In this document: piece after piece, positions 1-64,000 of the stretch
Layout: each line of letters begins with the position of its first letter
How positions within the stretch are numbered: the stretch's first letter is position 1
Assembly (NCBI GenBank): GCA_011391405.1
Contig: JAABQQ010000260.1
Coordinates: forward strand, 1 to 64,000
Direction of reading: 5' to 3'
Length of the DNA stretch: 64,000 bases
Origin: Gammaproteobacteria bacterium
GTDB taxonomy: Bacteria > Pseudomonadota > Gammaproteobacteria > Steroidobacterales > Steroidobacteraceae
Program-made: the position numbers and the translations under genes
Notes under the pieces: generated by a model
What the model was told of the DNA's origin: nothing
What the model saw: the letters and a program-made list of their open reading frames with translations, nothing else
Database searches by the model: none

Positions 1-2
1 TC

Positions 3-461
3 GTGTTCCAGGACCACAAGCTGCTGATGGACAGGCCGGTCTACGATAACGTCGGCCTGCCGCTGGTCATCGCCGGCGTGCCGGAGAAGGAAATCCAGAA
101 GCGAGTGCGTGCCGCGCTCGACCAGGTGGGGCTGCTGGGCCGTGAGCGCACGCGCCCGATCGAACTCTCGACCGGTGAGCAGCAGCGCGTCGGCATCGCG
201 CGCGCGATCATCGGCAGGCCGGCCCTGCTGATCGCCGACGAACCCACCGGCAACCTCGACCCCGATCTTTCGATCGAGGTCATGAACATCTTCAGGCGCT
301 TCAACGAAGTCGGCGTGACCGTGCTGATCGCGAGCCACGACATCCACCTGATCGAGCGCTTCGGCGTGCGGCGAGTGATCCTGGCGCAAGGCCGCACGGT
401 CGACTCTTGGGACGCCCATCCCGATTCGGCCTTGCCCGAAATCCGGGCGGACCGAACATGA
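3..461 (+). CDS. ftsE: Cell division ATP-binding protein FtsE (5' truncated)
   Basis: C-terminal part of the ABC ATPase that pairs with FtsX at the septum to control peptidoglycan amidases. The visible 152 residues begin at the Q-loop (VFQDHKLL) and contain the signature LSTGEQQR, where the usual second residue Gly is Thr, a Walker B region ending IADEPTGNLD and the switch histidine in IASHD. The Walker A part lies before the window, so the GTG at position 3 is an internal Val codon, not a start. The stop overlaps the ftsX start by 4 bp (ATGA), so the two are translationally coupled. Identity is firm from motifs and the ftsE-ftsX-rpoH order. Confidence 0.95.
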   Translation: MFQDHKLLMDRPVYDNVGLPLVIAGVPEKEIQKRVRAALDQVGLLGRERTRPIELSTGEQQRVGIARAIIGRPALLIADEPTGNLDPDLSIEVMNIFRRFNEVGVTVLIASHDIHLIERFGVRRVILAQGRTVDSWDAHPDSALPEIRADRT

Positions 462-1372
462 ACCAGTGGTTCGAACGGCACGTGCAGACACTGGTGGGCT
501 CGCTGGGGCGGCTCTGGCAGCAGCCCTTCGCGACGATGCTGACGATCGTCGTCATCGGCATCGCGCTTGCACTGCCGGCCTGCCTGCACGTGCTGGTGCA
601 GAACGTGCGCGTCGCGAGCGGCGGCTGGAACAGCGCGCTCGACATCTCTGTCTACATGAAGCCGAACGCGTCGCTGGACCAGGCGAAGCGTGCGGCCGAG
701 CGCATCCGCCAGCGCCGCGACGTCGACGAAGTCACGCTGATCGAGGCGGATGCCGCGCTCGCGGAATTCCGTCGCAACTCGGGTTTCGGCGCCGCGCTGG
801 ATGCCCTCGAGGACAATCCGCTGCCGCACGCGCTGGTAGTGCGACCGGACGCCGAGTACCGCGAGGCAGGACGCGTGCAGGAGCTCTCTAATGAGCTGAA
901 GAAGGTCGACGGCGTCGACATCGTGCAGCTCGACACCGAGTGGGTCAGCCGCTTCAACGCCATCCTCGACGTGATTCGACGCGGCGTCTTTCTGGCAGCC
1001 GTGCTGTTCGCGCTCGGCATCCTCGTGATCATCGGCAACACCATCCGCCTCGATATCGAGAACCGCCGCGGCGAAATCGAAGTGACGAAACTCGTGGGCG
1101 GCAGCGACGCGTTCGTGCGCCGGCCTTTCCTCTACAACGGCGTCTGGTACGGGCTGGCCGGCGGCCTCATTGCGGGCCTCATCGTCGCCATCGTCGTCGC
1201 GGTGCTGAGCGCACCGGTGCAGCGCATTGCCGGCCTGTACGGCAGCCAGTTCGAGTTGCAGGGTGTCGGCATCGTTGGCTGGATCGCGTTACTGCTGGGC
1301 GGCGCGCTGCTCGGCTGGCTCGGTTCGTTCATCGTGGCCACGCGCGAGCTGCGCGAGATCGAGCCGAAATAG
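458..1372 (+). CDS. ftsX: Cell division protein FtsX
   Basis: Membrane partner of FtsE, 304 residues, the normal size. One transmembrane segment lies near residues 20-43, followed by a large periplasmic domain of about 120 residues that in this family contacts murein hydrolase activators. Three more segments lie near residues 172-192, 222-245 and 267-291, which is the FtsX fold. The start was placed at the ATG overlapping the ftsE stop rather than upstream in-frame codons, because MNQWFERH is the family-like N-terminus. The stop codon TAG sits at the first base pairs of a 9-bp repeat element. Confidence 0.95.
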   Translation: MNQWFERHVQTLVGSLGRLWQQPFATMLTIVVIGIALALPACLHVLVQNVRVASGGWNSALDISVYMKPNASLDQAKRAAERIRQRRDVDEVTLIEADAALAEFRRNSGFGAALDALEDNPLPHALVVRPDAEYREAGRVQELSNELKKVDGVDIVQLDTEWVSRFNAILDVIRRGVFLAAVLFALGILVIIGNTIRLDIENRRGEIEVTKLVGGSDAFVRRPFLYNGVWYGLAGGLIAGLIVAIVVAVLSAPVQRIAGLYGSQFELQGVGIVGWIALLLGGALLGWLGSFIVATRELREIEPK

Positions 1373-1494
1373 GAAGGCCAGGAAGGCCAGGAAGGCGAGG
1401 AAGGGCAAGAAGGCCGATCCGTCCCGACCTTCCTGTCCTTCCTAGCCTTCCTGCCCTTCCTCACCTTCCTTCTCTTTCCTGCCCTTCCTCGCTT
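1371..1494. repeat. AGGAAGG/CCTTCCT hairpin-type repeat element
   Basis: About four to five 9-bp units of AGGAAGGNN are followed, after a short middle part near 1420-1430, by about seven reverse-complement units NNCCTTCCT. The whole can fold into a long imperfect hairpin. It begins inside the ftsX stop codon and ends before the rpoH promoter. It lacks a T-tract typical of an intrinsic terminator. A copy with the same two-armed layout lies at 20308-20452, and a one-armed copy lies inside polA at 51241-51304. Confidence 0.8.
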
Positions 1495-1557
1495 AATTCA
1501 TTGTTTTAACTGAACTTTCAGCCTCCACAGCACGGTTATAAGGAACTTCCCCGGCAT

Positions 1558-1584
1558 TTAGCACTCCAACTCGCGGACTGCTAA
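1558..1584. promoter_or_regulatory. CIRCE-like operator (HrcA site) upstream of rpoH
   Basis: TTAGCACTC (1558-1566), a 9-bp spacer, then GACTGCTAA (1576-1584). The CIRCE consensus is TTAGCACTC-N9-GAGTGCTAA, so 17 of 18 defined positions match and the spacer is exact. It overlaps the likely core promoter: TTAGCA could serve as a weak -35, and TAATAT at 1582-1587 as a -10. HrcA binding here would repress rpoH until heat shock. The HrcA link is inferred from the sequence match. Confidence 0.75.
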
Positions 1585-1623
1585 TATTGGCTTCACACAG
1601 GTGCTGAGAGGTACTTCGAACCG

Positions 1624-2502
<879 letters not shown>

Positions 2503-2526
2503 CGGCGCCCGCGCGCGTCACATGGT

Positions 2527-3084
2527 CTACTTTGCCCGTGCCTTCGCTTTCACCTTGGTCGTCCGCCCGGTGCGCTTCACCTTGCGCGGGCGAGTCGTCT
2601 TTGCCTTTGCTTTCGCTTTCGCTTTCGCTTTCGCCTTCGCCGGCCGGGCCACCTTTGCGTAGGTCTCGGTGGCGACCTTGCGCGCACCGCGACCCGCATT
2701 CCGCACGATCGAGACCGCGCGGTTCACATCACTGACGACCCGCTCACGGACCGCCCGCAGCTCGTCGGCCTGGCCACGCACCAGGTCAGTGACGTTGTCC
2801 GATTGCGCAACGCGCTCGAGTTGCGCGGCGGCGTCCGACAGCGCCGACGTGACGACTTCAAGCTGCAAGGCCATCAGGCTCAGCACGGCCTCGTGCGACA
2901 CGTTGGTGAGTTTCACGCCGGAGTGCGTCACCACGCGGACGGGATCCTGCAGCGCGCGAATGCTCTTCGCGGATTTCGCGGCAGCGCCGCGCACAGCCTT
3001 GCCGGGTGCCCGGCGCAAACGGGTCGCCTGCTCAGCCAGGACCTGGGCCTGCTCATTCACGAACTCTTTGACTTTGCTCGCCAT
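2527..3084 (-). CDS. Phasin-family protein with Lys/Ala-rich tail
   Basis: 185 residues. The first 130 or so residues form an amphipathic helical domain like that of phasins (SVKLTNVSHEAVLSLMALQLE-type pattern), which coat polyhydroxyalkanoate granules. The C-terminal 50 residues are an almost uninterrupted KA repeat followed by K/R-rich sequence, like histone-H1-type or PhaF-type DNA-binding tails. The start was chosen at the ATG at 3084 because AAGGAGAG precedes it at good spacing; an ATG 18 bp further upstream lies inside that Shine-Dalgarno stretch. A granule-nucleoid linking role as in PhaF is inferred. It converges on rpoH. Confidence 0.7.
   Translation of the reverse strand: MASKVKEFVNEQAQVLAEQATRLRRAPGKAVRGAAAKSAKSIRALQDPVRVVTHSGVKLTNVSHEAVLSLMALQLEVVTSALSDAAAQLERVAQSDNVTDLVRGQADELRAVRERVVSDVNRAVSIVRNAGRGARKVATETYAKVARPAKAKAKAKAKAKAKTTRPRKVKRTGRTTKVKAKARAK
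2601..2642. repeat. Hexanucleotide tandem repeat encoding (KA)n
   Basis: A run of about six copies of the 6-bp unit read on the minus strand as lysine-alanine codons, with two degenerate end units. It lies in the tail of the phasin-like gene. The near-identical units (gctttc on the plus strand) make this tract prone to slippage, which would change tail length in steps of two residues without a frameshift. Confidence 0.8.
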
Positions 3085-3107
3085 CGGACTCTCCTTCCTC
3101 ACTTCAC

Positions 3108-3806
3108 TCAGCCCTGCTTCGCCTTCTGGACGCTGTCCTCAGTGACCGGCACGATCGTGATTTCCACGCGCCGGTTCTGAGCACGGCCCTCTTCAGTCTC
3201 GTTCGTCGCAACGGGGTGAGCCTCGCCGGCGCCAACCGTCACGATGCGCGCCTGCTTGACGCCGTGGCTCGCGAGATAGGCCGCGACGCTGCTTGCACGA
3301 CGCTCTGACAGCTGCTGGTTGTACGTGTCGCTACCGACGCTGTCGGTGTGCCCGGCCACCTCGATGACCGTCTTGTCGAACTCCTTCAGCGTTGCCGCAA
3401 CCTTGTCCAGTACCGGGTAGAACTGGGCATTCAGGTCGGAGCTGTCGAACGCGAAGGTCACGCCGCCCGGCATGTCGAGCGTGATGTTGTCGCCCGTGCG
3501 CACGACATCCACGCCGGTGCCCGCCATCTGCTGGCGCAGCTTCGCTTCCTGTTTATCCTGGTAGTACCCGACCGATCCGCCGACGAGCGCGCCGGCGGCC
3601 GCTCCGATCATGGCGGACTTGAAAGGATTGTTGCCGGCGCTCAGCAGTCCGACGACCGCGCCAGCAGCCGCTCCGTACCCGGTGCCCTTGCGGGTCTTTT
3701 CTTTCTCGGGGTTCGTCGCGAAGTCTTCCATCGAGGCACACCCGGCCAGGGCCACCGCGGCAGCGGCAAACAGGGCGATGAAGCCGGATCTTGCTGAACG
3801 ATTCAT
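3108..3806 (-). CDS. OmpA-family peptidoglycan-binding lipoprotein (YiaD-like)
   Basis: 232-residue outer-membrane lipoprotein. A signal peptide ends in the lipobox LAGC (Cys near residue 24). A glycine-zipper segment follows (GYGAAAGAVVG...GAAAGALVGGSVGYY, about residues 42-80). The C-terminal half is an OmpA-like domain with the FAFDSSDLN start, GHTDSVG and NRRVEI motifs, which binds diaminopimelate in peptidoglycan. Starting at the ATG at 3806 puts AGGAG at correct spacing; an upstream in-frame ATG would add 22 residues before the signal peptide. The gene lies 23 bp upstream of the phasin gene on the same strand. Confidence 0.9.
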   Translation of the reverse strand: MNRSARSGFIALFAAAAVALAGCASMEDFATNPEKEKTRKGTGYGAAAGAVVGLLSAGNNPFKSAMIGAAAGALVGGSVGYYQDKQEAKLRQQMAGTGVDVVRTGDNITLDMPGGVTFAFDSSDLNAQFYPVLDKVAATLKEFDKTVIEVAGHTDSVGSDTYNQQLSERRASSVAAYLASHGVKQARIVTVGAGEAHPVATNETEEGRAQNRRVEITIVPVTEDSVQKAKQG

Positions 3807-4117
3807 GAGTAACTCCTGACTAAAAATTTTACAGTCCGTTATCAGGCCTGCGTTTATTGGCGGATTATACATCTTCTATTGATACTCGTCCGATCACGAC
3901 TGCGCCCGCAGTGGTAGTGACGGCCCGATGAGTATCTAGATGCAGTGGATCGGGTAAGAGTTCCTCGAGGGCGCGATTGCCATGGCAGATCCGAGCCACG
4001 TTTCCGGGATATTCATGGCGTTTTGTCCGGCCCATCAGCATAGGGCCAGCGCGGGTGTCGGGCCACCGATTCCATTAGAATCGCGCTCCCCCGAACAAGA
4101 TTCGACCGAGAGCACCC

Positions 4118-5290
4118 GTGCCCGCCAACGCCCTGAATCCGCTCGACCTCTACGACGTCCGCGCCTCGCTTTCCGAAGAAGAGCGCATGGTGCAGGACTC
4201 CGTGGCGCGCTTCGTCGACGACGCCGTGCTCCCGATCATACGGCCGCATTTCGAGAATCACACGTTTCCGAGAGAACTGGTTGGCGAGCTCGCGGGGCTC
4301 GGCCTCCTCGGCAGTTCACTCGAGGGCTTTGGCTGTGCGGGCATGAACGCCGTGAGCTATGGCCTCATCTGCCAGGAACTCGAACGCGGCGATTCGGGCC
4401 TGCGCAGTTTCGTGTCGGTACAGTCGTCGCTCTGCATGTACCCGATCTACACGTACGGCAGCGAGGAGCAGAAGCAGCGCTATCTGCCGCGCATGGCGCG
4501 AGGCGAAGTGATCGGTGCTTTCGGCCTCACTGAGCCGCACGGCGGTTCGGACCCGGCCAACATGAAGACGCATGCGAAGCGTCGCGGCGGCGACTGGGTG
4601 CTGAACGGCGGCAAGATGTGGATCACGAACTCGCCGATCGCCGACGTGTTCATCCTCTGGGCGCGGACCGAGGAAGGGATCCGCGGCTTCCTGGTGGACC
4701 GGGGCACGAAGGGCCTCGAAACGCCGGAGATCGAAAACAAGTTTTCGCTGCGCGCGTCGGCGACCGGCGCGATTTTCCTGAACGACGTCGTCGTGCCCGA
4801 TTCTGCGATGCTGCCCGGCACCACGTGCGGCATCAAGGCGCCGCTTTCGTGCCTGACGCAGGCGCGCTACGGCATCACCTGGGGCGTGATCGGCGCTGCG
4901 CAGGCGTGCCTCAAGGAAGTGCTCGAGTACTCGAAGACCCGCATCCTGTTCAACCGGCCACTGGCCGCCACGCAGGCGATCCAGATCCGGCTCGCGGAGA
5001 TGTCGCGCAAGATCACGCTGGCACAGCTGATGTCGCTGCAGCTCGGCCGCCTGAAGGACCAGGGCCTGATGTCGCCTTCGCACGTATCGCTCGCAAAGTG
5101 GAACAATTGCCGCGCGGCGATCGAAGTCGCGCGCGATGCACGCGACATCCTCGGCGGCTCCGGCATCAGCGCCGAGTACGTGCCGATCCGGCACGCGCTC
5201 AACCTCGAGAGCGTCATCACGTACGAGGGCACCGAGACGATCCACCAGCTGACGATCGGTCGCGAGCTGACGGGCATCAACGCGTTCTGA
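4118..5290 (+). CDS. gcdH: Glutaryl-CoA dehydrogenase
   Basis: FAD enzyme of lysine/tryptophan/glutarate degradation that oxidises and decarboxylates glutaryl-CoA to crotonyl-CoA. It has 390 residues. The acyl-CoA dehydrogenase signatures are present: FGLTEPHGGSDP and KMWITNSPIADVFI. The C-terminus contains the catalytic base in TYEGTETIH, and the end GRELTGINAF closely follows the human enzyme. The start is GTG, preceded by a TAGAAT hexamer at 4076-4081 that could be a -10 element. There are no linked degradation genes, so it appears monocistronic. The family call is confident. Confidence 0.93.
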   Translation: MPANALNPLDLYDVRASLSEEERMVQDSVARFVDDAVLPIIRPHFENHTFPRELVGELAGLGLLGSSLEGFGCAGMNAVSYGLICQELERGDSGLRSFVSVQSSLCMYPIYTYGSEEQKQRYLPRMARGEVIGAFGLTEPHGGSDPANMKTHAKRRGGDWVLNGGKMWITNSPIADVFILWARTEEGIRGFLVDRGTKGLETPEIENKFSLRASATGAIFLNDVVVPDSAMLPGTTCGIKAPLSCLTQARYGITWGVIGAAQACLKEVLEYSKTRILFNRPLAATQAIQIRLAEMSRKITLAQLMSLQLGRLKDQGLMSPSHVSLAKWNNCRAAIEVARDARDILGGSGISAEYVPIRHALNLESVITYEGTETIHQLTIGRELTGINAF

Positions 5291-5546
5291 TTTCATACGC
5301 GCGTGACGTGTCGACATTCGTCACGAAAGTGACGTGTCGTGGCAGTCCTGACCTGCCCGACTGCAACGGCTGCCCTGCAAGTCGCTGTAAAGACAGGGCG
5401 GGTTCAGCTGGCACGCAGCTTGCTTGTCCATATCGTCCTTCATTGGCCCCGACGAGCAGAAGAAACGCCGCGGGGCGAAGGACGGGCAAGCCAGCCCACG
5501 GTGGGGATGCCGCCAGGGGATCCGATCGAAGGGAAAAATGCATGCG
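5291..5546. other. Convergent intergenic region with GTGACGTGTCG direct repeats
   Basis: No gene is convincing here. It holds two exact copies of GTGACGTGTCG at 5303-5313 and 5329-5339. Between them is the small palindrome TTCGTCACGAA (5317-5327). I see no clear intrinsic terminator for either flanking gene. Confidence 0.6.
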
Positions 5547-6629
5547 TCAACGACCATCGTTCGCGTCGATGGCGATGACGCGGTCGCCCGCTTCGATGCG
5601 CAGCGTCGGGTCGGTCCAGCATCCTAATCGGCGTTGACCGCGGCGAATCTCGACAATCACGGTGCCCTCGGTTTCCCGCGCGAGCCGCCCGACTTCTTCC
5701 GGACGAGCCTCGCGTTCGACGAGCTGGCACTGCCCGCGGTAGGACAACAATTCCGACACGAAGTCGATCGTCCCCTGCATGCCGACTGCATCGGCCATCA
5801 GGTAGCCGCCAACGCGCGACGGCGAGACGATCTCGTCAGCGCCGCCCGAGCGCACGATCTTCACGTTCTCCGGTTCGGCGACGCTGGCGATGATGCGCAC
5901 CCCGTGCGCCAGCGCGCGTACCGTGAGGACGATCAGCACGGTGGTGTCGTCACGACCGACACTCACGATGACCGAGTTCGCGCGCTGTACGCCGGCCACC
6001 CGCAGGATTTCCTCGCTCGACGCATCGCCGTGCAGGCCGATGAAACCGCGATCCGCCGCGCGCGTGACTTCCTCGCGGTCCGGGTCGATCACGGCGACCT
6101 GCTCGGGCTCCCAGCCCCGCAGCAGCAGTTCGGAGGCGGCGATCGAGCCGCTGTGGCCGTAGCCGCAGAGAATGACGTGATCCTTCAATTCGCGCTGCAA
6201 ACGCAACATGCGCCATTCCTCGATGAGCCGCTGGATGATGAGCTGATACGCCGTGCCCAGGAACGTCAGCCAGACGAAAATCCGCACCGGCGTGACAAAA
6301 AATGCGTCGATCAGACGCGCCTGATCGGAGACCGGAACGATGTCGCCATAGCCGACGGTCGTGATGGTGACCATCGTGAAATAGAAGATGTCCGAGACGG
6401 AAACATGACCGTCGATCTGGTCCCGCAAGCCGTCGCGGTCCAGCAGGAAAATGAGGAACACCGACGCGACCAGCAACAGCACGAAACCGGCACGCAGCAG
6501 CAACGTGATTTCGGGGGGTCGCGCGGCGCGCCGGATCAGGAGCGGCAGCGCATCGTCGCCACGCTCTGCGCGGATGCGGCGCATCGTGCGGCGTACCCAG
6601 CCGAGTCGAACTCGTCGTGACCCGGGCAT
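5547..6629 (-). CDS. Potassium channel with RCK (TrkA-N/TrkA-C) domains
   Basis: 360-residue ion channel subunit. Two transmembrane helices flank a pore loop with the selectivity filter TTVGYGD. A Rossmann-type TrkA-N domain starting at ILCGYGHSG follows, with the conserved acidic residue in VIDPDREE, and the protein ends in a TrkA-C domain. This is the two-helix RCK channel layout (Kch/MthK type), gated by cytoplasmic ligands. The ATG at 6629 is used; a TTG at 6656 would add nine residues, and neither has a strong Shine-Dalgarno. The ligand cannot be read from the sequence. Confidence 0.88.
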   Translation of the reverse strand: MPGSRRVRLGWVRRTMRRIRAERGDDALPLLIRRAARPPEITLLLRAGFVLLLVASVFLIFLLDRDGLRDQIDGHVSVSDIFYFTMVTITTVGYGDIVPVSDQARLIDAFFVTPVRIFVWLTFLGTAYQLIIQRLIEEWRMLRLQRELKDHVILCGYGHSGSIAASELLLRGWEPEQVAVIDPDREEVTRAADRGFIGLHGDASSEEILRVAGVQRANSVIVSVGRDDTTVLIVLTVRALAHGVRIIASVAEPENVKIVRSGGADEIVSPSRVGGYLMADAVGMQGTIDFVSELLSYRGQCQLVEREARPEEVGRLARETEGTVIVEIRRGQRRLGCWTDPTLRIEAGDRVIAIDANDGR

Positions 6630-6756
6630 GTCGCCGGTCCGGCGCGAAGAAGTCAAATGGCTACCCCGTCAGGGGCGGCGGTACGCCGCCCGGCGCAGCG
6701 CCGAATATAGCGCACGCGGCCGCGGGGTTCGGCAGCGCGTGGAAAGGCTGGACAAG

Positions 6757-7014
6757 TCAGGCGACCGCGAGCGGCGCCAGTTCGTAGCCGATGATTTCGC
6801 GGGTCTGGGGATCGAGGATCGGGGTACCGCTGTTGCAGCGACCGGCGACCCTGGCCGTCTCGAGCAGGGTGCGGCTCGGCACCACGGACGCCAGCATCAA
6901 CCCGCCGTGGGGGTCGCGGACGAAGGCGGTTACCGACGCAGCCGGATTTCCGGCGGAGGCCGGTTCGGGAAACAGCAGGGCGAGGACTTCGTCTGGGGTG
7001 ATCGTGTCGGACAT
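6757..7014 (-). CDS. Hypothetical small protein
   Basis: 85 residues, no family recognised. It starts at an ATG and has an ordinary composition, with no signal peptide or membrane helix. A weak AGGAA lies about 20 bp upstream, too far to be compelling. It is upstream of, and in line with, the potassium channel gene, separated by about 130 bp. It is retained because the reading frame fills the interval and looks protein-like (acidic N-terminus, then a compact beta-rich part ending ILDPQTREIIGYELAPLAVA), but it could be spurious. Confidence 0.45.
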   Translation of the reverse strand: MSDTITPDEVLALLFPEPASAGNPAASVTAFVRDPHGGLMLASVVPSRTLLETARVAGRCNSGTPILDPQTREIIGYELAPLAVA

Positions 7015-7274
7015 TGTCTTTGTGATCAGGTGTTCCTGGGGAAAGAGTCAGCAACTTGCGTGCCAACGCGCCGGCCCAGCAATGACAGGCACTGCGGGTG
7101 GTTTCCATGAGGTCTGGGTGACAGCAGACGTCCATCGCGGTGACCGGTACTGTCCATGTATGACGCTGGGCACAGTGCGCGGGGCAATCGACCCCCCACA
7201 GTCACCAAGCGCGCTGGGGCGCACATTAAGTAAACTCCGCGTCCGGGACGCAGCCGCCTGCACGGAGGAGAACA

Positions 7275-8039
7275 ATGAACAGCAACGACACCCGGCTGCC
7301 GGAGATCATCGCGCATCGCGGCAATGCCATTGAGTTCCCCGAGAATACGTTGCAGGCACTGGAATCGGCCGTGGCCCTCGGCGTGCGCCACGTCGAGTTC
7401 GACGTGCAACTGACGGCCGACCGCGTCCCCGTCGTGTTCCACGATGCCGATCTCGCCCGCGTCGGCAACCGGCCCGAAAACGTGCATTCATTGTCCTGGT
7501 CGCAACTCACGGAGATTCCGGTCGGCGAGGTCAGCCGCTTCGGCGACCGTTTCGCATACACCTGCGCCCCGTCGCTGGCACAGACGGTGGATGCGATCGC
7601 CGGCTGGGATGGCGTCACTGCATTTGTCGAAGTGAAGCGTGCGAGCCTGCGTCATTTCGGTCATGAAGCCGTGCTGCGCCGGGTGAGCGAAGTGCTGCAG
7701 CCCGTACTGAACCGCTGCGTGCTGATCTCGTTCGATCTCGCCGCCGTCAAGATCCTGCGCCTGATGACGGGCGCACGGATCGGCTGGGTGCTGAATCAAT
7801 ACGACGCGGAAAGCTTGCGCGAAGCCACTGCGCTCGCGCCCGAGTTCCTGTTCTGCAACCTCGAGCGCGTGCCCGCCACGACGAAGCAGCTGTGGCCGGG
7901 GCCGTGGGACTGGGCTATTTACGAAGTGCGCGACCTCGAAACCGCGCGTCAATGCCGTGAGCTGGGCGCAAAGTACGTCGAGACGATGGCCGTGCGCAGC
8001 CTGCGCACCGAATACGACAAGGCCGTGTCTGGCGCATGA
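7275..8039 (+). CDS. Glycerophosphodiester phosphodiesterase
   Basis: 254-residue GDPD-family enzyme that hydrolyses glycerophosphodiesters to glycerol-3-phosphate and an alcohol. The N-terminal catalytic cluster is present: IIAHRGN (residues 11-17), FPENTLQALESA, the metal ligands in VEFDVQLTAD, and VVFHDADLARV. There is no signal peptide, so it is of the cytoplasmic UgpQ type. GGAGGAG precedes the ATG. Its stop overlaps the start of the FGGY kinase by 4 bp. The pair would release glycerol-containing products and phosphorylate a polyol; that coupling is an inference. Confidence 0.92.
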   Translation: MNSNDTRLPEIIAHRGNAIEFPENTLQALESAVALGVRHVEFDVQLTADRVPVVFHDADLARVGNRPENVHSLSWSQLTEIPVGEVSRFGDRFAYTCAPSLAQTVDAIAGWDGVTAFVEVKRASLRHFGHEAVLRRVSEVLQPVLNRCVLISFDLAAVKILRLMTGARIGWVLNQYDAESLREATALAPEFLFCNLERVPATTKQLWPGPWDWAIYEVRDLETARQCRELGAKYVETMAVRSLRTEYDKAVSGA

Positions 8040-9604
8040 GTGCCCGCGACGATGACGAAGACCTCGCCTGGCTCGCCGGCGAACTGAGCGCGATCCGCCG
8101 CGAACTGCTGCCTCCCGGCGAATCGCGTGCGCTGTACCTCGCGCTGGATCAGGGTGGCACGTCGAGTCGTGCGGTCCTGTTCGATTCTCTCGGCCGCGAA
8201 GTGGCGACCGCCCACGTCCCGATCAATACGCGCAGGACGGGCGACGATCGCGTGGAGCACGATGCCGCCGAACTGCTGCAGTCGCTGCGAACCGCAGCGC
8301 GCGATGTCGCCGAATCGCCGGTCGCGACGGGCCGCCCGATCGTCGCGGCCGGGCTCGCCACGCAGCGTTCGACCATCTGCTGCTGGGACCGCAACGACGG
8401 GACACCGTTGAGCCCCGCAATCTCCTGGCAGGATCGCCGCAACGCCACCTGGCTCGATGAGCACCTGGGCGCGCGCTCCGGTTGGGTGCGGGAACTCACG
8501 GGACTGCCGCTGTCGCCACACTATGGCGCAAGCAAGATGCGCTGGTGTTTGGACGAGCTGCCCGCCGTGCGGCTGGCGTTGCGCGACGAACGGCTCTGCA
8601 TCGGGCCGCTCGCCAGCTTCCTGGCGCAGGGCCTGTGCGCGGCCGACGAAGCCTGCGCCGACCCGGCCAACGCATCGCGCACGTCGCTGTTCGACCCCGC
8701 GGTCCTGGACTGGTCGCCGCCGCTGCTCGAAGCCTTCGGCATCCCGGCTGCCGTTCTGCCACGTTGCGTCGGCACACTGCACGAGTTTGGCACGGTCCCC
8801 GTCGATGCAACTCGGCGAGCGCCGTTGCTCGCGTGCAGCGGGGACCAGTCCGCCGCGGTCTTTGCGTTCGGCCCACCCTCGACGACCACCGCTTACGTCA
8901 ACGCTGGCACCGGCGCGTTCGTGCAACGCTTGTTGCGTGATGGTGCGGGGCCTGCGCCGCGCGGGTTACTGAAGAGCGTGCTGTTCGCGCGGACCGTCGA
9001 TGCAGGGAGCGCACTCTATTGCCACGAAGGCACGATCAACGGCGCCTACGCCGCGCTCGAGTGGCTGGGCAAGCGTGTCGGCGTCGACGTCAGGCGCACG
9101 CTGGACACGTTGTCGGCAGCGCTTGCGGGCGGTGACGTGCCGCTCCTGTTCATGAACGGAATCGGCGGACTCGGCGCGCCTTACTGGTTGCCCGATTTCC
9201 AGAGCGAATTTCTGGCGGCCGCCGGCGGCTCCGCCAGACACGTGGAGAACGCGCCCGAGCTGCAGCAGGTCGGTGCGGTCGTCGAGAGCATCGCGTTCCT
9301 GCTCGCAGTCAACGTGCTCGCCATGCACCGTGCGACGCCTCTGCAGCGACTGACGATCACCGGTGGACTTGCCGCGTGCGACTACTTGTGTGAGGTCCTG
9401 GCCGAAGTTACGCAGATGACAGTGGAACGACCGATGCTGCTCGAAGCCACTTCTCGCGGTATTGCTTACCTGGCCGCGGGCCAGCCGCAGGACTGGGAAC
9501 CCGTACCCATCGAAAAGTCATTTGCGCCGACTGGGAAGCATCCCGTGCTCGACCGGTTCGATCAGTGGCGCACCGCGATGGCCGTGCGCACCGGCGCGGC
9601 CTAG
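8036..9604 (+). CDS. FGGY-family carbohydrate kinase (glycerol-kinase-like)
   Basis: 522 residues. The N-terminal domain has the phosphate-binding LALDQGGTSSRAVLFD and substrate-side GLATQRSTICCWD and ISWQDRR motifs. The second domain carries GDQSAAVFAFG, NAGTGAFV and GGLGAPYW. It is closest by eye to glycerol kinase but has an extra 25-30 residue N-terminal extension. The C-terminal glycine motif is TITGGLAACDYLCEVLAEV. Translational coupling to the phosphodiesterase supports glycerol or a related polyol as substrate. The exact sugar is uncertain, so no symbol is given. Confidence 0.85.
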   Translation: MSARDDDEDLAWLAGELSAIRRELLPPGESRALYLALDQGGTSSRAVLFDSLGREVATAHVPINTRRTGDDRVEHDAAELLQSLRTAARDVAESPVATGRPIVAAGLATQRSTICCWDRNDGTPLSPAISWQDRRNATWLDEHLGARSGWVRELTGLPLSPHYGASKMRWCLDELPAVRLALRDERLCIGPLASFLAQGLCAADEACADPANASRTSLFDPAVLDWSPPLLEAFGIPAAVLPRCVGTLHEFGTVPVDATRRAPLLACSGDQSAAVFAFGPPSTTTAYVNAGTGAFVQRLLRDGAGPAPRGLLKSVLFARTVDAGSALYCHEGTINGAYAALEWLGKRVGVDVRRTLDTLSAALAGGDVPLLFMNGIGGLGAPYWLPDFQSEFLAAAGGSARHVENAPELQQVGAVVESIAFLLAVNVLAMHRATPLQRLTITGGLAACDYLCEVLAEVTQMTVERPMLLEATSRGIAYLAAGQPQDWEPVPIEKSFAPTGKHPVLDRFDQWRTAMAVRTGAA

Positions 9605-9607
9605 GGT

Positions 9608-10639
9608 TCAGCCGGAGTCGAACGACGCGAGGACCTGTCGCTCGACCCAGGTCGACCCCGCGGCGCCATCGTAAAAGCCGCAATGCCCGCCGTAGCGCGT
9701 ACGCGTGATGGTGAGCACCGCAGGTCGTGCAATGCGCTCGAGGTCAGCCGCGGGGATGATCGGGTCGTCGTCCGCCGCGATAATGCGAACGCGCGCGTCA
9801 CGCAACGCCTCCAGCGGCTCGAGCGCCTGGTCGACCAGCGCGTAACCCCGCAGGTAGTCCGGCAACGACGGAAACCCGCCGTAGCCGCAGGCCAGCCGAT
9901 GGGTCATCTCGGTGAGGTTGCCCAGTTCCAGGATGTCGTCGAGCGAGTGGTAAACGTCGGGCCACGCCTCGCGTTTCCTGCGCAGTGAGCGACGCCATTT
10001 CCACACGAAGTAATCGCGGTACAGCGCCCACCCCGACTCGAGGCGCGCCAGCGTGTGCTCGGGATCGATCACCGGGCAGACCGCGACGATGCGCGAGACG
10101 TCGATGCCCGCCGCAGCGGCGCGTGCGCCGACACGCAGGCAGAAATTACCGCCGAGCGAGAACCCCGCGAGCACGAGTCGCTTGCCCGGATGTTGTCGCT
10201 GCAGTTCGCGCACGGCACCGACCACCTCGGCGATGCGGCACGAATGGAAGATTCCGGCATTGAGACGGTGACTCTCGCCGTGATCGCGCAGATTGAGGCG
10301 TGCGACATCGTAGCCGGCATCGAAGAGCTTCTGCCCGAGCGAGAGCAGGTACAACGAGTTTGCGCTGCCCTCCCAACCATGCAGCAGCACGGCAAGGCGG
10401 TCGGACGGCGGCCGTCCCGAATCCGCCTGCGTTGCGACCAGCGCGAGCAAGCGCACGCCGTCGCCGCAATCGACTATCGCCTCGCGCGACGCGTGGCGCA
10501 GCACGGAGGCGCGCCGCTCGACCCCCGGCCGGCGCAGCGGCAGGCTCGGGTAGATCGACTGCACGTGGTGATGTCGCAACCGCCAGGGCGGCACGAAATC
10601 AAGTAACGCGTCTGCGGCTGGTCGGGGCGCCTCGCTCAT
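9608..10639 (-). CDS. yheT: YheT-family alpha/beta hydrolase
   Basis: 343-residue cytoplasmic hydrolase of the YheT/ABHD1-3 family. The oxyanion region is LAVLLHGWEGSANS. The nucleophile elbow is GFSLGGN, the acid is in AADDDPIIP, and the histidine is in TRYGGHCGF, giving a complete Ser-Asp-His triad. Family members are carboxylesterases of unknown natural substrate. Its start overlaps the stop of the upstream reductase by 4 bp, making it the third gene of a leftward operon headed by the membrane response regulator. Confidence 0.88.
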   Translation of the reverse strand: MSEAPRPAADALLDFVPPWRLRHHHVQSIYPSLPLRRPGVERRASVLRHASREAIVDCGDGVRLLALVATQADSGRPPSDRLAVLLHGWEGSANSLYLLSLGQKLFDAGYDVARLNLRDHGESHRLNAGIFHSCRIAEVVGAVRELQRQHPGKRLVLAGFSLGGNFCLRVGARAAAAGIDVSRIVAVCPVIDPEHTLARLESGWALYRDYFVWKWRRSLRRKREAWPDVYHSLDDILELGNLTEMTHRLACGYGGFPSLPDYLRGYALVDQALEPLEALRDARVRIIAADDDPIIPAADLERIARPAVLTITRTRYGGHCGFYDGAAGSTWVERQVLASFDSG

Positions 10640-11733
10640 GCGGCAGGGGGGCGCGGATTCCAGGCGCGGTCACGGACGATCTCAATGCGGCTCGAGCCGG
10701 GCAGGGTCTCGACGAAGGCGCTGCCCATGACCTGCGATGGCGTGCGGTGACCTGACTCGGCGGGTTTGCCCTCGAGCAGGTGCTGGGCTATCGCGAGCGA
10801 TGCATGCACGGTGACGTCGTAGCCATTGGCGACGCGAACCCGCGCCGTCACCCGGTCGCCGCTCGGCGCCTGGACTTCGCCCCACACCCGCATGGTGTTC
10901 GCCGCGCGCGCAGCAGCATCCGGTCCGGCCGGGCCTCTGGCGGCCATGCGTTGCAGCAGTCCCCGCAGCGGACCGAACCGCAGCATCCCGCCGAACCTGT
11001 TCAGGCGCTTCAGCCTGGCGATGCTGGCGGCGGGCATCGCGATGTAGCACTCGATGTTGCCGATGCCGGTCGTCCAGTAGGCGGTGCTCACGTCGCCCCA
11101 CGGAATCGTCACTGCCGTGAGCGTGCCGTCGCCGAAATCGATGTCGCGCTCACGGAAAGCGTGAGCCACCGGCGTGATGCGCCCGCTACTCCGGATGCGT
11201 CCGCCGTGCGCAAGGTTTTCGATGCTGGTCTTGAGCGTGCCTCGACTCGGCCGGCCGCGCGACGCGAAACCCAGTGCCAGGTAGGTCGCGTCGGGCAGCT
11301 CCTGCTGCAGACGCGCCGCAACGCAATCGGTTGGAACCACGTCGAAACCCGTGGCCGGGCACAACACGACGCCCGCCTGGCGCGCCGCCGGATCACGCCC
11401 ATGCACGGCTTCGAGCACGTCGATTTCGCCGGTGATATCGAGGTAATGACTGCGCTGGCGGAGACACGCTGCAACCATCGGCGCCGACGTGGCCGCAAAC
11501 GGCCCCGCGCAGTGCAGCGTCACGGTCGCGCCTTGCAGCGCGCGATCGAGTGCGCCGGGATCGTCGAGCGACGCGATGCGACAGTCGCAACCGAGTTCCT
11601 GCGCCAGGGCAGCGACCGCCGTCCCATTGCGGCCGGCCAGCACGGGATGGAGTCCGCGGCGAACCGCTTCGCGCGCGATTAATTCGCCCGTGTATCCCGT
11701 GGCGCCGTAGATGAGCAGTCGCGCCGCGCTCAT
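10636..11733 (-). CDS. Saccharopine-dehydrogenase-like reductase (trans-acting enoyl reductase type)
   Basis: 365 residues. The N-terminal Rossmann fold opens with LLIYGATGYTGELIAREAVRRG, followed by the LAGRN motif and LHCAGPF near residue 75, typical of the saccharopine dehydrogenase NADP-binding family. HYLDITGEIDV and CPATGFDVVPTDC are also family-typical. In mycobacteria such proteins include lipid enoyl reductases; in proteobacteria the substrate is unknown. The first and last codons overlap both neighbours by 4 bp, so it is co-translated with the response regulator and the YheT hydrolase. Confidence 0.8.
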   Translation of the reverse strand: MSAARLLIYGATGYTGELIAREAVRRGLHPVLAGRNGTAVAALAQELGCDCRIASLDDPGALDRALQGATVTLHCAGPFAATSAPMVAACLRQRSHYLDITGEIDVLEAVHGRDPAARQAGVVLCPATGFDVVPTDCVAARLQQELPDATYLALGFASRGRPSRGTLKTSIENLAHGGRIRSSGRITPVAHAFRERDIDFGDGTLTAVTIPWGDVSTAYWTTGIGNIECYIAMPAASIARLKRLNRFGGMLRFGPLRGLLQRMAARGPAGPDAAARAANTMRVWGEVQAPSGDRVTARVRVANGYDVTVHASLAIAQHLLEGKPAESGHRTPSQVMGSAFVETLPGSSRIEIVRDRAWNPRPPAA

Positions 11734-13226
11734 GAGGCGGGCAGGACGTGGAATTCCACTCGATTGTTCTGGGCCGCGAACGTGTTCCAGCGGCCGGCAG
11801 TGGTCTTCTCGTCCTGCTCGGGATACGCGACGGGCTGGCTGCGCCCGCCGTTGACGACTTCGATCTGGATGTCGCCACCGGTCCGGCGGCGCAAGGTCGC
11901 GGCGAAATTGGCGAAGTCGACTGACTGCCGCTGCGCCACCGAAAGCGAGTCGTCGAAGGGATTACCCACCAGATCGCACTTGGTCGCTGCGAGGTTGACG
12001 TCTGCCGGGGAGAAGCCTTCGTTCGCATTGCCGGCCAGGCAGAAGTCGCCGACGTAGGACTCGACGCGGATGCGGCCCTTGAACTGCTGCGTTTCGAGCA
12101 TCGAGGTCAGCGCGCGCAGCCGTTCGAGGCGACTGCCCGCCAGCGGGGCCTCGCCGTATGGCACGTACTCGGTCGCGATCGGGCCCGCGGTCGATCCAGC
12201 GATGCCTCCGTCCGCCGACGGCGCCGCCAGAGGGGCGTTGCTCGCGACGGTGGCACTTGCCGCTGCGGCCGCGATCATCGCCGCCGCTTTCGCCCGTTCG
12301 ACCGCGGCCTTCGAGTCTGCGAGCTCACGCACGAGGGTCGCATTGGACGCGTTCGCCTGCCACGCCACGTAGCCGAGCACCGCCGCGGGTACGGCCGCGA
12401 AGAGGGCGGTGAGCACGACCGGCCACCACTGGCGGCGCGGTGGCTGTGGCGCCAGCGATTCGAAAGTGGGTGACAGCGGAATTTTGCCGATACTTTCCTT
12501 CATCTCGCTGGTCAGCCGGCGCGCGAACGCCTCGAACGTGGCGAGCAGGAACCGACGCTGCTCGGTCAGCTGTTCCCGCACCAGATGCTGGATGGAATTA
12601 CGCAGACCCGCCTGAAGTTCGGAAGCAAGCGCGGGCGTGAAGGCCATCGAAGCCGGTGAAGGCGCCAGCGGCGCCCCTGTCAACGCCGGCCGGGTCCCAG
12701 TGGTCGATAACGCGTCGAACGCCTGGGCGTCGTCCGGGTTCGCAGCCGCCAGCGCGGCAGCCATCGCCGCCTCGTCGGGCGATCTTTCGGCCGCCATCGC
12801 CGCAGCCGCCGCCGGGCCCGGGAACAGTGCCTGGCGTTGGGTTCGCCGATCCGGCAGCAGGTGGAGCTGGTACAGAATCCGTGACACGTCGACCGGCCGC
12901 ACCGTCTTCGGCAGCACGCCGACCGCGCCGAGGGCACGCGCCTGGCTGACGTACAGCTCGCCTTCCTGCGAGGTGTACATCATCAGCGGGATGGTCGCGG
13001 TCAGCGGGTCGGCCTTGATGGTCTGCACGGCCTGGAACCCGTCCATGCCCGGCATCAGGTGATCCATGAAGATGACGTCGGGTCGGCTCCGCTGCAGGTA
13101 TTCGAGCGCCTGCTCGGCCGACTCAGCCGTATCCACGGTCATGCCTTGCTGTTCGAGCATCCGGCTCAGGATGACTCTGGCCGATCGTGAATCGTCCACG
13201 ATCAGGGCGCGCTTGCCCGTCGTCAT
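11730..13226 (-). CDS. Membrane-anchored response regulator with periplasmic C-terminal domain
   Basis: 498 residues with an unusual layout. Residues 5-125 are a complete receiver domain: acidic pair D11-D12, phospho-acceptor D55 (IFMDHLMPGMDG), T85 and K107. An Ala/Pro-rich linker (135-200) and a charged helical region (200-250) follow. One transmembrane helix lies at about 268-289, then a coiled-coil-like stretch, then about 190 periplasmic residues with two cysteines (FCLAGNANE, TKCDLVG) and an ending FAAQNNRVEFHVLP that faintly recalls OmpA-like domains. The start is the ATG at 13226, directly before the receiver. It has no output DNA-binding domain. It heads a three-gene operon. Function unknown. 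Confidence 0.75.
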   Translation of the reverse strand: MTTGKRALIVDDSRSARVILSRMLEQQGMTVDTAESAEQALEYLQRSRPDVIFMDHLMPGMDGFQAVQTIKADPLTATIPLMMYTSQEGELYVSQARALGAVGVLPKTVRPVDVSRILYQLHLLPDRRTQRQALFPGPAAAAAMAAERSPDEAAMAAALAAANPDDAQAFDALSTTGTRPALTGAPLAPSPASMAFTPALASELQAGLRNSIQHLVREQLTEQRRFLLATFEAFARRLTSEMKESIGKIPLSPTFESLAPQPPRRQWWPVVLTALFAAVPAAVLGYVAWQANASNATLVRELADSKAAVERAKAAAMIAAAAASATVASNAPLAAPSADGGIAGSTAGPIATEYVPYGEAPLAGSRLERLRALTSMLETQQFKGRIRVESYVGDFCLAGNANEGFSPADVNLAATKCDLVGNPFDDSLSVAQRQSVDFANFAATLRRRTGGDIQIEVVNGGRSQPVAYPEQDEKTTAGRWNTFAAQNNRVEFHVLPAS

Positions 13227-13248
13227 GTAATCCCTGGGTCCTTCTGGA

Positions 13249-13265
13249 GGCACCTGACAGGTGCC
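13249..13265. promoter_or_regulatory. Perfect palindrome GGCACCT-GAC-AGGTGCC
   Basis: A 7-bp inverted repeat with a 3-bp centre in the divergent promoter region between the membrane response regulator (leftward from 13226) and the EF-G-like gene (rightward from 13394). It lies 23 bp upstream of the response regulator start and could be an operator or a 5'-leader hairpin. No T-tract follows, so it is not an intrinsic terminator. Confidence 0.4.
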
Positions 13266-13393
13266 GCGTGTACCGGCTTTCTACCTTGAAAGAGACACAA
13301 AGCCAATCCCGGCAAGTGGAAGTGGTGCCGCTTGACTCCGGGCGTATGCTTTGCCCATCGATTGAGTCAAATAAGCAAAGGAGGCATCCCAAC

Positions 13394-15445
13394 ATGCCCT
13401 ACACAACCCAGGACATTCGCAATATCGCCCTCGTGGGCCAAGCTGGCGCGGGCAAGACGCTGCTGGCCGAAGCCTTGCTCGCGCAATCCGGTGCAACCCG
13501 GTCCAAGGGGTCGCTCGCCCGTGGCACGACGGTCTGCGACTTCGATCCGCAGGAGAAAGCCCTGCTCCACTCCCTTGATGCCGCCATCTGCGGGTTCGAG
13601 ACGCAGGGCCGTCGCGTCAACATGATCGACACCCCGGGATATCCCGATTTTCTCGGCCGCACGCTGAGCGCGCTCGAGGCGGTCGAGACGGCGGTGATCG
13701 TCGTGAGCGCCGTCAACGGCGTCGAGCCGATGACCCAGCGCATGATGGATTTCGCCAGGACGAGGGGCCTGTGCCGGCTCATCGTCGTCAACAAGATCGA
13801 CGCGCGCGAGGCCCGCACCGAGCAGGTGCTGGCGGAACTGCGCGAAGCTTTCGGCAAGAGCTGCCTGCCGCTGAACCTGCCGGCGGAAGGCGGCGCGTCG
13901 GTCGTCGATTGCTTCTTCCAGTCGCAGGGCAAGGCGACTGACTTCTCGTCGGTCGCTGCCGCGCACACCGAGATCATCGACCAGGTGGTCGAAGTCGACG
14001 AAAAGCTGATGGCGCTCTACCTCGAACAGGGTGAGGAACTGCTGAATCCCGAGCAACTGCACGACCCGTTCGAGCAGGCGCTGCGTGAAGACCACCTGAT
14101 TCCGATCTGCTTCTGCTCCGCCGAAACTGGCGCGGGCATCCCCGAACTGCTGGCCGTGCTGGCGCGACTCGCGCCGAACCCGGCCGAAGGCAATCCGCCG
14201 CCGTTCCTGAAAGGCGATGGCGATGCGGCCGAACGCGTGGCCGTGAGCCCCGATCCGGCGCAGCACGTCATCGCGCACGTGTTCAAGGTCACGATCGATC
14301 CCTTCGTCGGCAAGATGGGAATCTTCCGCGTGCACCAGGGCACCGTGCGGCCCGGCGCGCAGTTACTGGTGGGTGACGCACGCAAGCCGATCAAGCTCGC
14401 GCACCTCTACCAGCTGCAGGGCAAGGAACATGCCGAGATCACCCAGGCCATCCCGGGTGACATCTGCGCGGTGCCCAAGATCGACGAGATTCATTTCGAC
14501 GCCGTGCTGCACGACTCGCACGACGAAGACAACCATCACCTGAAATCGGTGACGTTCCCGCCCGCGATGCTCGGACTCGCGATCCGCTCCGAAAAGCGCG
14601 GTGACGAGCAGAAGCTGTCCGAAGGCCTGCACCGTCTCATGTCCGAGGACCCGTGCGTGCGCGTCGAACATCACGTCGCGCAGAACGAGACCGTGCTGTA
14701 CGGCCTCGGCGACCTGCACCTGCGCGTGATGCTGCAGCGGCTGACGGAACGCTACGGCGTGTCGGTCAAGACGAGTCCACCCGCGGTGCCTTACCGCGAG
14801 ACGATCACACGTCCGGCCGAAGGTCACTGCCGGCACAAAAAGCAAACGGGGGGCGCCGGCCAGTTTGGCGAGGTGTACCTGCGCATCGAGCCGCTTGAGC
14901 GCGGCGCGGGCTTCGAGTTCGTTGACGACGTCGTGGGCGGAGCGATCCCCGGCCAGTTCATCCCCGCGGTGGAGAAAGGCGTGCGCCAGGTGCTGACCGA
15001 GGGCGCGATCGCCGGTTTCACGCTGCAGGACATCCGCGTGAGCGTGTACGACGGCAAGCACCATGCGGTGGACTCGAAGGAAGTCGCGTTCGTGTCGGCG
15101 GGCCACAAGGCGTTCGTCGAGGCCATCAAGCAGGCGGCGCCGATCGTGCTCGAGCCGATCGTCCGCATCGTCATCAGTTGCCCGAGCGCGTCGATCGGCG
15201 ACGTCAGCAGCGACCTGGCGACGCGACGCGCGCGCATCAACGGCCAGGATACGTTGCAGGGTGGACGATCGGAAATCGCGGCGCTCGTGCCGCTTGGCGA
15301 ACTGCAGGACTACCTGTCGCGACTCAAGGCGCTGACCGGCGGCGAAGGTACGTACACGATGGACCTGAGTCACTACGATCCGGTGCCGGCGCGGAAGCAG
15401 CAGGAACTGGTGTCGGCGTTCAAGCCGCAAGAGGAGATGGACTAG
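13394..15445 (+). CDS. Elongation factor G-like GTPase (EF-G-2 type)
   Basis: 683-residue translational GTPase. The G domain has GQAGAGKT (residues 15-22), DTPGY (79-83) and NKID (133-136). The usual switch-I RGITI is replaced by ALLHSLDAAI, which marks the EF-G-2/FusA2-like branch rather than canonical EF-G. The later domains II-V follow the EF-G pattern, including GGAGQFGEVYLRIEPL and the domain V end. AGGAGG lies ten bp before the ATG. It is not next to ribosomal protein genes, as expected of a paralogue. The specific role of these paralogues is not settled. Confidence 0.88.
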   Translation: MPYTTQDIRNIALVGQAGAGKTLLAEALLAQSGATRSKGSLARGTTVCDFDPQEKALLHSLDAAICGFETQGRRVNMIDTPGYPDFLGRTLSALEAVETAVIVVSAVNGVEPMTQRMMDFARTRGLCRLIVVNKIDAREARTEQVLAELREAFGKSCLPLNLPAEGGASVVDCFFQSQGKATDFSSVAAAHTEIIDQVVEVDEKLMALYLEQGEELLNPEQLHDPFEQALREDHLIPICFCSAETGAGIPELLAVLARLAPNPAEGNPPPFLKGDGDAAERVAVSPDPAQHVIAHVFKVTIDPFVGKMGIFRVHQGTVRPGAQLLVGDARKPIKLAHLYQLQGKEHAEITQAIPGDICAVPKIDEIHFDAVLHDSHDEDNHHLKSVTFPPAMLGLAIRSEKRGDEQKLSEGLHRLMSEDPCVRVEHHVAQNETVLYGLGDLHLRVMLQRLTERYGVSVKTSPPAVPYRETITRPAEGHCRHKKQTGGAGQFGEVYLRIEPLERGAGFEFVDDVVGGAIPGQFIPAVEKGVRQVLTEGAIAGFTLQDIRVSVYDGKHHAVDSKEVAFVSAGHKAFVEAIKQAAPIVLEPIVRIVISCPSASIGDVSSDLATRRARINGQDTLQGGRSEIAALVPLGELQDYLSRLKALTGGEGTYTMDLSHYDPVPARKQQELVSAFKPQEEMD

Positions 15446-15586
15446 GGCCGATCAAGACCAACGGGCCAACACGGTGACCACCTCCGCACAGCCTCGTGTC
15501 AGTCCAACGTAACTCGCAGGCAAGATCGCCGACGGGTACTGAAGGAAGAACGAGATGCGACCCGGAAGCCAGCACCGGCGCCCGTT

Positions 15587-16630
15587 TTAAGTTGGATCCG
15601 GCTCATAGAAGGCCAGGTCTCGGGCCTCCCGCTTGCGCAAAAGGTCGAGATTGCGCGCTTCCCAATCACGGAACGCGGCCTCGGCCTTTGCCTGATCGTC
15701 CGCCGCCCATAGCGTCGGTGGCAAGTCGCGCCAGACCGGCATCGAGAAGAACGGCAGGTCCCACGAGGTGCGATGCCGCGCAACGAAATTCGAGAACGTG
15801 GTCGCGTCAGCCCACAAAGTGGTCGGTTCGGGTTCCGAGAAGGGCTCGTCGCGGGCAGCGCGAACTGCGAAGAGCACGCGCCGGAAGTAGTCTCGGCGTG
15901 ACCGACCCTCCGGCTGGGCAGCCAGCCAAAGCGTCGCCTTGTTTCCCGGGGAATTACGCACGGCGGCATGGACGGGTGGTGGAAGATCCTTGGCGCCGAG
16001 TTGCGCAGCGAAGTCCGCTTGGAGACCGCGCCGACGAGCTGCGTCGTAGTCTCGCACCACGACACAGCCAAAAGCATCCCTGAGCGCGTCGATGTGATCT
16101 GAATAATCATAGTACTGCGCCGTTGCTGTGACGAAGGTCTTGAAATCCCTCTCGCTGCCCGTCAGCAGTCGTCGCACGATGTGCTCCTTGTACACGGATG
16201 CAGCGAATTCATCCGACGGCCTGAAGTACACCACGGGCTGCACCCGCAGCCCATCGAGCCATTCGGCGAGCCGCCGCAGATAGGCGCGGTGTGCCAGGAA
16301 CCAGCCTTGCGTGTCGCCGGGAGTCACCTTACCCACGACGTGCCTGTATATCGGCTCCGCACTGAGGACCGTAACCCGGAACCGTGTCCGGGCCTGGTCG
16401 ATCCAAGCTCGGTACCGCCGCAGCCTGACCCGATCGATGACCGAGAACCGCGCGATAGCCTGAGCGATCTTGTGGTGCCCGGCCATTTCCTTCCACAGTC
16501 CGGGACGTAGCGACGGGTATAGAATGCCTTGCGCCGCGAGATGGGCGCGGCACTGGCTCATATAGGCCTGGATCGCCGTCGTGCCAGTCTTGTGCGTGCC
16601 GACGTGGAGCACCAGTTCGTGCTCTGGCAA
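15587..16630 (-). CDS. Sulfotransferase-family protein
   Basis: 347 residues beginning LVLHVGTHKTGTTAIQ, the 5'-phosphosulfate-binding loop of PAPS-dependent sulfotransferases. A second phosphate-binding candidate region is VVYFRPSDEFAASVYKEH, near residue 130. No signal peptide is visible, so it is probably cytoplasmic and acts on a carbohydrate or lipid precursor. The start is TTG, with GAGGTAAC at suitable distance. It is divergent from a GT4 glycosyltransferase that also starts with TTG; together with the downstream methyltransferase they suggest modification of a surface glycan. The acceptor is unknown. Confidence 0.75.
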   Translation of the reverse strand: MPEHELVLHVGTHKTGTTAIQAYMSQCRAHLAAQGILYPSLRPGLWKEMAGHHKIAQAIARFSVIDRVRLRRYRAWIDQARTRFRVTVLSAEPIYRHVVGKVTPGDTQGWFLAHRAYLRRLAEWLDGLRVQPVVYFRPSDEFAASVYKEHIVRRLLTGSERDFKTFVTATAQYYDYSDHIDALRDAFGCVVVRDYDAARRRGLQADFAAQLGAKDLPPPVHAAVRNSPGNKATLWLAAQPEGRSRRDYFRRVLFAVRAARDEPFSEPEPTTLWADATTFSNFVARHRTSWDLPFFSMPVWRDLPPTLWAADDQAKAEAAFRDWEARNLDLLRKREARDLAFYEPDPT

Positions 16631-16714
16631 GGCTTCGTTACCTCAATTTGAATCTTCGTAGTCTACAGACTTCGACGTGACTCGACCGTCAGCCTTCCGG
16701 TCCAGGAGAACCGA

Positions 16715-17962
16715 TTGGTCATTGAAGACAGCCTGAAGCAGCCTCCTGCCGTGCTGCGCCGAGGACGCGTTGTCGTCATCACCCGGAGTTTTCCGAGGCT
16801 CTCAGAGACGTTCGTCATTGATCACGTGCGCGCACTCATCCAGGCCGGGCACGAGGTCATCGTGGTCGCGCGTCGAGTGGACGCCGCGTCGGTGTCAGAC
16901 CAGTTCGGCAAAAGTCTCCAGACCGTGCAGTTGCCGCCGTGGACTGCGTTCGGTACGCCGTCACTCCTCGTGGGAGCGCGCCGTACAGCTGCCTGGATGC
17001 GACGGCACCCGACGCTCCTGTCGAGTCGGATCGCATGGAAGCGCGTCTTCTATGCCCAACGACTCAAGGACCTGCTGGTCCGGTTACAGCCGGACCTGGT
17101 ACACGCGCACTTTGGCACGAACGGCATCGATGCCGGGATCGCCCTCGAGGGCGAATCGATTCCGCTGGTGTGCAACTTTCACGGTTTCGACGCGACCTCG
17201 TTTCCGCACAAGCACGGCTGGGCTCTCTACCGTGCGACGCTCCAGCAAGCGACACTCGTGGCTCACAGCAATTTCATGGAAGCCCTGCTGGTGGATCACG
17301 GCCTCTCGCGGCCGACACGTATCGTCATGGGAGTGGACAGGTCAATTTTCAAGTCTCGACCGCGGCCTGACCAGTGGACTGCGCCACTTCGACTGATTTC
17401 CGTCGGCCGCCTGGAGAGGAAAAAAGGGCATGACCTGGCAATCGACGTGCTCGCGCGACTGCGGCAGCTCGCTCCGGAACTGGATGCCCGCCTGCGGATC
17501 GTCGGCGCGGGACCCGAGGCGGCGCAACTGCGGAAGCTGGCTCGCTCTCTTGGCGTCGACAAATCGATCCACGGACCGGAGCCCGCGAGTCACGGCGAAG
17601 TCGCCGCGGCACTGGGCGAATCGGACATCGCTCTCGTACCGTCGAGAGTGATGCCGGATGGATGGCAGGAATCCTTCTGCCGGGTTGCCATCGAAGCCAT
17701 GGCGTGCGGACTGCCCGTCGTGGCGACACCGACTGGAGGTCTGCCAGACACGGTGGGCAGCGGAGGAACCATAGCTCGGCGCGCGGATGCAGAGGCTCTC
17801 ACCGAGGCGCTGCTCACGACGATCCGGCAAAGCGGTCCTGCCGAGTGGGCGCGCCGAGTCAGGCCAGCGTCGGAAATCTACGATATTTCCCGGATGGACC
17901 GCGGTTATCTCGAGTTGACCAGGCGTCTGCTGCAGTCGTTGCCTGAGCCTCGGCGCGACTGA
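16715..17962 (+). CDS. Glycosyltransferase family 4 protein
   Basis: 415 residues with a GT-B fold. The N-terminal domain has SFPRLSETFVIDHVRAL and HAHFGTNG. The C-terminal domain starts at LRLISVGRLERKKGHD and has the ESFCRVAIEAMACGLPVVATPTGG-type EX7E nucleotide-sugar motif of retaining GT4 enzymes. It starts at TTG with AGGAGAA upstream. Family members transfer hexoses onto exopolysaccharide or lipopolysaccharide intermediates at the inner face of the membrane. The neighbouring sulfotransferase and FkbM-type methyltransferase support a glycan role. The donor sugar is not predictable. Confidence 0.88.
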   Translation: MVIEDSLKQPPAVLRRGRVVVITRSFPRLSETFVIDHVRALIQAGHEVIVVARRVDAASVSDQFGKSLQTVQLPPWTAFGTPSLLVGARRTAAWMRRHPTLLSSRIAWKRVFYAQRLKDLLVRLQPDLVHAHFGTNGIDAGIALEGESIPLVCNFHGFDATSFPHKHGWALYRATLQQATLVAHSNFMEALLVDHGLSRPTRIVMGVDRSIFKSRPRPDQWTAPLRLISVGRLERKKGHDLAIDVLARLRQLAPELDARLRIVGAGPEAAQLRKLARSLGVDKSIHGPEPASHGEVAAALGESDIALVPSRVMPDGWQESFCRVAIEAMACGLPVVATPTGGLPDTVGSGGTIARRADAEALTEALLTTIRQSGPAEWARRVRPASEIYDISRMDRGYLELTRRLLQSLPEPRRD

Positions 17963-17987
17963 GCGCCTGCCAGCGGCTCTGCAGCCG

Positions 17988-19427
17988 TCAGCCACGGCTC
18001 AGTCTCTCGTAAACATAGAAATCCGCAAACGATGTATTTTTCGGATCGTCCATCGAGCTCGGGTAATCGTTCGGAATGTGCTGTGCCAATGCCCAGCCGT
18101 CTGCTTTGCGATCTATCCAGTCGCTGAACTTCCGGTGTCGCACGTGCGCGACCTGACCCGACCGGTTCAGAGTCTGGTCATTCGACGCATAGATGATGAC
18201 GTACTTTTCCGCGGAGCCGAAGAGCCGTTGCATGTACGCATCAAACACTTCGTCTTCGACCAGGTGGTAAATGACGTCGAGTGACAGGGCAAGTTCCGCT
18301 CTCTCGCCGGCATAGGCCGTCGCGTGCCGGAACTGCTTCGTTGGATCGTTGGGGAATCGCCCCATGCAGGCCTCGATCGCCGTGGCGGCGATGTCGAATC
18401 CGAGATACTGCTCGTAGTGAGCAAGCGTCAGCTGGTTGCCGTCACCGCAACCAAATTCGATCACGCTACGGACTCCATGTCTGGCGACGAAATCATTCAG
18501 AACGCGCGCCTTGAAGTTTGCGAGCCTGCAGTAGGAACCGGGACCGGAGTTGCCACCGCGAGCATAACGGCGCTCCCAATAGGACGCCGATCCCTGGAAT
18601 TTTCTCGACCGTCCGCTCCGGAAGTATCGCCACAACCGCTCGGACAGGCTGCCGCGTCTCGAATCGTCGCGTACCGGCTTACTGCGGCCATGGAACCTGG
18701 CCACCCCTGCTGCGATCATCGCGGAAGCGGCACACTCCAGAATGCCTTTGAGGACTTGCGGAGTGGCCGCCGCAGGTTCGTTCGTAAAGTAGTGATCGGG
18801 ACCGAGTCGCAGCACAAGCGACCACGAAAGTTCCTCCATAGACTCGATGACTTTCCGTCCCTCGCCTTCAGGATCGTAGACCTCGATCTGTGCAAAGCCT
18901 GTATTGCCCTCGAGCAATCCGCGCGCGCCGCGCAACACTGAGAGCTCGTGCCCCTCCACGTCCAGCTTGATAGCGATACGGGAACCGGTCAGCTGGACCA
19001 CCGCATCCAGTAGTTGCGTGCGATAGGTAATCACCTGCTTGAACTTACGTTCGTCATGGATCGTCGTTTCGACGACACCATTTGCCCCAGAGACGTCGCC
19101 GACCAGCCCGAACGGCACATCCCTCGCCGAGTCGGAGAGCACAACCTTGTGACACTGGACTTTCTGCTCCAGACCGTTGAGGCGGACGTTCTCGACGAGA
19201 TGCGTGAACGTCTCTGCCGTTGGTTCGAAGCTATGTACCCGACCCACGGACTTCATCGATGCGACCAGAATCGTGTAGAGCCCGATATTAGCCCCGATGT
19301 CGAAGAACGTGTCGGCGCCAACTTGACGAACCAATTCCCTGAAGACAAACGGCTGTATCGGCTCGTACGCCGAGGTGACGGCGTTACGTTTTGCCGAGAC
19401 TTTCGTCCAACGGAATTCCTCAAACAT
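17988..19427 (-). CDS. Two-domain methyltransferase: FkbM domain fused to a class I methyltransferase
   Basis: 479 residues. The N-terminal half (about 20-220) is an FkbM domain: TFFDIGANIGLYTILVAS, the acidic motif HSFEPTAETF, and IAIKLDVEGHELSVLRGA. After a basic linker (about 250-285) comes a second SAM-binding domain with VIEFGCGDGNQLTL and LSLDVIYHLVEDEVF. Both halves keep their SAM-binding glycine motifs, so both may be active. It converges on the GT4 gene. Such domains O-methylate sugars or small metabolites; a tandem modification of one glycan is an inference. Confidence 0.8.
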   Translation of the reverse strand: MFEEFRWTKVSAKRNAVTSAYEPIQPFVFRELVRQVGADTFFDIGANIGLYTILVASMKSVGRVHSFEPTAETFTHLVENVRLNGLEQKVQCHKVVLSDSARDVPFGLVGDVSGANGVVETTIHDERKFKQVITYRTQLLDAVVQLTGSRIAIKLDVEGHELSVLRGARGLLEGNTGFAQIEVYDPEGEGRKVIESMEELSWSLVLRLGPDHYFTNEPAAATPQVLKGILECAASAMIAAGVARFHGRSKPVRDDSRRGSLSERLWRYFRSGRSRKFQGSASYWERRYARGGNSGPGSYCRLANFKARVLNDFVARHGVRSVIEFGCGDGNQLTLAHYEQYLGFDIAATAIEACMGRFPNDPTKQFRHATAYAGERAELALSLDVIYHLVEDEVFDAYMQRLFGSAEKYVIIYASNDQTLNRSGQVAHVRHRKFSDWIDRKADGWALAQHIPNDYPSSMDDPKNTSFADFYVYERLSRG

Positions 19428-19560
19428 AAAGCTGCATCTCCGACGCTTGATTGCCGAGAGGTTTACCGTGCAGTTTTGCGGCGAGCTTCCGCTGCCGTCC
19501 GTGCCTTGTTTACATGTTAGCCGGCGTAGGGTGTGCGCTGCATGGAGCGGGATTCTGCAC

Positions 19561-20304
19561 TCAGCCGCGCGGTTGCGCGAGATCGAGCAGCATCGATTGC
19601 GGCGGCTCCTCTGCCGGCTCGATCAGCTGCGGCCCCTGGTTGCGCGCATTGCTCACGAGCCGGCACACCCGGTGCGCAACCATTTCGCCCGCCCCGTCAG
19701 CGGTCAGCAGCCGGTCCAGGCGCTCGACATCCTGATTGCGCGGATCGAGCCACTCGCCATAGGCGGAGGCCGGGATGATCACCGGCATCCGGTCGTGGAT
19801 GTGTGCGATCGACTTTGGTGGCGCGGTAGTGATCAGCGTACACGACTCGAGCGGCTCGCCCGTGACCGGGTCTCGCCAGGCTTCCCACAGTGCCGCGAGC
19901 GCGAACGGTCCCCCGCTTGCTGGCCGCAGGAAATAGGGTTGCTTGTCGCGGGGCCCGAGCTGCATCCACTCGTAATACCCATCGGCCGGCACGAGCGCAC
20001 GACGTTTGCGATAAGCCGTGCGGAAGGCGGGCTTCTCGCGCAACGTTTCCGCCCGCGCGTTGATCATGCGTGCGCCGATCGACTTGTCCTTCGCCCAGAC
20101 CGGCACGAGTCCCCAGTAGAGCATCGCCAGGTGCCGCGTTGCCGCGCTGTCGGGCGATGTACCGTCGGGCAGCTCGCGGACCGCCGGGATGAAAGTGGTC
20201 GGCGCGATGTTGTAGCGCGCCTCCATCGCGGGCGTAACGTCCGGCAACCCGAAGAGCCGGACGACGGCTTCGTGGGGCGAGTAGAAGGCGAAGCGACCGC
20301 ACAT
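19561..20304 (-). CDS. yedK: SRAP-domain protein (YedK/HMCES family)
   Basis: 247 residues. This family crosslinks to abasic sites in single-stranded DNA through Cys2, forming a thiazolidine. All hallmarks are visible: MCGRF start (catalytic Cys2), YNIAPT, INARAET (Asn), the glutamate in GYYEW, and the histidine in IHDRMPVII. It is therefore predicted active in protecting replication forks at abasic lesions. The start codon abuts a 9-bp AGGAAGG repeat element at 20308. There are no SOS genes beside it. Confidence 0.93.
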   Translation of the reverse strand: MCGRFAFYSPHEAVVRLFGLPDVTPAMEARYNIAPTTFIPAVRELPDGTSPDSAATRHLAMLYWGLVPVWAKDKSIGARMINARAETLREKPAFRTAYRKRRALVPADGYYEWMQLGPRDKQPYFLRPASGGPFALAALWEAWRDPVTGEPLESCTLITTAPPKSIAHIHDRMPVIIPASAYGEWLDPRNQDVERLDRLLTADGAGEMVAHRVCRLVSNARNQGPQLIEPAEEPPQSMLLDLAQPRG

Positions 20305-20307
20305 GAT

Positions 20308-20452
20308 GAGGAAGGTCAGGAAGGTCAGGAAGGTCAGGAAGGTCAGGAAGGACAGGACGGTGAGGAAGGTGAGGAGGTCGGACGCGCGGTTCCTTCTGGC
20401 CCTTCCTGTCCTTCCTGTCCTTCCTGACCTTCCTCCCCTTCCTCTACTCCCT
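20308..20452. repeat. AGGAAGG/CCTTCCT hairpin-type repeat element, second copy
   Basis: Five or so direct units of AGGAAGGTC, then a middle part near 20370-20395, then about five reverse-complement units (TCCTTCCTG). The layout is the same as at 1371-1494: two opposed arrays of a 9-bp unit, placed between genes. It separates the SRAP gene start from the stop of the ABC permease gene and overlaps the last codons of the latter. Confidence 0.8.
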
Positions 20453-21289
20453 GATGCCCGTGCCCTTGTTCATCAGCCACACGCAGGCTGCGAACAGGAC
20501 CACCACCGACAAGGCCATGATCGCGAACGAAAAGCCGATGTCGACATCGGATTGCCCGAGAAAGCCGTAACGGAAAGCGCTCACCATGTAGAGGATCGGG
20601 TTCGCTTTCGAGACCGCCTGCGCCCACTCGGGCAGCATCTGGATCGAGTAGAAGACGCCGCCGAGGTACGTCATCGGCGTCAGGATGAACGTCGGCACGA
20701 ACGTGATCTGGTCGAAGTTCCTGGCGAAGACGGCGTTGACGAAGCCCCCGAGCGCGAACACGATCGAGGTGAGCAGCACGGCCGCGATCACCACGAACAG
20801 GTGCTCGACGTGCAGGCGCGTGAAAAACAGCGCGATGATCGTCACGATCAGTCCGACCAGCAATCCGCGCAGCATGCCGCCCGCGACGTAGCCCAGCACG
20901 ATCAGCCAGCTGGGCAGCGGCGAGACGAGCAGTTCCTCGATGTGCCGGCCGAACTTGGCGCCGAAGAACGACGACACCACGTTGCCGTAACTGTTGGTGA
21001 TCACGGACATCATGATCAGGCCCGGGGCGATGTACTGCAGGTACGTGAAGCCTCCCATCTGCCCGATCCGCCCGCCGATCAGATTGCCGAAGATGATGAA
21101 GTAAAGAGTCGCCGTGATCACGGGCGGCACCAGCGTCTGGCCCCAGATGCGCATGATGCGGCTGAATTCGCGGATCACGATCGTCGCGAAACCGACCCGG
21201 CGCGCGCGACGCATGTTGACGGCCGTCGTCACTGCGGCGTGACTGCCAGGGACGGCGCCTGGCGTGCGACTCGGCGGCACGGTGCTCAT
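20444..21289 (-). CDS. yadH: ABC-2 type permease (YadH-like)
   Basis: 281 residues with about six transmembrane helices and the ABC-2 family pattern (VIREFSRIMRIWGQTLVPPVI, YLQYIAPGLIMMSV, FGRHIEELLVSPLPSW, PMTYLGGVFYSIQMLPEWAQ). It is the membrane subunit of an exporter whose ATPase is the overlapping upstream gene. YadGH substrates are not established. The 3' end runs into the 20308 repeat element. Confidence 0.9.
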   Translation of the reverse strand: MSTVPPSRTPGAVPGSHAAVTTAVNMRRARRVGFATIVIREFSRIMRIWGQTLVPPVITATLYFIIFGNLIGGRIGQMGGFTYLQYIAPGLIMMSVITNSYGNVVSSFFGAKFGRHIEELLVSPLPSWLIVLGYVAGGMLRGLLVGLIVTIIALFFTRLHVEHLFVVIAAVLLTSIVFALGGFVNAVFARNFDQITFVPTFILTPMTYLGGVFYSIQMLPEWAQAVSKANPILYMVSAFRYGFLGQSDVDIGFSFAIMALSVVVLFAACVWLMNKGTGIRE

Positions 21290-22248
21290 GTGCCCGCCTG
21301 CACAGTCGGTGGTGCGGTCGGCTGGCCACTGCCGACGTCGCGGCCTTCGACGAGGCGCATGAAGAGTTCTTCGAGGCGGTTGGACTTGTTGCGCATGCTC
21401 ACGACTTCACCGCCCGCAGCGGACAAGGCGACGAAGATCTCGTTCAGGTTCTGCTCCTTGTTGACCTCGACCTCGAGCGTCGTCTCGTCCGGCGCCGTCA
21501 CGCGATATCCGGGCAGCGACAGAGTCCTGCGCAGTGGTCCGCGCAGGTTGAGCACGAAGGTCTCCGTCTGCAGCTTGCGCAGGACCGTCGACATGCGGTC
21601 GTTCTCGATGATGCGGCCTTCGTCGATGATCGCGATGTGGCGGCAGAGGTTCTCTGCCTCCTCGAGGTAGTGCGTCGTCAGGATGATCGTGGTGCCCTGC
21701 TCGTTGATCCGGCGCAGGAATTCCCACATCGAACGGCGCACCTCGATGTCCACGCCTGCGGTCGGCTCGTCGAGGATCAGCAGCTGCGGCTCGTGGATCA
21801 GCGCGCGCGCGATCATGAGCCGGCGCTTCATGCCGCCCGACAGGGACCGCGAAATCGTCTCACGCTTGTCCCACAGCTGCAGCTGGTTGAGCCAGTACTC
21901 CATCCGCTCGCGCGCGACGGGGCGCGGGATGCCGTAGAAGCCGGCCTGGTTCAGCAGGATCGTCGAGACTTTCTCGAACTGGTTGAAGTTGATTTCCTGC
22001 GGCACGACACCGAGGCAGGATTTTGCTGCTTCGAGCTCGGAGTCGATGCTGTGCCCGAATACCGTCACCGTGCCGCTCGACTTGTTGACGAGCGACGAGA
22101 CGATGCCGATCGCAGTCGACTTGCCCGCACCGTTCGGCCCGAGCAGCGCGAAAAAATCGCCCTCCTCCACGTCGAGGTCGATGCCTTTCAAGGCCTGGAC
22201 CCCATTGTTGTACGTCTTGCAAAGCTGGCGCAGCGACAAGGCCTTCAT
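21286..22248 (-). CDS. yadG: ABC transporter ATP-binding protein (YadG-like)
   Basis: 320 residues. Walker A is GPNGAGKS, the signature is SLSGGMKRRLMIARAL, Walker B is LLILDEPTAGVD, and the switch histidine is in TTHYLEEAE. A C-terminal extension of about 80 residues is typical of ABC-2 exporters of the YadG/NodI group. The stop overlaps the permease start by 4 bp. The ATG at 22248 gives the family N-terminus MKALSLRQLCKTY; the reading frame stays open further upstream but that part does not look like this family. Confidence 0.92.
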   Translation of the reverse strand: MKALSLRQLCKTYNNGVQALKGIDLDVEEGDFFALLGPNGAGKSTAIGIVSSLVNKSSGTVTVFGHSIDSELEAAKSCLGVVPQEINFNQFEKVSTILLNQAGFYGIPRPVARERMEYWLNQLQLWDKRETISRSLSGGMKRRLMIARALIHEPQLLILDEPTAGVDIEVRRSMWEFLRRINEQGTTIILTTHYLEEAENLCRHIAIIDEGRIIENDRMSTVLRKLQTETFVLNLRGPLRRTLSLPGYRVTAPDETTLEVEVNKEQNLNEIFVALSAAGGEVVSMRNKSNRLEELFMRLVEGRDVGSGQPTAPPTVQAGT

Positions 22249-22301
22249 GGCGGGACGGACGTTCACGGGAGGGGAGCGAAGGGTAATGTGCGGGCACCTC
22301 G

Positions 22302-23018
22302 TCAGCAAGGAACGTCGGTGTCGTCCGCGGGTCCCCTGCGGTGAGTCGGGCGTGCGCGACGCGCAGGACCACCGCGCGCGATGACCGGATCGCGCTCGCA
22401 GTGCCCGAGCAGGCACAACCCCGCCGAATAGGCCCAGTTCAAGTCGGCCTGCACCGTGCCTGCCGCAGCTTCGGCCAGCAAGCTCCAGTAACGCGAGTGC
22501 CCGGGCCATCGCGGACGCACCAACCCGGGCCACGAGGCAAGCCGAAACGAATCGGACGGCGTCAGCGCGGACAGGCGCGCCTCGGATGTCGACCCCAGCC
22601 CGAACGCAATGCGTGACGAGAACGGCAGGCTCTCGGCAAGCCTGCGCGCCACGCCGAGCGCGACCAGGCCGAACGAACGACGGGTCTCACCCCGCGCGCG
22701 GTCGGCGAAGTCCGCATCGGTGTCCGCGACGGACTCGAGACGCCAGGGCGGAGCCTCGTCATCCCGTGGCAGTGCGAGCTCAAAAAGCGAGATCGGGCTG
22801 CACGCGGCACGTTCCCGGGCCTCCGCCGGGACTTCGGCCAGTCGCCTCACGGTTGCCGTTGGTAACTGGAACCAGCAGTCGACCCCGTGTGCGGGGTCGA
22901 GGGCGTGGGCCAGGAACAGGCGATTGAGGTCCGCAATATCCCGGCGAACAGCCGAATTAAGCAGATTGCCCTGGTGCAGCCAGGCGGAATTGAACGGCGT
23001 CAGTCTCGATTCAGTCAT
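22302..23018 (-). CDS. FlhD-like protein, apparently two FlhD-like units in one chain
   Basis: 238 residues. Residues about 20-82 follow the FlhD pattern: DIADLNRLFLAHAL, then WFQLP, an LAEVPAEARERAA helix, and a hydrophobic strand ISLFELAL. E. coli FlhD has DINLSYLLLAQRL, FRLGI, LAALTLPQMVKLAE, CHFRF in the same order. Residues about 117-171 repeat the pattern weakly (LVALGVARRLAES, RIAFGLG, ARLSALTPSDSFRLASW, LVRPRW), suggesting an internal duplication, i.e. a fused FlhD dimer. GGAG precedes the ATG. It is divergent from the FlhC-like gene across a 108-bp region with two inverted repeats. The FlhD assignment is my own alignment by eye. Confidence 0.55.
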   Translation of the reverse strand: MTESRLTPFNSAWLHQGNLLNSAVRRDIADLNRLFLAHALDPAHGVDCWFQLPTATVRRLAEVPAEARERAACSPISLFELALPRDDEAPPWRLESVADTDADFADRARGETRRSFGLVALGVARRLAESLPFSSRIAFGLGSTSEARLSALTPSDSFRLASWPGLVRPRWPGHSRYWSLLAEAAAGTVQADLNWAYSAGLCLLGHCERDPVIARGGPARRARPTHRRGPADDTDVPC

Positions 23019-23031
23019 GGTCAATACTCCG

Positions 23032-23055
23032 TATATGGTCCAAACGGACCATATA
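23032..23055. promoter_or_regulatory. Inverted repeat 1 (TATATGGTCC-N4-GGACCATATA)
   Basis: A perfect 10-bp inverted repeat with a 4-bp centre, 14 bp upstream of the FlhD-like start. It shares the core TATGGTC/GACCATA with the second repeat at 23074-23093. The two centres (23043.5 and 23083.5) are exactly 40 bp apart, so a regulator could bind both on one face of the helix. It is probably an operator for the divergent pair. Confidence 0.75.
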
Positions 23056-23073
23056 TGGATATAGAATCTCATG

Positions 23074-23093
23074 TATGGTCTGGATAGACCATA
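23074..23093. promoter_or_regulatory. Inverted repeat 2 (TATGGTCT-N4-AGACCATA)
   Basis: A perfect 8-bp inverted repeat with a 4-bp centre, 33 bp upstream of the FlhC-like start, and a close copy of the repeat at 23032-23055. Between the repeats lies the AT-rich sequence GGATATAGAAT, which could hold a -10 element. Confidence 0.75.
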
Positions 23094-23126
23094 TGTGGCC
23101 AAAACATTAAGAATGGGAGAAAGGCC

Positions 23127-23672
23127 ATGAGAATCACGGACAGCCGCTATGATCGCGATCGCCTGCGGCTGGCGGTCGCCCACCGGATGATCGCGCTGGA
23201 AGCCCGCACCCGCACCATCCGGGTTGCGACACAGCTTTCGGACGACAGGATCCGACGCATGTATCGCGACTATTTTGCCGCGATCGGCGGCAACCTCGTG
23301 CGGCGCCGGCGCGGTAAATCGCCGCGGCAGATGTCGTATTTCCGGCGTTCGCTCGAGCACGAACAGCAGGCGGCGCTGCTGGGCTCCCTGCTGCGGCTCT
23401 GCAGCCTGCTGCAACGGTATCCCAACGGCTTCCGGCCGGCGCTGGAGGACATCGGCTGCTTCTGCGATGCGTACGAGACCTACCGGGGACTCTGGTCCGA
23501 AGGTCACATCTCGTTCGAGCACGCGTGGCACCTTTGGCAGGTTTTCTGCCACAACGACGAGTTCGTGCTGTCGAACTGCCCCGACTGCGAATCCCTCTGG
23601 CTGCAGGACACACTGGAGATCCTCCCGTACAACTGTTCGGCATGCAGGCGAGGTCTGCCGGCCCGCACATGA
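23127..23672 (+). CDS. FlhC-like transcriptional regulator
   Basis: 181 residues. The N-terminal helix pattern IALEARTRTIRVATQLSDDRIRRMYR parallels FlhC ([24 protein letters not shown]). The KSPRQMSYF and ISFEHAWHLWQVF segments align with PPKGMLPFS and the RAWTLVRF region. The C-terminal zinc site is intact: C151-x2-C154 and C170-x2-C173, matching the four Cys of FlhC with nearly the same spacing. Canonical FlhC binds DNA with FlhD as FlhD4C2 to switch on flagellar genes. Here no flagellar gene is nearby, and the partner-like gene is divergent rather than co-transcribed. GGGAG lies 8 bp before the ATG. Confidence 0.8.
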   Translation: MRITDSRYDRDRLRLAVAHRMIALEARTRTIRVATQLSDDRIRRMYRDYFAAIGGNLVRRRRGKSPRQMSYFRRSLEHEQQAALLGSLLRLCSLLQRYPNGFRPALEDIGCFCDAYETYRGLWSEGHISFEHAWHLWQVFCHNDEFVLSNCPDCESLWLQDTLEILPYNCSACRRGLPART

Positions 23673-23733
23673 CGAGGGGCAGTGGGCAGGGGCCGCGCTA
23701 AACTCGCGATCCCCTCGCCTCTTTGTAGCGGCC

Positions 23734-24696
23734 GTGCCTGCACCACCCAACGTCTTCGCTGGACCGTACCTGGATCGCATTGCGCACCTGCGCAAGGACG
23801 AGGCGTTCGTGGCCGATGCCCTGCGCGGCGCCAGGGCCCGCATCGTGCCCGTGCACGAGTCGCGCATCCTAGTGCAGCGCGGCCCTGACGGTTGGTCGGC
23901 GGTATTTGCAACGTCAATGGATCTCTTGAGGCTGCCTGCGCTCGCCGCCGAACCCGTGCTGCTGGGCCGTTTCGACGATTGCGTCTATTTCGCCGCCGAA
24001 GTGGCAAGCCCGGAACCGGTGCAGGCGCTGTTCGCGACAGGCTCGGTCAGGTTCGAGGATCTCCGCATGGCCGGCGGACAGTTGCCGGACCAGCAGGCCG
24101 GCGTGCTCGCGTATGCGCGCGCCATGCTCTACTGGCGCAGTCGTCACCGTAACTGTGGCGCGTGCGGTGCGCCAACTCGCGTCGCCAGCGCCGGCCACGT
24201 CATGAAGTGCACGAACGACGCCTGCGGCATCGATCATTTTCCGCGCCTGGATCCCGCCATCATCGTGCTGGCCACGGATGGCGAGCGGGCATTGCTCGGC
24301 CGCCAGGCCTCGTGGCCAGCCGGGCGGTATTCGACGATCGCGGGCTTCGTCGAACCCGGCGAGAGCCTGGAAGACGCCGTGGCCCGCGAAGTGCTGGAAG
24401 AGACCGGCGTGACGGTGCTCGAATCGACCTACCACTCGTCGCAACCGTGGCCGTTCCCGTCGTCGCTGATGATCGGCTTTACGGCGTTCGCCGCTGCGGA
24501 GCCGGTTCCACGCGCGGACGAGGAACTCGAGGACGTCCGCTGGTTCACTCGCCAGGAAATCGCCGCAGGGTTTCCCGGACTGCCACCGCCGCAGTCCGTT
24601 TCGTTCCGACTGATCGAACACTGGTACGACTCCGGTTCGAACCTGCCCCTGGCGCAGACACCCGGCATCACGCTCTGGGGCTCGCGGCGCGGCTGA
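23734..24696 (+). CDS. nudC: NAD+/NADH diphosphatase (NudC; RNA deNADding enzyme)
   Basis: 320 residues. NudC hydrolyses NAD(H) to NMN and AMP and removes NAD caps from RNA. An N-terminal domain is followed by a zinc ribbon (CGACG ... KCTNDAC) near residues 140-165. The Nudix box GFVEPGESLEDAVAREVLEETGV is complete. The family-specific SQPWPFPSSLMIGF motif just after it is also present. I place the start at GTG 23734. A TAAACT hexamer near 23698 could be its -10, giving a short leader without a clear Shine-Dalgarno. Confidence 0.93.
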   Translation: MPAPPNVFAGPYLDRIAHLRKDEAFVADALRGARARIVPVHESRILVQRGPDGWSAVFATSMDLLRLPALAAEPVLLGRFDDCVYFAAEVASPEPVQALFATGSVRFEDLRMAGGQLPDQQAGVLAYARAMLYWRSRHRNCGACGAPTRVASAGHVMKCTNDACGIDHFPRLDPAIIVLATDGERALLGRQASWPAGRYSTIAGFVEPGESLEDAVAREVLEETGVTVLESTYHSSQPWPFPSSLMIGFTAFAAAEPVPRADEELEDVRWFTRQEIAAGFPGLPPPQSVSFRLIEHWYDSGSNLPLAQTPGITLWGSRRG

Positions 24697-24732
24697 CAAC
24701 GGCCTGCTACCCGCAACCTTCGCAGTCGTATC

Positions 24733-25503
24733 GTGACGCTGGCCATTTTTCTCGTGCTCGTCGCCGCGTTCGGCGCCGGTTTCATCGACGCACTGGCGGG
24801 CGGTGGCGGCCTGATCCAGCTGCCCGCGCTGTTTGCGACGTTTCCGCAGGCACCGCATACCACCTTGCTTGGTACCGGCAAGCTCGCTGGATTCGCGGGC
24901 ACCTCGAGCGCGATTGCCCGGTTCATCCGGCACGTACGACTCGATTGGGGCCTGCTGCTGCCGGCCGCGGGAGGTGCATTTGCCGCCGCTCTCGTCGGTG
25001 CGTGGCTTGCGACGGGCGTTTCACCGGAGCGGTTCCGCGCGCTCGTGCCGCTGCTGCTGAGCCTCGTGCTCGTCTACACGCTGCTGAACAAGGACCTGGG
25101 CCGCGACCACCGTCCACGTGCCCTCGGTCGAAACGGCCGGTGGCTCGCTGCGGGCACCGCGGGAATCATCGGCTTGTACGACGGATTCTTCGGGCCGGGT
25201 ACCGGCAGCTTCCTGGTCTTCCTGTTCGTCCGCTTGTTCGGGCTCGACTTCCTGCACGCATCGGCCTCGGCCAAGATCGTCAATGCCGCCACCAATGCCG
25301 CGGCCATCATCCTTTTCGGGCTGACCGGCGAACTGTATTGGCTGCTGGGTCTCGCGATGTCGGTCTGCAACATCGTCGGCGCGCAGTTCGGCAGCCACCT
25401 TGCGATCCGGCGCGGCAGCGCCCTCGTGCGTAAGGTATTCATGGTCGTCGTGTTCGCGCTGATCACGAAGACGGCGTGGGACGCCATCCGACTGCACCTG
25501 TAA
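24733..25503 (+). CDS. TSUP-family sulfite/organosulfur exporter-like permease (YfcA-type)
   Basis: 256 residues, about eight hydrophobic segments. The two halves each start with the TSUP repeat: AGFIDALAGGGGLIQLPAL and GLYDGFFGPGTGSFLVFLFV. The TauE/SafE family moves sulfite, sulfoacetate or related anions; the substrate is not predictable. It starts with GTG, 36 bp after nudC, so it may be co-transcribed with it. Confidence 0.88.
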   Translation: MTLAIFLVLVAAFGAGFIDALAGGGGLIQLPALFATFPQAPHTTLLGTGKLAGFAGTSSAIARFIRHVRLDWGLLLPAAGGAFAAALVGAWLATGVSPERFRALVPLLLSLVLVYTLLNKDLGRDHRPRALGRNGRWLAAGTAGIIGLYDGFFGPGTGSFLVFLFVRLFGLDFLHASASAKIVNAATNAAAIILFGLTGELYWLLGLAMSVCNIVGAQFGSHLAIRRGSALVRKVFMVVVFALITKTAWDAIRLHL

Positions 25504-25569
25504 GCCGGCACGCCGTCAAGACCGCTAGAATGTGCGGGCGGGGGTAGTCGCGCGGTTGAGGTGGGAAAC

Positions 25570-26175
25570 ATGGACCTTTCTTGGACGACGTTCGCCGGCA
25601 TCGCGCTCGGTATCGGCCTCGCGGCGGCCACGGGCTTCCGTGTGTTCCTGCCGCTGCTGATTGCCGGGCTCGCCGCGCACTTCGGCTTCATCCCGCTGTC
25701 GGAGAACTTCCAGTGGCTCGCAAGCATTCCGGCGCTGGCGATGCTCGGTACGGCAGCGGCTGCGGAAATCCTCGCGTATTACATTCCAGGCGTGGACCAC
25801 GCACTCGACGTCATGGCGGGCCCCGCTACGCTGGTGGCCGGCGCGGTTGCAAGCGCCGCGGTGATGACAGACCTGCCGCCGAGCATCGTCTGGCCCGTCG
25901 CGATCATCGGCGGCAGCGGGATTGCGGGCTTGACCAAAGGCAGTTCGGCGCTCATCCGCGCCAAGTCCAGCCTGATGACGGGAGGTCTGGGCAATCCCGT
26001 GGTCTCTACCGCAGAAACGATCGGCGCTACAGGCCTGTCGCTGTTCGCCATTGCGTTGCCCCTGGTCGCGCTAGTGCTGATCGTCGTGCTGCTCGTCTGG
26101 GTGGTGCGCAAGACGGGACGCTTTTTCTTCGGACGCCGCAAGGTCGACGTCATCGCTGCGCCGCGGGAGCGCTGA
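25570..26175 (+). CDS. DUF4126 family membrane protein
   Basis: 201 residues, four to five hydrophobic segments, with the family start FAGIALGIGLAAATGFRVFLPLL. A conserved GNPVVSTAE stretch lies near residue 140. A basic C-terminal tail (RKTGRFFFGRRK) should face the cytoplasm. GAGGTGGG lies before the ATG at 25570, and TAGAAT at 25526-25531 could be the -10. Function of the family is unknown. Confidence 0.8.
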   Translation: MDLSWTTFAGIALGIGLAAATGFRVFLPLLIAGLAAHFGFIPLSENFQWLASIPALAMLGTAAAAEILAYYIPGVDHALDVMAGPATLVAGAVASAAVMTDLPPSIVWPVAIIGGSGIAGLTKGSSALIRAKSSLMTGGLGNPVVSTAETIGATGLSLFAIALPLVALVLIVVLLVWVVRKTGRFFFGRRKVDVIAAPRER

Positions 26176-26184
26176 GCGGGGTTT

Positions 26185-26964
26185 ATGTGCCTGCTCGTGC
26201 TCGCATGGAAGTCACACCCGCGCTATCGGCTGATCGTGGCCGCAAACCGCGACGAGTTCCATGACCGTCCGACCGCCCCGCTGGGCTGGTGGCCCGACGA
26301 CTCACGCATTCTCGCTGGCCGCGACCTGCGCGGATCCGGCACGTGGCTGGGCGCGGCGCGATCGGGCCGGTTCGGCGTCGTCACCAATTTCCGTGAGCTC
26401 GAGCGACCCGCAACGGACGCGCCATCGCGCGGCGACCTCGTGAGGCGATTCCTGTCCGAAGCGATCTCGCCGCAGGAATACTTCGACGACCTGCGCGACC
26501 GCGCGCCTTCCTACGCGGGTTTCAATCTACTGCTCGGCGGGTCTCGCTCAGTCTATTACTACTCGAACCGCGATGGACTCGAAGCGAGACCGCTCGGGCG
26601 CGGCATCTACGGGCTCAGCAACCACTGGCTCGATTCGCCCTGGCCCAAGTTGCTGCGCACGCGGACGCGGCTGTCGGAACTGATCGCGGCCGATGCCGTC
26701 GAACCTGAAGCGCTGTTCGCGCTGCTGGCGGATCGCTTACCCGCCGACGTCGACGAGACGCCGAACACCGGCCTGCCGCCTGGGTGGGAGCGCGCCTTGT
26801 CCGCACCCTTCGTCGTGCACGACAGTTATGGCACGCGCTGCTCGTCCGTGCTGCTCGTCGAGCACGACGGCCGGACGACGCTGTGCGAGCGCAGGTTCGA
26901 CGAAGGCGGCAACACGACCGGTGCGACGCGACTCGAATTCGCAAGCGCCGACGCACCCGAATGA
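26185..26964 (+). CDS. TANGO2/NRDE-family protein
   Basis: 259 residues. It starts MCLLVLAWKSHPRYRLIVAANRDEF, containing the NRDE motif that names the family, with Cys2 in the position of an N-terminal nucleophile. GRDLRGSGTWLG and VTNFRE are further conserved blocks. Human TANGO2 has been linked to haem and lipid handling; the bacterial role is not defined. The stop overlaps the tamA start. Confidence 0.85.
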   Translation: MCLLVLAWKSHPRYRLIVAANRDEFHDRPTAPLGWWPDDSRILAGRDLRGSGTWLGAARSGRFGVVTNFRELERPATDAPSRGDLVRRFLSEAISPQEYFDDLRDRAPSYAGFNLLLGGSRSVYYYSNRDGLEARPLGRGIYGLSNHWLDSPWPKLLRTRTRLSELIAADAVEPEALFALLADRLPADVDETPNTGLPPGWERALSAPFVVHDSYGTRCSSVLLVEHDGRTTLCERRFDEGGNTTGATRLEFASADAPE

Positions 26965-28769
26965 TGTCGATCGATGCGCACCGGCCTGGAGCACTGGTGA
27001 GCCTGCTGGGGCTACTGCTGCTGGCCTGCGCACTGGGGTGGACGGGGAAGGCGCTTGCGGCAGCGCCCAGGGAACGCATCGAGATCAAGATCGATGGCGT
27101 ACCGGACGACATGGCGGCCAACGTCCGCTCGTACCTGACTCTGTCCCGTTATGTGACCCGCGACGACCTGACCGACCCGCAGGTGCGGCGACTTGCCGAC
27201 CGTGCCGTGGACGAAGCCGCCGACGCACTGCGTCCTTTCGGGTTTTACGCGCCGACCATCCGCAGCCGGACGAGCCGCGACGATCCCAAGTGGATCGTGC
27301 GCCTGAAGATCGTCCCCGGCGAACCCGTGCGCATGAAAAATGTCGAGGTCGAGATCATCGGCGCCGGTGCGGTGGACAAGTCGCTGCTGCAGGTCGTCGC
27401 CGAGACGACGCTCAAGACCGGCACGCGCCTCGACCACGCCAGTTACGAGGCACTCAAGGCGTCATTGATGCGCACCGCGCGCGATCGAGGCTTTCTCGAC
27501 GCCACGCTGACGCGCCGCGAGCTGATCGTGAATCCCACCGACCTGACGGCGGATGCCCGCATCACGCTCGAGACCGGCGGTCGCTACGAATTCGGCGCCC
27601 TGGAACTCGACCAGGACATCATTCGGGACGACCTGATGCGGGCCTTCGTGCGTTTCTCGCCGGGCCAGCCGTTTTCACCTGAGGCAATGAACAGCACGCA
27701 GTTCGCGCTCGAGGACAGCAATTACTTTTCGTCGGTCGTCGTTACTCAGGGTGAACGCGACCGGACAAACCTGACGGTTCCGGTGAAGATCCACGTCGAG
27801 CCGATCAAGCGCAATCGCTACGCCGTGAATGCAGGTTACGGCACCGACACCGGCATCCGCGGCCAGTTCACCTGGGACAACCGGCTGGTCAATACCAACG
27901 GCCACCGGTCGCGCGTCGAACTCACGGCCTCCGAAATCCGCTACGAGGCCCTCGTTCGCTACGTGATTCCGGTCGGCGACCCGAGCCTCGAAAAACTCGA
28001 GTTCTCGCTTGGCTACATCGATGAAGACATTGGCGATCTCAGGAGCCAGCGCACCGAGCTCACCGGTGGCCTGACGCAGGTCTTCGGACGCTGGCAGCAG
28101 GTGATGTTCCTGAAGCTCAACGATGAACGCACGATCTATCCCGACGGCGGTTCAAACGATGCCCTGCTGCTGATCCCGGGCATCAGCTATGCGAGCCTGC
28201 CGCCGAACTTCCTGACGGGATGGGTGCGTGACGCAGCGTATTACGTCGAGTTGAGCGGCAGTCCGGCAACGCTGGGATCCGATGCTTCCTACCTGCGCTT
28301 CTATGGCCGGGCCGAGCGTGTGTGGCCGATCCATGGACCGTGGTACGTCCGTGGTCGCGCAGAATTCGGCACCAGCTGGGTGGAGGATTTCTCCGAGTTA
28401 CCTGCCTCGCAGCGATTCTTCGCCGGTGGCGACCGCAGCGTTCGCGGCTTCGCGATCAACTCACTGAGCCCCCCGCTGCCGGCAAGCGAGACAAAGGCCG
28501 GCGCCTCGTCGGGCCAGGGTGGCGGCGGCGAGCACAAGGTGGTCGCCAGCATCGAGTTCGAACGCGATTTTCGGCGCAACTTCCGCGGTGCCGTGTTTTT
28601 CGACACGGGCAACGCGTTCAACGACTGGAGCGCACCGCTCGAGTATTCGGTCGGCGTCGGCGTGCGCTGGAGACTGCCGATGCTCATGATCGGCTTCGAC
28701 GTGGCGCAGGCGCTGTCGCAGTCCGATCTCAAGCCGCGCCTCCACCTGAACATCACGCAGGTGCTGTAG
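26961..28769 (+). CDS. tamA: Translocation and assembly module subunit TamA
   Basis: 602-residue outer-membrane protein of the Omp85 family. A signal peptide (residues about 10-34, ending ALAAA) is followed by three POTRA domains (about 40-265) and a C-terminal 16-strand barrel. The barrel has the RFFAGGDRSVRGF motif of the family's lid loop and ends in a strand finishing LHLNITQVL. With TamB it forms the bridge used for autotransporter insertion and lipid traffic to the outer membrane. The start ATG overlaps the preceding stop; tamB follows one base later. Confidence 0.94.
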   Translation: MMSIDAHRPGALVSLLGLLLLACALGWTGKALAAAPRERIEIKIDGVPDDMAANVRSYLTLSRYVTRDDLTDPQVRRLADRAVDEAADALRPFGFYAPTIRSRTSRDDPKWIVRLKIVPGEPVRMKNVEVEIIGAGAVDKSLLQVVAETTLKTGTRLDHASYEALKASLMRTARDRGFLDATLTRRELIVNPTDLTADARITLETGGRYEFGALELDQDIIRDDLMRAFVRFSPGQPFSPEAMNSTQFALEDSNYFSSVVVTQGERDRTNLTVPVKIHVEPIKRNRYAVNAGYGTDTGIRGQFTWDNRLVNTNGHRSRVELTASEIRYEALVRYVIPVGDPSLEKLEFSLGYIDEDIGDLRSQRTELTGGLTQVFGRWQQVMFLKLNDERTIYPDGGSNDALLLIPGISYASLPPNFLTGWVRDAAYYVELSGSPATLGSDASYLRFYGRAERVWPIHGPWYVRGRAEFGTSWVEDFSELPASQRFFAGGDRSVRGFAINSLSPPLPASETKAGASSGQGGGGEHKVVASIEFERDFRRNFRGAVFFDTGNAFNDWSAPLEYSVGVGVRWRLPMLMIGFDVAQALSQSDLKPRLHLNITQVL

Positions 28770-28770
28770 C

Positions 28771-31700
28771 GTGCGCCGTCGTTCCGTCGTGTTCCTCGGA
28801 GTGCTGCTGGCGCTGGCCGGCAGCGTCGCGCTGTTCCTGCACTGGTTGCTCTTTACGCAGCAGGGCCTGGAGTTCGCGATCGCGCAGCTGGGCCGCTTGC
28901 CCACCGTCAAAATCGAAGTGCACGGCGCGCGAGGCTCAATCGCGGGACCCTTGACGGCGGACAGCGTCACCGTCGATCACGAAGCAGCGCACGTCGTTGC
29001 GCGCGGCCTGGCCGTGAGCCCGGAACCGAGCGGCCTGGTCGTCGGCCACTTCGGGCTCGAAGGACTGACGGTGTCGCGCCTGGAGGTGACACTCAAGGAG
29101 CGGCCGCCGCAGCCCAGGAAGCCTCCGTATTTCCTGCCGGCCGGCTTGCACATCACGGCACCGGACTTCCGACTCGGCAACATCGCACTGACCTTGAAGA
29201 GCGGCCAGCGCATCGAAGCACGCTCAGCCCGAGGTTCACTCAGCGTGACGCGCTGGCGGCTCGACCTCGACCCCGTCGACGTGCACGGACCGGACGGACG
29301 GATCAGCGGCAACCTGGTTCTGCGCGCCTCTGAGCCGCTCGGCCTGCGCACCGACCTGCGTGGGGAATGGCGGCTGCCCGGCGACGCGTTCGAATATCGC
29401 TTCCGTGTCGTGACGCGAGGTAATCTCGACCGCCTCGGTGCGGATGTCTATCTCGACGCGCCGGCAAAACTGAGGTTTGCGGGCACGTTGCTCGACCTGA
29501 CGGAGCAACCGCGGGCGAAGGGCACGTTCCGCATGACCGCGTTCGATGGCTCGCCCTGGGTACCTGCCGGGCGCTTTCCGCCATTGACGGGCACGATCAC
29601 GCTCGCCGCGGGCCTCGCGTCGCTCGGGGTCGACGGGACGCTGACCTCGCCGGCACTGCCGAACCAGCAACTGCGCGTGCAGGGCGCGGGGCGATGGGAA
29701 GAGCGGACGATTTCGCTTGCCAACCTGCAGGTATGGCTGCCACGCATGGGGCTCGCCGTGACTTCGAGCGGCACGATCAAGCTGCCCGATGCAGATGCGC
29801 CGGAAGGCACGCTGCCGCTGCTCGCCCTGAACGGCGACTGGTCGGCGCTACAATGGCCCATCGCGCTCGACGGCGAACCCGTCGTGAAAAGCCAGCAGGG
29901 CGTGTACACGCTCGAAGGTTCGCTGCCGTACCGGTTCTCGACGCGCGCCCAGGTTGAAGGCCCCGACATTCCGTCGACCAGCTTCGAGGCGGCCGGCGTC
30001 GTCAACAAGACAGGCGTCGTTCTCGATCGCTTCGATGGTTACGCGTTGCGCGGGCGGATCAACGGTCGCGGCGCGCTGTCGTGGTCGGATAACCAGGCGT
30101 GGAGTTTCGACGTCGACGCACAGGGGCTGGCGATCAGCGAATTGCGACCGGGCGTCGAGGGCCGCGTCAGTGCGAAGGGCACGATCTCGGGCGCAGGGCT
30201 CAGCGCAGCAGCGCCGTGGACGGCGCGACTCACGTCACTGTCCGGCACGATGTTCGGCCGGCCGCTGACCGGGCGCGGTGAGATCGCGCACCGCAACGGC
30301 ATGTTCGACCTCCGGGGCGTTCGCATTGCGAACGGCACCTCCTTCGTCGACCTCGACGGTCGCGTCGGCGCGAACGCGCTTGACCTGGGCTGGAACGTCG
30401 ACCTGCGTTCGCTGGCCATCGTCCTGCCTGGCATGACTGGAACACTCGTCTCGCGCGGCACGGCTCGCGGAACGCCGTCCCGTCCCGTCGTTGCCGGCAC
30501 CGCACGCATGCGGCATTTCGATTACGCCGGCGTGCAGGTCGCGAGCTTTGACGCCGAGGCTGACATCGACTCGAGCGACCAGCGTCGTTCGAGTGTCATG
30601 TTCAGCGCCACGACCATCGATGCGGCCGGACTCGCGTTCGACTTCGCGCGCGGCAGCCTCGATGGCTTCGTCGGCGAGCACCGGATCACGCTCGACTTCG
30701 CCTCACCGGGCGACCCCGAGCGCCGCATCGCCGAATTCCGCGGCGAATTCGTCGCCGAAGGCGGCTACGACCTGACGAGCAGTCAATGGGCTGGAGACCT
30801 GACGCAGGCCGACATCCAGTTCACCGAAGGCAACGCGCGACTGATCCAGCCGGCGGCACTGGTGCTCGGCCCGGCGCTGCAGCGCACGGCGCCGCTGTGC
30901 CTGCGCACGGACCAGGACTCGCGGTTGTGCATCGAGGGCGAACGTCATCCGCAGCCCCTGTCGTGGCGCGTGCTCTACAGCGCGGAGGACTGGCCGTTGC
31001 AACGCATCCTGCGATCGCTGCTCGGGTGGCGCGAATTCGACGGCCGGCTGCAGGCGAGCGGCTGGGCGGAAAAGTCGCCGGGCAAGGAGTGGATCGGCGG
31101 TTCGACGCTGCTCGTGCACGAACCTACCATCAACGTGCAGCGCAACAAGTTCCGCGTCGAGCGCATCCGGCTGGGCAGCAGCCGCTTCGATTTGCTGGCC
31201 GAACCCACGCAGATTCGTGCGACCCTCGACATCGACATCGACGAAACCACGAAAGTGCAGGGCGCTGCGCTGGTGCAACGGCACGCGGGCGCACCGCTCG
31301 ACTCGACATTGACCGGACACATCAAGGGGACGTCCGAAGCGATCAAGGTCCTGCCGTTGCTGGTGCCAGAGATCGATCGAGCGGCCGGCCGGCTCGAAGG
31401 CAACGTCTTGCTGGGCGGGACGGTCGGCCAGCCGACGTTCAATGGCGACTTTCAGGTGCGCGACGGCGTGCTGGAACTCTATCGAACCAACCTGAAGATT
31501 TCGGCGCTGCAGGCCGATGGCTCGTTCGACGGCGATGCACTCACGTTCGACGCGAAGGGCGAGACCGCCAAGGGCAAGCTGACGATCGACGGCAACTTCA
31601 CCTGGCCGGAAGGCGTCATGACCGGCTCCATGCGGTTGCGCGGCGACCAGCTGCTGGTGGCGGACACGCCGGAGCTGCGCGTCCTCGCCTCGCCCGACAT

Positions 31701-32571
31701 CGTGTTGCACGCAGGCGCGAGCGGATTTGAGGTCGAAGGCGAGGTGAAGATTCCGAACGCGCGGATTTCACCACGCGAGATCACAACCTCGGTCAGCACG
31801 TCACCCGACGAGCGCATCGTCGGCCTCCCGGACGTCGAGGACACGGAACCGTCATCGGCCGACCGGGTCACGAGCCGGATCAGGGTTGTGCTGGGCGATG
31901 CCGTGCGTGTGGATGCTTACGGCCTCAAGGCACGCCTGGAAGGCAGCGTGACGGTGTCGACGGTGCCGGACGACGTGCCGCGCGGCAACGGCGTCATCCG
32001 GGTCGCCGAAGGTCAGTACAGGGCGTTCGGTCAGGACGTACGCATCACGAGGGGCACGTTGTCGTTCAACGACTCGCCGCTCAACGAGCCGGTGCTCGAC
32101 ATCGTGGCCGAACGCAAGATCAGAGATGCTGACATTACCGTGGCGGTCAACGTGCGCGGGACGATCGCGCAGCCCTTCGTCACGATCACTTCGCAGCCGT
32201 CGATGTCGAGCAACGAGGCCTTGTCGTACTTGCTGACGGGGCGTTCGATCGACACGCTGCAATCCGGCGAGGCCGCGAACGTCAACCAGGCGGCAGAGAG
32301 CCTCGCGGTGAGCGGCGGCGGGCTGTTGCTCGGCGGCCTCGGCACGCGCCTCGGGCTGGACGAGGTGTCCGTCGAACGGACCGGCGAAGACGACACGTCG
32401 GTGGTGCTGGGCAAGGCGCTGTCGCCGGACCTGTACGTGAGCTATGGCATCTCGATTGCCGAGGCGATCAATACCATCAAACTCAGATACACCCTGAACG
32501 AACGGTGGTCGTTGAAGGCCGAGGCGGGCATCGAGCAGAGCGCGGATATCGAGTATCGGATTGAGCGGTAG
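28771..32571 (+). CDS. tamB: Translocation and assembly module subunit TamB
   Basis: 1266 residues, the usual size. A single N-terminal signal anchor (about 5-30, VVFLGVLLALAGSVALFLHWLL) is followed by FTQQGLEFAIAQLGRL, the family opening. The bulk is beta-repeat sequence forming the lipid-conducting periplasmic groove of the AsmA-like bridge family. The DUF490 C-terminal domain (about 930-1266) includes SNEALSYLLTGRS and ends in SIDTLQ... and RYTLNERWSLKAEAG, which docks to TamA. It starts with GTG directly after tamA. Confidence 0.94.
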   Translation: MRRRSVVFLGVLLALAGSVALFLHWLLFTQQGLEFAIAQLGRLPTVKIEVHGARGSIAGPLTADSVTVDHEAAHVVARGLAVSPEPSGLVVGHFGLEGLTVSRLEVTLKERPPQPRKPPYFLPAGLHITAPDFRLGNIALTLKSGQRIEARSARGSLSVTRWRLDLDPVDVHGPDGRISGNLVLRASEPLGLRTDLRGEWRLPGDAFEYRFRVVTRGNLDRLGADVYLDAPAKLRFAGTLLDLTEQPRAKGTFRMTAFDGSPWVPAGRFPPLTGTITLAAGLASLGVDGTLTSPALPNQQLRVQGAGRWEERTISLANLQVWLPRMGLAVTSSGTIKLPDADAPEGTLPLLALNGDWSALQWPIALDGEPVVKSQQGVYTLEGSLPYRFSTRAQVEGPDIPSTSFEAAGVVNKTGVVLDRFDGYALRGRINGRGALSWSDNQAWSFDVDAQGLAISELRPGVEGRVSAKGTISGAGLSAAAPWTARLTSLSGTMFGRPLTGRGEIAHRNGMFDLRGVRIANGTSFVDLDGRVGANALDLGWNVDLRSLAIVLPGMTGTLVSRGTARGTPSRPVVAGTARMRHFDYAGVQVASFDAEADIDSSDQRRSSVMFSATTIDAAGLAFDFARGSLDGFVGEHRITLDFASPGDPERRIAEFRGEFVAEGGYDLTSSQWAGDLTQADIQFTEGNARLIQPAALVLGPALQRTAPLCLRTDQDSRLCIEGERHPQPLSWRVLYSAEDWPLQRILRSLLGWREFDGRLQASGWAEKSPGKEWIGGSTLLVHEPTINVQRNKFRVERIRLGSSRFDLLAEPTQIRATLDIDIDETTKVQGAALVQRHAGAPLDSTLTGHIKGTSEAIKVLPLLVPEIDRAAGRLEGNVLLGGTVGQPTFNGDFQVRDGVLELYRTNLKISALQADGSFDGDALTFDAKGETAKGKLTIDGNFTWPEGVMTGSMRLRGDQLLVADTPELRVLASPDIVLHAGASGFEVEGEVKIPNARISPREITTSVSTSPDERIVGLPDVEDTEPSSADRVTSRIRVVLGDAVRVDAYGLKARLEGSVTVSTVPDDVPRGNGVIRVAEGQYRAFGQDVRITRGTLSFNDSPLNEPVLDIVAERKIRDADITVAVNVRGTIAQPFVTITSQPSMSSNEALSYLLTGRSIDTLQSGEAANVNQAAESLAVSGGGLLLGGLGTRLGLDEVSVERTGEDDTSVVLGKALSPDLYVSYGISIAEAINTIKLRYTLNERWSLKAEAGIEQSADIEYRIER

Positions 32572-32744
32572 CCGTTGTCCCGCTTTCGGGTCGTTGGTCG
32601 TAGGGGGGGTCCGCCTTGACGTCACGCGCGTGGGCGGCGCATGCAGCCGCACCGCGTTCGTGGAGCACGGCCTCAGATGGCAACCCAAAGTTCGGTCAGG
32701 TGGATCGTTGAACTTCATGGCGCAGGACGTGTGCCTGGAGTGGC

Positions 32745-33662
32745 TCATCGGGTTTCCAAGTGTGGACCCAGTCTGCGAAGCAACAGAGCGTGTGCCCAGT
32801 CCATGAAAGCCTGGATGCGGGCTGCGCGCTTGCGTGCAGTAGGCGTCACCAGGTGCAGCGGCAACGAGGGGCACTGCCAGCCCGGCAGCACCTGCACGAG
32901 TGCACCGCTGGTCATATAGTGGCTGGCGACGAACTCCGCCAGCACCACCAGGCCCAGCCCGTCTAGCCCCGCGCTCAAAGCCGCCGCGCTGTCGGTTGTC
33001 ACGAACCTGGCCGGCACGTCGTACTCGGCGACTTGGCCTTCGCGTTCGAGTCGCACCGGCCGCAACTTGCCCGTCGAGGCCAGCACATAGCCGATCTGCT
33101 GATGGTCGATGAGGTCGTCGGGTGTGGCGGGCAGGCCGTGAACGTCGATGTATTGCGGTGCCGCGCAGAGAACGAAGCGCAGTTCGCCAACGTGGCGGGC
33201 CGACAATTGAGAGTCCGGCAGCACTCCGCCGCGCAACGCACAGTCCACGCCCTCCTGGACCAAGTCGACCGTGCGATCGCTACAACCCAGTTCGATGGTG
33301 ATCCTTGGGTGGCGCTCGAGGAAGCCGCGGATCTCCGGGGCGAACAGCAGCCGGCCCATGGCCACCGGCACGTTCACACGCAGGTGGCCCGCGGGTGCGC
33401 TGGTCCCCTTGCGTAGCATTGCCTCCACTTCATCGACCTGTTCGAGGATCGTGCAGGCATGCTGGTAGTACGCCAGCCCCTCGGCCGTTGGCGTAACCGA
33501 GCGTGTCGTACGCGTCAGCAGCCGTGTGCCGAGCTTGTCCTCGAGTTGCTGGATCTGCTGGCTGACGGTGGCTTTGTGCAGGTTCAGCTGCTGGGCGGCC
33601 CTGGTGTAGCTGCCGCTGTCCACGACCTGAATGAAGGCTCGCATCGCATCAAAACGGTCCAT
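32745..33662 (-). CDS. LysR-family transcriptional regulator
   Basis: 305 residues. The N-terminal winged helix-turn-helix is MDRFDAMRAFIQVVDSGSYTRAAQQLNLHKATVSQQIQQLED, followed by a LysR substrate-binding domain. It is close to the group that often controls divergent oxidoreductase genes. Strong AGGAGGAA precedes the ATG at 33662. The 129-bp region to the divergent monooxygenase-like gene is the likely target. The effector is unknown. Confidence 0.92.
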   Translation of the reverse strand: MDRFDAMRAFIQVVDSGSYTRAAQQLNLHKATVSQQIQQLEDKLGTRLLTRTTRSVTPTAEGLAYYQHACTILEQVDEVEAMLRKGTSAPAGHLRVNVPVAMGRLLFAPEIRGFLERHPRITIELGCSDRTVDLVQEGVDCALRGGVLPDSQLSARHVGELRFVLCAAPQYIDVHGLPATPDDLIDHQQIGYVLASTGKLRPVRLEREGQVAEYDVPARFVTTDSAAALSAGLDGLGLVVLAEFVASHYMTSGALVQVLPGWQCPSLPLHLVTPTARKRAARIQAFMDWAHALLLRRLGPHLETR

Positions 33663-33791
33663 CGAGTTCCTCCTGTCGGGCTCTGGCGCGATTGTCGGCG
33701 ATCGCCCAACAGTGTGTCGACGGCTGCAAGCTAGGCAGCAAGGCCTGCGATTCTTAGAGTTCGGTGCATTACACATGACAGGAAACACCGA

Positions 33792-34160
33792 ATGCTGAAC
33801 CTTCGCCCCCTTGATGCCGCCTGTCCCATCGAACAGCAGTTGCAGAACTCGGCCACGCCGGTAGTGCTGGTCAACCTCTTCACCGTGGACGAGGCCGACA
33901 CCCCGGCTCTGATGGTCGCCTGGGAGAAGGATGCCAACTGGATGAAGCAGCAGCCCGGCTTCCTGTCCACGCAGTTGCATCGCGCTATCGGTGGCAGCTG
34001 CATGTTTATGAACTACGCAGTGTGGGAGTCGGTGGAGCACTTCCGCGCCGCCTTCACTCACGCCGACTTCGTCAGCGCAATGGCTTCCTACCCCTCCAGT
34101 GCGGTTGCACAGCCGCATCTATTTGTCAGGGTGGCGGTGCCCAACCTGTGCGCCGCCTGA
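33792..34160 (+). CDS. Antibiotic biosynthesis monooxygenase (ABM)-domain protein
   Basis: 122 residues forming one dimeric ferredoxin-like ABM domain: TPVVLVNLFTVDEADTPALMVAWEKDANWMKQQPGFLSTQLHRA, then FMNYAVWESVEHFRAAFTHADF. The family covers quinol monooxygenases and haem-degrading enzymes; substrate unknown. AGGAAAC lies before the ATG. It is divergent from the LysR regulator and followed 25 bp later by a small membrane protein, a typical LysR-controlled pair. Confidence 0.8.
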   Translation: MLNLRPLDAACPIEQQLQNSATPVVLVNLFTVDEADTPALMVAWEKDANWMKQQPGFLSTQLHRAIGGSCMFMNYAVWESVEHFRAAFTHADFVSAMASYPSSAVAQPHLFVRVAVPNLCAA

Positions 34161-34185
34161 GCTTGCCTAAGCTGAAAGGACTTTT

Positions 34186-34650
34186 ATGCCCAAGTTTGCC
34201 CATCGCATTGCCGGGATCCTCGCCCCGCTTTGCATCGCCACCTTCTTCCTGTCCACCATCCTGGTCGAGCTGTTCGGCTCTCACGCCACGGTGGCGCAAT
34301 TGAAATCGCTCATCGTCACACCGGGACTCTGGATCCTGATTCCCGCCATGGCCGCTGCCGGCGGCAGCGGTATGTTGCTATCGAAGTCGCGCAAGGGCAG
34401 GCTAGTGAGCGCCAAGAAAACGCGCATGCCTTTCATCGCGGCCAATGGTCTGCTCGTACTGATGCCTTGCGCGATCGTCCTCAACCGTTGGGCCGCGGCT
34501 GGCTCGTTCGACACGACCTTCTATGTGGTGCAGGTCGTTGAGCTGATCGCCGGCGCGACCAACCTGACGCTTATGGGCCTCAACGTGCGTGACGGGCTGC
34601 GCATGACGGGTCGACTGCGCGTGACCCCGACGCCAGCGAAAGTCTCGTGA
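34186..34650 (+). CDS. Small four-helix membrane protein of unknown function
   Basis: 154 residues with four hydrophobic segments (about 8-30, 40-62, 82-102, 112-135) and a basic cytoplasmic loop SKSRKGRLVSAKKTR between helices two and three. AAGGA lies 6 bp before the ATG. It lies downstream of, and probably co-transcribed with, the ABM protein. No family assigned with confidence. Confidence 0.7.
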   Translation: MPKFAHRIAGILAPLCIATFFLSTILVELFGSHATVAQLKSLIVTPGLWILIPAMAAAGGSGMLLSKSRKGRLVSAKKTRMPFIAANGLLVLMPCAIVLNRWAAAGSFDTTFYVVQVVELIAGATNLTLMGLNVRDGLRMTGRLRVTPTPAKVS

Positions 34651-35016
34651 ACGGATCGACCATCGCGTAGCGAGAGCGGCCTGACGGACACAGACCGAGC
34701 ATCCGCTGCAGGTCGTTCTTTCGCCATCGACGCCCTTTCAGCGCACGGCACGCATCAAGGTGATCTCCACCGACAAATTTTGGTGACGGAGCCCTGGAAA
34801 CTGCCGGTCGCGACCCATCCGCAGCGGGTCGTGCGACGTGCCCTCGTCGACGTTGCATGCGCCGTGAGAATTCTCGGGCTTTGACGAGAATTCGCCCAGG
34901 CGCGGTCGGCCAGGCGTCCGTTCCGGGTCTGCTCCGGGCGAGCGTTTCTGCCTTTCCGCTAGCCCGGAGCAGACCCGGAACGGACGCCCCTGAACCCCAA
35001 TCGCCCAAGGCGAACC
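34651..35016. repeat. 366-bp spacer with two stem-loops, including a perfect 27-bp inverted repeat
   Basis: No gene is convincing here; the minus-strand frames look like degraded or shadow sequence. Two structures stand out. GAATTCTCG/CGAGAATTC is a perfect 9-bp inverted repeat with an 8-bp loop (34868-34893). A perfect 27-bp inverted repeat has arms at 34913-34939 and 34962-34988 and a 22-bp loop. Such a long perfect stem suggests a repetitive or mobile-type element rather than a terminator; no T-tract follows. Confidence 0.75.
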
Positions 35017-35640
35017 TCAATCAAAGTCCGTAGGAATCTGCGGCTGCAGGAAATGCAGCCGCATGCGCGTGACCTGCTGCGGCGTACACCGGCCGAGGGA
35101 CATGGGCGGCAGATCGTCCGGGTCGAAGAATTCGACGCCATCCGTCTCGTAACTGCCGCGAGCCTCGCCGCCTTCGATCTCGCAGAGGAAGAACGCCTTC
35201 CAGCTGTGATGCAGTGACGGCGTGTGCCCGTGCGCGTTGCGGTCATACAGCGCCGCGAGTTTGATCACCCGCACGCGATAACCCGACTCCTGCTCGATTT
35301 CCTTGCGGATGGCGGCGGACGGCGAGTCGTTCACGTCGGCCCAGCCACCGGGCAGGGTCCACAACCCATCCATCGTTTCACGCACCAGCAGCACCTTGCC
35401 GTCAGCTGGACGGAACGCCGCGCCGCGCACCTCGACCTTGGGCGTGACGTACCCGCCCTCCCGCGACCACTCGGCCCGCAGCTCGGCCGGATCGGCACCG
35501 GCGCCTGCGGCCAGCAGTTCCGATGCAATGCGCTCGATGGCTGCGTAGCGTTCGCGGTCGTACTCGTCCTTGCAGAAATGCAGGCCTGTGCGCGACAGCG
35601 CCTGCAGGCTGCGGAAGTGTTCCAGGCGCCGATCTTTCAT
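35017..35640 (-). CDS. Nudix hydrolase with Nudix_hydro_N domain
   Basis: 207 residues. The N-terminal 70 residues (LEHFRSLQALSRTGLHFCKDEYDRERYAAIERIASELL) match the helper domain found before some nucleoside-diphosphate Nudix enzymes. The Nudix box is GGWADVNDSPSAAIRKEIEQESGY, complete in its REUXEEXGU-equivalent part (here KEIEQESG), with Asp where the first Glu is expected. Likely substrates are nucleoside diphosphate derivatives such as ADP-ribose or CDP-choline. The start was placed at ATG 35640, divergent from argR. Confidence 0.82.
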   Translation of the reverse strand: MKDRRLEHFRSLQALSRTGLHFCKDEYDRERYAAIERIASELLAAGAGADPAELRAEWSREGGYVTPKVEVRGAAFRPADGKVLLVRETMDGLWTLPGGWADVNDSPSAAIRKEIEQESGYRVRVIKLAALYDRNAHGHTPSLHHSWKAFFLCEIEGGEARGSYETDGVEFFDPDDLPPMSLGRCTPQQVTRMRLHFLQPQIPTDFD

Positions 35641-35656
35641 TCCGGGAACTCCGGGC

Positions 35657-35702
35657 TTGACACGTCCTGCATAATTATGCACATTTGCGCACCTTTTATT
35701 CA
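35657..35702 (+). promoter_or_regulatory. argR promoter region with tandem ARG-box-like sites
   Basis: TTGACA at 35657-35662 is a consensus -35. TGCATAATTATGCA at 35668-35681 is a perfect 14-bp palindrome matching the ARG box core TGAAT-N4-ATTCA at 12 of 14 positions. A second half site, TTTT-ATTCA (35694-35702), lies where the second box of a tandem pair would be, with 21 bp centre to centre, the spacing used by the ArgR hexamer. The box overlaps the promoter, consistent with autorepression. Confidence 0.6.
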
Positions 35703-35723
35703 CCAAGATCGGACACAACGCCC

Positions 35724-36179
35724 GTGGCCACCGACCTCAACGCCCAGACCCAGCGTCGCGATGCGATCGTGCGCATCCTGCGGCAGAACGCTGTCGCGCG
35801 TCAGGCCGAGCTGGTCACCCTGCTCCACCGCGAGGGCCACGACGCGACCCAGTCCAGCGTCAGCCGCGACCTGCGCGAGCTCGGCGTGGTCAAGGGCGGC
35901 GACCGTTACCTGCTGCCGGTTGTCGAGGACGTGCTCACCCCGAGCCATTTCGAGACGGTCCGCTCATTCGTCAGGGGTTACCGCGCCGCAGGACCCACGT
36001 TAACGGTGCTGCGCACGTCGGTGGGTACCGCCCAGAGCGTCGCCATCGCGCTCGACAAGGCACGCTGGCCCGAAGTCATCGGCACCATCGCCGGCGACGA
36101 CACCATCTTCATCGCGACGGAAAGTTCGAAAACGCAGCGCCGCCTGCACGACCACCTCCGTACCCACTTCAGACGCTGA
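35724..36179 (+). CDS. argR: Arginine repressor ArgR
   Basis: 151-residue hexameric regulator. The N-terminal winged helix (QRRDAIVRILRQNAVARQAELVTLL, ATQSSVSRDLRELGVVK) binds ARG boxes. The C-terminal domain has the arginine-binding, trimerising part with GTAQSVAIALDKARWPEVIGTIAGDDTIFI. The start is GTG 35724. It is the first gene of the arginine cluster, 9 bp before argG, so it would be co-transcribed with and repress the operon. Confidence 0.93.
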   Translation: MATDLNAQTQRRDAIVRILRQNAVARQAELVTLLHREGHDATQSSVSRDLRELGVVKGGDRYLLPVVEDVLTPSHFETVRSFVRGYRAAGPTLTVLRTSVGTAQSVAIALDKARWPEVIGTIAGDDTIFIATESSKTQRRLHDHLRTHFRR

Positions 36180-36188
36180 GAGTTCCCG

Positions 36189-37406
36189 ATGACCACGCAA
36201 ACCGGGGGTGCCAAGCCCATCCTGCTCGCTTTTTCCGGCGGACTCGACACCTCGTTCTGCGTGCCCTGGCTCGCGGAAAAGTACGGCCGCCCGATCGTCA
36301 CGCTGACTGTCAACACAGGGGGCATCGACGCCGAGGCAGCCAGGATGCTCGAGGAACGCTCGATGACGCTGGGTGCCGTTGCCCACCATCTGGTCGATGC
36401 GCGTCCGGCCTATTTCGAGCAGGTGCTCAAGTACCTCATCATGGGCAACGTGCGTCGCGGCAACCTGTATCCGCTGTGCGTCGGCGCCGAACGCGTGCTG
36501 CAGGCACAGACCGTCGCGCAGTTCGCGCGGCAGCTGGGTACCGATGTCGTGGCCCACGGCTCGACCGCAGCGGGCAACGACCAGGTGCGCTTCGAAGTCG
36601 CGCTGCGGACGCTTGCTCCCGAACTCGAAATTCTCGCGCCAGTCCGCGACCAGGCGTTCAAGAGGCCCGAGCAGCTGGAATACCTGCAGACACGCAAGCT
36701 CCCGGTGCCGCCGTTCGGCGCGGCCTACTCCGTCAATCGCGGCCTGTGGGGCGTGACGATCGGCGGCAAGGAAACGCTGGTCTCCGAGACCTGCATTCCG
36801 GACGAGGCCTGGGTGCTGACGAAGGACGCCTTCATGCACCCGCACGCGCCGGAACGGCACACGATCGGGTTCGAAGCCGGCGTACCGAGTTCGCTCGACG
36901 GCAAGCCGCTCGACGCCGTGAGCCTCATCGAGCAGGTGGAGACGATCGGTGCGAAGTTCGGCGTCGGCCGCGGCATTCACCTGGGCGACACGATCATCGG
37001 CTTCAAGGGCCGCGTTGCGTTCGAAGCCCCCGCGGCCGAGGTGCTGCTCACGGCGCATCGCGAACTCGAAAAGCTGGTGCTGTCCGCGCGGCAGGCCCGG
37101 CTCAAGGACACGCTCGCTTCGCCGTATGGCGACCTCGTGCACGAAGGCCAGCACCTCGACCCGGTATGTCGCGACATGGAAGCCTTCTTCGTCTCGACGC
37201 AGCAGCGCGTCACGGGTCAAGTGCACGTGCTGTTCCGTCCGGGTGTCGTCTTCATCGAGGGCACCTCGTCGCGGTACTCGCTGATGAAGGCGTCGAAGGG
37301 CGCCTACGGCGAATCGGCCGGTGAATGGACCGCCGCCGAGGCCCACGGCTTCTCCAAGATGCTGGCGCTGCCGGGCATCTTCTACACGCGCGCCGGGCGC
37401 AACTGA
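36189..37406 (+). CDS. argG: Argininosuccinate synthase
   Basis: 405 residues. It condenses citrulline and aspartate with ATP. The N-type ATP pyrophosphatase loop is LLAFSGGLDTSFC. Further family blocks are HGSTAAGNDQVRFE and SYSVNRGLWG-type (AAYSVNRGLWGVTIGG). The sequence resembles the branch found in acyl-citrulline-using bacteria such as Bacteroidetes more than E. coli ArgG. If the upstream carbamoyltransferase makes acyl-citrulline, a deacylase must act before this step; none is in the window. Confidence 0.95.
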   Translation: MTTQTGGAKPILLAFSGGLDTSFCVPWLAEKYGRPIVTLTVNTGGIDAEAARMLEERSMTLGAVAHHLVDARPAYFEQVLKYLIMGNVRRGNLYPLCVGAERVLQAQTVAQFARQLGTDVVAHGSTAAGNDQVRFEVALRTLAPELEILAPVRDQAFKRPEQLEYLQTRKLPVPPFGAAYSVNRGLWGVTIGGKETLVSETCIPDEAWVLTKDAFMHPHAPERHTIGFEAGVPSSLDGKPLDAVSLIEQVETIGAKFGVGRGIHLGDTIIGFKGRVAFEAPAAEVLLTAHRELEKLVLSARQARLKDTLASPYGDLVHEGQHLDPVCRDMEAFFVSTQQRVTGQVHVLFRPGVVFIEGTSSRYSLMKASKGAYGESAGEWTAAEAHGFSKMLALPGIFYTRAGRN

Positions 37407-37433
37407 GCACCGGCTGGGCCAGGGAAACACACC

Positions 37434-38519
37434 ATGCAGATGAAGTCTGTCGTCGTCGACAAGATCGGTTCCATCGCGCAGGCCTGCGGCCTCGGCCACG
37501 AATTGCGCGTCGCCACCACCGACATTCCCTGCGAGGAAGGCGTGGTGCTGGTCGTCGAGGTGCTCACCAACAAGTCGACCTACAACCAGCTCGAACTCAC
37601 CAGCGGCCGCATGGCCAAGGTGTCGAAGGGCGACGTAATCGTCGGCGCGCTCGGGCACCGGCAGGCGCTGTTCGGCTACTCGGGGCACATCCCGGAGCAG
37701 GTGGCCGTCGGTGACGTCATCCAGGTGCTCAACATCGGCGGCGTGCTCGGCATCTGCGATTCGGTCAATCCCGACAGGGGCCAGCCGTTCGACGCGCGCG
37801 TGCTCGGCTGCGTGCTGCAGTTTCCGTTCCTCGGCGAGCGTATCGGCGTGCCGGCCCGCGTCGGTTATCACCGGCTCGACCAGGGAGCGACGCTCGAAAC
37901 GCACGGCGTGCCGATCGTGGCGCTTGCCGGCACCTGCATGGAGGCTGGCAAGACGGCCGCTGCCTGCGCAATCGTGAGCCGCATGCGGCATCGCGGCCTC
38001 GCCGTGCACGCGTTCAAGGCAACGGGCGTCTCGCTGCGTCGTGACATCCTTGCGATGGAAGACGCGGGCGCGCGTCGCAGCCAGATCTTCACGGACTTCG
38101 GCATCGTCACGACGACCGCCGCGTCCGGTCCCGCCCTCACGCGGACCATGCTTACGGAGATGACCCAGGGCAAGCCCGACGTCGTGATCTTCGAACTCGG
38201 CGATGGCATCCTCGGCGCCTATGGCGTCGAAGCGATCCTGTCGGCACCGGATATCGCCAAGTCGCTGACCGCCGTGATCCTTTCGGCCAATGACCCGGTT
38301 GCGGCCTGGGGTGGCGTGAAGCTGCTGCGGGAGCGGTTCGGCATCGAGCCGTGTGCCGTCACCGGTCCCGCCACGGACAACGCAGTGGGCGTGAACATCA
38401 TCGAACAGCAGATGCAGGTGCGCGCGTTCAATGCAATCACCGCCGGCGCCCTGCTCGGCGACCACATCATCGATGCGCTGGGCCTCGCGGCGCAGCCCGT
38501 GGCGGCGAACAACCAATGA
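37434..38519 (+). CDS. P-loop protein of unknown function inside the arginine operon
   Basis: 361 residues, no assigned function. An N-terminal beta-rich part (1-155) precedes a nucleotide-binding core with LAGTCMEAGKTAAA (residues 164-177), a Walker A-like loop with GKT, and KPDVVIFELGDGILG as Walker B-like. The core resembles DUF1611/MobB-type P-loop folds by eye. It lies 27 bp after argG and overlaps argC by 4 bp, so it is translated within the arginine operon. A kinase, ligase or regulator of the pathway is possible; I do not infer a reaction. Confidence 0.75.
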   Translation: MQMKSVVVDKIGSIAQACGLGHELRVATTDIPCEEGVVLVVEVLTNKSTYNQLELTSGRMAKVSKGDVIVGALGHRQALFGYSGHIPEQVAVGDVIQVLNIGGVLGICDSVNPDRGQPFDARVLGCVLQFPFLGERIGVPARVGYHRLDQGATLETHGVPIVALAGTCMEAGKTAAACAIVSRMRHRGLAVHAFKATGVSLRRDILAMEDAGARRSQIFTDFGIVTTTAASGPALTRTMLTEMTQGKPDVVIFELGDGILGAYGVEAILSAPDIAKSLTAVILSANDPVAAWGGVKLLRERFGIEPCAVTGPATDNAVGVNIIEQQMQVRAFNAITAGALLGDHIIDALGLAAQPVAANNQ

Positions 38520-39577
38520 GCGTACGAACACCCGCGATCGTTCTGGGCGGCACCGGCTACGTCGCCGGCGAATTGTTGCGCCTGCTCGCATCGCATCCGT
38601 ATTTCGACCTGGCAGCGGTTGCCTCGGACAGTCAACCCGACGAACCCGTCGCCCAGTTCTTCCGCCACCTGCAACCCGTGCTGCCGCACCTGCACTTCGC
38701 CAACCACGAAGAGATCCTCGAGTACGTCACTGCGAACCCGACGACCGCCGTCTTCTCGGCGGCGCCGCATGGCGTGTCGGCTGCCCTGATCGACCGGCTG
38801 CTGACGGCCGCCGAGCAGGCTGAAACGCAGGCACGGGTCGTCGATACGTCGGCGGACTTCCGCTACGCGAGCGCGGATGCCTACGAGACTGTTTATAAGC
38901 ACGCTCACGGCGCACCAGACCGGCTCAGCGAGTTCACCTGCGCGGTCCCCGAGCACCTCAATGCGCTGTCCACGCCCCACGTGGCACACCCCGGGTGTTT
39001 CGCGACCGCCGTGCTGCTCGCGAGCGTGCCGCTGCTTGCGCTCGGCCTCGTCGAGCCGCGCCTGTTCGTGTCAGGCGTAACCGGCAGCACTGGCTCGGGT
39101 CGCCAGCCCATGGCCGGCACGCACCATCCGCAACGTCACAGCGACATGTACTCCTACAACGCGCTCGGACACCGGCACGCGCCGGAAATCACGGCGCTCG
39201 CGCTGGCGGCCTCCGGCACGCAGGCCGACTTCGCTTTCGTACCACACAGCGGTCCGTTCGCGCGCGGCATTCATGTGACGGTCCAGGCGACGCTGCACGA
39301 ATCGATGTCGACGCACGAACTCGTGCATGCGCTGCGCGAGTATTACGACCAGTCCGTCTTCGTGCGCGTCAGCGGTGAAATGCCGCGTCTCAAGGACGTC
39401 ATTGCCAGCAATTTCGCGGAACTCTCCGGCGTCAGCAATGGCCGCACGGTGGCCGTGATGTGCGTAATCGACAACCTGACCAAGGGCGCGGCCGGCGGAG
39501 CCGTGCAATGGATGAACCGCATGTTCGGGCACGAAGAGACTGCCGGACTGATGACGCCTGCACCGGGGTGGACCTGA
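38516..39577 (+). CDS. argC: N-acetyl(acyl)-glutamyl-phosphate reductase
   Basis: 353 residues. NADPH-dependent reduction of acylglutamyl phosphate to the semialdehyde. The Rossmann start is IVLGGTGYVAGELLRLLASHP. The catalytic cysteine is in AHPGCFATA, and TGSTGSGRQPMAGTHHPQRH matches the active-site loop. The start ATG overlaps the preceding stop, and the stop shares one base with the argD start. Confidence 0.94.
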   Translation: MSVRTPAIVLGGTGYVAGELLRLLASHPYFDLAAVASDSQPDEPVAQFFRHLQPVLPHLHFANHEEILEYVTANPTTAVFSAAPHGVSAALIDRLLTAAEQAETQARVVDTSADFRYASADAYETVYKHAHGAPDRLSEFTCAVPEHLNALSTPHVAHPGCFATAVLLASVPLLALGLVEPRLFVSGVTGSTGSGRQPMAGTHHPQRHSDMYSYNALGHRHAPEITALALAASGTQADFAFVPHSGPFARGIHVTVQATLHESMSTHELVHALREYYDQSVFVRVSGEMPRLKDVIASNFAELSGVSNGRTVAVMCVIDNLTKGAAGGAVQWMNRMFGHEETAGLMTPAPGWT

Positions 39578-40743
39578 TGAACGCAGTCGCGAACTGGTCG
39601 CCGCCAGCCGACCACCTGGCACCGGTGTATGCGCAGTGGGCTCTCGACGTCGTCGACGGCTCCGGCGTGTACCTGAACACGCGCGACGGCCGCAAGGTGC
39701 TGGACTTGTACGGCGGCCACGCCGTTGCGGCGCTCGGATACTCGCACCCGCGACTGCTCGCCGCGCTCGAGAGCCAGTCGAAAGCGCTGATCTTCCAGAG
39801 CAACGCCGTTCCACTCGACGTGCGTGCGAGGGCCGCGCTGCGCCTGACGCGCTTCGCCGGTCTCGGCCTCAACACCGCGTTCTTCGTCAGCACGGGTGCC
39901 GAAGCGAACGAAAATGCGTTGAAGCTGGCATTGCGTATCTCAGGCCGGCGCAAGGTCGTTGCCATTGAAGGCAGCTTCCACGGCCGCACGGCTGCTGCCG
40001 GAGCCGTGACCTGGGGTGCAGACAAGAAATGGTATGGCTTCCCGCAGGCACCCTTCGACGTCGAATTCGTGCCGCGCGGCGACTTTGCAGCTGTCGATCG
40101 CATCATCGGCACGGACACGGCCGCCGTAATCGTCGAACCCGTACAAGGTGTCGGCGGTGCACTCGACCTTGGCGAGCCGTTCCTTGCGGCGCTGCGCAAG
40201 CGCAGCACCGAGACCTGCGCCTTGCTCGTCTTCGATGAAGTGCAGTGTGGCATGGGTCGCACCGGTTACCCGTTCGCTGCCAGCATGTATGGCGTCTCGC
40301 CCGACATGATCACGACGGCCAAGGCCCTCGGTGCCGGCTTCCCGTGCGCCGCCCTGCTGATGGCGGATCACGTCGCCGGCCACCTGAAGCTGGACGATCT
40401 CGGCACGACGTTCGGCGGCGGACCGATGGCCTGCGCGATGATCGAAACCGTGGTGGACATCATCGAAAGCGAGGGCTTGCTCGCGAACGTGCGAAAGCTG
40501 TCGCAGCAGATGCGCGATACCTGCGTCGTCGGTCCGGTGACGGGCACGCAGGGCGCCGGCTTCCTGCTCGGCCTGCGCACACGCCGTCCGGCGAAGGACG
40601 TGCAGCGTGAGTTGCTCGAACAGCACGACATCCTCACGGGAACCAGTGCCGACCCTCACATCGTCCGTATTCTCGCGCCTTACGTGCTCGAGTCGCAGCA
40701 CGTCGAGCAGTTGCGCGACGCCCTGGCCGCTTTGCCCGCGTGA
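39577..40743 (+). CDS. argD: N-acyl-ornithine aminotransferase
   Basis: 388-residue class III PLP aminotransferase converting acylglutamate semialdehyde to acyl-ornithine. STGAEANENALKLA binds the PLP phosphate. FDEVQCGMGRTG contains the ring-stacking Asp, and the Schiff-base lysine is in TTAKALGAGFP. It is translationally coupled to both neighbours (TGATG with argC, 4-bp overlap with the carbamoyltransferase). Confidence 0.94.
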   Translation: MNAVANWSPPADHLAPVYAQWALDVVDGSGVYLNTRDGRKVLDLYGGHAVAALGYSHPRLLAALESQSKALIFQSNAVPLDVRARAALRLTRFAGLGLNTAFFVSTGAEANENALKLALRISGRRKVVAIEGSFHGRTAAAGAVTWGADKKWYGFPQAPFDVEFVPRGDFAAVDRIIGTDTAAVIVEPVQGVGGALDLGEPFLAALRKRSTETCALLVFDEVQCGMGRTGYPFAASMYGVSPDMITTAKALGAGFPCAALLMADHVAGHLKLDDLGTTFGGGPMACAMIETVVDIIESEGLLANVRKLSQQMRDTCVVGPVTGTQGAGFLLGLRTRRPAKDVQRELLEQHDILTGTSADPHIVRILAPYVLESQHVEQLRDALAALPA

Positions 40744-41750
40744 ACGTCATTCGCAACTTTCTCGACCTGGCCGATCTCTCGCGCGACGAAGTCGTGGACC
40801 TGCTGGCACTCGCACAAAGCCTGCAGAGCCGCCCCGAGCCGACCGCGCTCGCCGGGAAAATTCTCGGGCTGCTGTTCCTGAATCCGTCGCTGCGCACGCT
40901 GGCTTCGTTCCAGGCTGGCATGCAGCGACTCGGCGGTACGGCGTTCGTCGTGACGCCGGGCCAGGGCACCTGGCAGGTCGAGACCCGGGACGGCGCGGTA
41001 ATGAATGGCGGCGCAGCAGAACACGTGCGCGAGGCGATTCCCGTGCTGGCGTCGTATTGCGACGCGCTCGGCATCCGCTCGTTCGCCGAAGGCAAGGACC
41101 TCGCGGCAGACCTCGCCGAAGAGCAGTTCATGCGCATGGCCAACCTGTGCCCGAAGCCGCTCGTGAACCTGGAGTCGGCCGTCAACCATCCGTGCCAGGC
41201 ACTTGCAGACTGGCGGACGATGGACGAGCTTGCCGTGCCGCGAACCGGCAAGTTCGTGCTGAGCTGGGTCTCGCACCCGCGTGCGTTGCCGCTCGCGGTG
41301 CCGGCCGCAACCGTGCACATGGCGGCGCAGCGTGGCATGGACGTCGTGGTACTGCGGCCCGAAGGCTACGCTCTGCCCGACGCGATCATGCACAAGGCGC
41401 GGGCCGCCGCCGCGGCTTCAGGTGGCAACGTCTCCGAGACCGCCGATCGCGAATCGGCGCTGCGCGATGCGCACGTCGTGTACGCAAAGGAATGGGGCTC
41501 ACCGCTGCACTACGGTGACGCCGACGGCGAAGCGAAGGCACGCGCACCACTCGGCGGCTGGTGCGTGCGCGAAAGCTGGTTCCAGCACGCGCGGGCTGAC
41601 TGTCATTTCATGCATTGCCTGCCCGTGCGTCGCAACGTCGCGGTCGCCGACGAAATTCTCGACGGACCGCGCAGCCGCGTGATCCGCGAAGCCGCCAACC
41701 GCATGGTCGTCCAGATGGCCGTGCTGCATCGATTGCTCAAGGGGAACTGA
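40740..41750 (+). CDS. argF': N-acyl-L-ornithine carbamoyltransferase (ArgF')
   Basis: 336 residues. It transfers carbamoyl phosphate to N-acetyl- or N-succinyl-ornithine. The phosphate loop is FLNPSLRTLAS, where ordinary enzymes have STRTR, and HCLPVRRNVAVAD replaces the OTC HCLP loop, as in the acetyl/succinyl-ornithine branch. At the specificity position (Glu92 in the Xanthomonas acetyl-ornithine enzyme, Pro90 in the Bacteroides succinyl-ornithine enzyme), this protein appears to have Ala93 in NGGAAEH. The EAIPVLASYCDALG context is nearer the succinyl type. It starts with GTG overlapping argD. Acyl specificity is therefore open. Confidence 0.88.
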   Translation: MNVIRNFLDLADLSRDEVVDLLALAQSLQSRPEPTALAGKILGLLFLNPSLRTLASFQAGMQRLGGTAFVVTPGQGTWQVETRDGAVMNGGAAEHVREAIPVLASYCDALGIRSFAEGKDLAADLAEEQFMRMANLCPKPLVNLESAVNHPCQALADWRTMDELAVPRTGKFVLSWVSHPRALPLAVPAATVHMAAQRGMDVVVLRPEGYALPDAIMHKARAAAAASGGNVSETADRESALRDAHVVYAKEWGSPLHYGDADGEAKARAPLGGWCVRESWFQHARADCHFMHCLPVRRNVAVADEILDGPRSRVIREAANRMVVQMAVLHRLLKGN

Positions 41751-41752
41751 CG

Positions 41753-42679
41753 ATGATCGGACACAAGGTCGAACAGGCTGTCACGGTGCGGGCACTGCGC
41801 GGCGCGACTCCTTACATCCACATGTACAAAGGCAAGGTCTTCGTCATCAAGACCGGGGGCGGTGCGTTCCGCGACGCCGGGACGATGCGAGCCTTCGTCG
41901 AACAGGTGACGATCCTGCACCATCTCGGCATCCGCGTCGTGCTCGTGCACGGCGGCGGCCCTCAGCTCGAAGACGTGACGGCCAAACTCGGCGTGCAGAC
42001 ACGCATGGTTCAGGGTCGTCGCGTGACTGACGCGTCGGCCATCGACGCAATCAGCATGGTCCTGAACGGACTGATCAACACCCAACTGGTCGCGCTCTGC
42101 CGCAGCTTCGGTATCTCCGCAATCGGTATCGGCGGCATCGACGGCGGCCTGGTGCAGGCGCATCGCCGCGCTCCGGTGACGCTCGCAAGCGGCGAGGTCG
42201 TCGACTACGGCCTGGTGGGCGACATCGACGGCATCGACGGCTCGGTCGTCACGCGGCTGCTGGACAGCGGCTTCCTCCCCGTCGTCAGCCCGCTGTCGTG
42301 CGACAACTCGGGACAACTGCTCAACATCAATGCCGACACGGTCGCCGCGGCGATTGGCGGCGCCCTGGTCGCCGAGAAGTTGATCCTGTGCACCGGCGCT
42401 CCCGGCATCCTCGAGCGTGTCGACGATCCGCAGTCGCTGATCTCGTACACCGACCTGGCCGGTCTGCATCGACTGCGCGAGAAGGGTGCGATCACCGACG
42501 GCATGTTGCCGAAGTCGAGCGCCATCGAGGCCGCGATTCATGGTGGCGTCCGCCGTGTGCACGTGATCTCGTACGCCGAGACAGACTCGCTGCTCGCCGA
42601 GATCTTCACGAACGAAGGCAAGGGCACGCTCGTGGTGGCCGACACCAAGGCACTCACGGCGGCTGAGCAAGGCCAGTAG
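41753..42679 (+). CDS. argB: N-acetyl(acyl)-glutamate kinase
   Basis: 308 residues. The amino-acid kinase fold begins with VFVIKTGGGAFRD and has VLVHGGGPQLE and the arginine/ATP-side INADTVAAAIGGALVAEKL. It phosphorylates N-acylglutamate. It is a stand-alone kinase, not the NAGS-fused form. It follows the carbamoyltransferase by two bases and is followed by argH. Confidence 0.93.
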   Translation: MIGHKVEQAVTVRALRGATPYIHMYKGKVFVIKTGGGAFRDAGTMRAFVEQVTILHHLGIRVVLVHGGGPQLEDVTAKLGVQTRMVQGRRVTDASAIDAISMVLNGLINTQLVALCRSFGISAIGIGGIDGGLVQAHRRAPVTLASGEVVDYGLVGDIDGIDGSVVTRLLDSGFLPVVSPLSCDNSGQLLNINADTVAAAIGGALVAEKLILCTGAPGILERVDDPQSLISYTDLAGLHRLREKGAITDGMLPKSSAIEAAIHGGVRRVHVISYAETDSLLAEIFTNEGKGTLVVADTKALTAAEQGQ

Positions 42680-42691
42680 AAGGACCACCGC

Positions 42692-43882
42692 ATGACCAGG
42701 CTCTGGGACAAAGGCGCGCCCCTCGACGAACGTGTGCTGCGCTTCACGGCTGGCGAGGATCACGCGCTCGACAACCGACTCGTGGCCTACGACGTCCGCG
42801 CCTCGATCGCGCACGCCGAAATGCTGCAGGAATGCGGGCTGCTCGCGCAGGACGAACTGGACGCGATCCGCAACGGCCTGAGCGAAATCGCGGCCGCCCA
42901 CGCCCGTGGCGAGTGGTCCATGACGCTCGACCTCGAGGACGGGCAGACGGCGCTCGAGACCTTGCTCACACGCAAGATCGGCACCGCGGGTGCTCGTCTG
43001 CATGCGGGTCGCTCGCGCAACGACCAGGTGCTCACGGCGCTTCGCCTGTATCTACGCGACGCCGTCGAAAGCCTCGCGGAGGGAGCCCGACACGTCGCTG
43101 AGGCGCTGGACGGACTGACGGCCAAGCAGGGCACCGTCGCACTGCCCGGCTACACGCACATGCAGCAGGCGATGCCGAGCTCGGTCGCACTCTGGGCGCA
43201 GGGCTTCGCCGCAGAGATCCGCGACGACATCGAGGGGCTGCGTCACTCGCACCGGCGCATCGGCAAGAATCCTCTCGGTTCAGCGGCGGGTTATGGCACG
43301 CCGAACCTGCCCGTGAGCCGCGAAGCGACGCGCGCGAGGCTGGCATTTCCCGCGAATCACGAGCCAGTGACGGCGGTCCAGCTCTCGCGCGGCAAGGCGG
43401 AGGCCGAGGTTCTGTTCCAGATCACGCTGTTGCTGCAGGATCTCGGACGACTCGCGTCCGACCTGTTGCTCTTTTATACGCGGGAGTTCGGCTTCGTGCG
43501 GCTGCCCGATGCGTTCACGACCGGTTCTTCGATCATGCCGCAGAAGCGCAATCCCGACGTCTTCGAACTGGTACGCGGCCGCACGGCCACGGCGCAGGCT
43601 TGCCTTGCGGAAGTGCTCGGCATCACCGCCAAGTTGCCGTCGGGCTATCAGCGCGACCTGCAGCTGATCAAGGCGCCGCTGTTCCGCTCGATCGACGTCT
43701 GCCTCGAGTCGCTCGACATCATGGCCGCCGCGATTCCGCAGGTGCAGTTCGTGCCGGAGCGCATCTGCATGGACGCCGACATTCATGCGGCGGCTGAGGC
43801 CAACGCGCTCGTCGCGCAGGAAGGCATCCCATTCCGCGAGGCGTACCAGCGCGTCGGGGCAAAGCACCGCCGCAAGGAGTAA
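42692..43882 (+). CDS. argH: Argininosuccinate lyase
   Basis: 396 residues, shorter than the 457 of E. coli. It splits argininosuccinate to arginine and fumarate. The superfamily signature GSSIMPQKRNPD is intact, with RSRNDQVLTALRLYLRDAV and GYTHMQQAMPSS blocks. The shorter C-terminus agrees with the Bacteroidetes-like branch. It ends the arginine operon; I see no clear terminator before the next gene. Confidence 0.94.
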   Translation: MTRLWDKGAPLDERVLRFTAGEDHALDNRLVAYDVRASIAHAEMLQECGLLAQDELDAIRNGLSEIAAAHARGEWSMTLDLEDGQTALETLLTRKIGTAGARLHAGRSRNDQVLTALRLYLRDAVESLAEGARHVAEALDGLTAKQGTVALPGYTHMQQAMPSSVALWAQGFAAEIRDDIEGLRHSHRRIGKNPLGSAAGYGTPNLPVSREATRARLAFPANHEPVTAVQLSRGKAEAEVLFQITLLLQDLGRLASDLLLFYTREFGFVRLPDAFTTGSSIMPQKRNPDVFELVRGRTATAQACLAEVLGITAKLPSGYQRDLQLIKAPLFRSIDVCLESLDIMAAAIPQVQFVPERICMDADIHAAAEANALVAQEGIPFREAYQRVGAKHRRKE

Positions 43883-43939
43883 CGCGGCGCGCGCAGACGC
43901 GCTAGCATCGTTATCCAATAGCGACGCAGGGGGATTCCT

Positions 43940-45409
43940 ATGCAAGCAACCGCCGCTGCCGTGCTCCGGACAGGTTCCGGCAGACACGCCATAAACCCGT
44001 CCCTGGGGGCTCACGCTCGCCGTCCATGGCTCGCGATGGTCTGCCGGAACCTGTCCGGAGCACGTATCGGCGTTGTTGCGCTTCGAGGCTTTGCTGCTTC
44101 AATTGCGTTGCTCGTCTGCGCCGCGTCCACGGTGGCGTCGGACTTCTCCCGCCTCGGCAAGGACCTCACTCCCGTTGGCGCCGAACGCGCCGGCAATGCG
44201 GACGGCACGATTCCCGCGTGGGAAGGCGGGCTGATGCAGCCTCCCGCCGGCTGGACACCACAGCAGGGCTACATCGATCCATTCCCGGGCGACAAGCCGC
44301 TGTTCACGATCAATTCGACCAACGTCGGCCAGTACGAAGCGAAGCTGACCAAAGGACAGGCCGCGTTGCTGCGGAAGTATCCGCAGAATTTCCGCATGAC
44401 CGTGTATCCGACGCGTCGTACCGTCGGTTATCCGCAGGCCGTGACGGATCGCGTCATCGCGCAGGCAGGCAAGGTCTCGCTGCAGGGCTTCGGACTCAAG
44501 GACCTGAACGGCTCCACCACGCCGTTCCCGATTCCCGAGAACGGCCTGCAGGCGATCTGGAACCACCTGGTGCGCCATCTCGGCGGCGGCATCGTCCGCG
44601 CCGGACACTCGTTCCCGGTCCGACCCAACGGCGACTTCTACAAAATCGGCTTCAGTTCGCAGCGCATCTTCGCGCAGAACGTCGAGAACGTCGAACCCAA
44701 CCGGCTCTTCTACGCGCTCGGTTATTTCACTGAACCGTCGACGCTGCGCGGCACGATCTTCCTGGTGCACGAACCGGTGGACCAGGTCGCGGAACAGCGC
44801 TCGGCGTGGATCTACAACTCCGGACAACGCCGTGTGCGTCGTGCGCCGGATCTTGCGTACGACGGCATCAACGATGGCTCCGAGGGCATGCTGACGACCG
44901 ACCAGGTCGACGGCTACAACGGCGCGCCCGACCGCTACGAATGGCAACTGCTCGGCAAGCGCGAGATTTACGTGCCGTACAACACGTACCGGCTCTCCGA
45001 CAAGTCGCTCAAGTACAAGGACATCATCCAGCCGAAGTCGATCGATCCCGACTACGTGCGCTACGAACTGCACCGCGTGTGGGTGGTGGAAGGCACGCTC
45101 AAGCCGGGCCAGCGCCACATCTACGGCAAGCGCACGCTCTATCTCGATGAAGACAGCTGGTCGGTGCTGGCCGAGGACGCGTACGACACACGCGGCGGCC
45201 TGTGGCGTGCTGCGATGCACGGCCTGCTGCAGGCGTACGACGCGCAGGTTCCGTTCTACCGTTTCGGCCTCTACCACGACCTGAACAGCGGGGGATATCT
45301 CGTCGGCGGTCTCGACAACGAGGTCAAGGAACCGATCCAGTTCAATGCCAAGGCCAAGGTCGGCGACTTCCAGCCGGACGCACTGCGGCGCCTGGGCGGC
45401 ACGCTTTAG
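43940..45409 (+). CDS. DUF1329 outer-membrane lipoprotein-sorting-like protein, N-terminus extended by a repeat
   Basis: 489 residues, DUF1329 family: DFSRLGKDLTPVGAERAGNADGTIPAWEGGL, GFGLKDLNGSTTPFPIPENGLQAIWNHLVRH, ending FGLYHDLNSGGYLVGGL. Such proteins sit in the outer envelope and are often near degradation genes. The start at 43940 has AGGGGG in place. The signal peptide only begins around residue 42 (ARIGVVALRGFAASIALLVCAAS), because residues 7-41 are encoded by an inserted inverted-repeat element. An ATG at 44036 lies within the element. Whether the long N-terminus is exported correctly is unknown. Confidence 0.85.
   Translation: MQATAAAVLRTGSGRHAINPSLGAHARRPWLAMVCRNLSGARIGVVALRGFAASIALLVCAASTVASDFSRLGKDLTPVGAERAGNADGTIPAWEGGLMQPPAGWTPQQGYIDPFPGDKPLFTINSTNVGQYEAKLTKGQAALLRKYPQNFRMTVYPTRRTVGYPQAVTDRVIAQAGKVSLQGFGLKDLNGSTTPFPIPENGLQAIWNHLVRHLGGGIVRAGHSFPVRPNGDFYKIGFSSQRIFAQNVENVEPNRLFYALGYFTEPSTLRGTIFLVHEPVDQVAEQRSAWIYNSGQRRVRRAPDLAYDGINDGSEGMLTTDQVDGYNGAPDRYEWQLLGKREIYVPYNTYRLSDKSLKYKDIIQPKSIDPDYVRYELHRVWVVEGTLKPGQRHIYGKRTLYLDEDSWSVLAEDAYDTRGGLWRAAMHGLLQAYDAQVPFYRFGLYHDLNSGGYLVGGLDNEVKEPIQFNAKAKVGDFQPDALRRLGGTL
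43960..44064. repeat. 26-bp perfect inverted repeat element inserted in a coding start
   Basis: Arms at 43960-43985 and 44039-44064 are perfect reverse complements; the 53-bp middle has a further short stem (GCCAT/ATGGC). The arms contain TGCTCCGG and GTTCCGG words also found in the 27-bp repeat at 34913-34988, in swapped order. The element is 105 bp, a multiple of three, so it keeps the DUF1329 frame open. It looks like a small non-autonomous mobile or REP-type repeat. Confidence 0.8.
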
Positions 45410-45421
45410 CGCGCCGTCAGG

Positions 45422-45700
45422 TCAGTCGAGGCCGAGCTGAAAGCCGGCGTCGAGGTCCTGCTTCGAATAGACCTTGAAGGAGATCAGCGTTTCCGAGCCC
45501 GTGATCCCGGGCAGCTTGCGCATCTTCTCGCTGATCACGCGCGCCAGGTCTTCGTTCTCGCGCACGCGCACCAGTGCGACGAGGTCATACTGTCCGGCTA
45601 CCGAGAACACCTCGCTCACGCCTTCGAGCTCTGCCATCGTCTGTGCCAGTTCAGGCACCTTGTCGGTCTCGGCCTTGATCAGGACGACGGCGGTCACCAT
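45422..45700 (-). CDS. Stand-alone Lrp/AsnC ligand-binding (RAM) domain protein
   Basis: 92 residues consisting only of the AsnC-type sensor domain (VTAVVLIKAETDKVPELAQTMAELEGVSEVFSVAGQYDLVALVRV), with no helix-turn-helix. Such single-domain proteins form ring assemblies and bind amino acids. It is convergent with the DUF1329 gene. A role as an amino-acid sensor is inferred. Confidence 0.88.
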   Translation of the reverse strand: MVTAVVLIKAETDKVPELAQTMAELEGVSEVFSVAGQYDLVALVRVRENEDLARVISEKMRKLPGITGSETLISFKVYSKQDLDAGFQLGLD

Positions 45701-45779
45701 GGCGTTCCCCGGCAGTGCTCGGGCACTGGCAATAATTGAGTGAATGCGTCCATCTTACCGCCGAATCAGCGAAGTCCGA

Positions 45780-46448
45780 TCACTCGCCGTCCAGCTGTTC
45801 CTCCGGCCGGGCCGACCGGAATGCTGGCAGTCGCTCGAGGTGCGCGCAGATCGCGACGAGCCGCGGATAGGGCGTGACATCGACGCTGAAGCGGCGTGCG
45901 TTGTACATCTGCGGCACCAGGCACACGTCCGCGAGGGTCGCGGCGTTGCCGAAGCAGAAGCGCTGCTGGCCAAACTCGACCGGGGCGCCAGGTATCGAAC
46001 CGACCCAGCGCTCAAGCCCTGAGAAACCACGCCCGATCCAGTGAGCCACCCAGCGGTTGACGGCTGCGTCGTCCGCACCGAATTCACGGCGCAGGTAACC
46101 CATGATCGGCAGGTTGTTGAGCGGATGCGTATCGCAGGCGACGACCATGGCCATGCCACGCACGATCGCGCGGTCCCGCGCCGATCCCGGCAGCAGCTGC
46201 GGTTCTGGATGGATCTCTTCGAGGTATTCGCAAATGGCGAGCGATTGCGGGATGACAAAGTCGTCGTCAGCCAGCGCAGGGATCAGACCCTGCGGATTGA
46301 CCGCAAGGTAATCGGGCTTGCGCTGCTCGCCGCCGTCGCGCAGCAGGTGCTTCGGCACGGACTCGTATTCGAGGCCCTTGAGCGCCAGTGCGATACGAAC
46401 GCGGAACGCGGCCGAGCTGCGCCAGTAAGTGTACAGCCGGAATGCCAT
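45780..46448 (-). CDS. maiA: Maleylacetoacetate/maleylpyruvate isomerase (zeta-class GST)
   Basis: 222 residues. The zeta-class signature YWRSSAAFRVRIALALKG (about 8-25) carries the SSCAWRV-like glutathione site. NPQGLIPAL and the C-terminal helical domain complete the fold. It isomerises the cis product of ring cleavage to the fumaryl form. The neighbouring short FAH-family domain resembles fumarylpyruvate hydrolase, so the pair may serve gentisate rather than homogentisate breakdown. No ring-cleavage dioxygenase is in the window. Confidence 0.87.
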   Translation of the reverse strand: MAFRLYTYWRSSAAFRVRIALALKGLEYESVPKHLLRDGGEQRKPDYLAVNPQGLIPALADDDFVIPQSLAICEYLEEIHPEPQLLPGSARDRAIVRGMAMVVACDTHPLNNLPIMGYLRREFGADDAAVNRWVAHWIGRGFSGLERWVGSIPGAPVEFGQQRFCFGNAATLADVCLVPQMYNARRFSVDVTPYPRLVAICAHLERLPAFRSARPEEQLDGE

Positions 46449-46467
46449 GTGCTTCCCCCCGGAGCGT

Positions 46468-47160
46468 TCAGACGATGGTCGTGCGGAGCGTGTCGAGTCC
46501 GTCGATGCCGGCCACGATGCTGTCGCCGCGCTGCACGGCGCCGACGCCGGCTGGCGTGCCGGTGAAGATCAGGTCGCCTGCCTGCAGTTCGAACAGCGTC
46601 GCGAGCTCGGCCACGATCTCGGGCACGCTCCAGATCAACTCGGACAGGTTGGCGTCCTGTCGCGACTGACCGTTGACCTCGAGCCAGATGCGACCCGTCG
46701 TGAGGTGACCACCATCCGACACCGGACGGATCGCCGTAATCGGGGCCGAGTGATCAAACGCCTTCGCGACGTCCCAGGGCAGTCCATTGTCCTTTGCGTG
46801 CGTCTGCAGGTCGCGACGCGTCAGGTCGTTGCCGACCGCGTACCCAAACACGTGCCCGAGCGCCTCCGTCGCCGAGATCTGCTTGCCGCCCTTGCCGATC
46901 GCGACGACGAGCTCCACCTCGTGGTGCAGGTTCGACGTGCGCGGTGGATAACGCACCGGCGAGCCGTTCGCGACCACTGCGTCGGCAGGTTTGGTGAAGA
47001 AACACGGCGGCTCGCGCGTCGGATCGGAGCCCATCTCGCGCGCGTGCGCAGCGTAATTGCGCCCGACGCAGTAGATGCGGTGCACGGGGAAACGTACGGC
47101 AGTGCCAGAAATCGCGACGGTAGGTCGCGGTACGGCGAACGGTAGCGGGTCGGCTGTCAT
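46468..47160 (-). CDS. Fumarylacetoacetate hydrolase family protein (fumarylpyruvate-hydrolase-like), internal start
   Basis: 230 residues from the ATG at 47160, preceded by GAGGAG at 6-7 bp, so separate translation is likely. It has the FAH catalytic fold: IYCVGRNYAAHAREMG, PPCFFTKPADAVV, metal ligands in HHEVELVVAIGKGG, GYAVGNDLTRRDLQ, and TGTPAGVGAVQRGD. The short length and PTREPPCFFTKP block favour fumarylpyruvate hydrolase (NagK type). It lies next to the zeta-class isomerase. Confidence 0.82.
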   Translation of the reverse strand: MTADPLPFAVPRPTVAISGTAVRFPVHRIYCVGRNYAAHAREMGSDPTREPPCFFTKPADAVVANGSPVRYPPRTSNLHHEVELVVAIGKGGKQISATEALGHVFGYAVGNDLTRRDLQTHAKDNGLPWDVAKAFDHSAPITAIRPVSDGGHLTTGRIWLEVNGQSRQDANLSELIWSVPEIVAELATLFELQAGDLIFTGTPAGVGAVQRGDSIVAGIDGLDTLRTTIV

Positions 47161-47730
47161 CGTATGCTCCTCGGTGTGCGAACGTGCCGACGCCTGCACG
47201 CGCAGCAACTCGGGCAGGAAGACTTCCTGCACGAGGATCGGCAGGCCGCCGAGCCTGTACACCGCGCGGCGGGCCCACATGGATGCGTCACCCGTAACGA
47301 CGCGTGCGGCCTCGGCAAGCGGGTGGGCCGCAGGAAGTTCCGCGTATTCGAGCGGCTCGCGCTCGAGCGGATCGTCCACCTGGCGCAGCGCCTCGCCGAG
47401 CGGCGAGTCGCCGAGTTCGCGCAGCCACGGGTAATGTCCAACCGTCGAGGCGGGCAACACGGTCTGCGCGAACACAATGCGCTCGCCGCTGGCGCAGAAC
47501 TCAACTTCGCGCAGCAGGCAGGTTTCGTCGTCGACCTTGAGCCGTTCGCGCAGAGGTGTGGAGAGCGCGGATTCACGCAAGCCGCCCAGTCGCCGAAATC
47601 CCATCGCCGAACCGCACAACGCCCGGACGCGCGCCGTGAGCATTCCCGGCTCGGCGAGCCAGGACAGCAGGTCGTGGGGCACGCGCGCCGAAACGGCGGT
47701 AAGGGGTGACCAGTACGAGGGGTTGGCCAA
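46468..47730 (-). CDS. Chorismate lyase (UbiC) domain read through into a fumarylpyruvate-hydrolase-like domain
   Basis: A single open frame of 420 residues from a TTG at 47730. Residues about 1-185 are UbiC-like: WLAEPGMLTARVRALC, LLREVEFCASGERIVFAQTVLPASTV, LGDSPLGEAL, WARRAVYRLGGLPILVQEVFLP, with the Arg and Glu that bind and act on chorismate. UbiC makes 4-hydroxybenzoate for ubiquinone. No stop codon separates it from the FAH-type domain (residues 191-420), whose own ATG lies at 47160 behind a good Shine-Dalgarno. It may be a fused protein, a pair of products, or both. The UbiC half starts 15 bp after the acyl-CoA dehydrogenase stop. Confidence 0.65.
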   Translation of the reverse strand: MANPSYWSPLTAVSARVPHDLLSWLAEPGMLTARVRALCGSAMGFRRLGGLRESALSTPLRERLKVDDETCLLREVEFCASGERIVFAQTVLPASTVGHYPWLRELGDSPLGEALRQVDDPLEREPLEYAELPAAHPLAEAARVVTGDASMWARRAVYRLGGLPILVQEVFLPELLRVQASARSHTEEHTMTADPLPFAVPRPTVAISGTAVRFPVHRIYCVGRNYAAHAREMGSDPTREPPCFFTKPADAVVANGSPVRYPPRTSNLHHEVELVVAIGKGGKQISATEALGHVFGYAVGNDLTRRDLQTHAKDNGLPWDVAKAFDHSAPITAIRPVSDGGHLTTGRIWLEVNGQSRQDANLSELIWSVPEIVAELATLFELQAGDLIFTGTPAGVGAVQRGDSIVAGIDGLDTLRTTIV

Positions 47731-47744
47731 GAGCCTGCCGCGTG

Positions 47745-49532
47745 TCAGAACTGGTCGGCGGTCAGCGCCATGATCGAGCTGCTGCCGGCGCGCACGGCGA
47801 CGCCGTAGGCCAGCACACGCGGCAGCACGTGCTCCGCATAGAACCTGGCCATCAGCACCTGCGTGCGCAGGAAGACCGGGTCGGTGCCGTCGGTCTCGAG
47901 CTTGGTGGTCGCGACCAGCGCGCCGCGTGCCAGCTGCCAGCCGCCGATGACGGTGCCCATCAACATCAGGTAGTTGAACGCAGCGGACCCGACGAGTTCC
48001 GGATCCTTGCGCTCGCCGGCGAGCAGGTGCGACGAGCACAGCACGAGTTCGTCGAGTCCTTTCGCGAGCCACAGGCGGACGCTCGCCATGCCCTCGCCCG
48101 CGTTGGCGAGCGGCGCGTCGACGAGACGCATTTCCGACACGAACGCCGAGACGGTGGCGCCGCCGTCGCGCATCAGCTTGCGGCCGACGAGATCGATCGC
48201 CTGGATCGCGTTCGTGCCTTCGTAGATCGAAGCGATGCGCGCGTCGCGATAGAACTGCGCAACGCCGGTCTCCTCGACGTAACCCATGCCGCCGTGCACC
48301 TGGATGCCGAGGGCCGTGACGTCCTGTCCGATTTCAGACGAGAACGCCTTGGCGATCGGCGTCATCAGGTCGCCGCGCGCAATCCAGGCCGCCGACGTCT
48401 CCGGCGTGTCGCCGTAGTTGCCGCGATCGAGGCACGACGCCGTGTAGTAGCAGATTGCCCGGCACGCCTGCGTGAGCGAACGCATCAGCAGCAGCGTGCG
48501 GCGGATGTCGGGATGACGAATGATCGCAACGCGGCCCTTTTCGCCCGGGGCGCGGCCCTGCACGCGATCACGCGCGTACTTGACGGACGCCTGGTACGAG
48601 CGGTCGGCGAGGCCCACACCCTGCGCACCGACGCCGAGGCGCATGTAGTTCATCATCGTGAACATGGCGGCGAGACCTTCGTTCTGCACGCCGACCAGGT
48701 AGCCCAGCGCCCCGCCACTGTCGCCGAACGCCATCACGCATGTGGGGCTCGCGTGGATGCCGAGCTTGTGCTCGACCGACACCGGGAACACGTCGTTGCG
48801 CTCGCCCGGCGTGCCGTCGGCATTCAGCTTGTACTTCGGGACGAGGAACAGTGAGATGCCCTTGGTGCCCTGCGGCGCGCCTGGCAGCCTCGCCAGCACC
48901 AGGTGCACGATATTCGACGTCATGGGGTGGTCGCCCCACGTGATGTAGATCTTGCGTCCAGTCAGCCGGTAGCTGCCGTCGGCCTGCGGTTCCGCACGAG
49001 TCGTGAGCGCGGCCAGATCAGATCCCGCCTGCGGCTCGGTGAGGCACATCGTGCCGGTCCATTCCCCCGAGACGAGCTTGCCGAGGTACTGCGCCTTCAA
49101 CTCATCGGAACCGTGACGATCGAGCGCGAGGATCGCACCCTGCGAAAGCTCGGGGCACAACGCGAAGGCTACGTTGGCGCTCGCCCACATCTCATCGCAT
49201 GCGATGGAGATCGTCTTCGGCAGGCCCTGGCCGCCGAAGTCGGGATTCGCGGCGATGCCGGGCCAGCCGCCTGCGCTGAACCTGGCATAGGCGTCGGTGA
49301 ACTCAGGAGGAACCTGCACCGCCCGGTCCACGACCTGCACGCCCTTGCGATCACCGAGCCAGTTGGTCGGTGCGAGCACGCCGCTGGCGAAGCGACCGGC
49401 CTCTTCGAGCACGGCCTCGACCGTATCCGCATCGACCGCGGAATACGCTTGCAGCGCCGCGACGTTCTTGAAATCGGCGAGGTGCTCGATCGTGAATCGC
49501 ATCTGCTGCAGGGGGGCGCTGTAATCGGGCAT
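47745..49532 (-). CDS. Acyl-CoA dehydrogenase (long, DmdC/AidB-like type)
   Basis: 595 residues, with the extra N-terminal and C-terminal segments of the larger acyl-CoA dehydrogenase subfamily (AcylCoA_DH_N and the acetyl-CoA-dehydrogenase C-terminal-like domain). FAD-binding MCLTEPQAGSDLAAL and KIYITWGDH are present. The catalytic base is the Glu in ASIYEGTNAIQAIDLV. The start ATG at 49532 has CGGAG upstream; the open frame before it is not family-like. It heads the leftward cluster with UbiC/FAH and the isomerase. Substrate chain length is not clear. Confidence 0.9.
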   Translation of the reverse strand: MPDYSAPLQQMRFTIEHLADFKNVAALQAYSAVDADTVEAVLEEAGRFASGVLAPTNWLGDRKGVQVVDRAVQVPPEFTDAYARFSAGGWPGIAANPDFGGQGLPKTISIACDEMWASANVAFALCPELSQGAILALDRHGSDELKAQYLGKLVSGEWTGTMCLTEPQAGSDLAALTTRAEPQADGSYRLTGRKIYITWGDHPMTSNIVHLVLARLPGAPQGTKGISLFLVPKYKLNADGTPGERNDVFPVSVEHKLGIHASPTCVMAFGDSGGALGYLVGVQNEGLAAMFTMMNYMRLGVGAQGVGLADRSYQASVKYARDRVQGRAPGEKGRVAIIRHPDIRRTLLLMRSLTQACRAICYYTASCLDRGNYGDTPETSAAWIARGDLMTPIAKAFSSEIGQDVTALGIQVHGGMGYVEETGVAQFYRDARIASIYEGTNAIQAIDLVGRKLMRDGGATVSAFVSEMRLVDAPLANAGEGMASVRLWLAKGLDELVLCSSHLLAGERKDPELVGSAAFNYLMLMGTVIGGWQLARGALVATTKLETDGTDPVFLRTQVLMARFYAEHVLPRVLAYGVAVRAGSSSIMALTADQF

Positions 49533-49651
49533 GGTCGGCTCCGGCGGGATCGATTGTGCTGTGCAACAATCCATTTTGCCCTGCCCGGGCGGGTCCTGCC
49601 ATGCCGGCCCGGCCCACGCGGGTACAATCGCTTTCTTGCCGCGAGGTTCGG

Positions 49652-50116
49652 ATGAGCATCTGGTTTCGACCCACGACGATCGAGCAGGTCCAGGCCACCT
49701 TCAGTGGCGTCCGCGACATCAACCTGCACCTGGACATCAGGCTGACCGAGATCGGCGACGATTTCCTGCGCGGGTCGATTCCAGTGGACGAACGCACCCG
49801 CCAGCCTTTCGGCCTGCTGCACGGCGGGGCCAGTGTCGTGCTGGCTGAATCACTGGGCAGCACTGCAAGCAATCTCTGTCTCGATACCGGCAAATTCTAT
49901 GCCGTAGGGCAGGAGATCAGCGCAAATCACCTCCGTTCGGCGCGCTCCGGACGGGTGACCGGAACGGCCCGGCCAGTGCATCTGGGTGGCCGGTCCCAGG
50001 TCTGGGACATCCAGCTGCAGGACGAGGCTGGCCGGCTGACCTGCGTTTCGCGACTGACCATGGCCGTCATCGCGGCGCCCGGGAGAGGCATGACGCTCGT
50101 TGGGACGGAGAAATGA
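49652..50116 (+). CDS. PaaI/YdiI-type acyl-CoA thioesterase
   Basis: 154-residue hotdog-fold thioesterase. The family core is RQPFGLLHGGASVVLAESLGSTASN, with the HGG loop and the catalytic acidic residue on the following helix. TACAAT at 49623-49628 could be the -10, and GAGG precedes the ATG. It hydrolyses aromatic or acyl CoA thioesters (MenI/PaaI relatives). The stop overlaps lptM by 4 bp. Confidence 0.9.
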   Translation: MSIWFRPTTIEQVQATFSGVRDINLHLDIRLTEIGDDFLRGSIPVDERTRQPFGLLHGGASVVLAESLGSTASNLCLDTGKFYAVGQEISANHLRSARSGRVTGTARPVHLGGRSQVWDIQLQDEAGRLTCVSRLTMAVIAAPGRGMTLVGTEK

Positions 50117-50389
50117 TGAAGCACACCTCCGGTAACGCCTTGGTGGCGATCTTGCTGGCCGCGGTGGCCGCGAGCGGCTGCGGCCTCAAGGGCGCGCTCA
50201 CCTTGCCGTCGAAGTCCGATGAGATCGTGATCCGTGCGCCAGGCCAGACCGCGCCAGCGGAAGGCGAGGTGCCGGCAACGACACCCGCCACCACACCTGC
50301 GGAACCAGCCCAGGAAACTCCAGCCAAACCCAGGGACGAGCGCATCCCGCCCCCGCCGCTGCCGGGTGGGAAACCAGGCACCGCGCGCG

Positions 50390-50397
<8 letters not shown>
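50113..50397 (+). CDS. lptM: LPS translocon-associated lipoprotein LptM
   Basis: 94 residues. A signal peptide ends in the lipobox ASGC, followed directly by CGLKGALTLP, the short conserved LptM motif (CG.KG.L..P) that fits into the LptD barrel and aids its disulfide maturation. The rest is a Pro/Thr/Ala-rich tail with no fold. It overlaps the thioesterase stop (ATGATG) and its 3' end overlaps the polA GTG. Confidence 0.8.
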
Positions 50398-53128
<2,731 letters not shown>

Positions 53129-53205
53129 ACTTCGCCACGGCGCGGTCATCCAAACAACCGTAAAATGCATCATCCGGGCGTCCCGCCCAGTTCAGGAGAC
53201 ATATC

Positions 53206-53763
53206 GTGCGCAAGACCCTCATCGCCGCGGCGCTCGCGGCTTCATTCAGCCTGCTCAGCTTGCCCGCTCTATCTGCCGACAACGGCATCTATCTCGGCGC
53301 CAGCGTCGGTCAAAGCGGCGTCCAGTACGACGAGGATTTCGAAGGCGAGAATTTCAGCTTCGACGCCAGCGCGACGGGGTTCAAGGCGATCGCTGGCTGG
53401 CGCTTCATCGACTGGCTGGCCGTGGAGGCCAACTACGTCGATCTCGGCTCCGGCGACGACAACGTGCTGGGCACAAGGGTTGAAAGCGACGTCAATGGCG
53501 TCTCGCTGTCAGCGGTGGGTTTCGTACCCGTCGGTCCGGTGGACCTGTTCGCGCGCGTGGGCGCCGTCAACTGGAATGCGGATCTCGAGGCGCCGAGCCT
53601 CGGTGTGAGCGCGAGTGACGACGGCACCGACCTGACCTACGGCGTCGGCGCCCAGTTTCGCGTGTGGAGCCTCAGCATCCGCGGCGAATACGAAGTATTC
53701 GATATTTCCGACGCGGACACGGTCGATATGTTCTCGATCGGTGTCACCTGGACGTTCCTGTAA
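53206..53763 (+). CDS. Small outer-membrane beta-barrel protein
   Basis: 185 residues. Signal peptide residues 1-24 end ALSADN. The mature part reads as eight alternating strands (GIYLGASVGQSGVQY, GFKAIAGWRFIDWLAVEANYVDLG, FVPVGPVDLFARVGAVNW, TYGVGAQFRVWSLSIRGEYEVFD), ending in VTWTFL with the C-terminal Phe-type barrel signal. It is OmpA-N/OmpW-like in size. The start is GTG with AGGAGA upstream; TAAAAT at 53161-53166 could be the -10. Confidence 0.88.
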   Translation: MRKTLIAAALAASFSLLSLPALSADNGIYLGASVGQSGVQYDEDFEGENFSFDASATGFKAIAGWRFIDWLAVEANYVDLGSGDDNVLGTRVESDVNGVSLSAVGFVPVGPVDLFARVGAVNWNADLEAPSLGVSASDDGTDLTYGVGAQFRVWSLSIRGEYEVFDISDADTVDMFSIGVTWTFL

Positions 53764-53769
53764 TTTAAC

Positions 53770-53988
53770 CCATTGACCGGCAATGGATTATTGGCGGGTT
53801 AGACACGGAAAGTAACCAGGCTGGAGGCAGCCGGAACTTTCGCGATGAGACCCCCTCTAATCCGTTTGAGCGTCCTTGTGATGCTTGGCGTTGGCCTCTC
53901 TCCCTGGGCCCAACGTCTGCCCGGTCATCCCCCAATACCGGGTTGATTTGCCCCGGCTGGATCCACAGGTCCAGCCGGGGTTTCTTTT
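53770..53988 (+). ncRNA. Structured 3' region or candidate small RNA with intrinsic terminator
   Basis: Between the barrel gene and engB there are several stems: CCATTG-N5-CAATGG (53770-53786), CGGGTTAGA pairing with TCTAATCCG around an inner GGAAAGT/ACTTTC arm (about 53796-53870), CCCGGT/ACCGGG (about 53920-53942), and a terminator at 53951-53988. The polA-engB interval carries Spot 42 in E. coli and ErsA in Pseudomonas, so a trans-acting RNA here is possible by position; no sequence homology is claimed. Confidence 0.35.
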
Positions 53989-54584
53989 ATGCGTTTGCCA
54001 TCGAGAAGCCTTTCCATCGCGCCACGAGCCTCCTGCACGCCGTCCCCTGAGTGTGCAGAGAAGAGCTGCACGGTGACGAGGCCGTCCCGCGGCAATTTGC
54101 GGCGGACCCCCTGCAGCGCATTGCCCGCCGCGCCGCGGCCGAGCTTGTCGGCCTTGGTCAGGAGGATGTGCACCGGCAGGTTGCGCGATGTCGCCAGCTT
54201 CAGCATGTCCTGGTCGTGGTCGGTCAGCGGGTGACGCACGTCCATGACGACGATGGTGCCTAGCAGGGACTCCCGTTTGCCGAAGTACCCCGTCAGCAGC
54301 GTGCCCCAGTGCGCGCGCATTTCCCCCGCCACCTTTGCGAACCCGTATCCCGGCAGGTCGACGAGCCGGCGGCCCGCCTGCAGCTCGAAAAAATTGAGCA
54401 GCCGGGTGGCGCCTGGACTCTTGCTGGTCCTGGCCAGCCCCTTGCGCTGGGTGACCGCGTTGATGGCACTCGACTTGCCCGCATTGGAGCGGCCAGCCAC
54501 GGCAACTTCGACGCCCGTGTCCGGCGGCAACTGCCCGAGTTTATTCGCGCTGGTCAGGAATCGGACTTCGGGGTATGCGGCCAT
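53925..54584 (-). CDS. engB: Ribosome biogenesis GTPase EngB (YsxC/YihA)
   Basis: 219 residues. G1 is GRSNAGKSS, the switch region carries KSPGATRLLNFF, G3 is DLPGYG, G4 is TKADK, and G5 SAHSGDG; these are the EngB-specific forms. It is needed for 50S subunit maturation. AGGAAAC precedes the ATG at 54584. The C-terminal 20 or so residues (PAGPVDPAGANQPG) are encoded by the hairpin of an opposing terminator and look unstructured. Confidence 0.94.
   Translation of the reverse strand: MAAYPEVRFLTSANKLGQLPPDTGVEVAVAGRSNAGKSSAINAVTQRKGLARTSKSPGATRLLNFFELQAGRRLVDLPGYGFAKVAGEMRAHWGTLLTGYFGKRESLLGTIVVMDVRHPLTDHDQDMLKLATSRNLPVHILLTKADKLGRGAAGNALQGVRRKLPRDGLVTVQLFSAHSGDGVQEARGAMERLLDGKRIKETPAGPVDPAGANQPGIGG
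53951..53988 (+). terminator. Intrinsic terminator overlapping the 3' end of engB
   Basis: CCCCGGCTGGA (53951-53961), 8-bp loop, TCCAGCCGGGG (53970-53980), then TTTCTTTT. An 11-bp perfect stem with a U-tract in the rightward direction. It would end transcripts from the barrel gene or a small RNA, and lies inside the last codons of the opposing engB. Confidence 0.85.
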
Positions 54585-54725
54585 GTTTCCTGTCCGTGGG
54601 ACGCGCCCACGACGCGCGAAGGCCTTAGTGTACAATTTGCGGCTAGCCCGGCAGGCCGCAGAACAGCAAAGTCCCCGGCCTTTTCTGCGCCGGCGCCCGT
54701 TCGGTTTCTGGGAGTGAATGCAGTC

Positions 54726-55337
54726 ATGACCGCGAAGTTCGCCGCCCTCACGCTGGTCGCCGTGCTCGGCTGGACCGGCTCCGTCAACGCAGCCGGCACC
54801 GTCGAGGCCGGTCAGGCCAAATCGGCAACCTGCATGGCCTGCCATGGCATGGACGGCAACAGCGCCAATCCCGAGTGGCCGTCGCTCGCGGGCCAGCATT
54901 CGTCCTACATCCTGAAGCAGCTCAAGCACTTCAAGGCTGGCGAGCGTCAGAACCCCCTGATGAGCCCGATGGCCATGATCCTGGCCGACCAGGACATGGA
55001 AGACCTCGCGGCCTTCTACGCTGCGCAGACGCCGCGCCCCACCGGCGAGACGGAACCCTCGAAGCTCCAGCGCGGCCAGAATATCTACCGTGCCGGCATC
55101 GCATCGAAGGGCGTGCCGTCGTGCGCCGGCTGCCACGGCCCGAGCGGCCAGGGCATCCCGGGGGCCGCGTTCCCGATGATCGGCGGCCAGCATGCGGTGT
55201 ACGCCGCGGCCCAGCTGCGCAGTTACCAGTCGGGCGCACGCGCAACCGACCCGAACTCGATGATGCGTACGATCGCGTCCAGGCTCACGGACGAGGAGAT
55301 CGACGCCGTTGCCTCGTACTTGCAGGGCATGCGTTGA
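54726..55337 (+). CDS. Cytochrome c4 (di-haem)
   Basis: 203 residues. A signal peptide (1-23, ending VNAAG) is followed by two haem c domains with CMACH and CAGCH, plus distal methionines in MSPMAM and MMRTI. It carries electrons in the periplasm to terminal oxidases. Cytochrome c4 next to engB and dsbA is a familiar order in Pseudomonas-like bacteria. The stop precedes dsbA by 32 bp. Confidence 0.93.
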   Translation: MTAKFAALTLVAVLGWTGSVNAAGTVEAGQAKSATCMACHGMDGNSANPEWPSLAGQHSSYILKQLKHFKAGERQNPLMSPMAMILADQDMEDLAAFYAAQTPRPTGETEPSKLQRGQNIYRAGIASKGVPSCAGCHGPSGQGIPGAAFPMIGGQHAVYAAAQLRSYQSGARATDPNSMMRTIASRLTDEEIDAVASYLQGMR

Positions 55338-55369
55338 ACCTCGCGACCCGGCGTCGGTCAGAAGCCACC

Positions 55370-56026
55370 ATGAATATGCAGACCTGCGTTTCCAGGGTCC
55401 GGCAGGCGTTCGCCGCCGGCGTGCTGATGCTGGCGGCCGGCACGGCCTCTACCGCTGCTTTCGAACCCCAGCAGGGCGTGCACTACAAGCTGCTGACGCC
55501 TGCGCAGCCAACCAACGTCGCGCCGGGCAAGGCCGAAGTGGTCGAGGTGTTCTGGTATGCCTGCGGCCATTGCTACCTGCTCGAGCCCAAGCTCGAAGCC
55601 TGGAGCCGCAACGGCAAGCCCGCCAACGCCGAACTCGTGCGCTTGCCTGCCACCTGGAACAACTCGCTCAAGACGCACGCGCGCGTGTTCTACACGATGG
55701 AACTGCTCGGCAAGCAGAACCTGAATGCCGAGATCTGGCGCGAGATCAACGTCAAGGGCAACCGCCTCGACACCCCTGCAGCGATCGAGACGTTCTTCAC
55801 GTCGCGTGGCGTGAGCAAGGCCGATTTTCAGAAGGCGTTTGCGGGTTTTGCGGTCGACTCCAAGATCATGAAGGCGGAAGACCTCAACCGCCGTTACAAG
55901 ATTTCGGGCACCCCCACGGTGATCGTGAACGGCAAGTACGTCACCGACGTCAGCATGGCCGGCGGTGAGGACAAGCTGTTCGAAGTGATCAACGCGCTGG
56001 TGGCCAGGGAAAAGCCAGCGAGCTGA
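55370..56026 (+). CDS. dsbA: Thiol:disulfide interchange protein DsbA
   Basis: 218 residues. A signal peptide (about 1-30) precedes a thioredoxin fold with inserted helical domain. The active site reads FWYACGHCYLLEP: CGHC instead of the usual DsbA CPHC, i.e. the motif of PDI. The cis-proline loop is ISGTPTVIVNGKY. It oxidises exported proteins. The change from Pro to Gly would be expected to alter redox potential. A terminator follows. Confidence 0.9.
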   Translation: MNMQTCVSRVRQAFAAGVLMLAAGTASTAAFEPQQGVHYKLLTPAQPTNVAPGKAEVVEVFWYACGHCYLLEPKLEAWSRNGKPANAELVRLPATWNNSLKTHARVFYTMELLGKQNLNAEIWREINVKGNRLDTPAAIETFFTSRGVSKADFQKAFAGFAVDSKIMKAEDLNRRYKISGTPTVIVNGKYVTDVSMAGGEDKLFEVINALVAREKPAS

Positions 56027-56056
56027 TCCCCGCTGGATCGCACGCTCGAACAAAAA

Positions 56057-56084
56057 CCGCCCGGGAAACCAGGGCGTTTTTTTA
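56057..56084 (+). terminator. Intrinsic terminator after dsbA
   Basis: CGCCC (56058-56062), a short loop, GGGCG (56072-56076), then a run of seven T. Ends the cytochrome c4-dsbA unit. Confidence 0.8.
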
Positions 56085-56181
56085 TGCTGGTCGTTCGTTG
56101 CGGAAAACCTCCGCCGCACGCGAAGGTTTTTCGTTGCGCCCTGTGTTACAACGGCGACCGGACTTCAGGGCGGATTTCCTG

Positions 56182-57156
56182 ATGCTGCGCTTATTGATTC
56201 CCACCGGCAGTGGCTACACCTGGGTCGAGCACACCCCGCCGGCGCCCTTCCCGGATGAATTCCTGTGGGCGGACCTCTTCGAGCCGACGCCCGACGAAGA
56301 GCGCGCCGTCGAGGCACTGCTCACCGTCGACGTGCCCACGCGCGACGAGATGAAGGAGATCGAAACCTCCAACCGCCTGTACGAGGAGGGCGGCGCCGTA
56401 TACATGACGGCGACGGTCGGCAGCAAGCTCGACAGCGAGCGCCCGGAGAGCAGCGCAATCACGTTCATCCTCGCCAACGGGCGGATGATCACCAACCGCT
56501 ACGTCAACCCGACGCCGGTGCAGCGCTTCATGCAGCTGGTCGAGCGGTCGCCCGCGGCGTGCACTTCATCGGCCACGCTGTTCGCGGGACTGCTCGAATC
56601 CTTCGTCGAAAGAATCGCCGACCTGCTCGAACGCGTGCAGACAGAACTCGATGCCGTGTCGTTCGCGATCTTTCCGCGTGGCGGCGCAACCTCGCCAAGC
56701 AGCGCCGACCTGCACGCCCTGATCCGCCAGATCGGCGCCGACGGCGACCTGGTGTCGAAGGCGCGGGAAAGCCTCGTCAGCTTCCAGCGCATCCTGATGT
56801 ACGTGCAGCAGACCCCGAATCTCGAGCTCTCGTCGGACCAGCGCAATCGCTTCAAGTCGACGCTGCGCGACGTGCAATCGCTGTCGGACCATGCGTCGTT
56901 CCTGGTCAGCAAGATCCAGTTCCTGCTTGACGCGGTGCTCGGTCTCATCAACCTCGAGCAGAACAACATCATCAAGATTTTCTCGGTCGCAGCTGTGATG
57001 TTCCTGCCGCCGACGCTGGTTGCGAGCATCTACGGCATGAACTTCCACTTCATGCCGGAGCTCGACAAGCCCTGGGGATACCCGGCGGCACTGCTGGCCA
57101 TGGTGTTCTCGGCCCTGGTGCCTTACGTCTACTTCCGCCGCAAAGGCTGGCTGTAG
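56182..57156 (+). CDS. corA: Magnesium transporter CorA family protein
   Basis: 324 residues. The N-terminal cytoplasmic domain and a long stalk helix are followed by two C-terminal transmembrane helices. The pore signature YGMNFHFMPEL follows the first helix. It moves Mg2+ (or Co2+/Ni2+) as a pentamer. The charged C-terminal YFRRKGWL is family typical. The start is ATG 56182, family-like (MLRLLIPTGSGYTWVEH). Confidence 0.93.
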   Translation: MLRLLIPTGSGYTWVEHTPPAPFPDEFLWADLFEPTPDEERAVEALLTVDVPTRDEMKEIETSNRLYEEGGAVYMTATVGSKLDSERPESSAITFILANGRMITNRYVNPTPVQRFMQLVERSPAACTSSATLFAGLLESFVERIADLLERVQTELDAVSFAIFPRGGATSPSSADLHALIRQIGADGDLVSKARESLVSFQRILMYVQQTPNLELSSDQRNRFKSTLRDVQSLSDHASFLVSKIQFLLDAVLGLINLEQNNIIKIFSVAAVMFLPPTLVASIYGMNFHFMPELDKPWGYPAALLAMVFSALVPYVYFRRKGWL

Positions 57157-57175
57157 TCCGGCCCGCTTCTAGCCG

Positions 57176-57793
57176 ATGACGCCGGGCGTATACCTCGCCC
57201 TGACCGTGACGATCGCGGTGGCGGCGCTCACTCCCGGCCCGGCCGTGACGGCCATCGTTGCGCGCGCCATCACCGATGGCGTTCGGCCCGCCCTGGCGAT
57301 CAATGCCGGCGTCGTCACGGGCGACCTGCTCTTCTTCATGCTGGCTGCCGCGGGCATGGCCGCAGCAGCACATTCGCTCGGCGACCTGTTCACCGTGCTG
57401 CGGTGGCTCGGCGCGGCTTACCTCGTCTGGACCGGCATCCAGCTCTGGCGTTTCGAACCCCGCGACCCGACGTCCAGCAAAAGCGCGGGCCACGAGTCGC
57501 ACTTCTGGCGCAATTACGGCGCCGGCCTGCTGCTGATGTTCGGGCACGTGCAGGCAATGCTGTTCTATGCCGCGCTGCTGCCGGGATTCGTCGATTTTTC
57601 CCGCCTGACGACCCGGGACATTGCGCTCGTCGCGCTGACGCTTGTGATCGTGATCGGGGGCATCAACGCGGGATACGCCGCGCTTGGCGCCCGCGCCCGT
57701 CATTTCTTTGCCGATGCGCGGGCCCAGCAGACGCTGCACCGTGTCGCAGGCACACTAATGCTTCTGGCCGCGGTGCTGGTCGCTACCCGGTGA
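57176..57793 (+). CDS. LysE/RhtB-family amino-acid exporter
   Basis: 205 residues, six hydrophobic segments, with the family opening ALTPGPAVTAIVARAITDGVRPAL and a central GHVQAMLFYAALLPGFVD. Family members export amino acids or homoserine lactones; substrate unknown. It follows corA by 19 bp and precedes the NYN gene by 13 bp. Confidence 0.9.
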   Translation: MTPGVYLALTVTIAVAALTPGPAVTAIVARAITDGVRPALAINAGVVTGDLLFFMLAAAGMAAAAHSLGDLFTVLRWLGAAYLVWTGIQLWRFEPRDPTSSKSAGHESHFWRNYGAGLLLMFGHVQAMLFYAALLPGFVDFSRLTTRDIALVALTLVIVIGGINAGYAALGARARHFFADARAQQTLHRVAGTLMLLAAVLVATR

Positions 57794-57806
57794 TAGGATT
57801 GCCCGC

Positions 57807-58727
57807 ATGGCCAAACCCACGATCAACAACATGGCGGTGTTCTGCGATTTCGAGAACGTCGCCCTCGGCGTGCGCGACGCGCGCTACGCGAAGTTCGACA
57901 TCGGCAAGGTGCTCGAGCGCCTGCTGCTGAAGGGCAGCATCGTCGTCAAGAAAGCGTACTGCGACTGGGAGCGCTACAAGGAGTTCAAGGGACCGATGCA
58001 CGAGGCATCGTTCGAACTCATCGAGATCCCGCACGTGCGCATGTCGGGCAAGAACTCGGCGGACATCCGCATGGTCGTCGACGCGCTCGACCTCTGCTAC
58101 ACCAAGGCGCACGTCGACACCTTCGTGATCGTGAGCGGCGATTCCGATTTCTCGCCGCTCGTCAGCAAGCTGCGCGAGAACAACAAGCTCGTCATCGGCG
58201 TCGGCGTGAAGAGCTCAACGTCGGACTTGTTGATCGCGAACTGCGACGAGTTCATCTACTACGACGACCTCGTGCGCAATGAAGAGCAGCGCAGCCGGCG
58301 CAAAAAGCCGCTCGTCGCTGCTGCGCCCGCTGGCAAGCAGGCTGCTGCCGGGAGACAAACCCCGCAGTCCGCGCCGCCTGCACTCGCTCCCGTGCAGGCA
58401 GCCGATGCAACCGACGCGCCTGCCCCGGCGGCCGAACCTTCCCGCAAGACCCCGTCCCGCGCCAAGTCCGAGGACGAGAAGAAGCAGGAGGCGTTCGACC
58501 ACGTGCTCGCCACGATCGAAGCGCTGGCGGACGAACGCGAGGCCGACGAGAAGATCTGGGGCTCGATGATCAAGCAGACGCTGAAGCGCCAGCGCCCCGG
58601 GTTCAACGAGAGCTACCACGGCTTCCGCAGCTTCAACCAGCTGCTCGAGGAGGCGCGCGACCGCAAGCTGATCGAGCTGGAAAAGGACGACAAATCCGGC
58701 GGTTACATCGTCAGGGCGGTGACCTGA
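57807..58727 (+). CDS. NYN-domain (LabA-like/PIN fold) protein with C-terminal LOTUS/OST-HTH domain
   Basis: 306 residues. Residues 8-155 form a NYN domain: AVFCDFENVA, KNSADIRMVVDALDL and VIVSGDSDFSPLV carry the acidic residues of this nuclease fold. An Ala/Pro-rich linker (about 165-225) leads to a LOTUS/OST-HTH domain (about 228-305), an RNA-binding winged helix. This layout is common in bacteria and predicted to act on RNA. A TAGGAT hexamer lies just upstream. The next gene, 18 bp after it, encodes a TIR protein. Confidence 0.88.
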   Translation: MAKPTINNMAVFCDFENVALGVRDARYAKFDIGKVLERLLLKGSIVVKKAYCDWERYKEFKGPMHEASFELIEIPHVRMSGKNSADIRMVVDALDLCYTKAHVDTFVIVSGDSDFSPLVSKLRENNKLVIGVGVKSSTSDLLIANCDEFIYYDDLVRNEEQRSRRKKPLVAAAPAGKQAAAGRQTPQSAPPALAPVQAADATDAPAPAAEPSRKTPSRAKSEDEKKQEAFDHVLATIEALADEREADEKIWGSMIKQTLKRQRPGFNESYHGFRSFNQLLEEARDRKLIELEKDDKSGGYIVRAVT

Positions 58728-58744
58728 GTTGCCAGGGGTCGAGC

Positions 58745-60514
58745 ATGGCTGACGTTTTCATTTCGTATGCTCGCAGCGACAAAGCTCGCGTTGCGCCGCT
58801 GGTGGCTGCGATCGAGGCGAAAGGCCGGACAGTCTGGTGGGACCCGGAAATCGACGCCGGGCAGCAGTTCGACGACCAGATCGAAGCCGAACTGCTGGCG
58901 GCCGCAGCGGTTGTCGTGGTCTGGACGGCAAACTCGGTCAGCTCCCGCTGGGTGCGTGGCGAGGCGCGCGAAGCCGCCGACCGCAACATCCTGGTGCCCG
59001 TGCGCTTCGATGCGGCTCGCCTGCCGATGGACGTGCGCGCGATCCACACCATCGATCTCGACACGTGGAACGAAGACATCGGCAGCGCATCGTTCCAGGA
59101 TCTCTCACGCGCGCTCGATGCCATGATCGCGCGCCAGCGCAAGACGGCCGCCGGCGCGCAGTCCGGCGCCGGAATTGCGACGCCGGCCACCCCGGCGCAG
59201 TTGCGCGTTTCGATCTGCGTGCTGCCCTTTTCCAACATGAGCGGCGACCTCGAGCAGGAATACTTCAGCGACGGCATCAGCGAAGACATCATCACCGACC
59301 TGAGCAAGGTCTCGGCACTCGCCGTCGTTTCGCGCAACACCGCCTTCACGTTCAAGGGCAAGAACGTCGACCTGCCGCAGGTGGCCCGTCAGTTGAAAGT
59401 GAACTACGTGCTCGAAGGCAGCGTGCGCCGCGCGGGCGGACGGGTGCGCATCACGGCCCAGCTGATCGAGGCGTCGAGCGACAACCACCTCTGGGCCGAG
59501 CGCTACGACCGCGACCTGAACGACATCTTCGCGCTGCAGGACGAGATCTCCGAGGCCATCGTCACAGCACTGAAACTCAAGCTGCTGCCGGAGGAAAAGA
59601 AGGCGATCGAGCAACGCGGTACGACGAACCTGCAGGCCTATAACCTCTACCTGATGGCGCGGCAGCGCTACGCCACCGGGCAGATGTCGGACTCGCGCAG
59701 GAGTGACACGGTCATACGCCTGTGTCGCGGCGCCATCGAACTCGACCCGAACTACGCTCGCGCGTGGGCACTCATGGCGACCGCACAGCGCCACCGCATG
59801 TACGCAACCGGCAAAGGCGATAACGGGTCCGCCGCGGCTGCGCGTGCAATTGAACTCGACGCGAATCTCGCGGAGGCGCACGCCGCCAAGGCCGGCGTCC
59901 TTGCCGCCGCGGGAGACTACGGCGCCGCAGAAAAAGAACTGGCGGTCGCGATGCGACTGGACCCCGACTCCGTGGACGTGATGCAGGAGGCTGCGCGCCT
60001 CCATTTCATGCTGAAACGCTACGACAAGGCTGCGGTCAGCTGGGACAGATACGCGACCCTGGTCGAGACGGACATCGCGTCGGGCGGCCTGCTAATCACT
60101 TGCTACACAGCACTAGGCGACAGGGCCAACGTCGAGCGAGTGGCGCAACGCACGATGGCCCGCGCGGAGAAGGCGGTTGCAACCGATGCCGACAACGGCT
60201 CCGCGATGGCGACGATCTTCAGCTGTCTCCTCTGCCTCGGCGAAACCGAGCGGGCCAAGGAATGGGCGCGGCGCGCCGTGCTGATCGACCCGGACAATCT
60301 CGGCATGCGCTACAACCTGGCGTGCGATTTCGTCGTTGCGGTTCACGATCACGACATGGCGCTCGAAATGCTGCGCCCCGTCTGCCGCAACTCCGGCCAC
60401 GAGCAGATCGCGTGGATCGCCGCGGACCCCGACATGGATCCGCTGCGCGACGACCCTCGATTCAAGGAACTGGTGGCGGAGGCGGAAGCACGCCTCGCGA
60501 CGGCGCGGCCCTGA
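58745..60514 (+). CDS. TIR-domain protein with TolB-like and TPR domains
   Basis: 589 residues. Residues 1-130 are a TIR domain: VFISYARSDKARVAPLV, WWDPEIDAGQQFDDQI, and SSRWVRGEAREAA, where a Glu lies at the NADase position. Residues about 155-300 match the domain seen in CadC-like and adenylate-cyclase proteins (ISVLPFSNMSGD-type, DGISEDIITDLSKV, YVLEGSVRRAGGRVRITAQLI). The rest is TPR repeats. No transmembrane helix is clear. It may sense through the TPR part and act through TIR. It is close behind the NYN gene. Confidence 0.85.
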   Translation: MADVFISYARSDKARVAPLVAAIEAKGRTVWWDPEIDAGQQFDDQIEAELLAAAAVVVVWTANSVSSRWVRGEAREAADRNILVPVRFDAARLPMDVRAIHTIDLDTWNEDIGSASFQDLSRALDAMIARQRKTAAGAQSGAGIATPATPAQLRVSICVLPFSNMSGDLEQEYFSDGISEDIITDLSKVSALAVVSRNTAFTFKGKNVDLPQVARQLKVNYVLEGSVRRAGGRVRITAQLIEASSDNHLWAERYDRDLNDIFALQDEISEAIVTALKLKLLPEEKKAIEQRGTTNLQAYNLYLMARQRYATGQMSDSRRSDTVIRLCRGAIELDPNYARAWALMATAQRHRMYATGKGDNGSAAAARAIELDANLAEAHAAKAGVLAAAGDYGAAEKELAVAMRLDPDSVDVMQEAARLHFMLKRYDKAAVSWDRYATLVETDIASGGLLITCYTALGDRANVERVAQRTMARAEKAVATDADNGSAMATIFSCLLCLGETERAKEWARRAVLIDPDNLGMRYNLACDFVVAVHDHDMALEMLRPVCRNSGHEQIAWIAADPDMDPLRDDPRFKELVAEAEARLATARP

Positions 60515-60658
60515 CTTCCGGCTGGACGACAGGATGACCTGCAAGCTGGATCTCGACCGATAAATATCGCGCCCGACTGGACTCGACCGGGCTGCCGGCA
60601 CGACGCGGAACTGTTGCCTCGGCCGGGAGTCACACGCCGCAAGTTCAAGGAACCAGAC

Positions 60659-61324
60659 GTGCGATTGCTGCTGGCGGAAGACGACACCATGATTGGCGAA
60701 GCGGTGCGTGCCGGTCTGCGGCGGCAGGGGTTTGCCGTGGACTGGGTCCGCGATGGCGTTGCCGCCGAACAGGCGCTGCTGACTGAAGCCTACGATGCCT
60801 GCCTGCTCGATCTCGGCCTGCCGCGCAAGGCGGGCCTCGATGTCCTGCGCCGCCTGCGCGAGCGCGGCTCGATGCTGCCGGTGCTGGTGCTGACGGCCAG
60901 GGATGCGATCAGCGATCGTGTCGACGGCCTCGACGCCGGCGCCGACGACTACGTCGTCAAGCCTTTCGACCTGGCCGAACTCGCCGCCAGGATTCGCGCC
61001 GTGACCCGTCGCAAGGGCGGGCGCGCCCAGGCGGCCATCGAGCATGGCGAGGTCACGCTGGACCCGGCGACTCGTGAGGTCCGGCGCAATGGTGAACTGG
61101 TGGCGCTGTCGCCGCGCGAGTTCGCGCTGCTGCAGGCGCTGCTCCAGCATCCCGGACGGATCCTGTCCCGCGCGCAACTGGAAGAGCGGCTCTACGGGTG
61201 GGGCGAGGAGATCGAGAGCAACGTGGTCGAGGTGCACTTGCATACCCTGCGTCGCAAACTCGGTGCTGATTTCATCCGCAACGTCCGCGGCGTCGGCTAC
61301 CGGCTCGCCCCGACGGCGCCATGA
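60659..61324 (+). CDS. OmpR-family response regulator (QseB/PmrA-like)
   Basis: 221 residues. The receiver has LLLAEDD, phospho-acceptor D51 (CLLDLGLP), TARD and VVKPF. The C-terminal winged helix (LSPREFALLQALLQHPGRILSRAQLEERLYGW, VEVHLHTLRRKLG) binds direct repeats in this family. The start is GTG 60659 with AAGGA upstream. It is coupled to the histidine kinase by ATGA. A matching direct repeat lies before the protease gene at 62639. Confidence 0.92.
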   Translation: MRLLLAEDDTMIGEAVRAGLRRQGFAVDWVRDGVAAEQALLTEAYDACLLDLGLPRKAGLDVLRRLRERGSMLPVLVLTARDAISDRVDGLDAGADDYVVKPFDLAELAARIRAVTRRKGGRAQAAIEHGEVTLDPATREVRRNGELVALSPREFALLQALLQHPGRILSRAQLEERLYGWGEEIESNVVEVHLHTLRRKLGADFIRNVRGVGYRLAPTAP

Positions 61325-62643
61325 ACTCGCTGCGCAACAAGCTGCTGGCCTGGTTGCTCGGCGCCGTGGCCCTGGTCGGTACGGCGGGCGCCTGGGTGAG
61401 CTATCGCAATGCGCTCACCGAGGCCAACGCGTTTTTCGACGATCACCTGCGCCAGACCGCGCTGCTGTTGCGCGACCAGGCCTACGGCTTCTCACCCACA
61501 CCCGGCTTGGCGCAGGAAATACCCGACTACGACTTCGTGGTGCAGGTGTGGACGCTGGACGGCGTGCGCGTGTACCTGTCGCGTCCGCACACCATGCTGC
61601 CCGGACTGACGAAGCTCGGGTTGTCGACGGTCACCACGCCGACCGGCCGCTGGCGCGTGTTCGGCGTCGAGGCGCGAGGACGCGTCATCCAGGTCGCGCA
61701 ACCGATGAACATCCGCGAGCAGCGCGCCGCGCACCTCGCGCTGCGGACCATCGCGCCGTTTGCGTTCCTGTTGCCGGCGCTGGCGCTGCTGGTCGTCTGG
61801 ATCGTCGGGCGTGCGATGCAGCCGGTGCGCCGCTTTGCCGCCGTCCTGCGCAGCCGCAAGCGTGGCGCGCTCGATCCGCTGGACGGCGGGGGACTGCCGG
61901 ATGAGATCCGGCCGGTCGCGACCGCGTTGAACGATCTGCTGGCACGGCTCAAGGAGGCGATCGAGCGCGAACGCTCTTTCATCGCCGATGCAGCTCACGA
62001 GTTGCGCACGCCGTTGACTGCGCTCGACCTGCAGGTGCAGTCGCTGCGGGCCGAGGCCGCCGGGGGCGTTTACGACGACGCCGTGCAGCGGCTCGAAGCC
62101 GGCGTGGCGCGGGCCGCTCGCCTGGTCGAGCAGTTGCTGGCGCTGGCGCGCGAGGAGCGTGACAGCAGCCGCGTGCACGAACCCGTGGCCTTAGCGGAGC
62201 TGGCCCGGGAGGTCATCGAGGAGATGCTGCCCCTGGCGGACAAGCGTGGCATCGACCTCGGCATGGAGCGAGCGGATGCAGTCCGTGTCTCCGGGGATCG
62301 GGAAGCGCTGCGCGTGCTGATCCGCAACCTGCTCGACAATGCCATTCGCTACTCGCCCGCACGCGGCCAGGTGGACGTTTCCGTGGAACGCCGGGATGGC
62401 GCCCCACCGCAGGCAGTGCTGGTCGTCGCCGATGGCGGCCATGGAATCCCGCTGCCAGAGCGCGAACGGGTCTTCGATCGCTTCCATCGCGTCCCTGGCA
62501 CCGCTACCCCCGGCAGCGGCATCGGGTTGGCGCTGGTGCGCTCGATCGCTGCGCATCACCACGCGCACGTCCGCCTCGGCGAGGGCCCGGACGGACGCGG
62601 GCTGCGAGTGAACGTCGAGTTTTCCGCGCCCGAACCGTCTTAA
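61321..62643 (+). CDS. Sensor histidine kinase (QseC/PmrB-like)
   Basis: 440 residues. Transmembrane helices near 8-28 and 143-161 enclose a periplasmic sensor of about 110 residues. A HAMP-like linker leads to the H-box FIADAAHELRTPLTALDLQ (phospho-His226). The catalytic domain has the N box NLLDNAIRYSP and GHGIPLPERE, and ends with GSGIGLALVRSIAAHH. It pairs with the upstream regulator. The signal is not evident. Confidence 0.92.
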   Translation: MNSLRNKLLAWLLGAVALVGTAGAWVSYRNALTEANAFFDDHLRQTALLLRDQAYGFSPTPGLAQEIPDYDFVVQVWTLDGVRVYLSRPHTMLPGLTKLGLSTVTTPTGRWRVFGVEARGRVIQVAQPMNIREQRAAHLALRTIAPFAFLLPALALLVVWIVGRAMQPVRRFAAVLRSRKRGALDPLDGGGLPDEIRPVATALNDLLARLKEAIERERSFIADAAHELRTPLTALDLQVQSLRAEAAGGVYDDAVQRLEAGVARAARLVEQLLALAREERDSSRVHEPVALAELAREVIEEMLPLADKRGIDLGMERADAVRVSGDREALRVLIRNLLDNAIRYSPARGQVDVSVERRDGAPPQAVLVVADGGHGIPLPERERVFDRFHRVPGTATPGSGIGLALVRSIAAHHHAHVRLGEGPDGRGLRVNVEFSAPEPS

Positions 62644-62655
62644 GTCTGTCCTAAG
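62639..62655 (+). promoter_or_regulatory. Direct-repeat box CTTAAG-N5-CCTAAG upstream of degP
   Basis: CTTAAG (62639-62644), five bases, CCTAAG (62650-62655), so an 11-bp direct repeat. OmpR-type regulators of the PmrA/QseB group bind hexamers of this kind (YTTAAK) with 5-bp spacing. It overlaps the stop of the histidine kinase and is about 70 bp before the protease start, so it could serve as the operator by which this two-component system drives the protease. Confidence 0.6.
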
Positions 62656-62726
62656 TCACTCGGTCCACGATGCCTCCCAGTCTCCGCGGTCCATACCGCG
62701 GCTCACCGCTTGAAGGAGTGAAACTC

Positions 62727-64000
62727 GTGAAGACCCGCGCCATGATTCGTCATCCGCTGCTCGCGGCTTCCCTCGGCGCAGCCGTTGTTGCGCTGCCAGC
62801 CAGCGCGCTCTACCTGTACGGTTCCGGCCACACCGCCAAAGCCGCGGGGACATCCGCCGTCGTGGCCAGCGCACCCGCGCCGAGCGCTGCGCCGGCTGTG
62901 GCTGGGCTGCCTGATTTCCGGCCGCTGGTGCAGGCCTATGGGCCGGCCGTGGTGAACGTCAGCGTCCGCTCCGTCGTGAAGACGAGCGGGCACGGCCGCC
63001 TGCCACCGGGCATGGACGAGGGCAACCCGTTGTTCCAGTTCATGCCGCCTGGCAACGGCGCGCCGATGCGCGGCGAGGGTTCCGGGTTCATCGTCAGCGC
63101 AGACGGCATCATCCTCACCAACGCCCACGTCGTGGACGGCGCGCAGAAGGTGACCGTCAAGCTCACGGACCGCCGCGAGTTCGAGGCCAGCGTGATCGGC
63201 TCGGACGCGAAGAGCGACGTTGCCGTGCTGAAGATCGACGCGCACGACTTGCCGGTCACCAGGCTCGGTGACCCGCGGACTCTGCAGGTCGGCGAGTGGG
63301 TCGTGGCCATCGGGTCGCCGTTCGGCCTGGAAAACACGGTCACCGCCGGCATCGTGAGCGCCAAGGGGCGCAGCCTGCCGGACGACACGTACGTCCCGTT
63401 CATCCAGACCGACGTCGCGGTAAACCCGGGCAATTCCGGCGGGCCGCTCTTCAACCTGCGCGGCGAAGTGGTCGGCATCAACTCGCAGATCTACAGCCGC
63501 TCCGGCGGCTACCAGGGCCTGTCGTTCGCGATCCCGATCGACGTCGCGATGAACGTCAGCAAGCAGTTGCAGACGCAGGGGCACGTGACGCGCGGCAAAC
63601 TCGGCGTCGGCATCCAGGACGTGGACCAGGCGCTGGCTGAGTCGTTCGGTCTCGACTTACCGCGCGGCGCGCTCGTCTCCAGCGTGGAAAAGGGCGGCCC
63701 GGCCGCGAAGGCTGGACTCCGCGAAGGCGATGTCATCCTCGGATTCGACGGGCAATCGATCGAGTCCGCGGGACAGCTGCCGTCCGCGGTCGCCGCGACG
63801 GACCCCGGCAAGACCGTGGCGTTGCAGGTATGGCGGGACCGCGCGAGCCGCGACTTCAAGATCAATCTCGGCCAGACGACTGACGACAGCGCCGTTGCGG
63901 CCAATGTCGACGGCGCCGCCGCCGGGCGTCTCGGCATGATGGTGCGGCCGCTGTCACCCGAGGAGAAGCAGCGGGCGGAGTTGAGCGACGGCCTCGTCGT
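62727..64000 (+). CDS. DegP/HtrA-type serine protease (3' truncated by window end)
   Basis: At least 424 residues. From GTG 62727 (AAGGAG upstream), a signal anchor is followed by an Ala/Pro-rich linker and a trypsin-like domain with catalytic His in LTNAHVV, Asp in KSDVAVL and Ser in GNSGGPLF. A first PDZ domain follows (LGVGIQDVDQ ... GLREGDVILGFDG), and a second has begun at the window end. It is a periplasmic protease/chaperone of the DegP/DegQ/MucD type. Its place behind a two-component system suggests envelope-stress control. Confidence 0.93.
   Translation, partial: MKTRAMIRHPLLAASLGAAVVALPASALYLYGSGHTAKAAGTSAVVASAPAPSAAPAVAGLPDFRPLVQAYGPAVVNVSVRSVVKTSGHGRLPPGMDEGNPLFQFMPPGNGAPMRGEGSGFIVSADGIILTNAHVVDGAQKVTVKLTDRREFEASVIGSDAKSDVAVLKIDAHDLPVTRLGDPRTLQVGEWVVAIGSPFGLENTVTAGIVSAKGRSLPDDTYVPFIQTDVAVNPGNSGGPLFNLRGEVVGINSQIYSRSGGYQGLSFAIPIDVAMNVSKQLQTQGHVTRGKLGVGIQDVDQALAESFGLDLPRGALVSSVEKGGPAAKAGLREGDVILGFDGQSIESAGQLPSAVAATDPGKTVALQVWRDRASRDFKINLGQTTDDSAVAANVDGAAAGRLGMMVRPLSPEEKQRAELSDGLV

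Follow-up and report, generated by a model that had tools for sequence, protein, structure and literature searches.

The locus and its response regulator

The window, a stretch of 64,000 nucleotides of gammaproteobacterial DNA (contig JAABQQ010000260.1), carries at 11730-13226 on the minus strand a gene for a response regulator of 498 amino acids, read from an ATG at 13226 within an open reading frame (11730..13253, minus strand) that starts with GTG. The sequence-only reading had placed a membrane-anchored response regulator in this interval; its architecture stands and its strand is here corrected to minus, the plus-strand reading containing seven stops. A gene for EF-G lies divergent to it, and the two genes downstream overlap in an apparent operon. 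The features are as follows, with their main evidence in brackets.

9608..10639, minus strand: alpha/beta hydrolase gene (PF00561), third of the apparent operon, overlapping the PF03435 gene by 4 nt (Pfam)
10636..11733, minus strand: saccharopine-dehydrogenase-like gene (PF03435), downstream of the response regulator gene and overlapping it by 4 nt (Pfam)
11730..13226, minus strand: whole response regulator gene, receiver, transmembrane helix and OmpA-like fold, 498 aa (ORF, PF00072, hydropathy, alignment)
11733..12176, minus strand: C-terminal domain (residues 351-498) with an OmpA-like fold, presumably periplasmic (AlphaFold2, Foldseek, VIA, invariant residues)
11976..12041, minus strand: C396 to C417, invariant Cys pair, presumed disulfide (74/74)
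12237..12359, minus strand: extension of the helix past the membrane, residues 290-330, perhaps a coiled coil (AlphaFold2 model)
12360..12425, minus strand: transmembrane helix, residues 268-289 (hydropathy 2.21, sole strong segment; model helix 268-330)
12486..12635, minus strand: helix of residues 198-247, cytoplasmic, preceded by a linker of low confidence (AlphaFold2 model)
12852..13214, minus strand: receiver domain, residues 5-125 (Pfam 8-113), with D11, D12, D55, T85 and K107 (PF00072, 5.3e-25; invariant in 74/74)

Homologues were collected by a contig scan from which the best 80 of 423 loci were retained, and 73 of these were aligned at full length with the window protein (n = 74), seven loci that were cut at a contig end, uncertain in their start or fused being excluded (L014, L053, L060, L063, L074, L081 and L085). 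The same full-length architecture in 73 other proteins, at 34-92% identity, rules out a chance fusion or a mis-assembled frame, as does the spread of C-terminal domain matches over 23 of the family's 25 genera, and we consider the probability of such an artefact negligible. At one excluded locus (L063:4995-7316) an open frame of 773 aa fuses the response regulator, matched to residue 465, with the downstream alpha/beta hydrolase, and this may be either a natural fusion or a sequencing error.

The receiver matches PF00072 over residues 8-113 with an E-value of 5.3e-25 and 88.2 bits against a curated cut-off of 30.2, and the phosphoacceptor Asp, acidic pair, Thr and Lys that mark a response regulator are all present. 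D11, D12, D55, T85 and K107 are invariant in all 74 aligned full-length proteins (from the best 80 of 423 loci), which bears out the earlier description of an intact receiver. The closest solved receivers are RR468, CheY and PleD, and Val104 occupies what we take to be the position of Tyr106 in CheY. No soluble output domain was found between the receiver and the membrane helix in a Pfam search. The AlphaFold2 model shows one unbroken helix over residues 268-330, running from the membrane into the presumed periplasm, and pLDDT values fall below 50 in the linkers 170-197, 254-264 and 331-346.

The sequence-only reading had also proposed looking for operon partners in other genomes, and none proved to be conserved across lineages. 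The target gene was recognised in 95 of 101 neighbourhoods; in 44 of the 95 a hydrolase gene on the same strand follows it within two genes, and in 12 the saccharopine-dehydrogenase-like gene comes next together with the hydrolase. The hydrolase is thus common among near relatives, and at the distant loci (L122-L141) the neighbours differ and none is shared with those near relatives, such that a conserved operon partner is rejected. A crude motif search of the 101 neighbourhoods revealed no kinase-like ORF. The window's genome yields 22 HATPase_c matches, none of them tied to the response regulator gene, and kinases therefore exist in this genome. One HATPase_c match falls within the window at 62293-62625 on the plus strand, in an open frame of 457 aa about 49 kb from the response regulator gene.

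Membrane segment and C-terminal domain

The window protein contains a single hydrophobic segment, with a mean 19-residue hydropathy of 2.21 from residue 270. By the same 19-residue mean, the best segment reaches at least 1.66 in all 74 proteins and no second segment exceeds 1.60 after residue 130. Exactly two Cys residues, spaced by 20-22 residues, lie beyond the segment in 74 of 74 proteins, and none precedes it in 72 of 74, a pattern that fits an oxidising compartment for the C-terminal domain. A C396-C417 disulfide is probable. The positive-inside test, applied to flanks of 15 residues in the 74 proteins, did not favour a cytoplasmic N-terminus; the mean number of K/R is 1.6 before and 2.1 after the segment, with more before it in 13 proteins, fewer in 40 and equal numbers in 21. 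As these counts lend that orientation no support, the topology is assigned from the receiver, the single segment and the arrangement of Cys residues. A receiver whose pocket is complete should lie in the cytoplasm, and a single membrane segment then presumably puts the C-terminal domain on the outer side.

The C-terminal domain comprises about 153 residues and lies in the region (290-498) for which the sequence-only reading had suggested structure prediction; predicted alone with AlphaFold2, it gave a confident fold (mean pLDDT 94.2, pTM 0.86). R366, G384, C396, C417, Y468, W480, N481, N487 and R489 are invariant in 74 of 74 proteins (from the best 80 of 423 loci). In Foldseek searches against solved structures, domains of the Pal, OmpA, MotB and TagL types ranked at the top with probabilities up to 1.00, at E-values near 1e-3 (6.7e-4 listed) and TM-scores of about 0.3-0.6 (0.42/0.57 listed). 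VIA gave Z values up to 6.3, a range that possibly reflects a common arrangement only, and most of the rows listed are OmpA-type. Among viral proteins no fold match was found at E <= 0.001.

At the level of sequence this likeness disappears. PF00691 is absent from the 18 Pfam families that any of the 74 members matched at E <= 1, and neither Pfam (74 members) nor NCBIfam (four members) gave a credible family for the domain. The best E-value against sequences of solved structures was 1.5, hhalign against 30 OmpA domains from the window's genome and related ones gave a probability of 0.3%, and an OmpA profile scored at best 5.0 bits on the real C-terminal domains against 5.9 on the best shuffle. 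An OmpA-like end had been claimed from the letters; the claim draws some support from the modelled fold, by Foldseek, and none from the sequence, by Pfam, hhalign and profiles. It is this structural likeness without sequence similarity that leads us to call the domain, as modelled, OmpA-like in fold and not a member of the OmpA family.

In the model, the order of strands and helices in the C-terminal domain resembles that of the periplasmic domains of Pal, OmpA (C-terminal), MotB and TagL (PF00691 type), whereas the former carries a Cys-bearing insert after its second strand. OmpA-like domains have a conserved Asp and Arg that serve diaminopimelate binding. On visual inspection, none of the C-terminal domains compared shows an equivalent of the H-T-D in the OmpA alignment, so that canonical diaminopimelate binding is doubtful. 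The terminal N-N-R-V-E resembles, again by eye, what we take to be the N-R-R-V-E end of OmpA domains, the aligned stretches ending at N-R. MotB and TagL are likewise attached to a membrane helix. A domain of the PF00691 OmpA/Pal type also occurs elsewhere in the window, at 3171-3458 on the minus strand, 8 kb from the response regulator gene.

Taken together, the anatomy described earlier, namely an intact receiver, a single membrane helix and a domain, presumably extracytoplasmic, that has two Cys and resembles OmpA in its modelled fold, proved right and is conserved across the 74 aligned proteins, with the fold search supporting its last part.

Distribution and receiver relatives

A search of other genomes for the same architecture had been called for, and it was found in many relatives. 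With the C-terminal domain as query, matches occurred in 107 of the 150 genomes searched from the family, covering 23 of 25 genera and almost always in single copy, in 25 of 369 genomes of the class, the window's own included, and in two of 299 genomes of a phylum sample, one of them again the window's own. Of 33 loci at class and family level that were examined by motif, 31 have a receiver in frame with the domain and the other two start at a contig end; the Cys pair is present in all 33. One contig (L061) titled Bythopirellula, a planctomycete name, carries the response regulator gene, otherwise gammaproteobacterial, at 35% identity and is probably a mislabelled or mixed bin.

A model of the receiver subfamily, based on 36 of the 74 aligned receivers, gave 20 matches at E <= 1e-30 in 185 genomes of the class, seven of them in proteins that the C-terminal domain model does not recognise. 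Five proteins (L193-L197) share with the window protein the subfamily receiver, a long helical middle and a membrane helix but end at the membrane; this helix is C-terminal and no periplasmic domain follows it. They have no family name beyond PF00072. In another protein (L191:4548-5981) the subfamily receiver is combined with one membrane helix and some 200 unrelated extracytoplasmic residues, two Cys among them; the last of the seven, L192, is short and lies near a contig end. Scores under the subfamily model are 106-236 bits for members and at most 75 for the other receivers of the window's genome that were tested.

A tree of 72 receivers separates the subfamily from nine generic ones (support 97/95). 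The tail-anchored members are basal and the OmpA-type members group together, except that L191 is placed among them. The tree was built on 126 columns, with many forks unresolved and the root set by the generic outgroup, and it left out L001, L003 and L004, which repeat others, together with matches under 30 bits. On its simplest reading a tail-anchored receiver came first, and the OmpA-fold domain would have been gained once and exchanged once. Because the basal members are tail-anchored and lack a periplasmic domain, membrane tethering looks older than the OmpA-like domain, and this would support a positioned, tethered receiver at least as strongly as outward signalling.

Bactofilin was considered as a candidate partner. 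Its gene adjoins the response regulator gene, convergent and with a gap of 1-12 nt, in six Woeseiaceae-like loci (L051, L052, L053, L056, L058 and L075), and lies within 4 kb of it in 20 others. In the same six loci a PAS-GGDEF-EAL protein, annotated as such in L051, is encoded on the opposite side. Co-occurrence of bactofilin and the gene, computed as a comparison for the ChpA figures given below, had p 0.046; no dependence was found, since bactofilin occurs without the gene and the gene is present in seven of 16 good genomes lacking bactofilin.

Possible modes of action and known systems

The reading that we favour, giving it about an even chance, is a membrane-tethered response regulator without DNA-binding or enzymatic output that acts locally at the inner membrane. 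An unlinked histidine kinase would phosphorylate D55 of the cytoplasmic receiver, as the invariant pocket suggests, and the receiver and its helical linker would take effect locally at the inner membrane by contacting other proteins, probably through altered dimerisation or partner binding. The membrane helix and the periplasmic OmpA-fold domain, the latter probably stiffened by a disulfide, would bind peptidoglycan, or else a partner in the periplasm or outer membrane, and so hold the protein at a site in the envelope; the OmpA-like domain may do nothing other than place or hold the receiver. We prefer this positioned receiver to outward or inward signalling because the relatives keep the tether and not the periplasmic domain.

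A phosphorylation signal passed outward to the envelope, as the sequence-only reading had proposed, is a reading weakened by the five subfamily anchors that lack a periplasmic domain and by the one with an unrelated extracytoplasmic part. Phosphorylation of D55 would here alter the dimer geometry of helix 268-330 and open or close the OmpA-fold domain, a phospho-controlled envelope clamp that we hold to be a tentative possibility, well short of an even chance. The joint invariance of the receiver pocket and of periplasmic Y468, W480, N481, N487, R489 and both Cys, the model helix unbroken from the membrane into the periplasm and the lack of a soluble output domain in between all argue for it, whereas tail-anchored members have no periplasmic part to serve as signal target and the low-confidence linkers listed above would damp mechanical coupling. 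That the receiver would act directly on the periplasm through one helix, controlling the grip of the OmpA fold with neither transcription nor a second messenger, is rather doubtful. Membrane sensors usually read outside in, and the invariant Cys pair in the presumed periplasm is consistent with a domain that would sense envelope or redox state and alter the rate of receiver phosphorylation or dephosphorylation, the protein serving as a sensor or phosphate sink; however, no transmitter or output domain is present, a kinase and a partner would be required all the same, and the crude motif search found no kinase-like ORF in the 101 neighbourhoods. We consider this direction improbable.

Very improbable, in our estimate, is that the protein serves ChpA, the chemosensory kinase of the type IV pilus (Pil-Chp) system, as a receiver positioned at the envelope. 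The nearest other receivers in the window's genome by the subfamily model (69-75 bits) belong to a PilG/PilH/ChpA-like cluster, presumably a type IV pilus chemosensory-like one in which PilG/PilH-like receivers accompany a ChpA-like kinase of roughly 1865 aa (L175, G000:C282:8000-26000). Among good genomes, 62 of the 63 that carry the gene also have ChpA, as do 21 of the 32 that lack the gene (Fisher p 1.5e-5). However, 75 bits is a generic score for a receiver, the p-value rises to 0.18 once one genus, which supplies nine of the 11 double absences, is removed, and ChpA and the response regulator are not encoded together and share no neighbourhood. Neither ChpA nor bactofilin co-occurrence settles the partner.

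Response regulators are usually soluble switches for genes, enzymes or motors. The window protein is a response regulator with a seemingly undescribed membrane and presumed periplasmic output, and it may link intracellular phosphate signals to the cell envelope. A conserved, single-copy, membrane-spanning receiver that bears a periplasmic domain in many gammaproteobacterial lineages, together with a wider subfamily of tail-anchored receivers, would mean that phosphate signals can be positioned directly at the inner membrane or sent across it, and whether receivers signal outward becomes testable in cultured Povalibacter uvarum and Steroidobacter agaridevorans, both named records among the matches.

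We recognised no published account of a receiver, transmembrane helix and OmpA-fold architecture in the open-licence literature, a scope that does not establish its absence from print. With CheY-like receivers (PF00072; Thermotoga RR468 and CheY) the window protein shares fold and pocket, its receiver part reaching TM-scores as high as 0.94 on the target, but those receivers are soluble and the window protein is membrane-anchored. The nearest printed precedent that we found is the archaeal MetOD3-REC-MetOD2 group, of which a table in PMC5847659 lists four members from one methanogen genus. As presented there, these regulators also hold a receiver in a membrane-anchored protein, but MetOD3 precedes the receiver and a predicted soluble output follows it, unlike the arrangement in the window protein. 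If the outward reading is right, LapD, which is reported to signal inside-out (PMC3032553), would be comparable in that a cytoplasmic signal is read out in the periplasm, although LapD reads c-di-GMP whereas the window protein has a phosphorylatable receiver.

Follow-up and report, generated by a model that had tools for sequence, protein, structure and literature searches.

What is the role of two near-identical inverted repeats that lie between an FlhD-like and an FlhC-like gene, and which regulator do they serve? The window (the whole stretch of 64,000 nucleotides that was analyzed) contains the following features around them.

20444 to 22251, minus strand: genes on the FlhD-like side, presumably encoding a NodJ/NodI-type ABC-2 permease and ATPase
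22302 to 23018, minus strand: FlhD-like gene, 238 amino acids, probable tandem duplication of the FlhD unit, with profile and fold matches
23032 to 23055, no strand: candidate operator palindrome 1, TATATGGTCC-AAAC-GGACCATATA, centre 23043.5
23060 to 23065, plus strand: TATAGA between the palindromes, probable FlhC-like promoter -10 element
23074 to 23093 (core), no strand: candidate operator palindrome 2, TATGGTCT-GGAT-AGACCATA, centre 23083.5
23127 to 23672, plus strand: FlhC-like gene, 181 amino acids, with an N-terminal helix-turn-helix (HTH) and a C-terminal CxxC...CxxC zinc site; PF05280 match at E=3.3e-6
23734 to 24696, plus strand: gene on the FlhC-like side, presumably a NudC-type Nudix hydrolase

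Our analysis suggests, with a probability of roughly 0.7, that the palindromes form a shared double autoregulatory operator for a non-flagellar FlhDC-family complex encoded by the flanking genes. In this genus, the double operator is probably repressing.

Two inverted repeats are indeed present within 23032-23093, as the preliminary description claimed, and their centres are exactly 40 bp apart. Its placement of the repeats between the FlhD-like and FlhC-like genes is correct in location but not in framing, since the genes are divergent and do not constitute one operon; the repeats thus occupy a shared bidirectional regulatory region. When up to three mismatches were allowed, TATGGTCY-N4-RGACCATA matched only palindromes 1 and 2 in the 64-kb window. 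Shuffled sequences yielded a mean of 0.05 sites under the same conditions, and two or more sites occurred in 0 of 100 shuffles.

Comparison of orthologous loci revealed that the motif is kept and the spacing fixed. Both palindromes are found at exactly 40 bp in all seven same-genus loci in which the region is present, and the distance from palindrome 2 to the start codon varies between 42 and 55 bp. The 64-bp block that comprises site 1, TATAGA, and site 2 is 86-88% conserved among these loci, compared to 55% upstream and 73% downstream. Within this block, the palindrome arms are kept, the N4 spacers are variable, and TATAGA is invariant in the seven sequences.

The arrangement extends beyond the genus. 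Three further families of the order include genera with palindrome pairs of diverged letters, spaced 41 bp apart: TTTGGTCC palindromes in three genomes of genus g29, a TTGCKCC-type pair in two genomes of g33 (the second site is weaker in one of them), and a weaker pair in g45. Genera of four families therefore have two like sites, 40 or 41 bp apart, adjoining the promoter region of the regulator genes themselves, and many other genera contain a single palindrome with a TGG-N10-CCA core in the intergenic region. Across 80 loci, N4 palindromes with 7/8 arm matches occurred in 31 (4.2 expected from shuffles) and those with 8/8 arm matches in 13 (0.2 expected); controls with odd-centred palindromes gave 6-9 over the same loci. 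By the arm-match criterion, roughly half of the 80 loci contain the gene pair and no clear palindrome.

Both flanking genes encode remote relatives of FlhC and FlhD, as determined by profile and structure comparison. For the FlhC-like protein, the label given in the preliminary description is upheld by PF05280 (27.4 bits; cut-off 27), by the family profile, and by the fold. PF05280 was matched by all 33 FlhC-like relatives at E<=0.1. The family profile detected Cupriavidus FlhC (8j56_C, E=4.7e-11) and E. coli FlhC (2avu_E, E=8e-8) in the PDB, and a Foldseek search with the predicted model returned both 8j56 (E=2e-6) and 2avu at E<=1e-4. An HTH and a four-cysteine zinc site are present: C151, C154, and C170 are invariant and C173 is nearly so in 33 FlhC-like sequences. 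The score against the NCBIfam FlhC equivalog, which describes the flagellar regulator, is 26.8 bits and lies far below the cut-off of 216.

The FlhD-like label likewise withstood family profile and fold comparison. A Pfam search with the FlhD-like sequence of the window alone gave no hit at the PF05247 gathering score, so that its homology to FlhD is visible only in profile and fold; 13 of 33 relatives matched PF05247 (best E=6e-7). A profile built from the 33 relatives finds FlhD chains, one of them best in the second half of the protein and another in the first half. The two halves align with each other in register (E=0.0013, with a probability of only 18%). The AlphaFold model (pLDDT 85) consists of two helical units, each with a terminal short strand, and its nine best PDB matches are all FlhD or FlhDC, with weak Foldseek E values (0.4-1) and probabilities of 0.98-1.0. 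Taken together, the matches in both halves, the in-register alignment, the two-unit model, and the structural matches argue with moderate confidence that the FlhD-like protein probably consists of a tandem of FlhD units. Such a partner would alter the usual FlhD4C2 stoichiometry.

The present pair shares with FlhDC of E. coli and Cupriavidus (FlhD4C2) a remote homology of both subunits, the same folds, the zinc-site cysteines, heteromeric partner genes, and, presumably, two-fold symmetric target DNA. The E. coli FlhDC box is AAYGSSNNAAATAGCG-N10-12-CGCTATTTNNSSCRTT, two 16-bp repeats over 42-44 bp (PMC9962212), which differs in both letters and layout from the TATGGTCC-N4-GGACCATA repeated at 40-41 bp described here. 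Moreover, flhDC is an operon, whereas the genes studied here are divergent, FlhD is probably doubled, and no tie to flagella is apparent; in Salmonella, feedback on flhDC acts via RflM (PMC3946378). AcaCD of IncA/C plasmids and SetCD of SXT/R391 elements are FlhDC-family complexes, each of which recognizes a distinct, unrelated DNA motif (PMC4207636, PMC4344509). They resemble the present pair in being non-flagellar complexes with motifs of their own, but they activate conjugation from mobile elements and act at many sites, whereas the present pair is chromosomal and syntenic. In the genome paper of Dechloromonas aromatica, homologues of FlhC and FlhD are listed, some of them in duplicate, that possibly belong to the same family; they are annotated as flagellar regulators, and the passages on them mention neither an operator nor a tandem FlhD (PMC2907700). 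Within the largely open-access literature that was searched, no study of this regulator group was found beyond the Dechloromonas paper.

These observations suggest a model in which the complex would consist of two FlhC-like chains together with FlhD-like chains that probably each carry two fused FlhD units. The half-site (A/T)TGGTC(C) would be read by the HTH of the FlhC-like protein, and each palindrome would accommodate one two-fold-symmetric unit. Centres that are 40-41 bp apart correspond to four helical turns, which would align the two bound units along one side of the helix and make cooperative binding probable. The comparisons establish the sites, with their conservation, spacing, and rarity elsewhere, and the families to which both proteins belong; binding by the encoded complex, cooperativity, repression, and a mirror-image promoter are inferred.

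How such a complex would act depends on the position of its sites relative to the promoters. TATAGA is probably the -10 element of the FlhC-like promoter; a scan of the region with the sigma-70 consensus found no full promoter. With TATAGA as -10, site 1 would fall at about -28 and overlie the -35 region; site 2, at about +12, would overlie the point where transcription begins, and a mirror-image layout may serve the FlhD-like gene. Such an arrangement suggests that both genes are negatively autoregulated. Genus g33 has another layout: both sites are shifted upstream, away from the FlhC-like start codon, and no obvious -10 element lies between them, so repression cannot be general.

The same complex might instead bind the double site for positive feedback on the divergent promoters. 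Known FlhDC-family complexes are mainly activators, FlhDC, AcaCD, and SetCD among them. Sites for SetCD and AcaCD overlap the -35 element or immediately precede it (PMC4344509, PMC4207636), and the long upstream distance of both g33 sites from the FlhC-like start codon is also consistent with activation. In the genus of the window, however, site 2 would be placed downstream of the TATAGA-implied transcription start, where binding usually blocks. We therefore consider activation rather unlikely, though it is the alternative that fares best.

Further evidence on the identity of the binding protein comes from the rarity of the motif. A genome scan revealed that the core motif is nearly restricted to the FlhD-like/FlhC-like locus and is not common at random. 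The 3.54-Mb genome contains one further place within two mismatches of TATGGTCY-N4-RGACCATA. Counterparts of this extra site in sister genomes have unlike contexts with no common setting, and one falls within a coding frame; the extra site thus looks like a chance occurrence. A regulon search with the strict motif returned the locus itself and scattered single matches in dissimilar contexts, one of which falls within an alanyl-tRNA-synthetase-like frame, and nothing more. Searches with relaxed motifs in genera g29 and g11 found almost nothing beyond their own locus. The operator is therefore almost locus-specific in all three genera searched (g1, g29, and g11), as expected of a local autoregulator. 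A one-mismatch site (L003:1501-1520; G000:C239:10293) precedes a small lipoprotein-like gene by 30 bp, in a context that is not conserved.

Palindromes of 16-24 bp with this symmetry would fit many dimeric repressors, and the pair could in principle be controlled by an unrelated regulator encoded elsewhere, such as one of the GntR, MarR, or TetR type. Covariation that might tie the operator to the FlhC-like protein is not independent of ancestry: the residue that follows TIRx (W or non-W) agrees with the operator type (GGTC or non-GGTC) in 41 of 48 cases, a concordance that reflects approximately one independent change through shared ancestry and was for this reason left out of the evidence. 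Against an unrelated regulator stand the near-confinement of the site to its own intergenic region in the three genera searched and the divergence of operator letters along with the pair between genera while the arrangement stays. In addition, the pair represents the only regulator genes that constantly adjoin the site across the order. Together with the confinement of the sites, this makes autoregulation the simplest reading, and we judge control by an unrelated regulator to be improbable.

The repeats might also act not as DNA sites but at the RNA level, as 5'-leader hairpins involved in attenuation or transcript stability. Predicted folds are strong (-22.8 and -15.5 kcal/mol), and a two-sided change from C-G to T-A preserves pairing. 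Hairpins would not require the TGGTC half-site letters that are common to both repeats and to other families, nor a constant spacing of 40-41 bp. Because site 1 precedes the -10-like element, the FlhC-like transcript would not include it, and no U-run or terminator was found at the region. These features render the RNA explanation highly improbable. Chance palindromes, for which the A+T content of the spacer (richer than that of the rest of the window) might be invoked, are refuted by conservation within the genus, recurrence in other families, and the 0 of 100 shuffles with two sites.

The synteny of the divergent pair across the order also supports the double-operator reading. An FlhC-like relative was detected in 86 of 98 genomes and 39 of 45 genera of the order, which in GTDB terms is probably Burkholderiales. 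When 185 genomes were sampled evenly across the class, none outside the order contained one, save for two weak matches in one genome, and a plasmid collection gave no match to the pair. Most of about 40 genera have the divergent pair in a similar neighbourhood, flanked at one end by the NodIJ-type transporter and at the other by NudC followed by TamA/TamB; most relatives retain the transporter and NudC-type genes next to the pair. Loss of the pair in one genome (G005) is uninformative, since the neighbouring permease is missing there too.

The distribution of flagellar genes argues against a flagellar role as the main one. The pair occurs both with and without flagellin genes, which were found in 49 of 96 genomes (G000-G097) and not in the window's own genome (78% complete). 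No strong canonical FlhC was detected in any of the 96, the 49 with flagellin genes included, so flagella in these genomes must have another controller. Given this pattern, control of flagella is unlikely to be the principal function of the pair.

It is thus conceivable, at about even odds in our estimation, that the pair represents an order-wide, vertically kept, non-flagellar regulator of the FlhDC type with a doubled FlhD and a new operator of its own (TGG-N10-CCA, ancestrally paired at 40-41 bp). Such a regulator would constitute a self-controlled switch whose operator letters drift while its geometry persists. Were this borne out, the FlhDC fold, so far associated chiefly with flagella and conjugation, would gain a third role that is chromosomal and deeply conserved across approximately forty genera. 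The recognition site could then be read from the regulator's own promoter, which would provide an entry point to a little-known regulator, and the diverged operators would offer a natural series from which to work out DNA recognition by FlhC-type proteins. Some loci (L160-L167 and L170) contain a second, more divergent FlhC-like/FlhD-like pair that lacks clear palindromes; the two genes are mostly divergent in orientation and are co-directional in L162.
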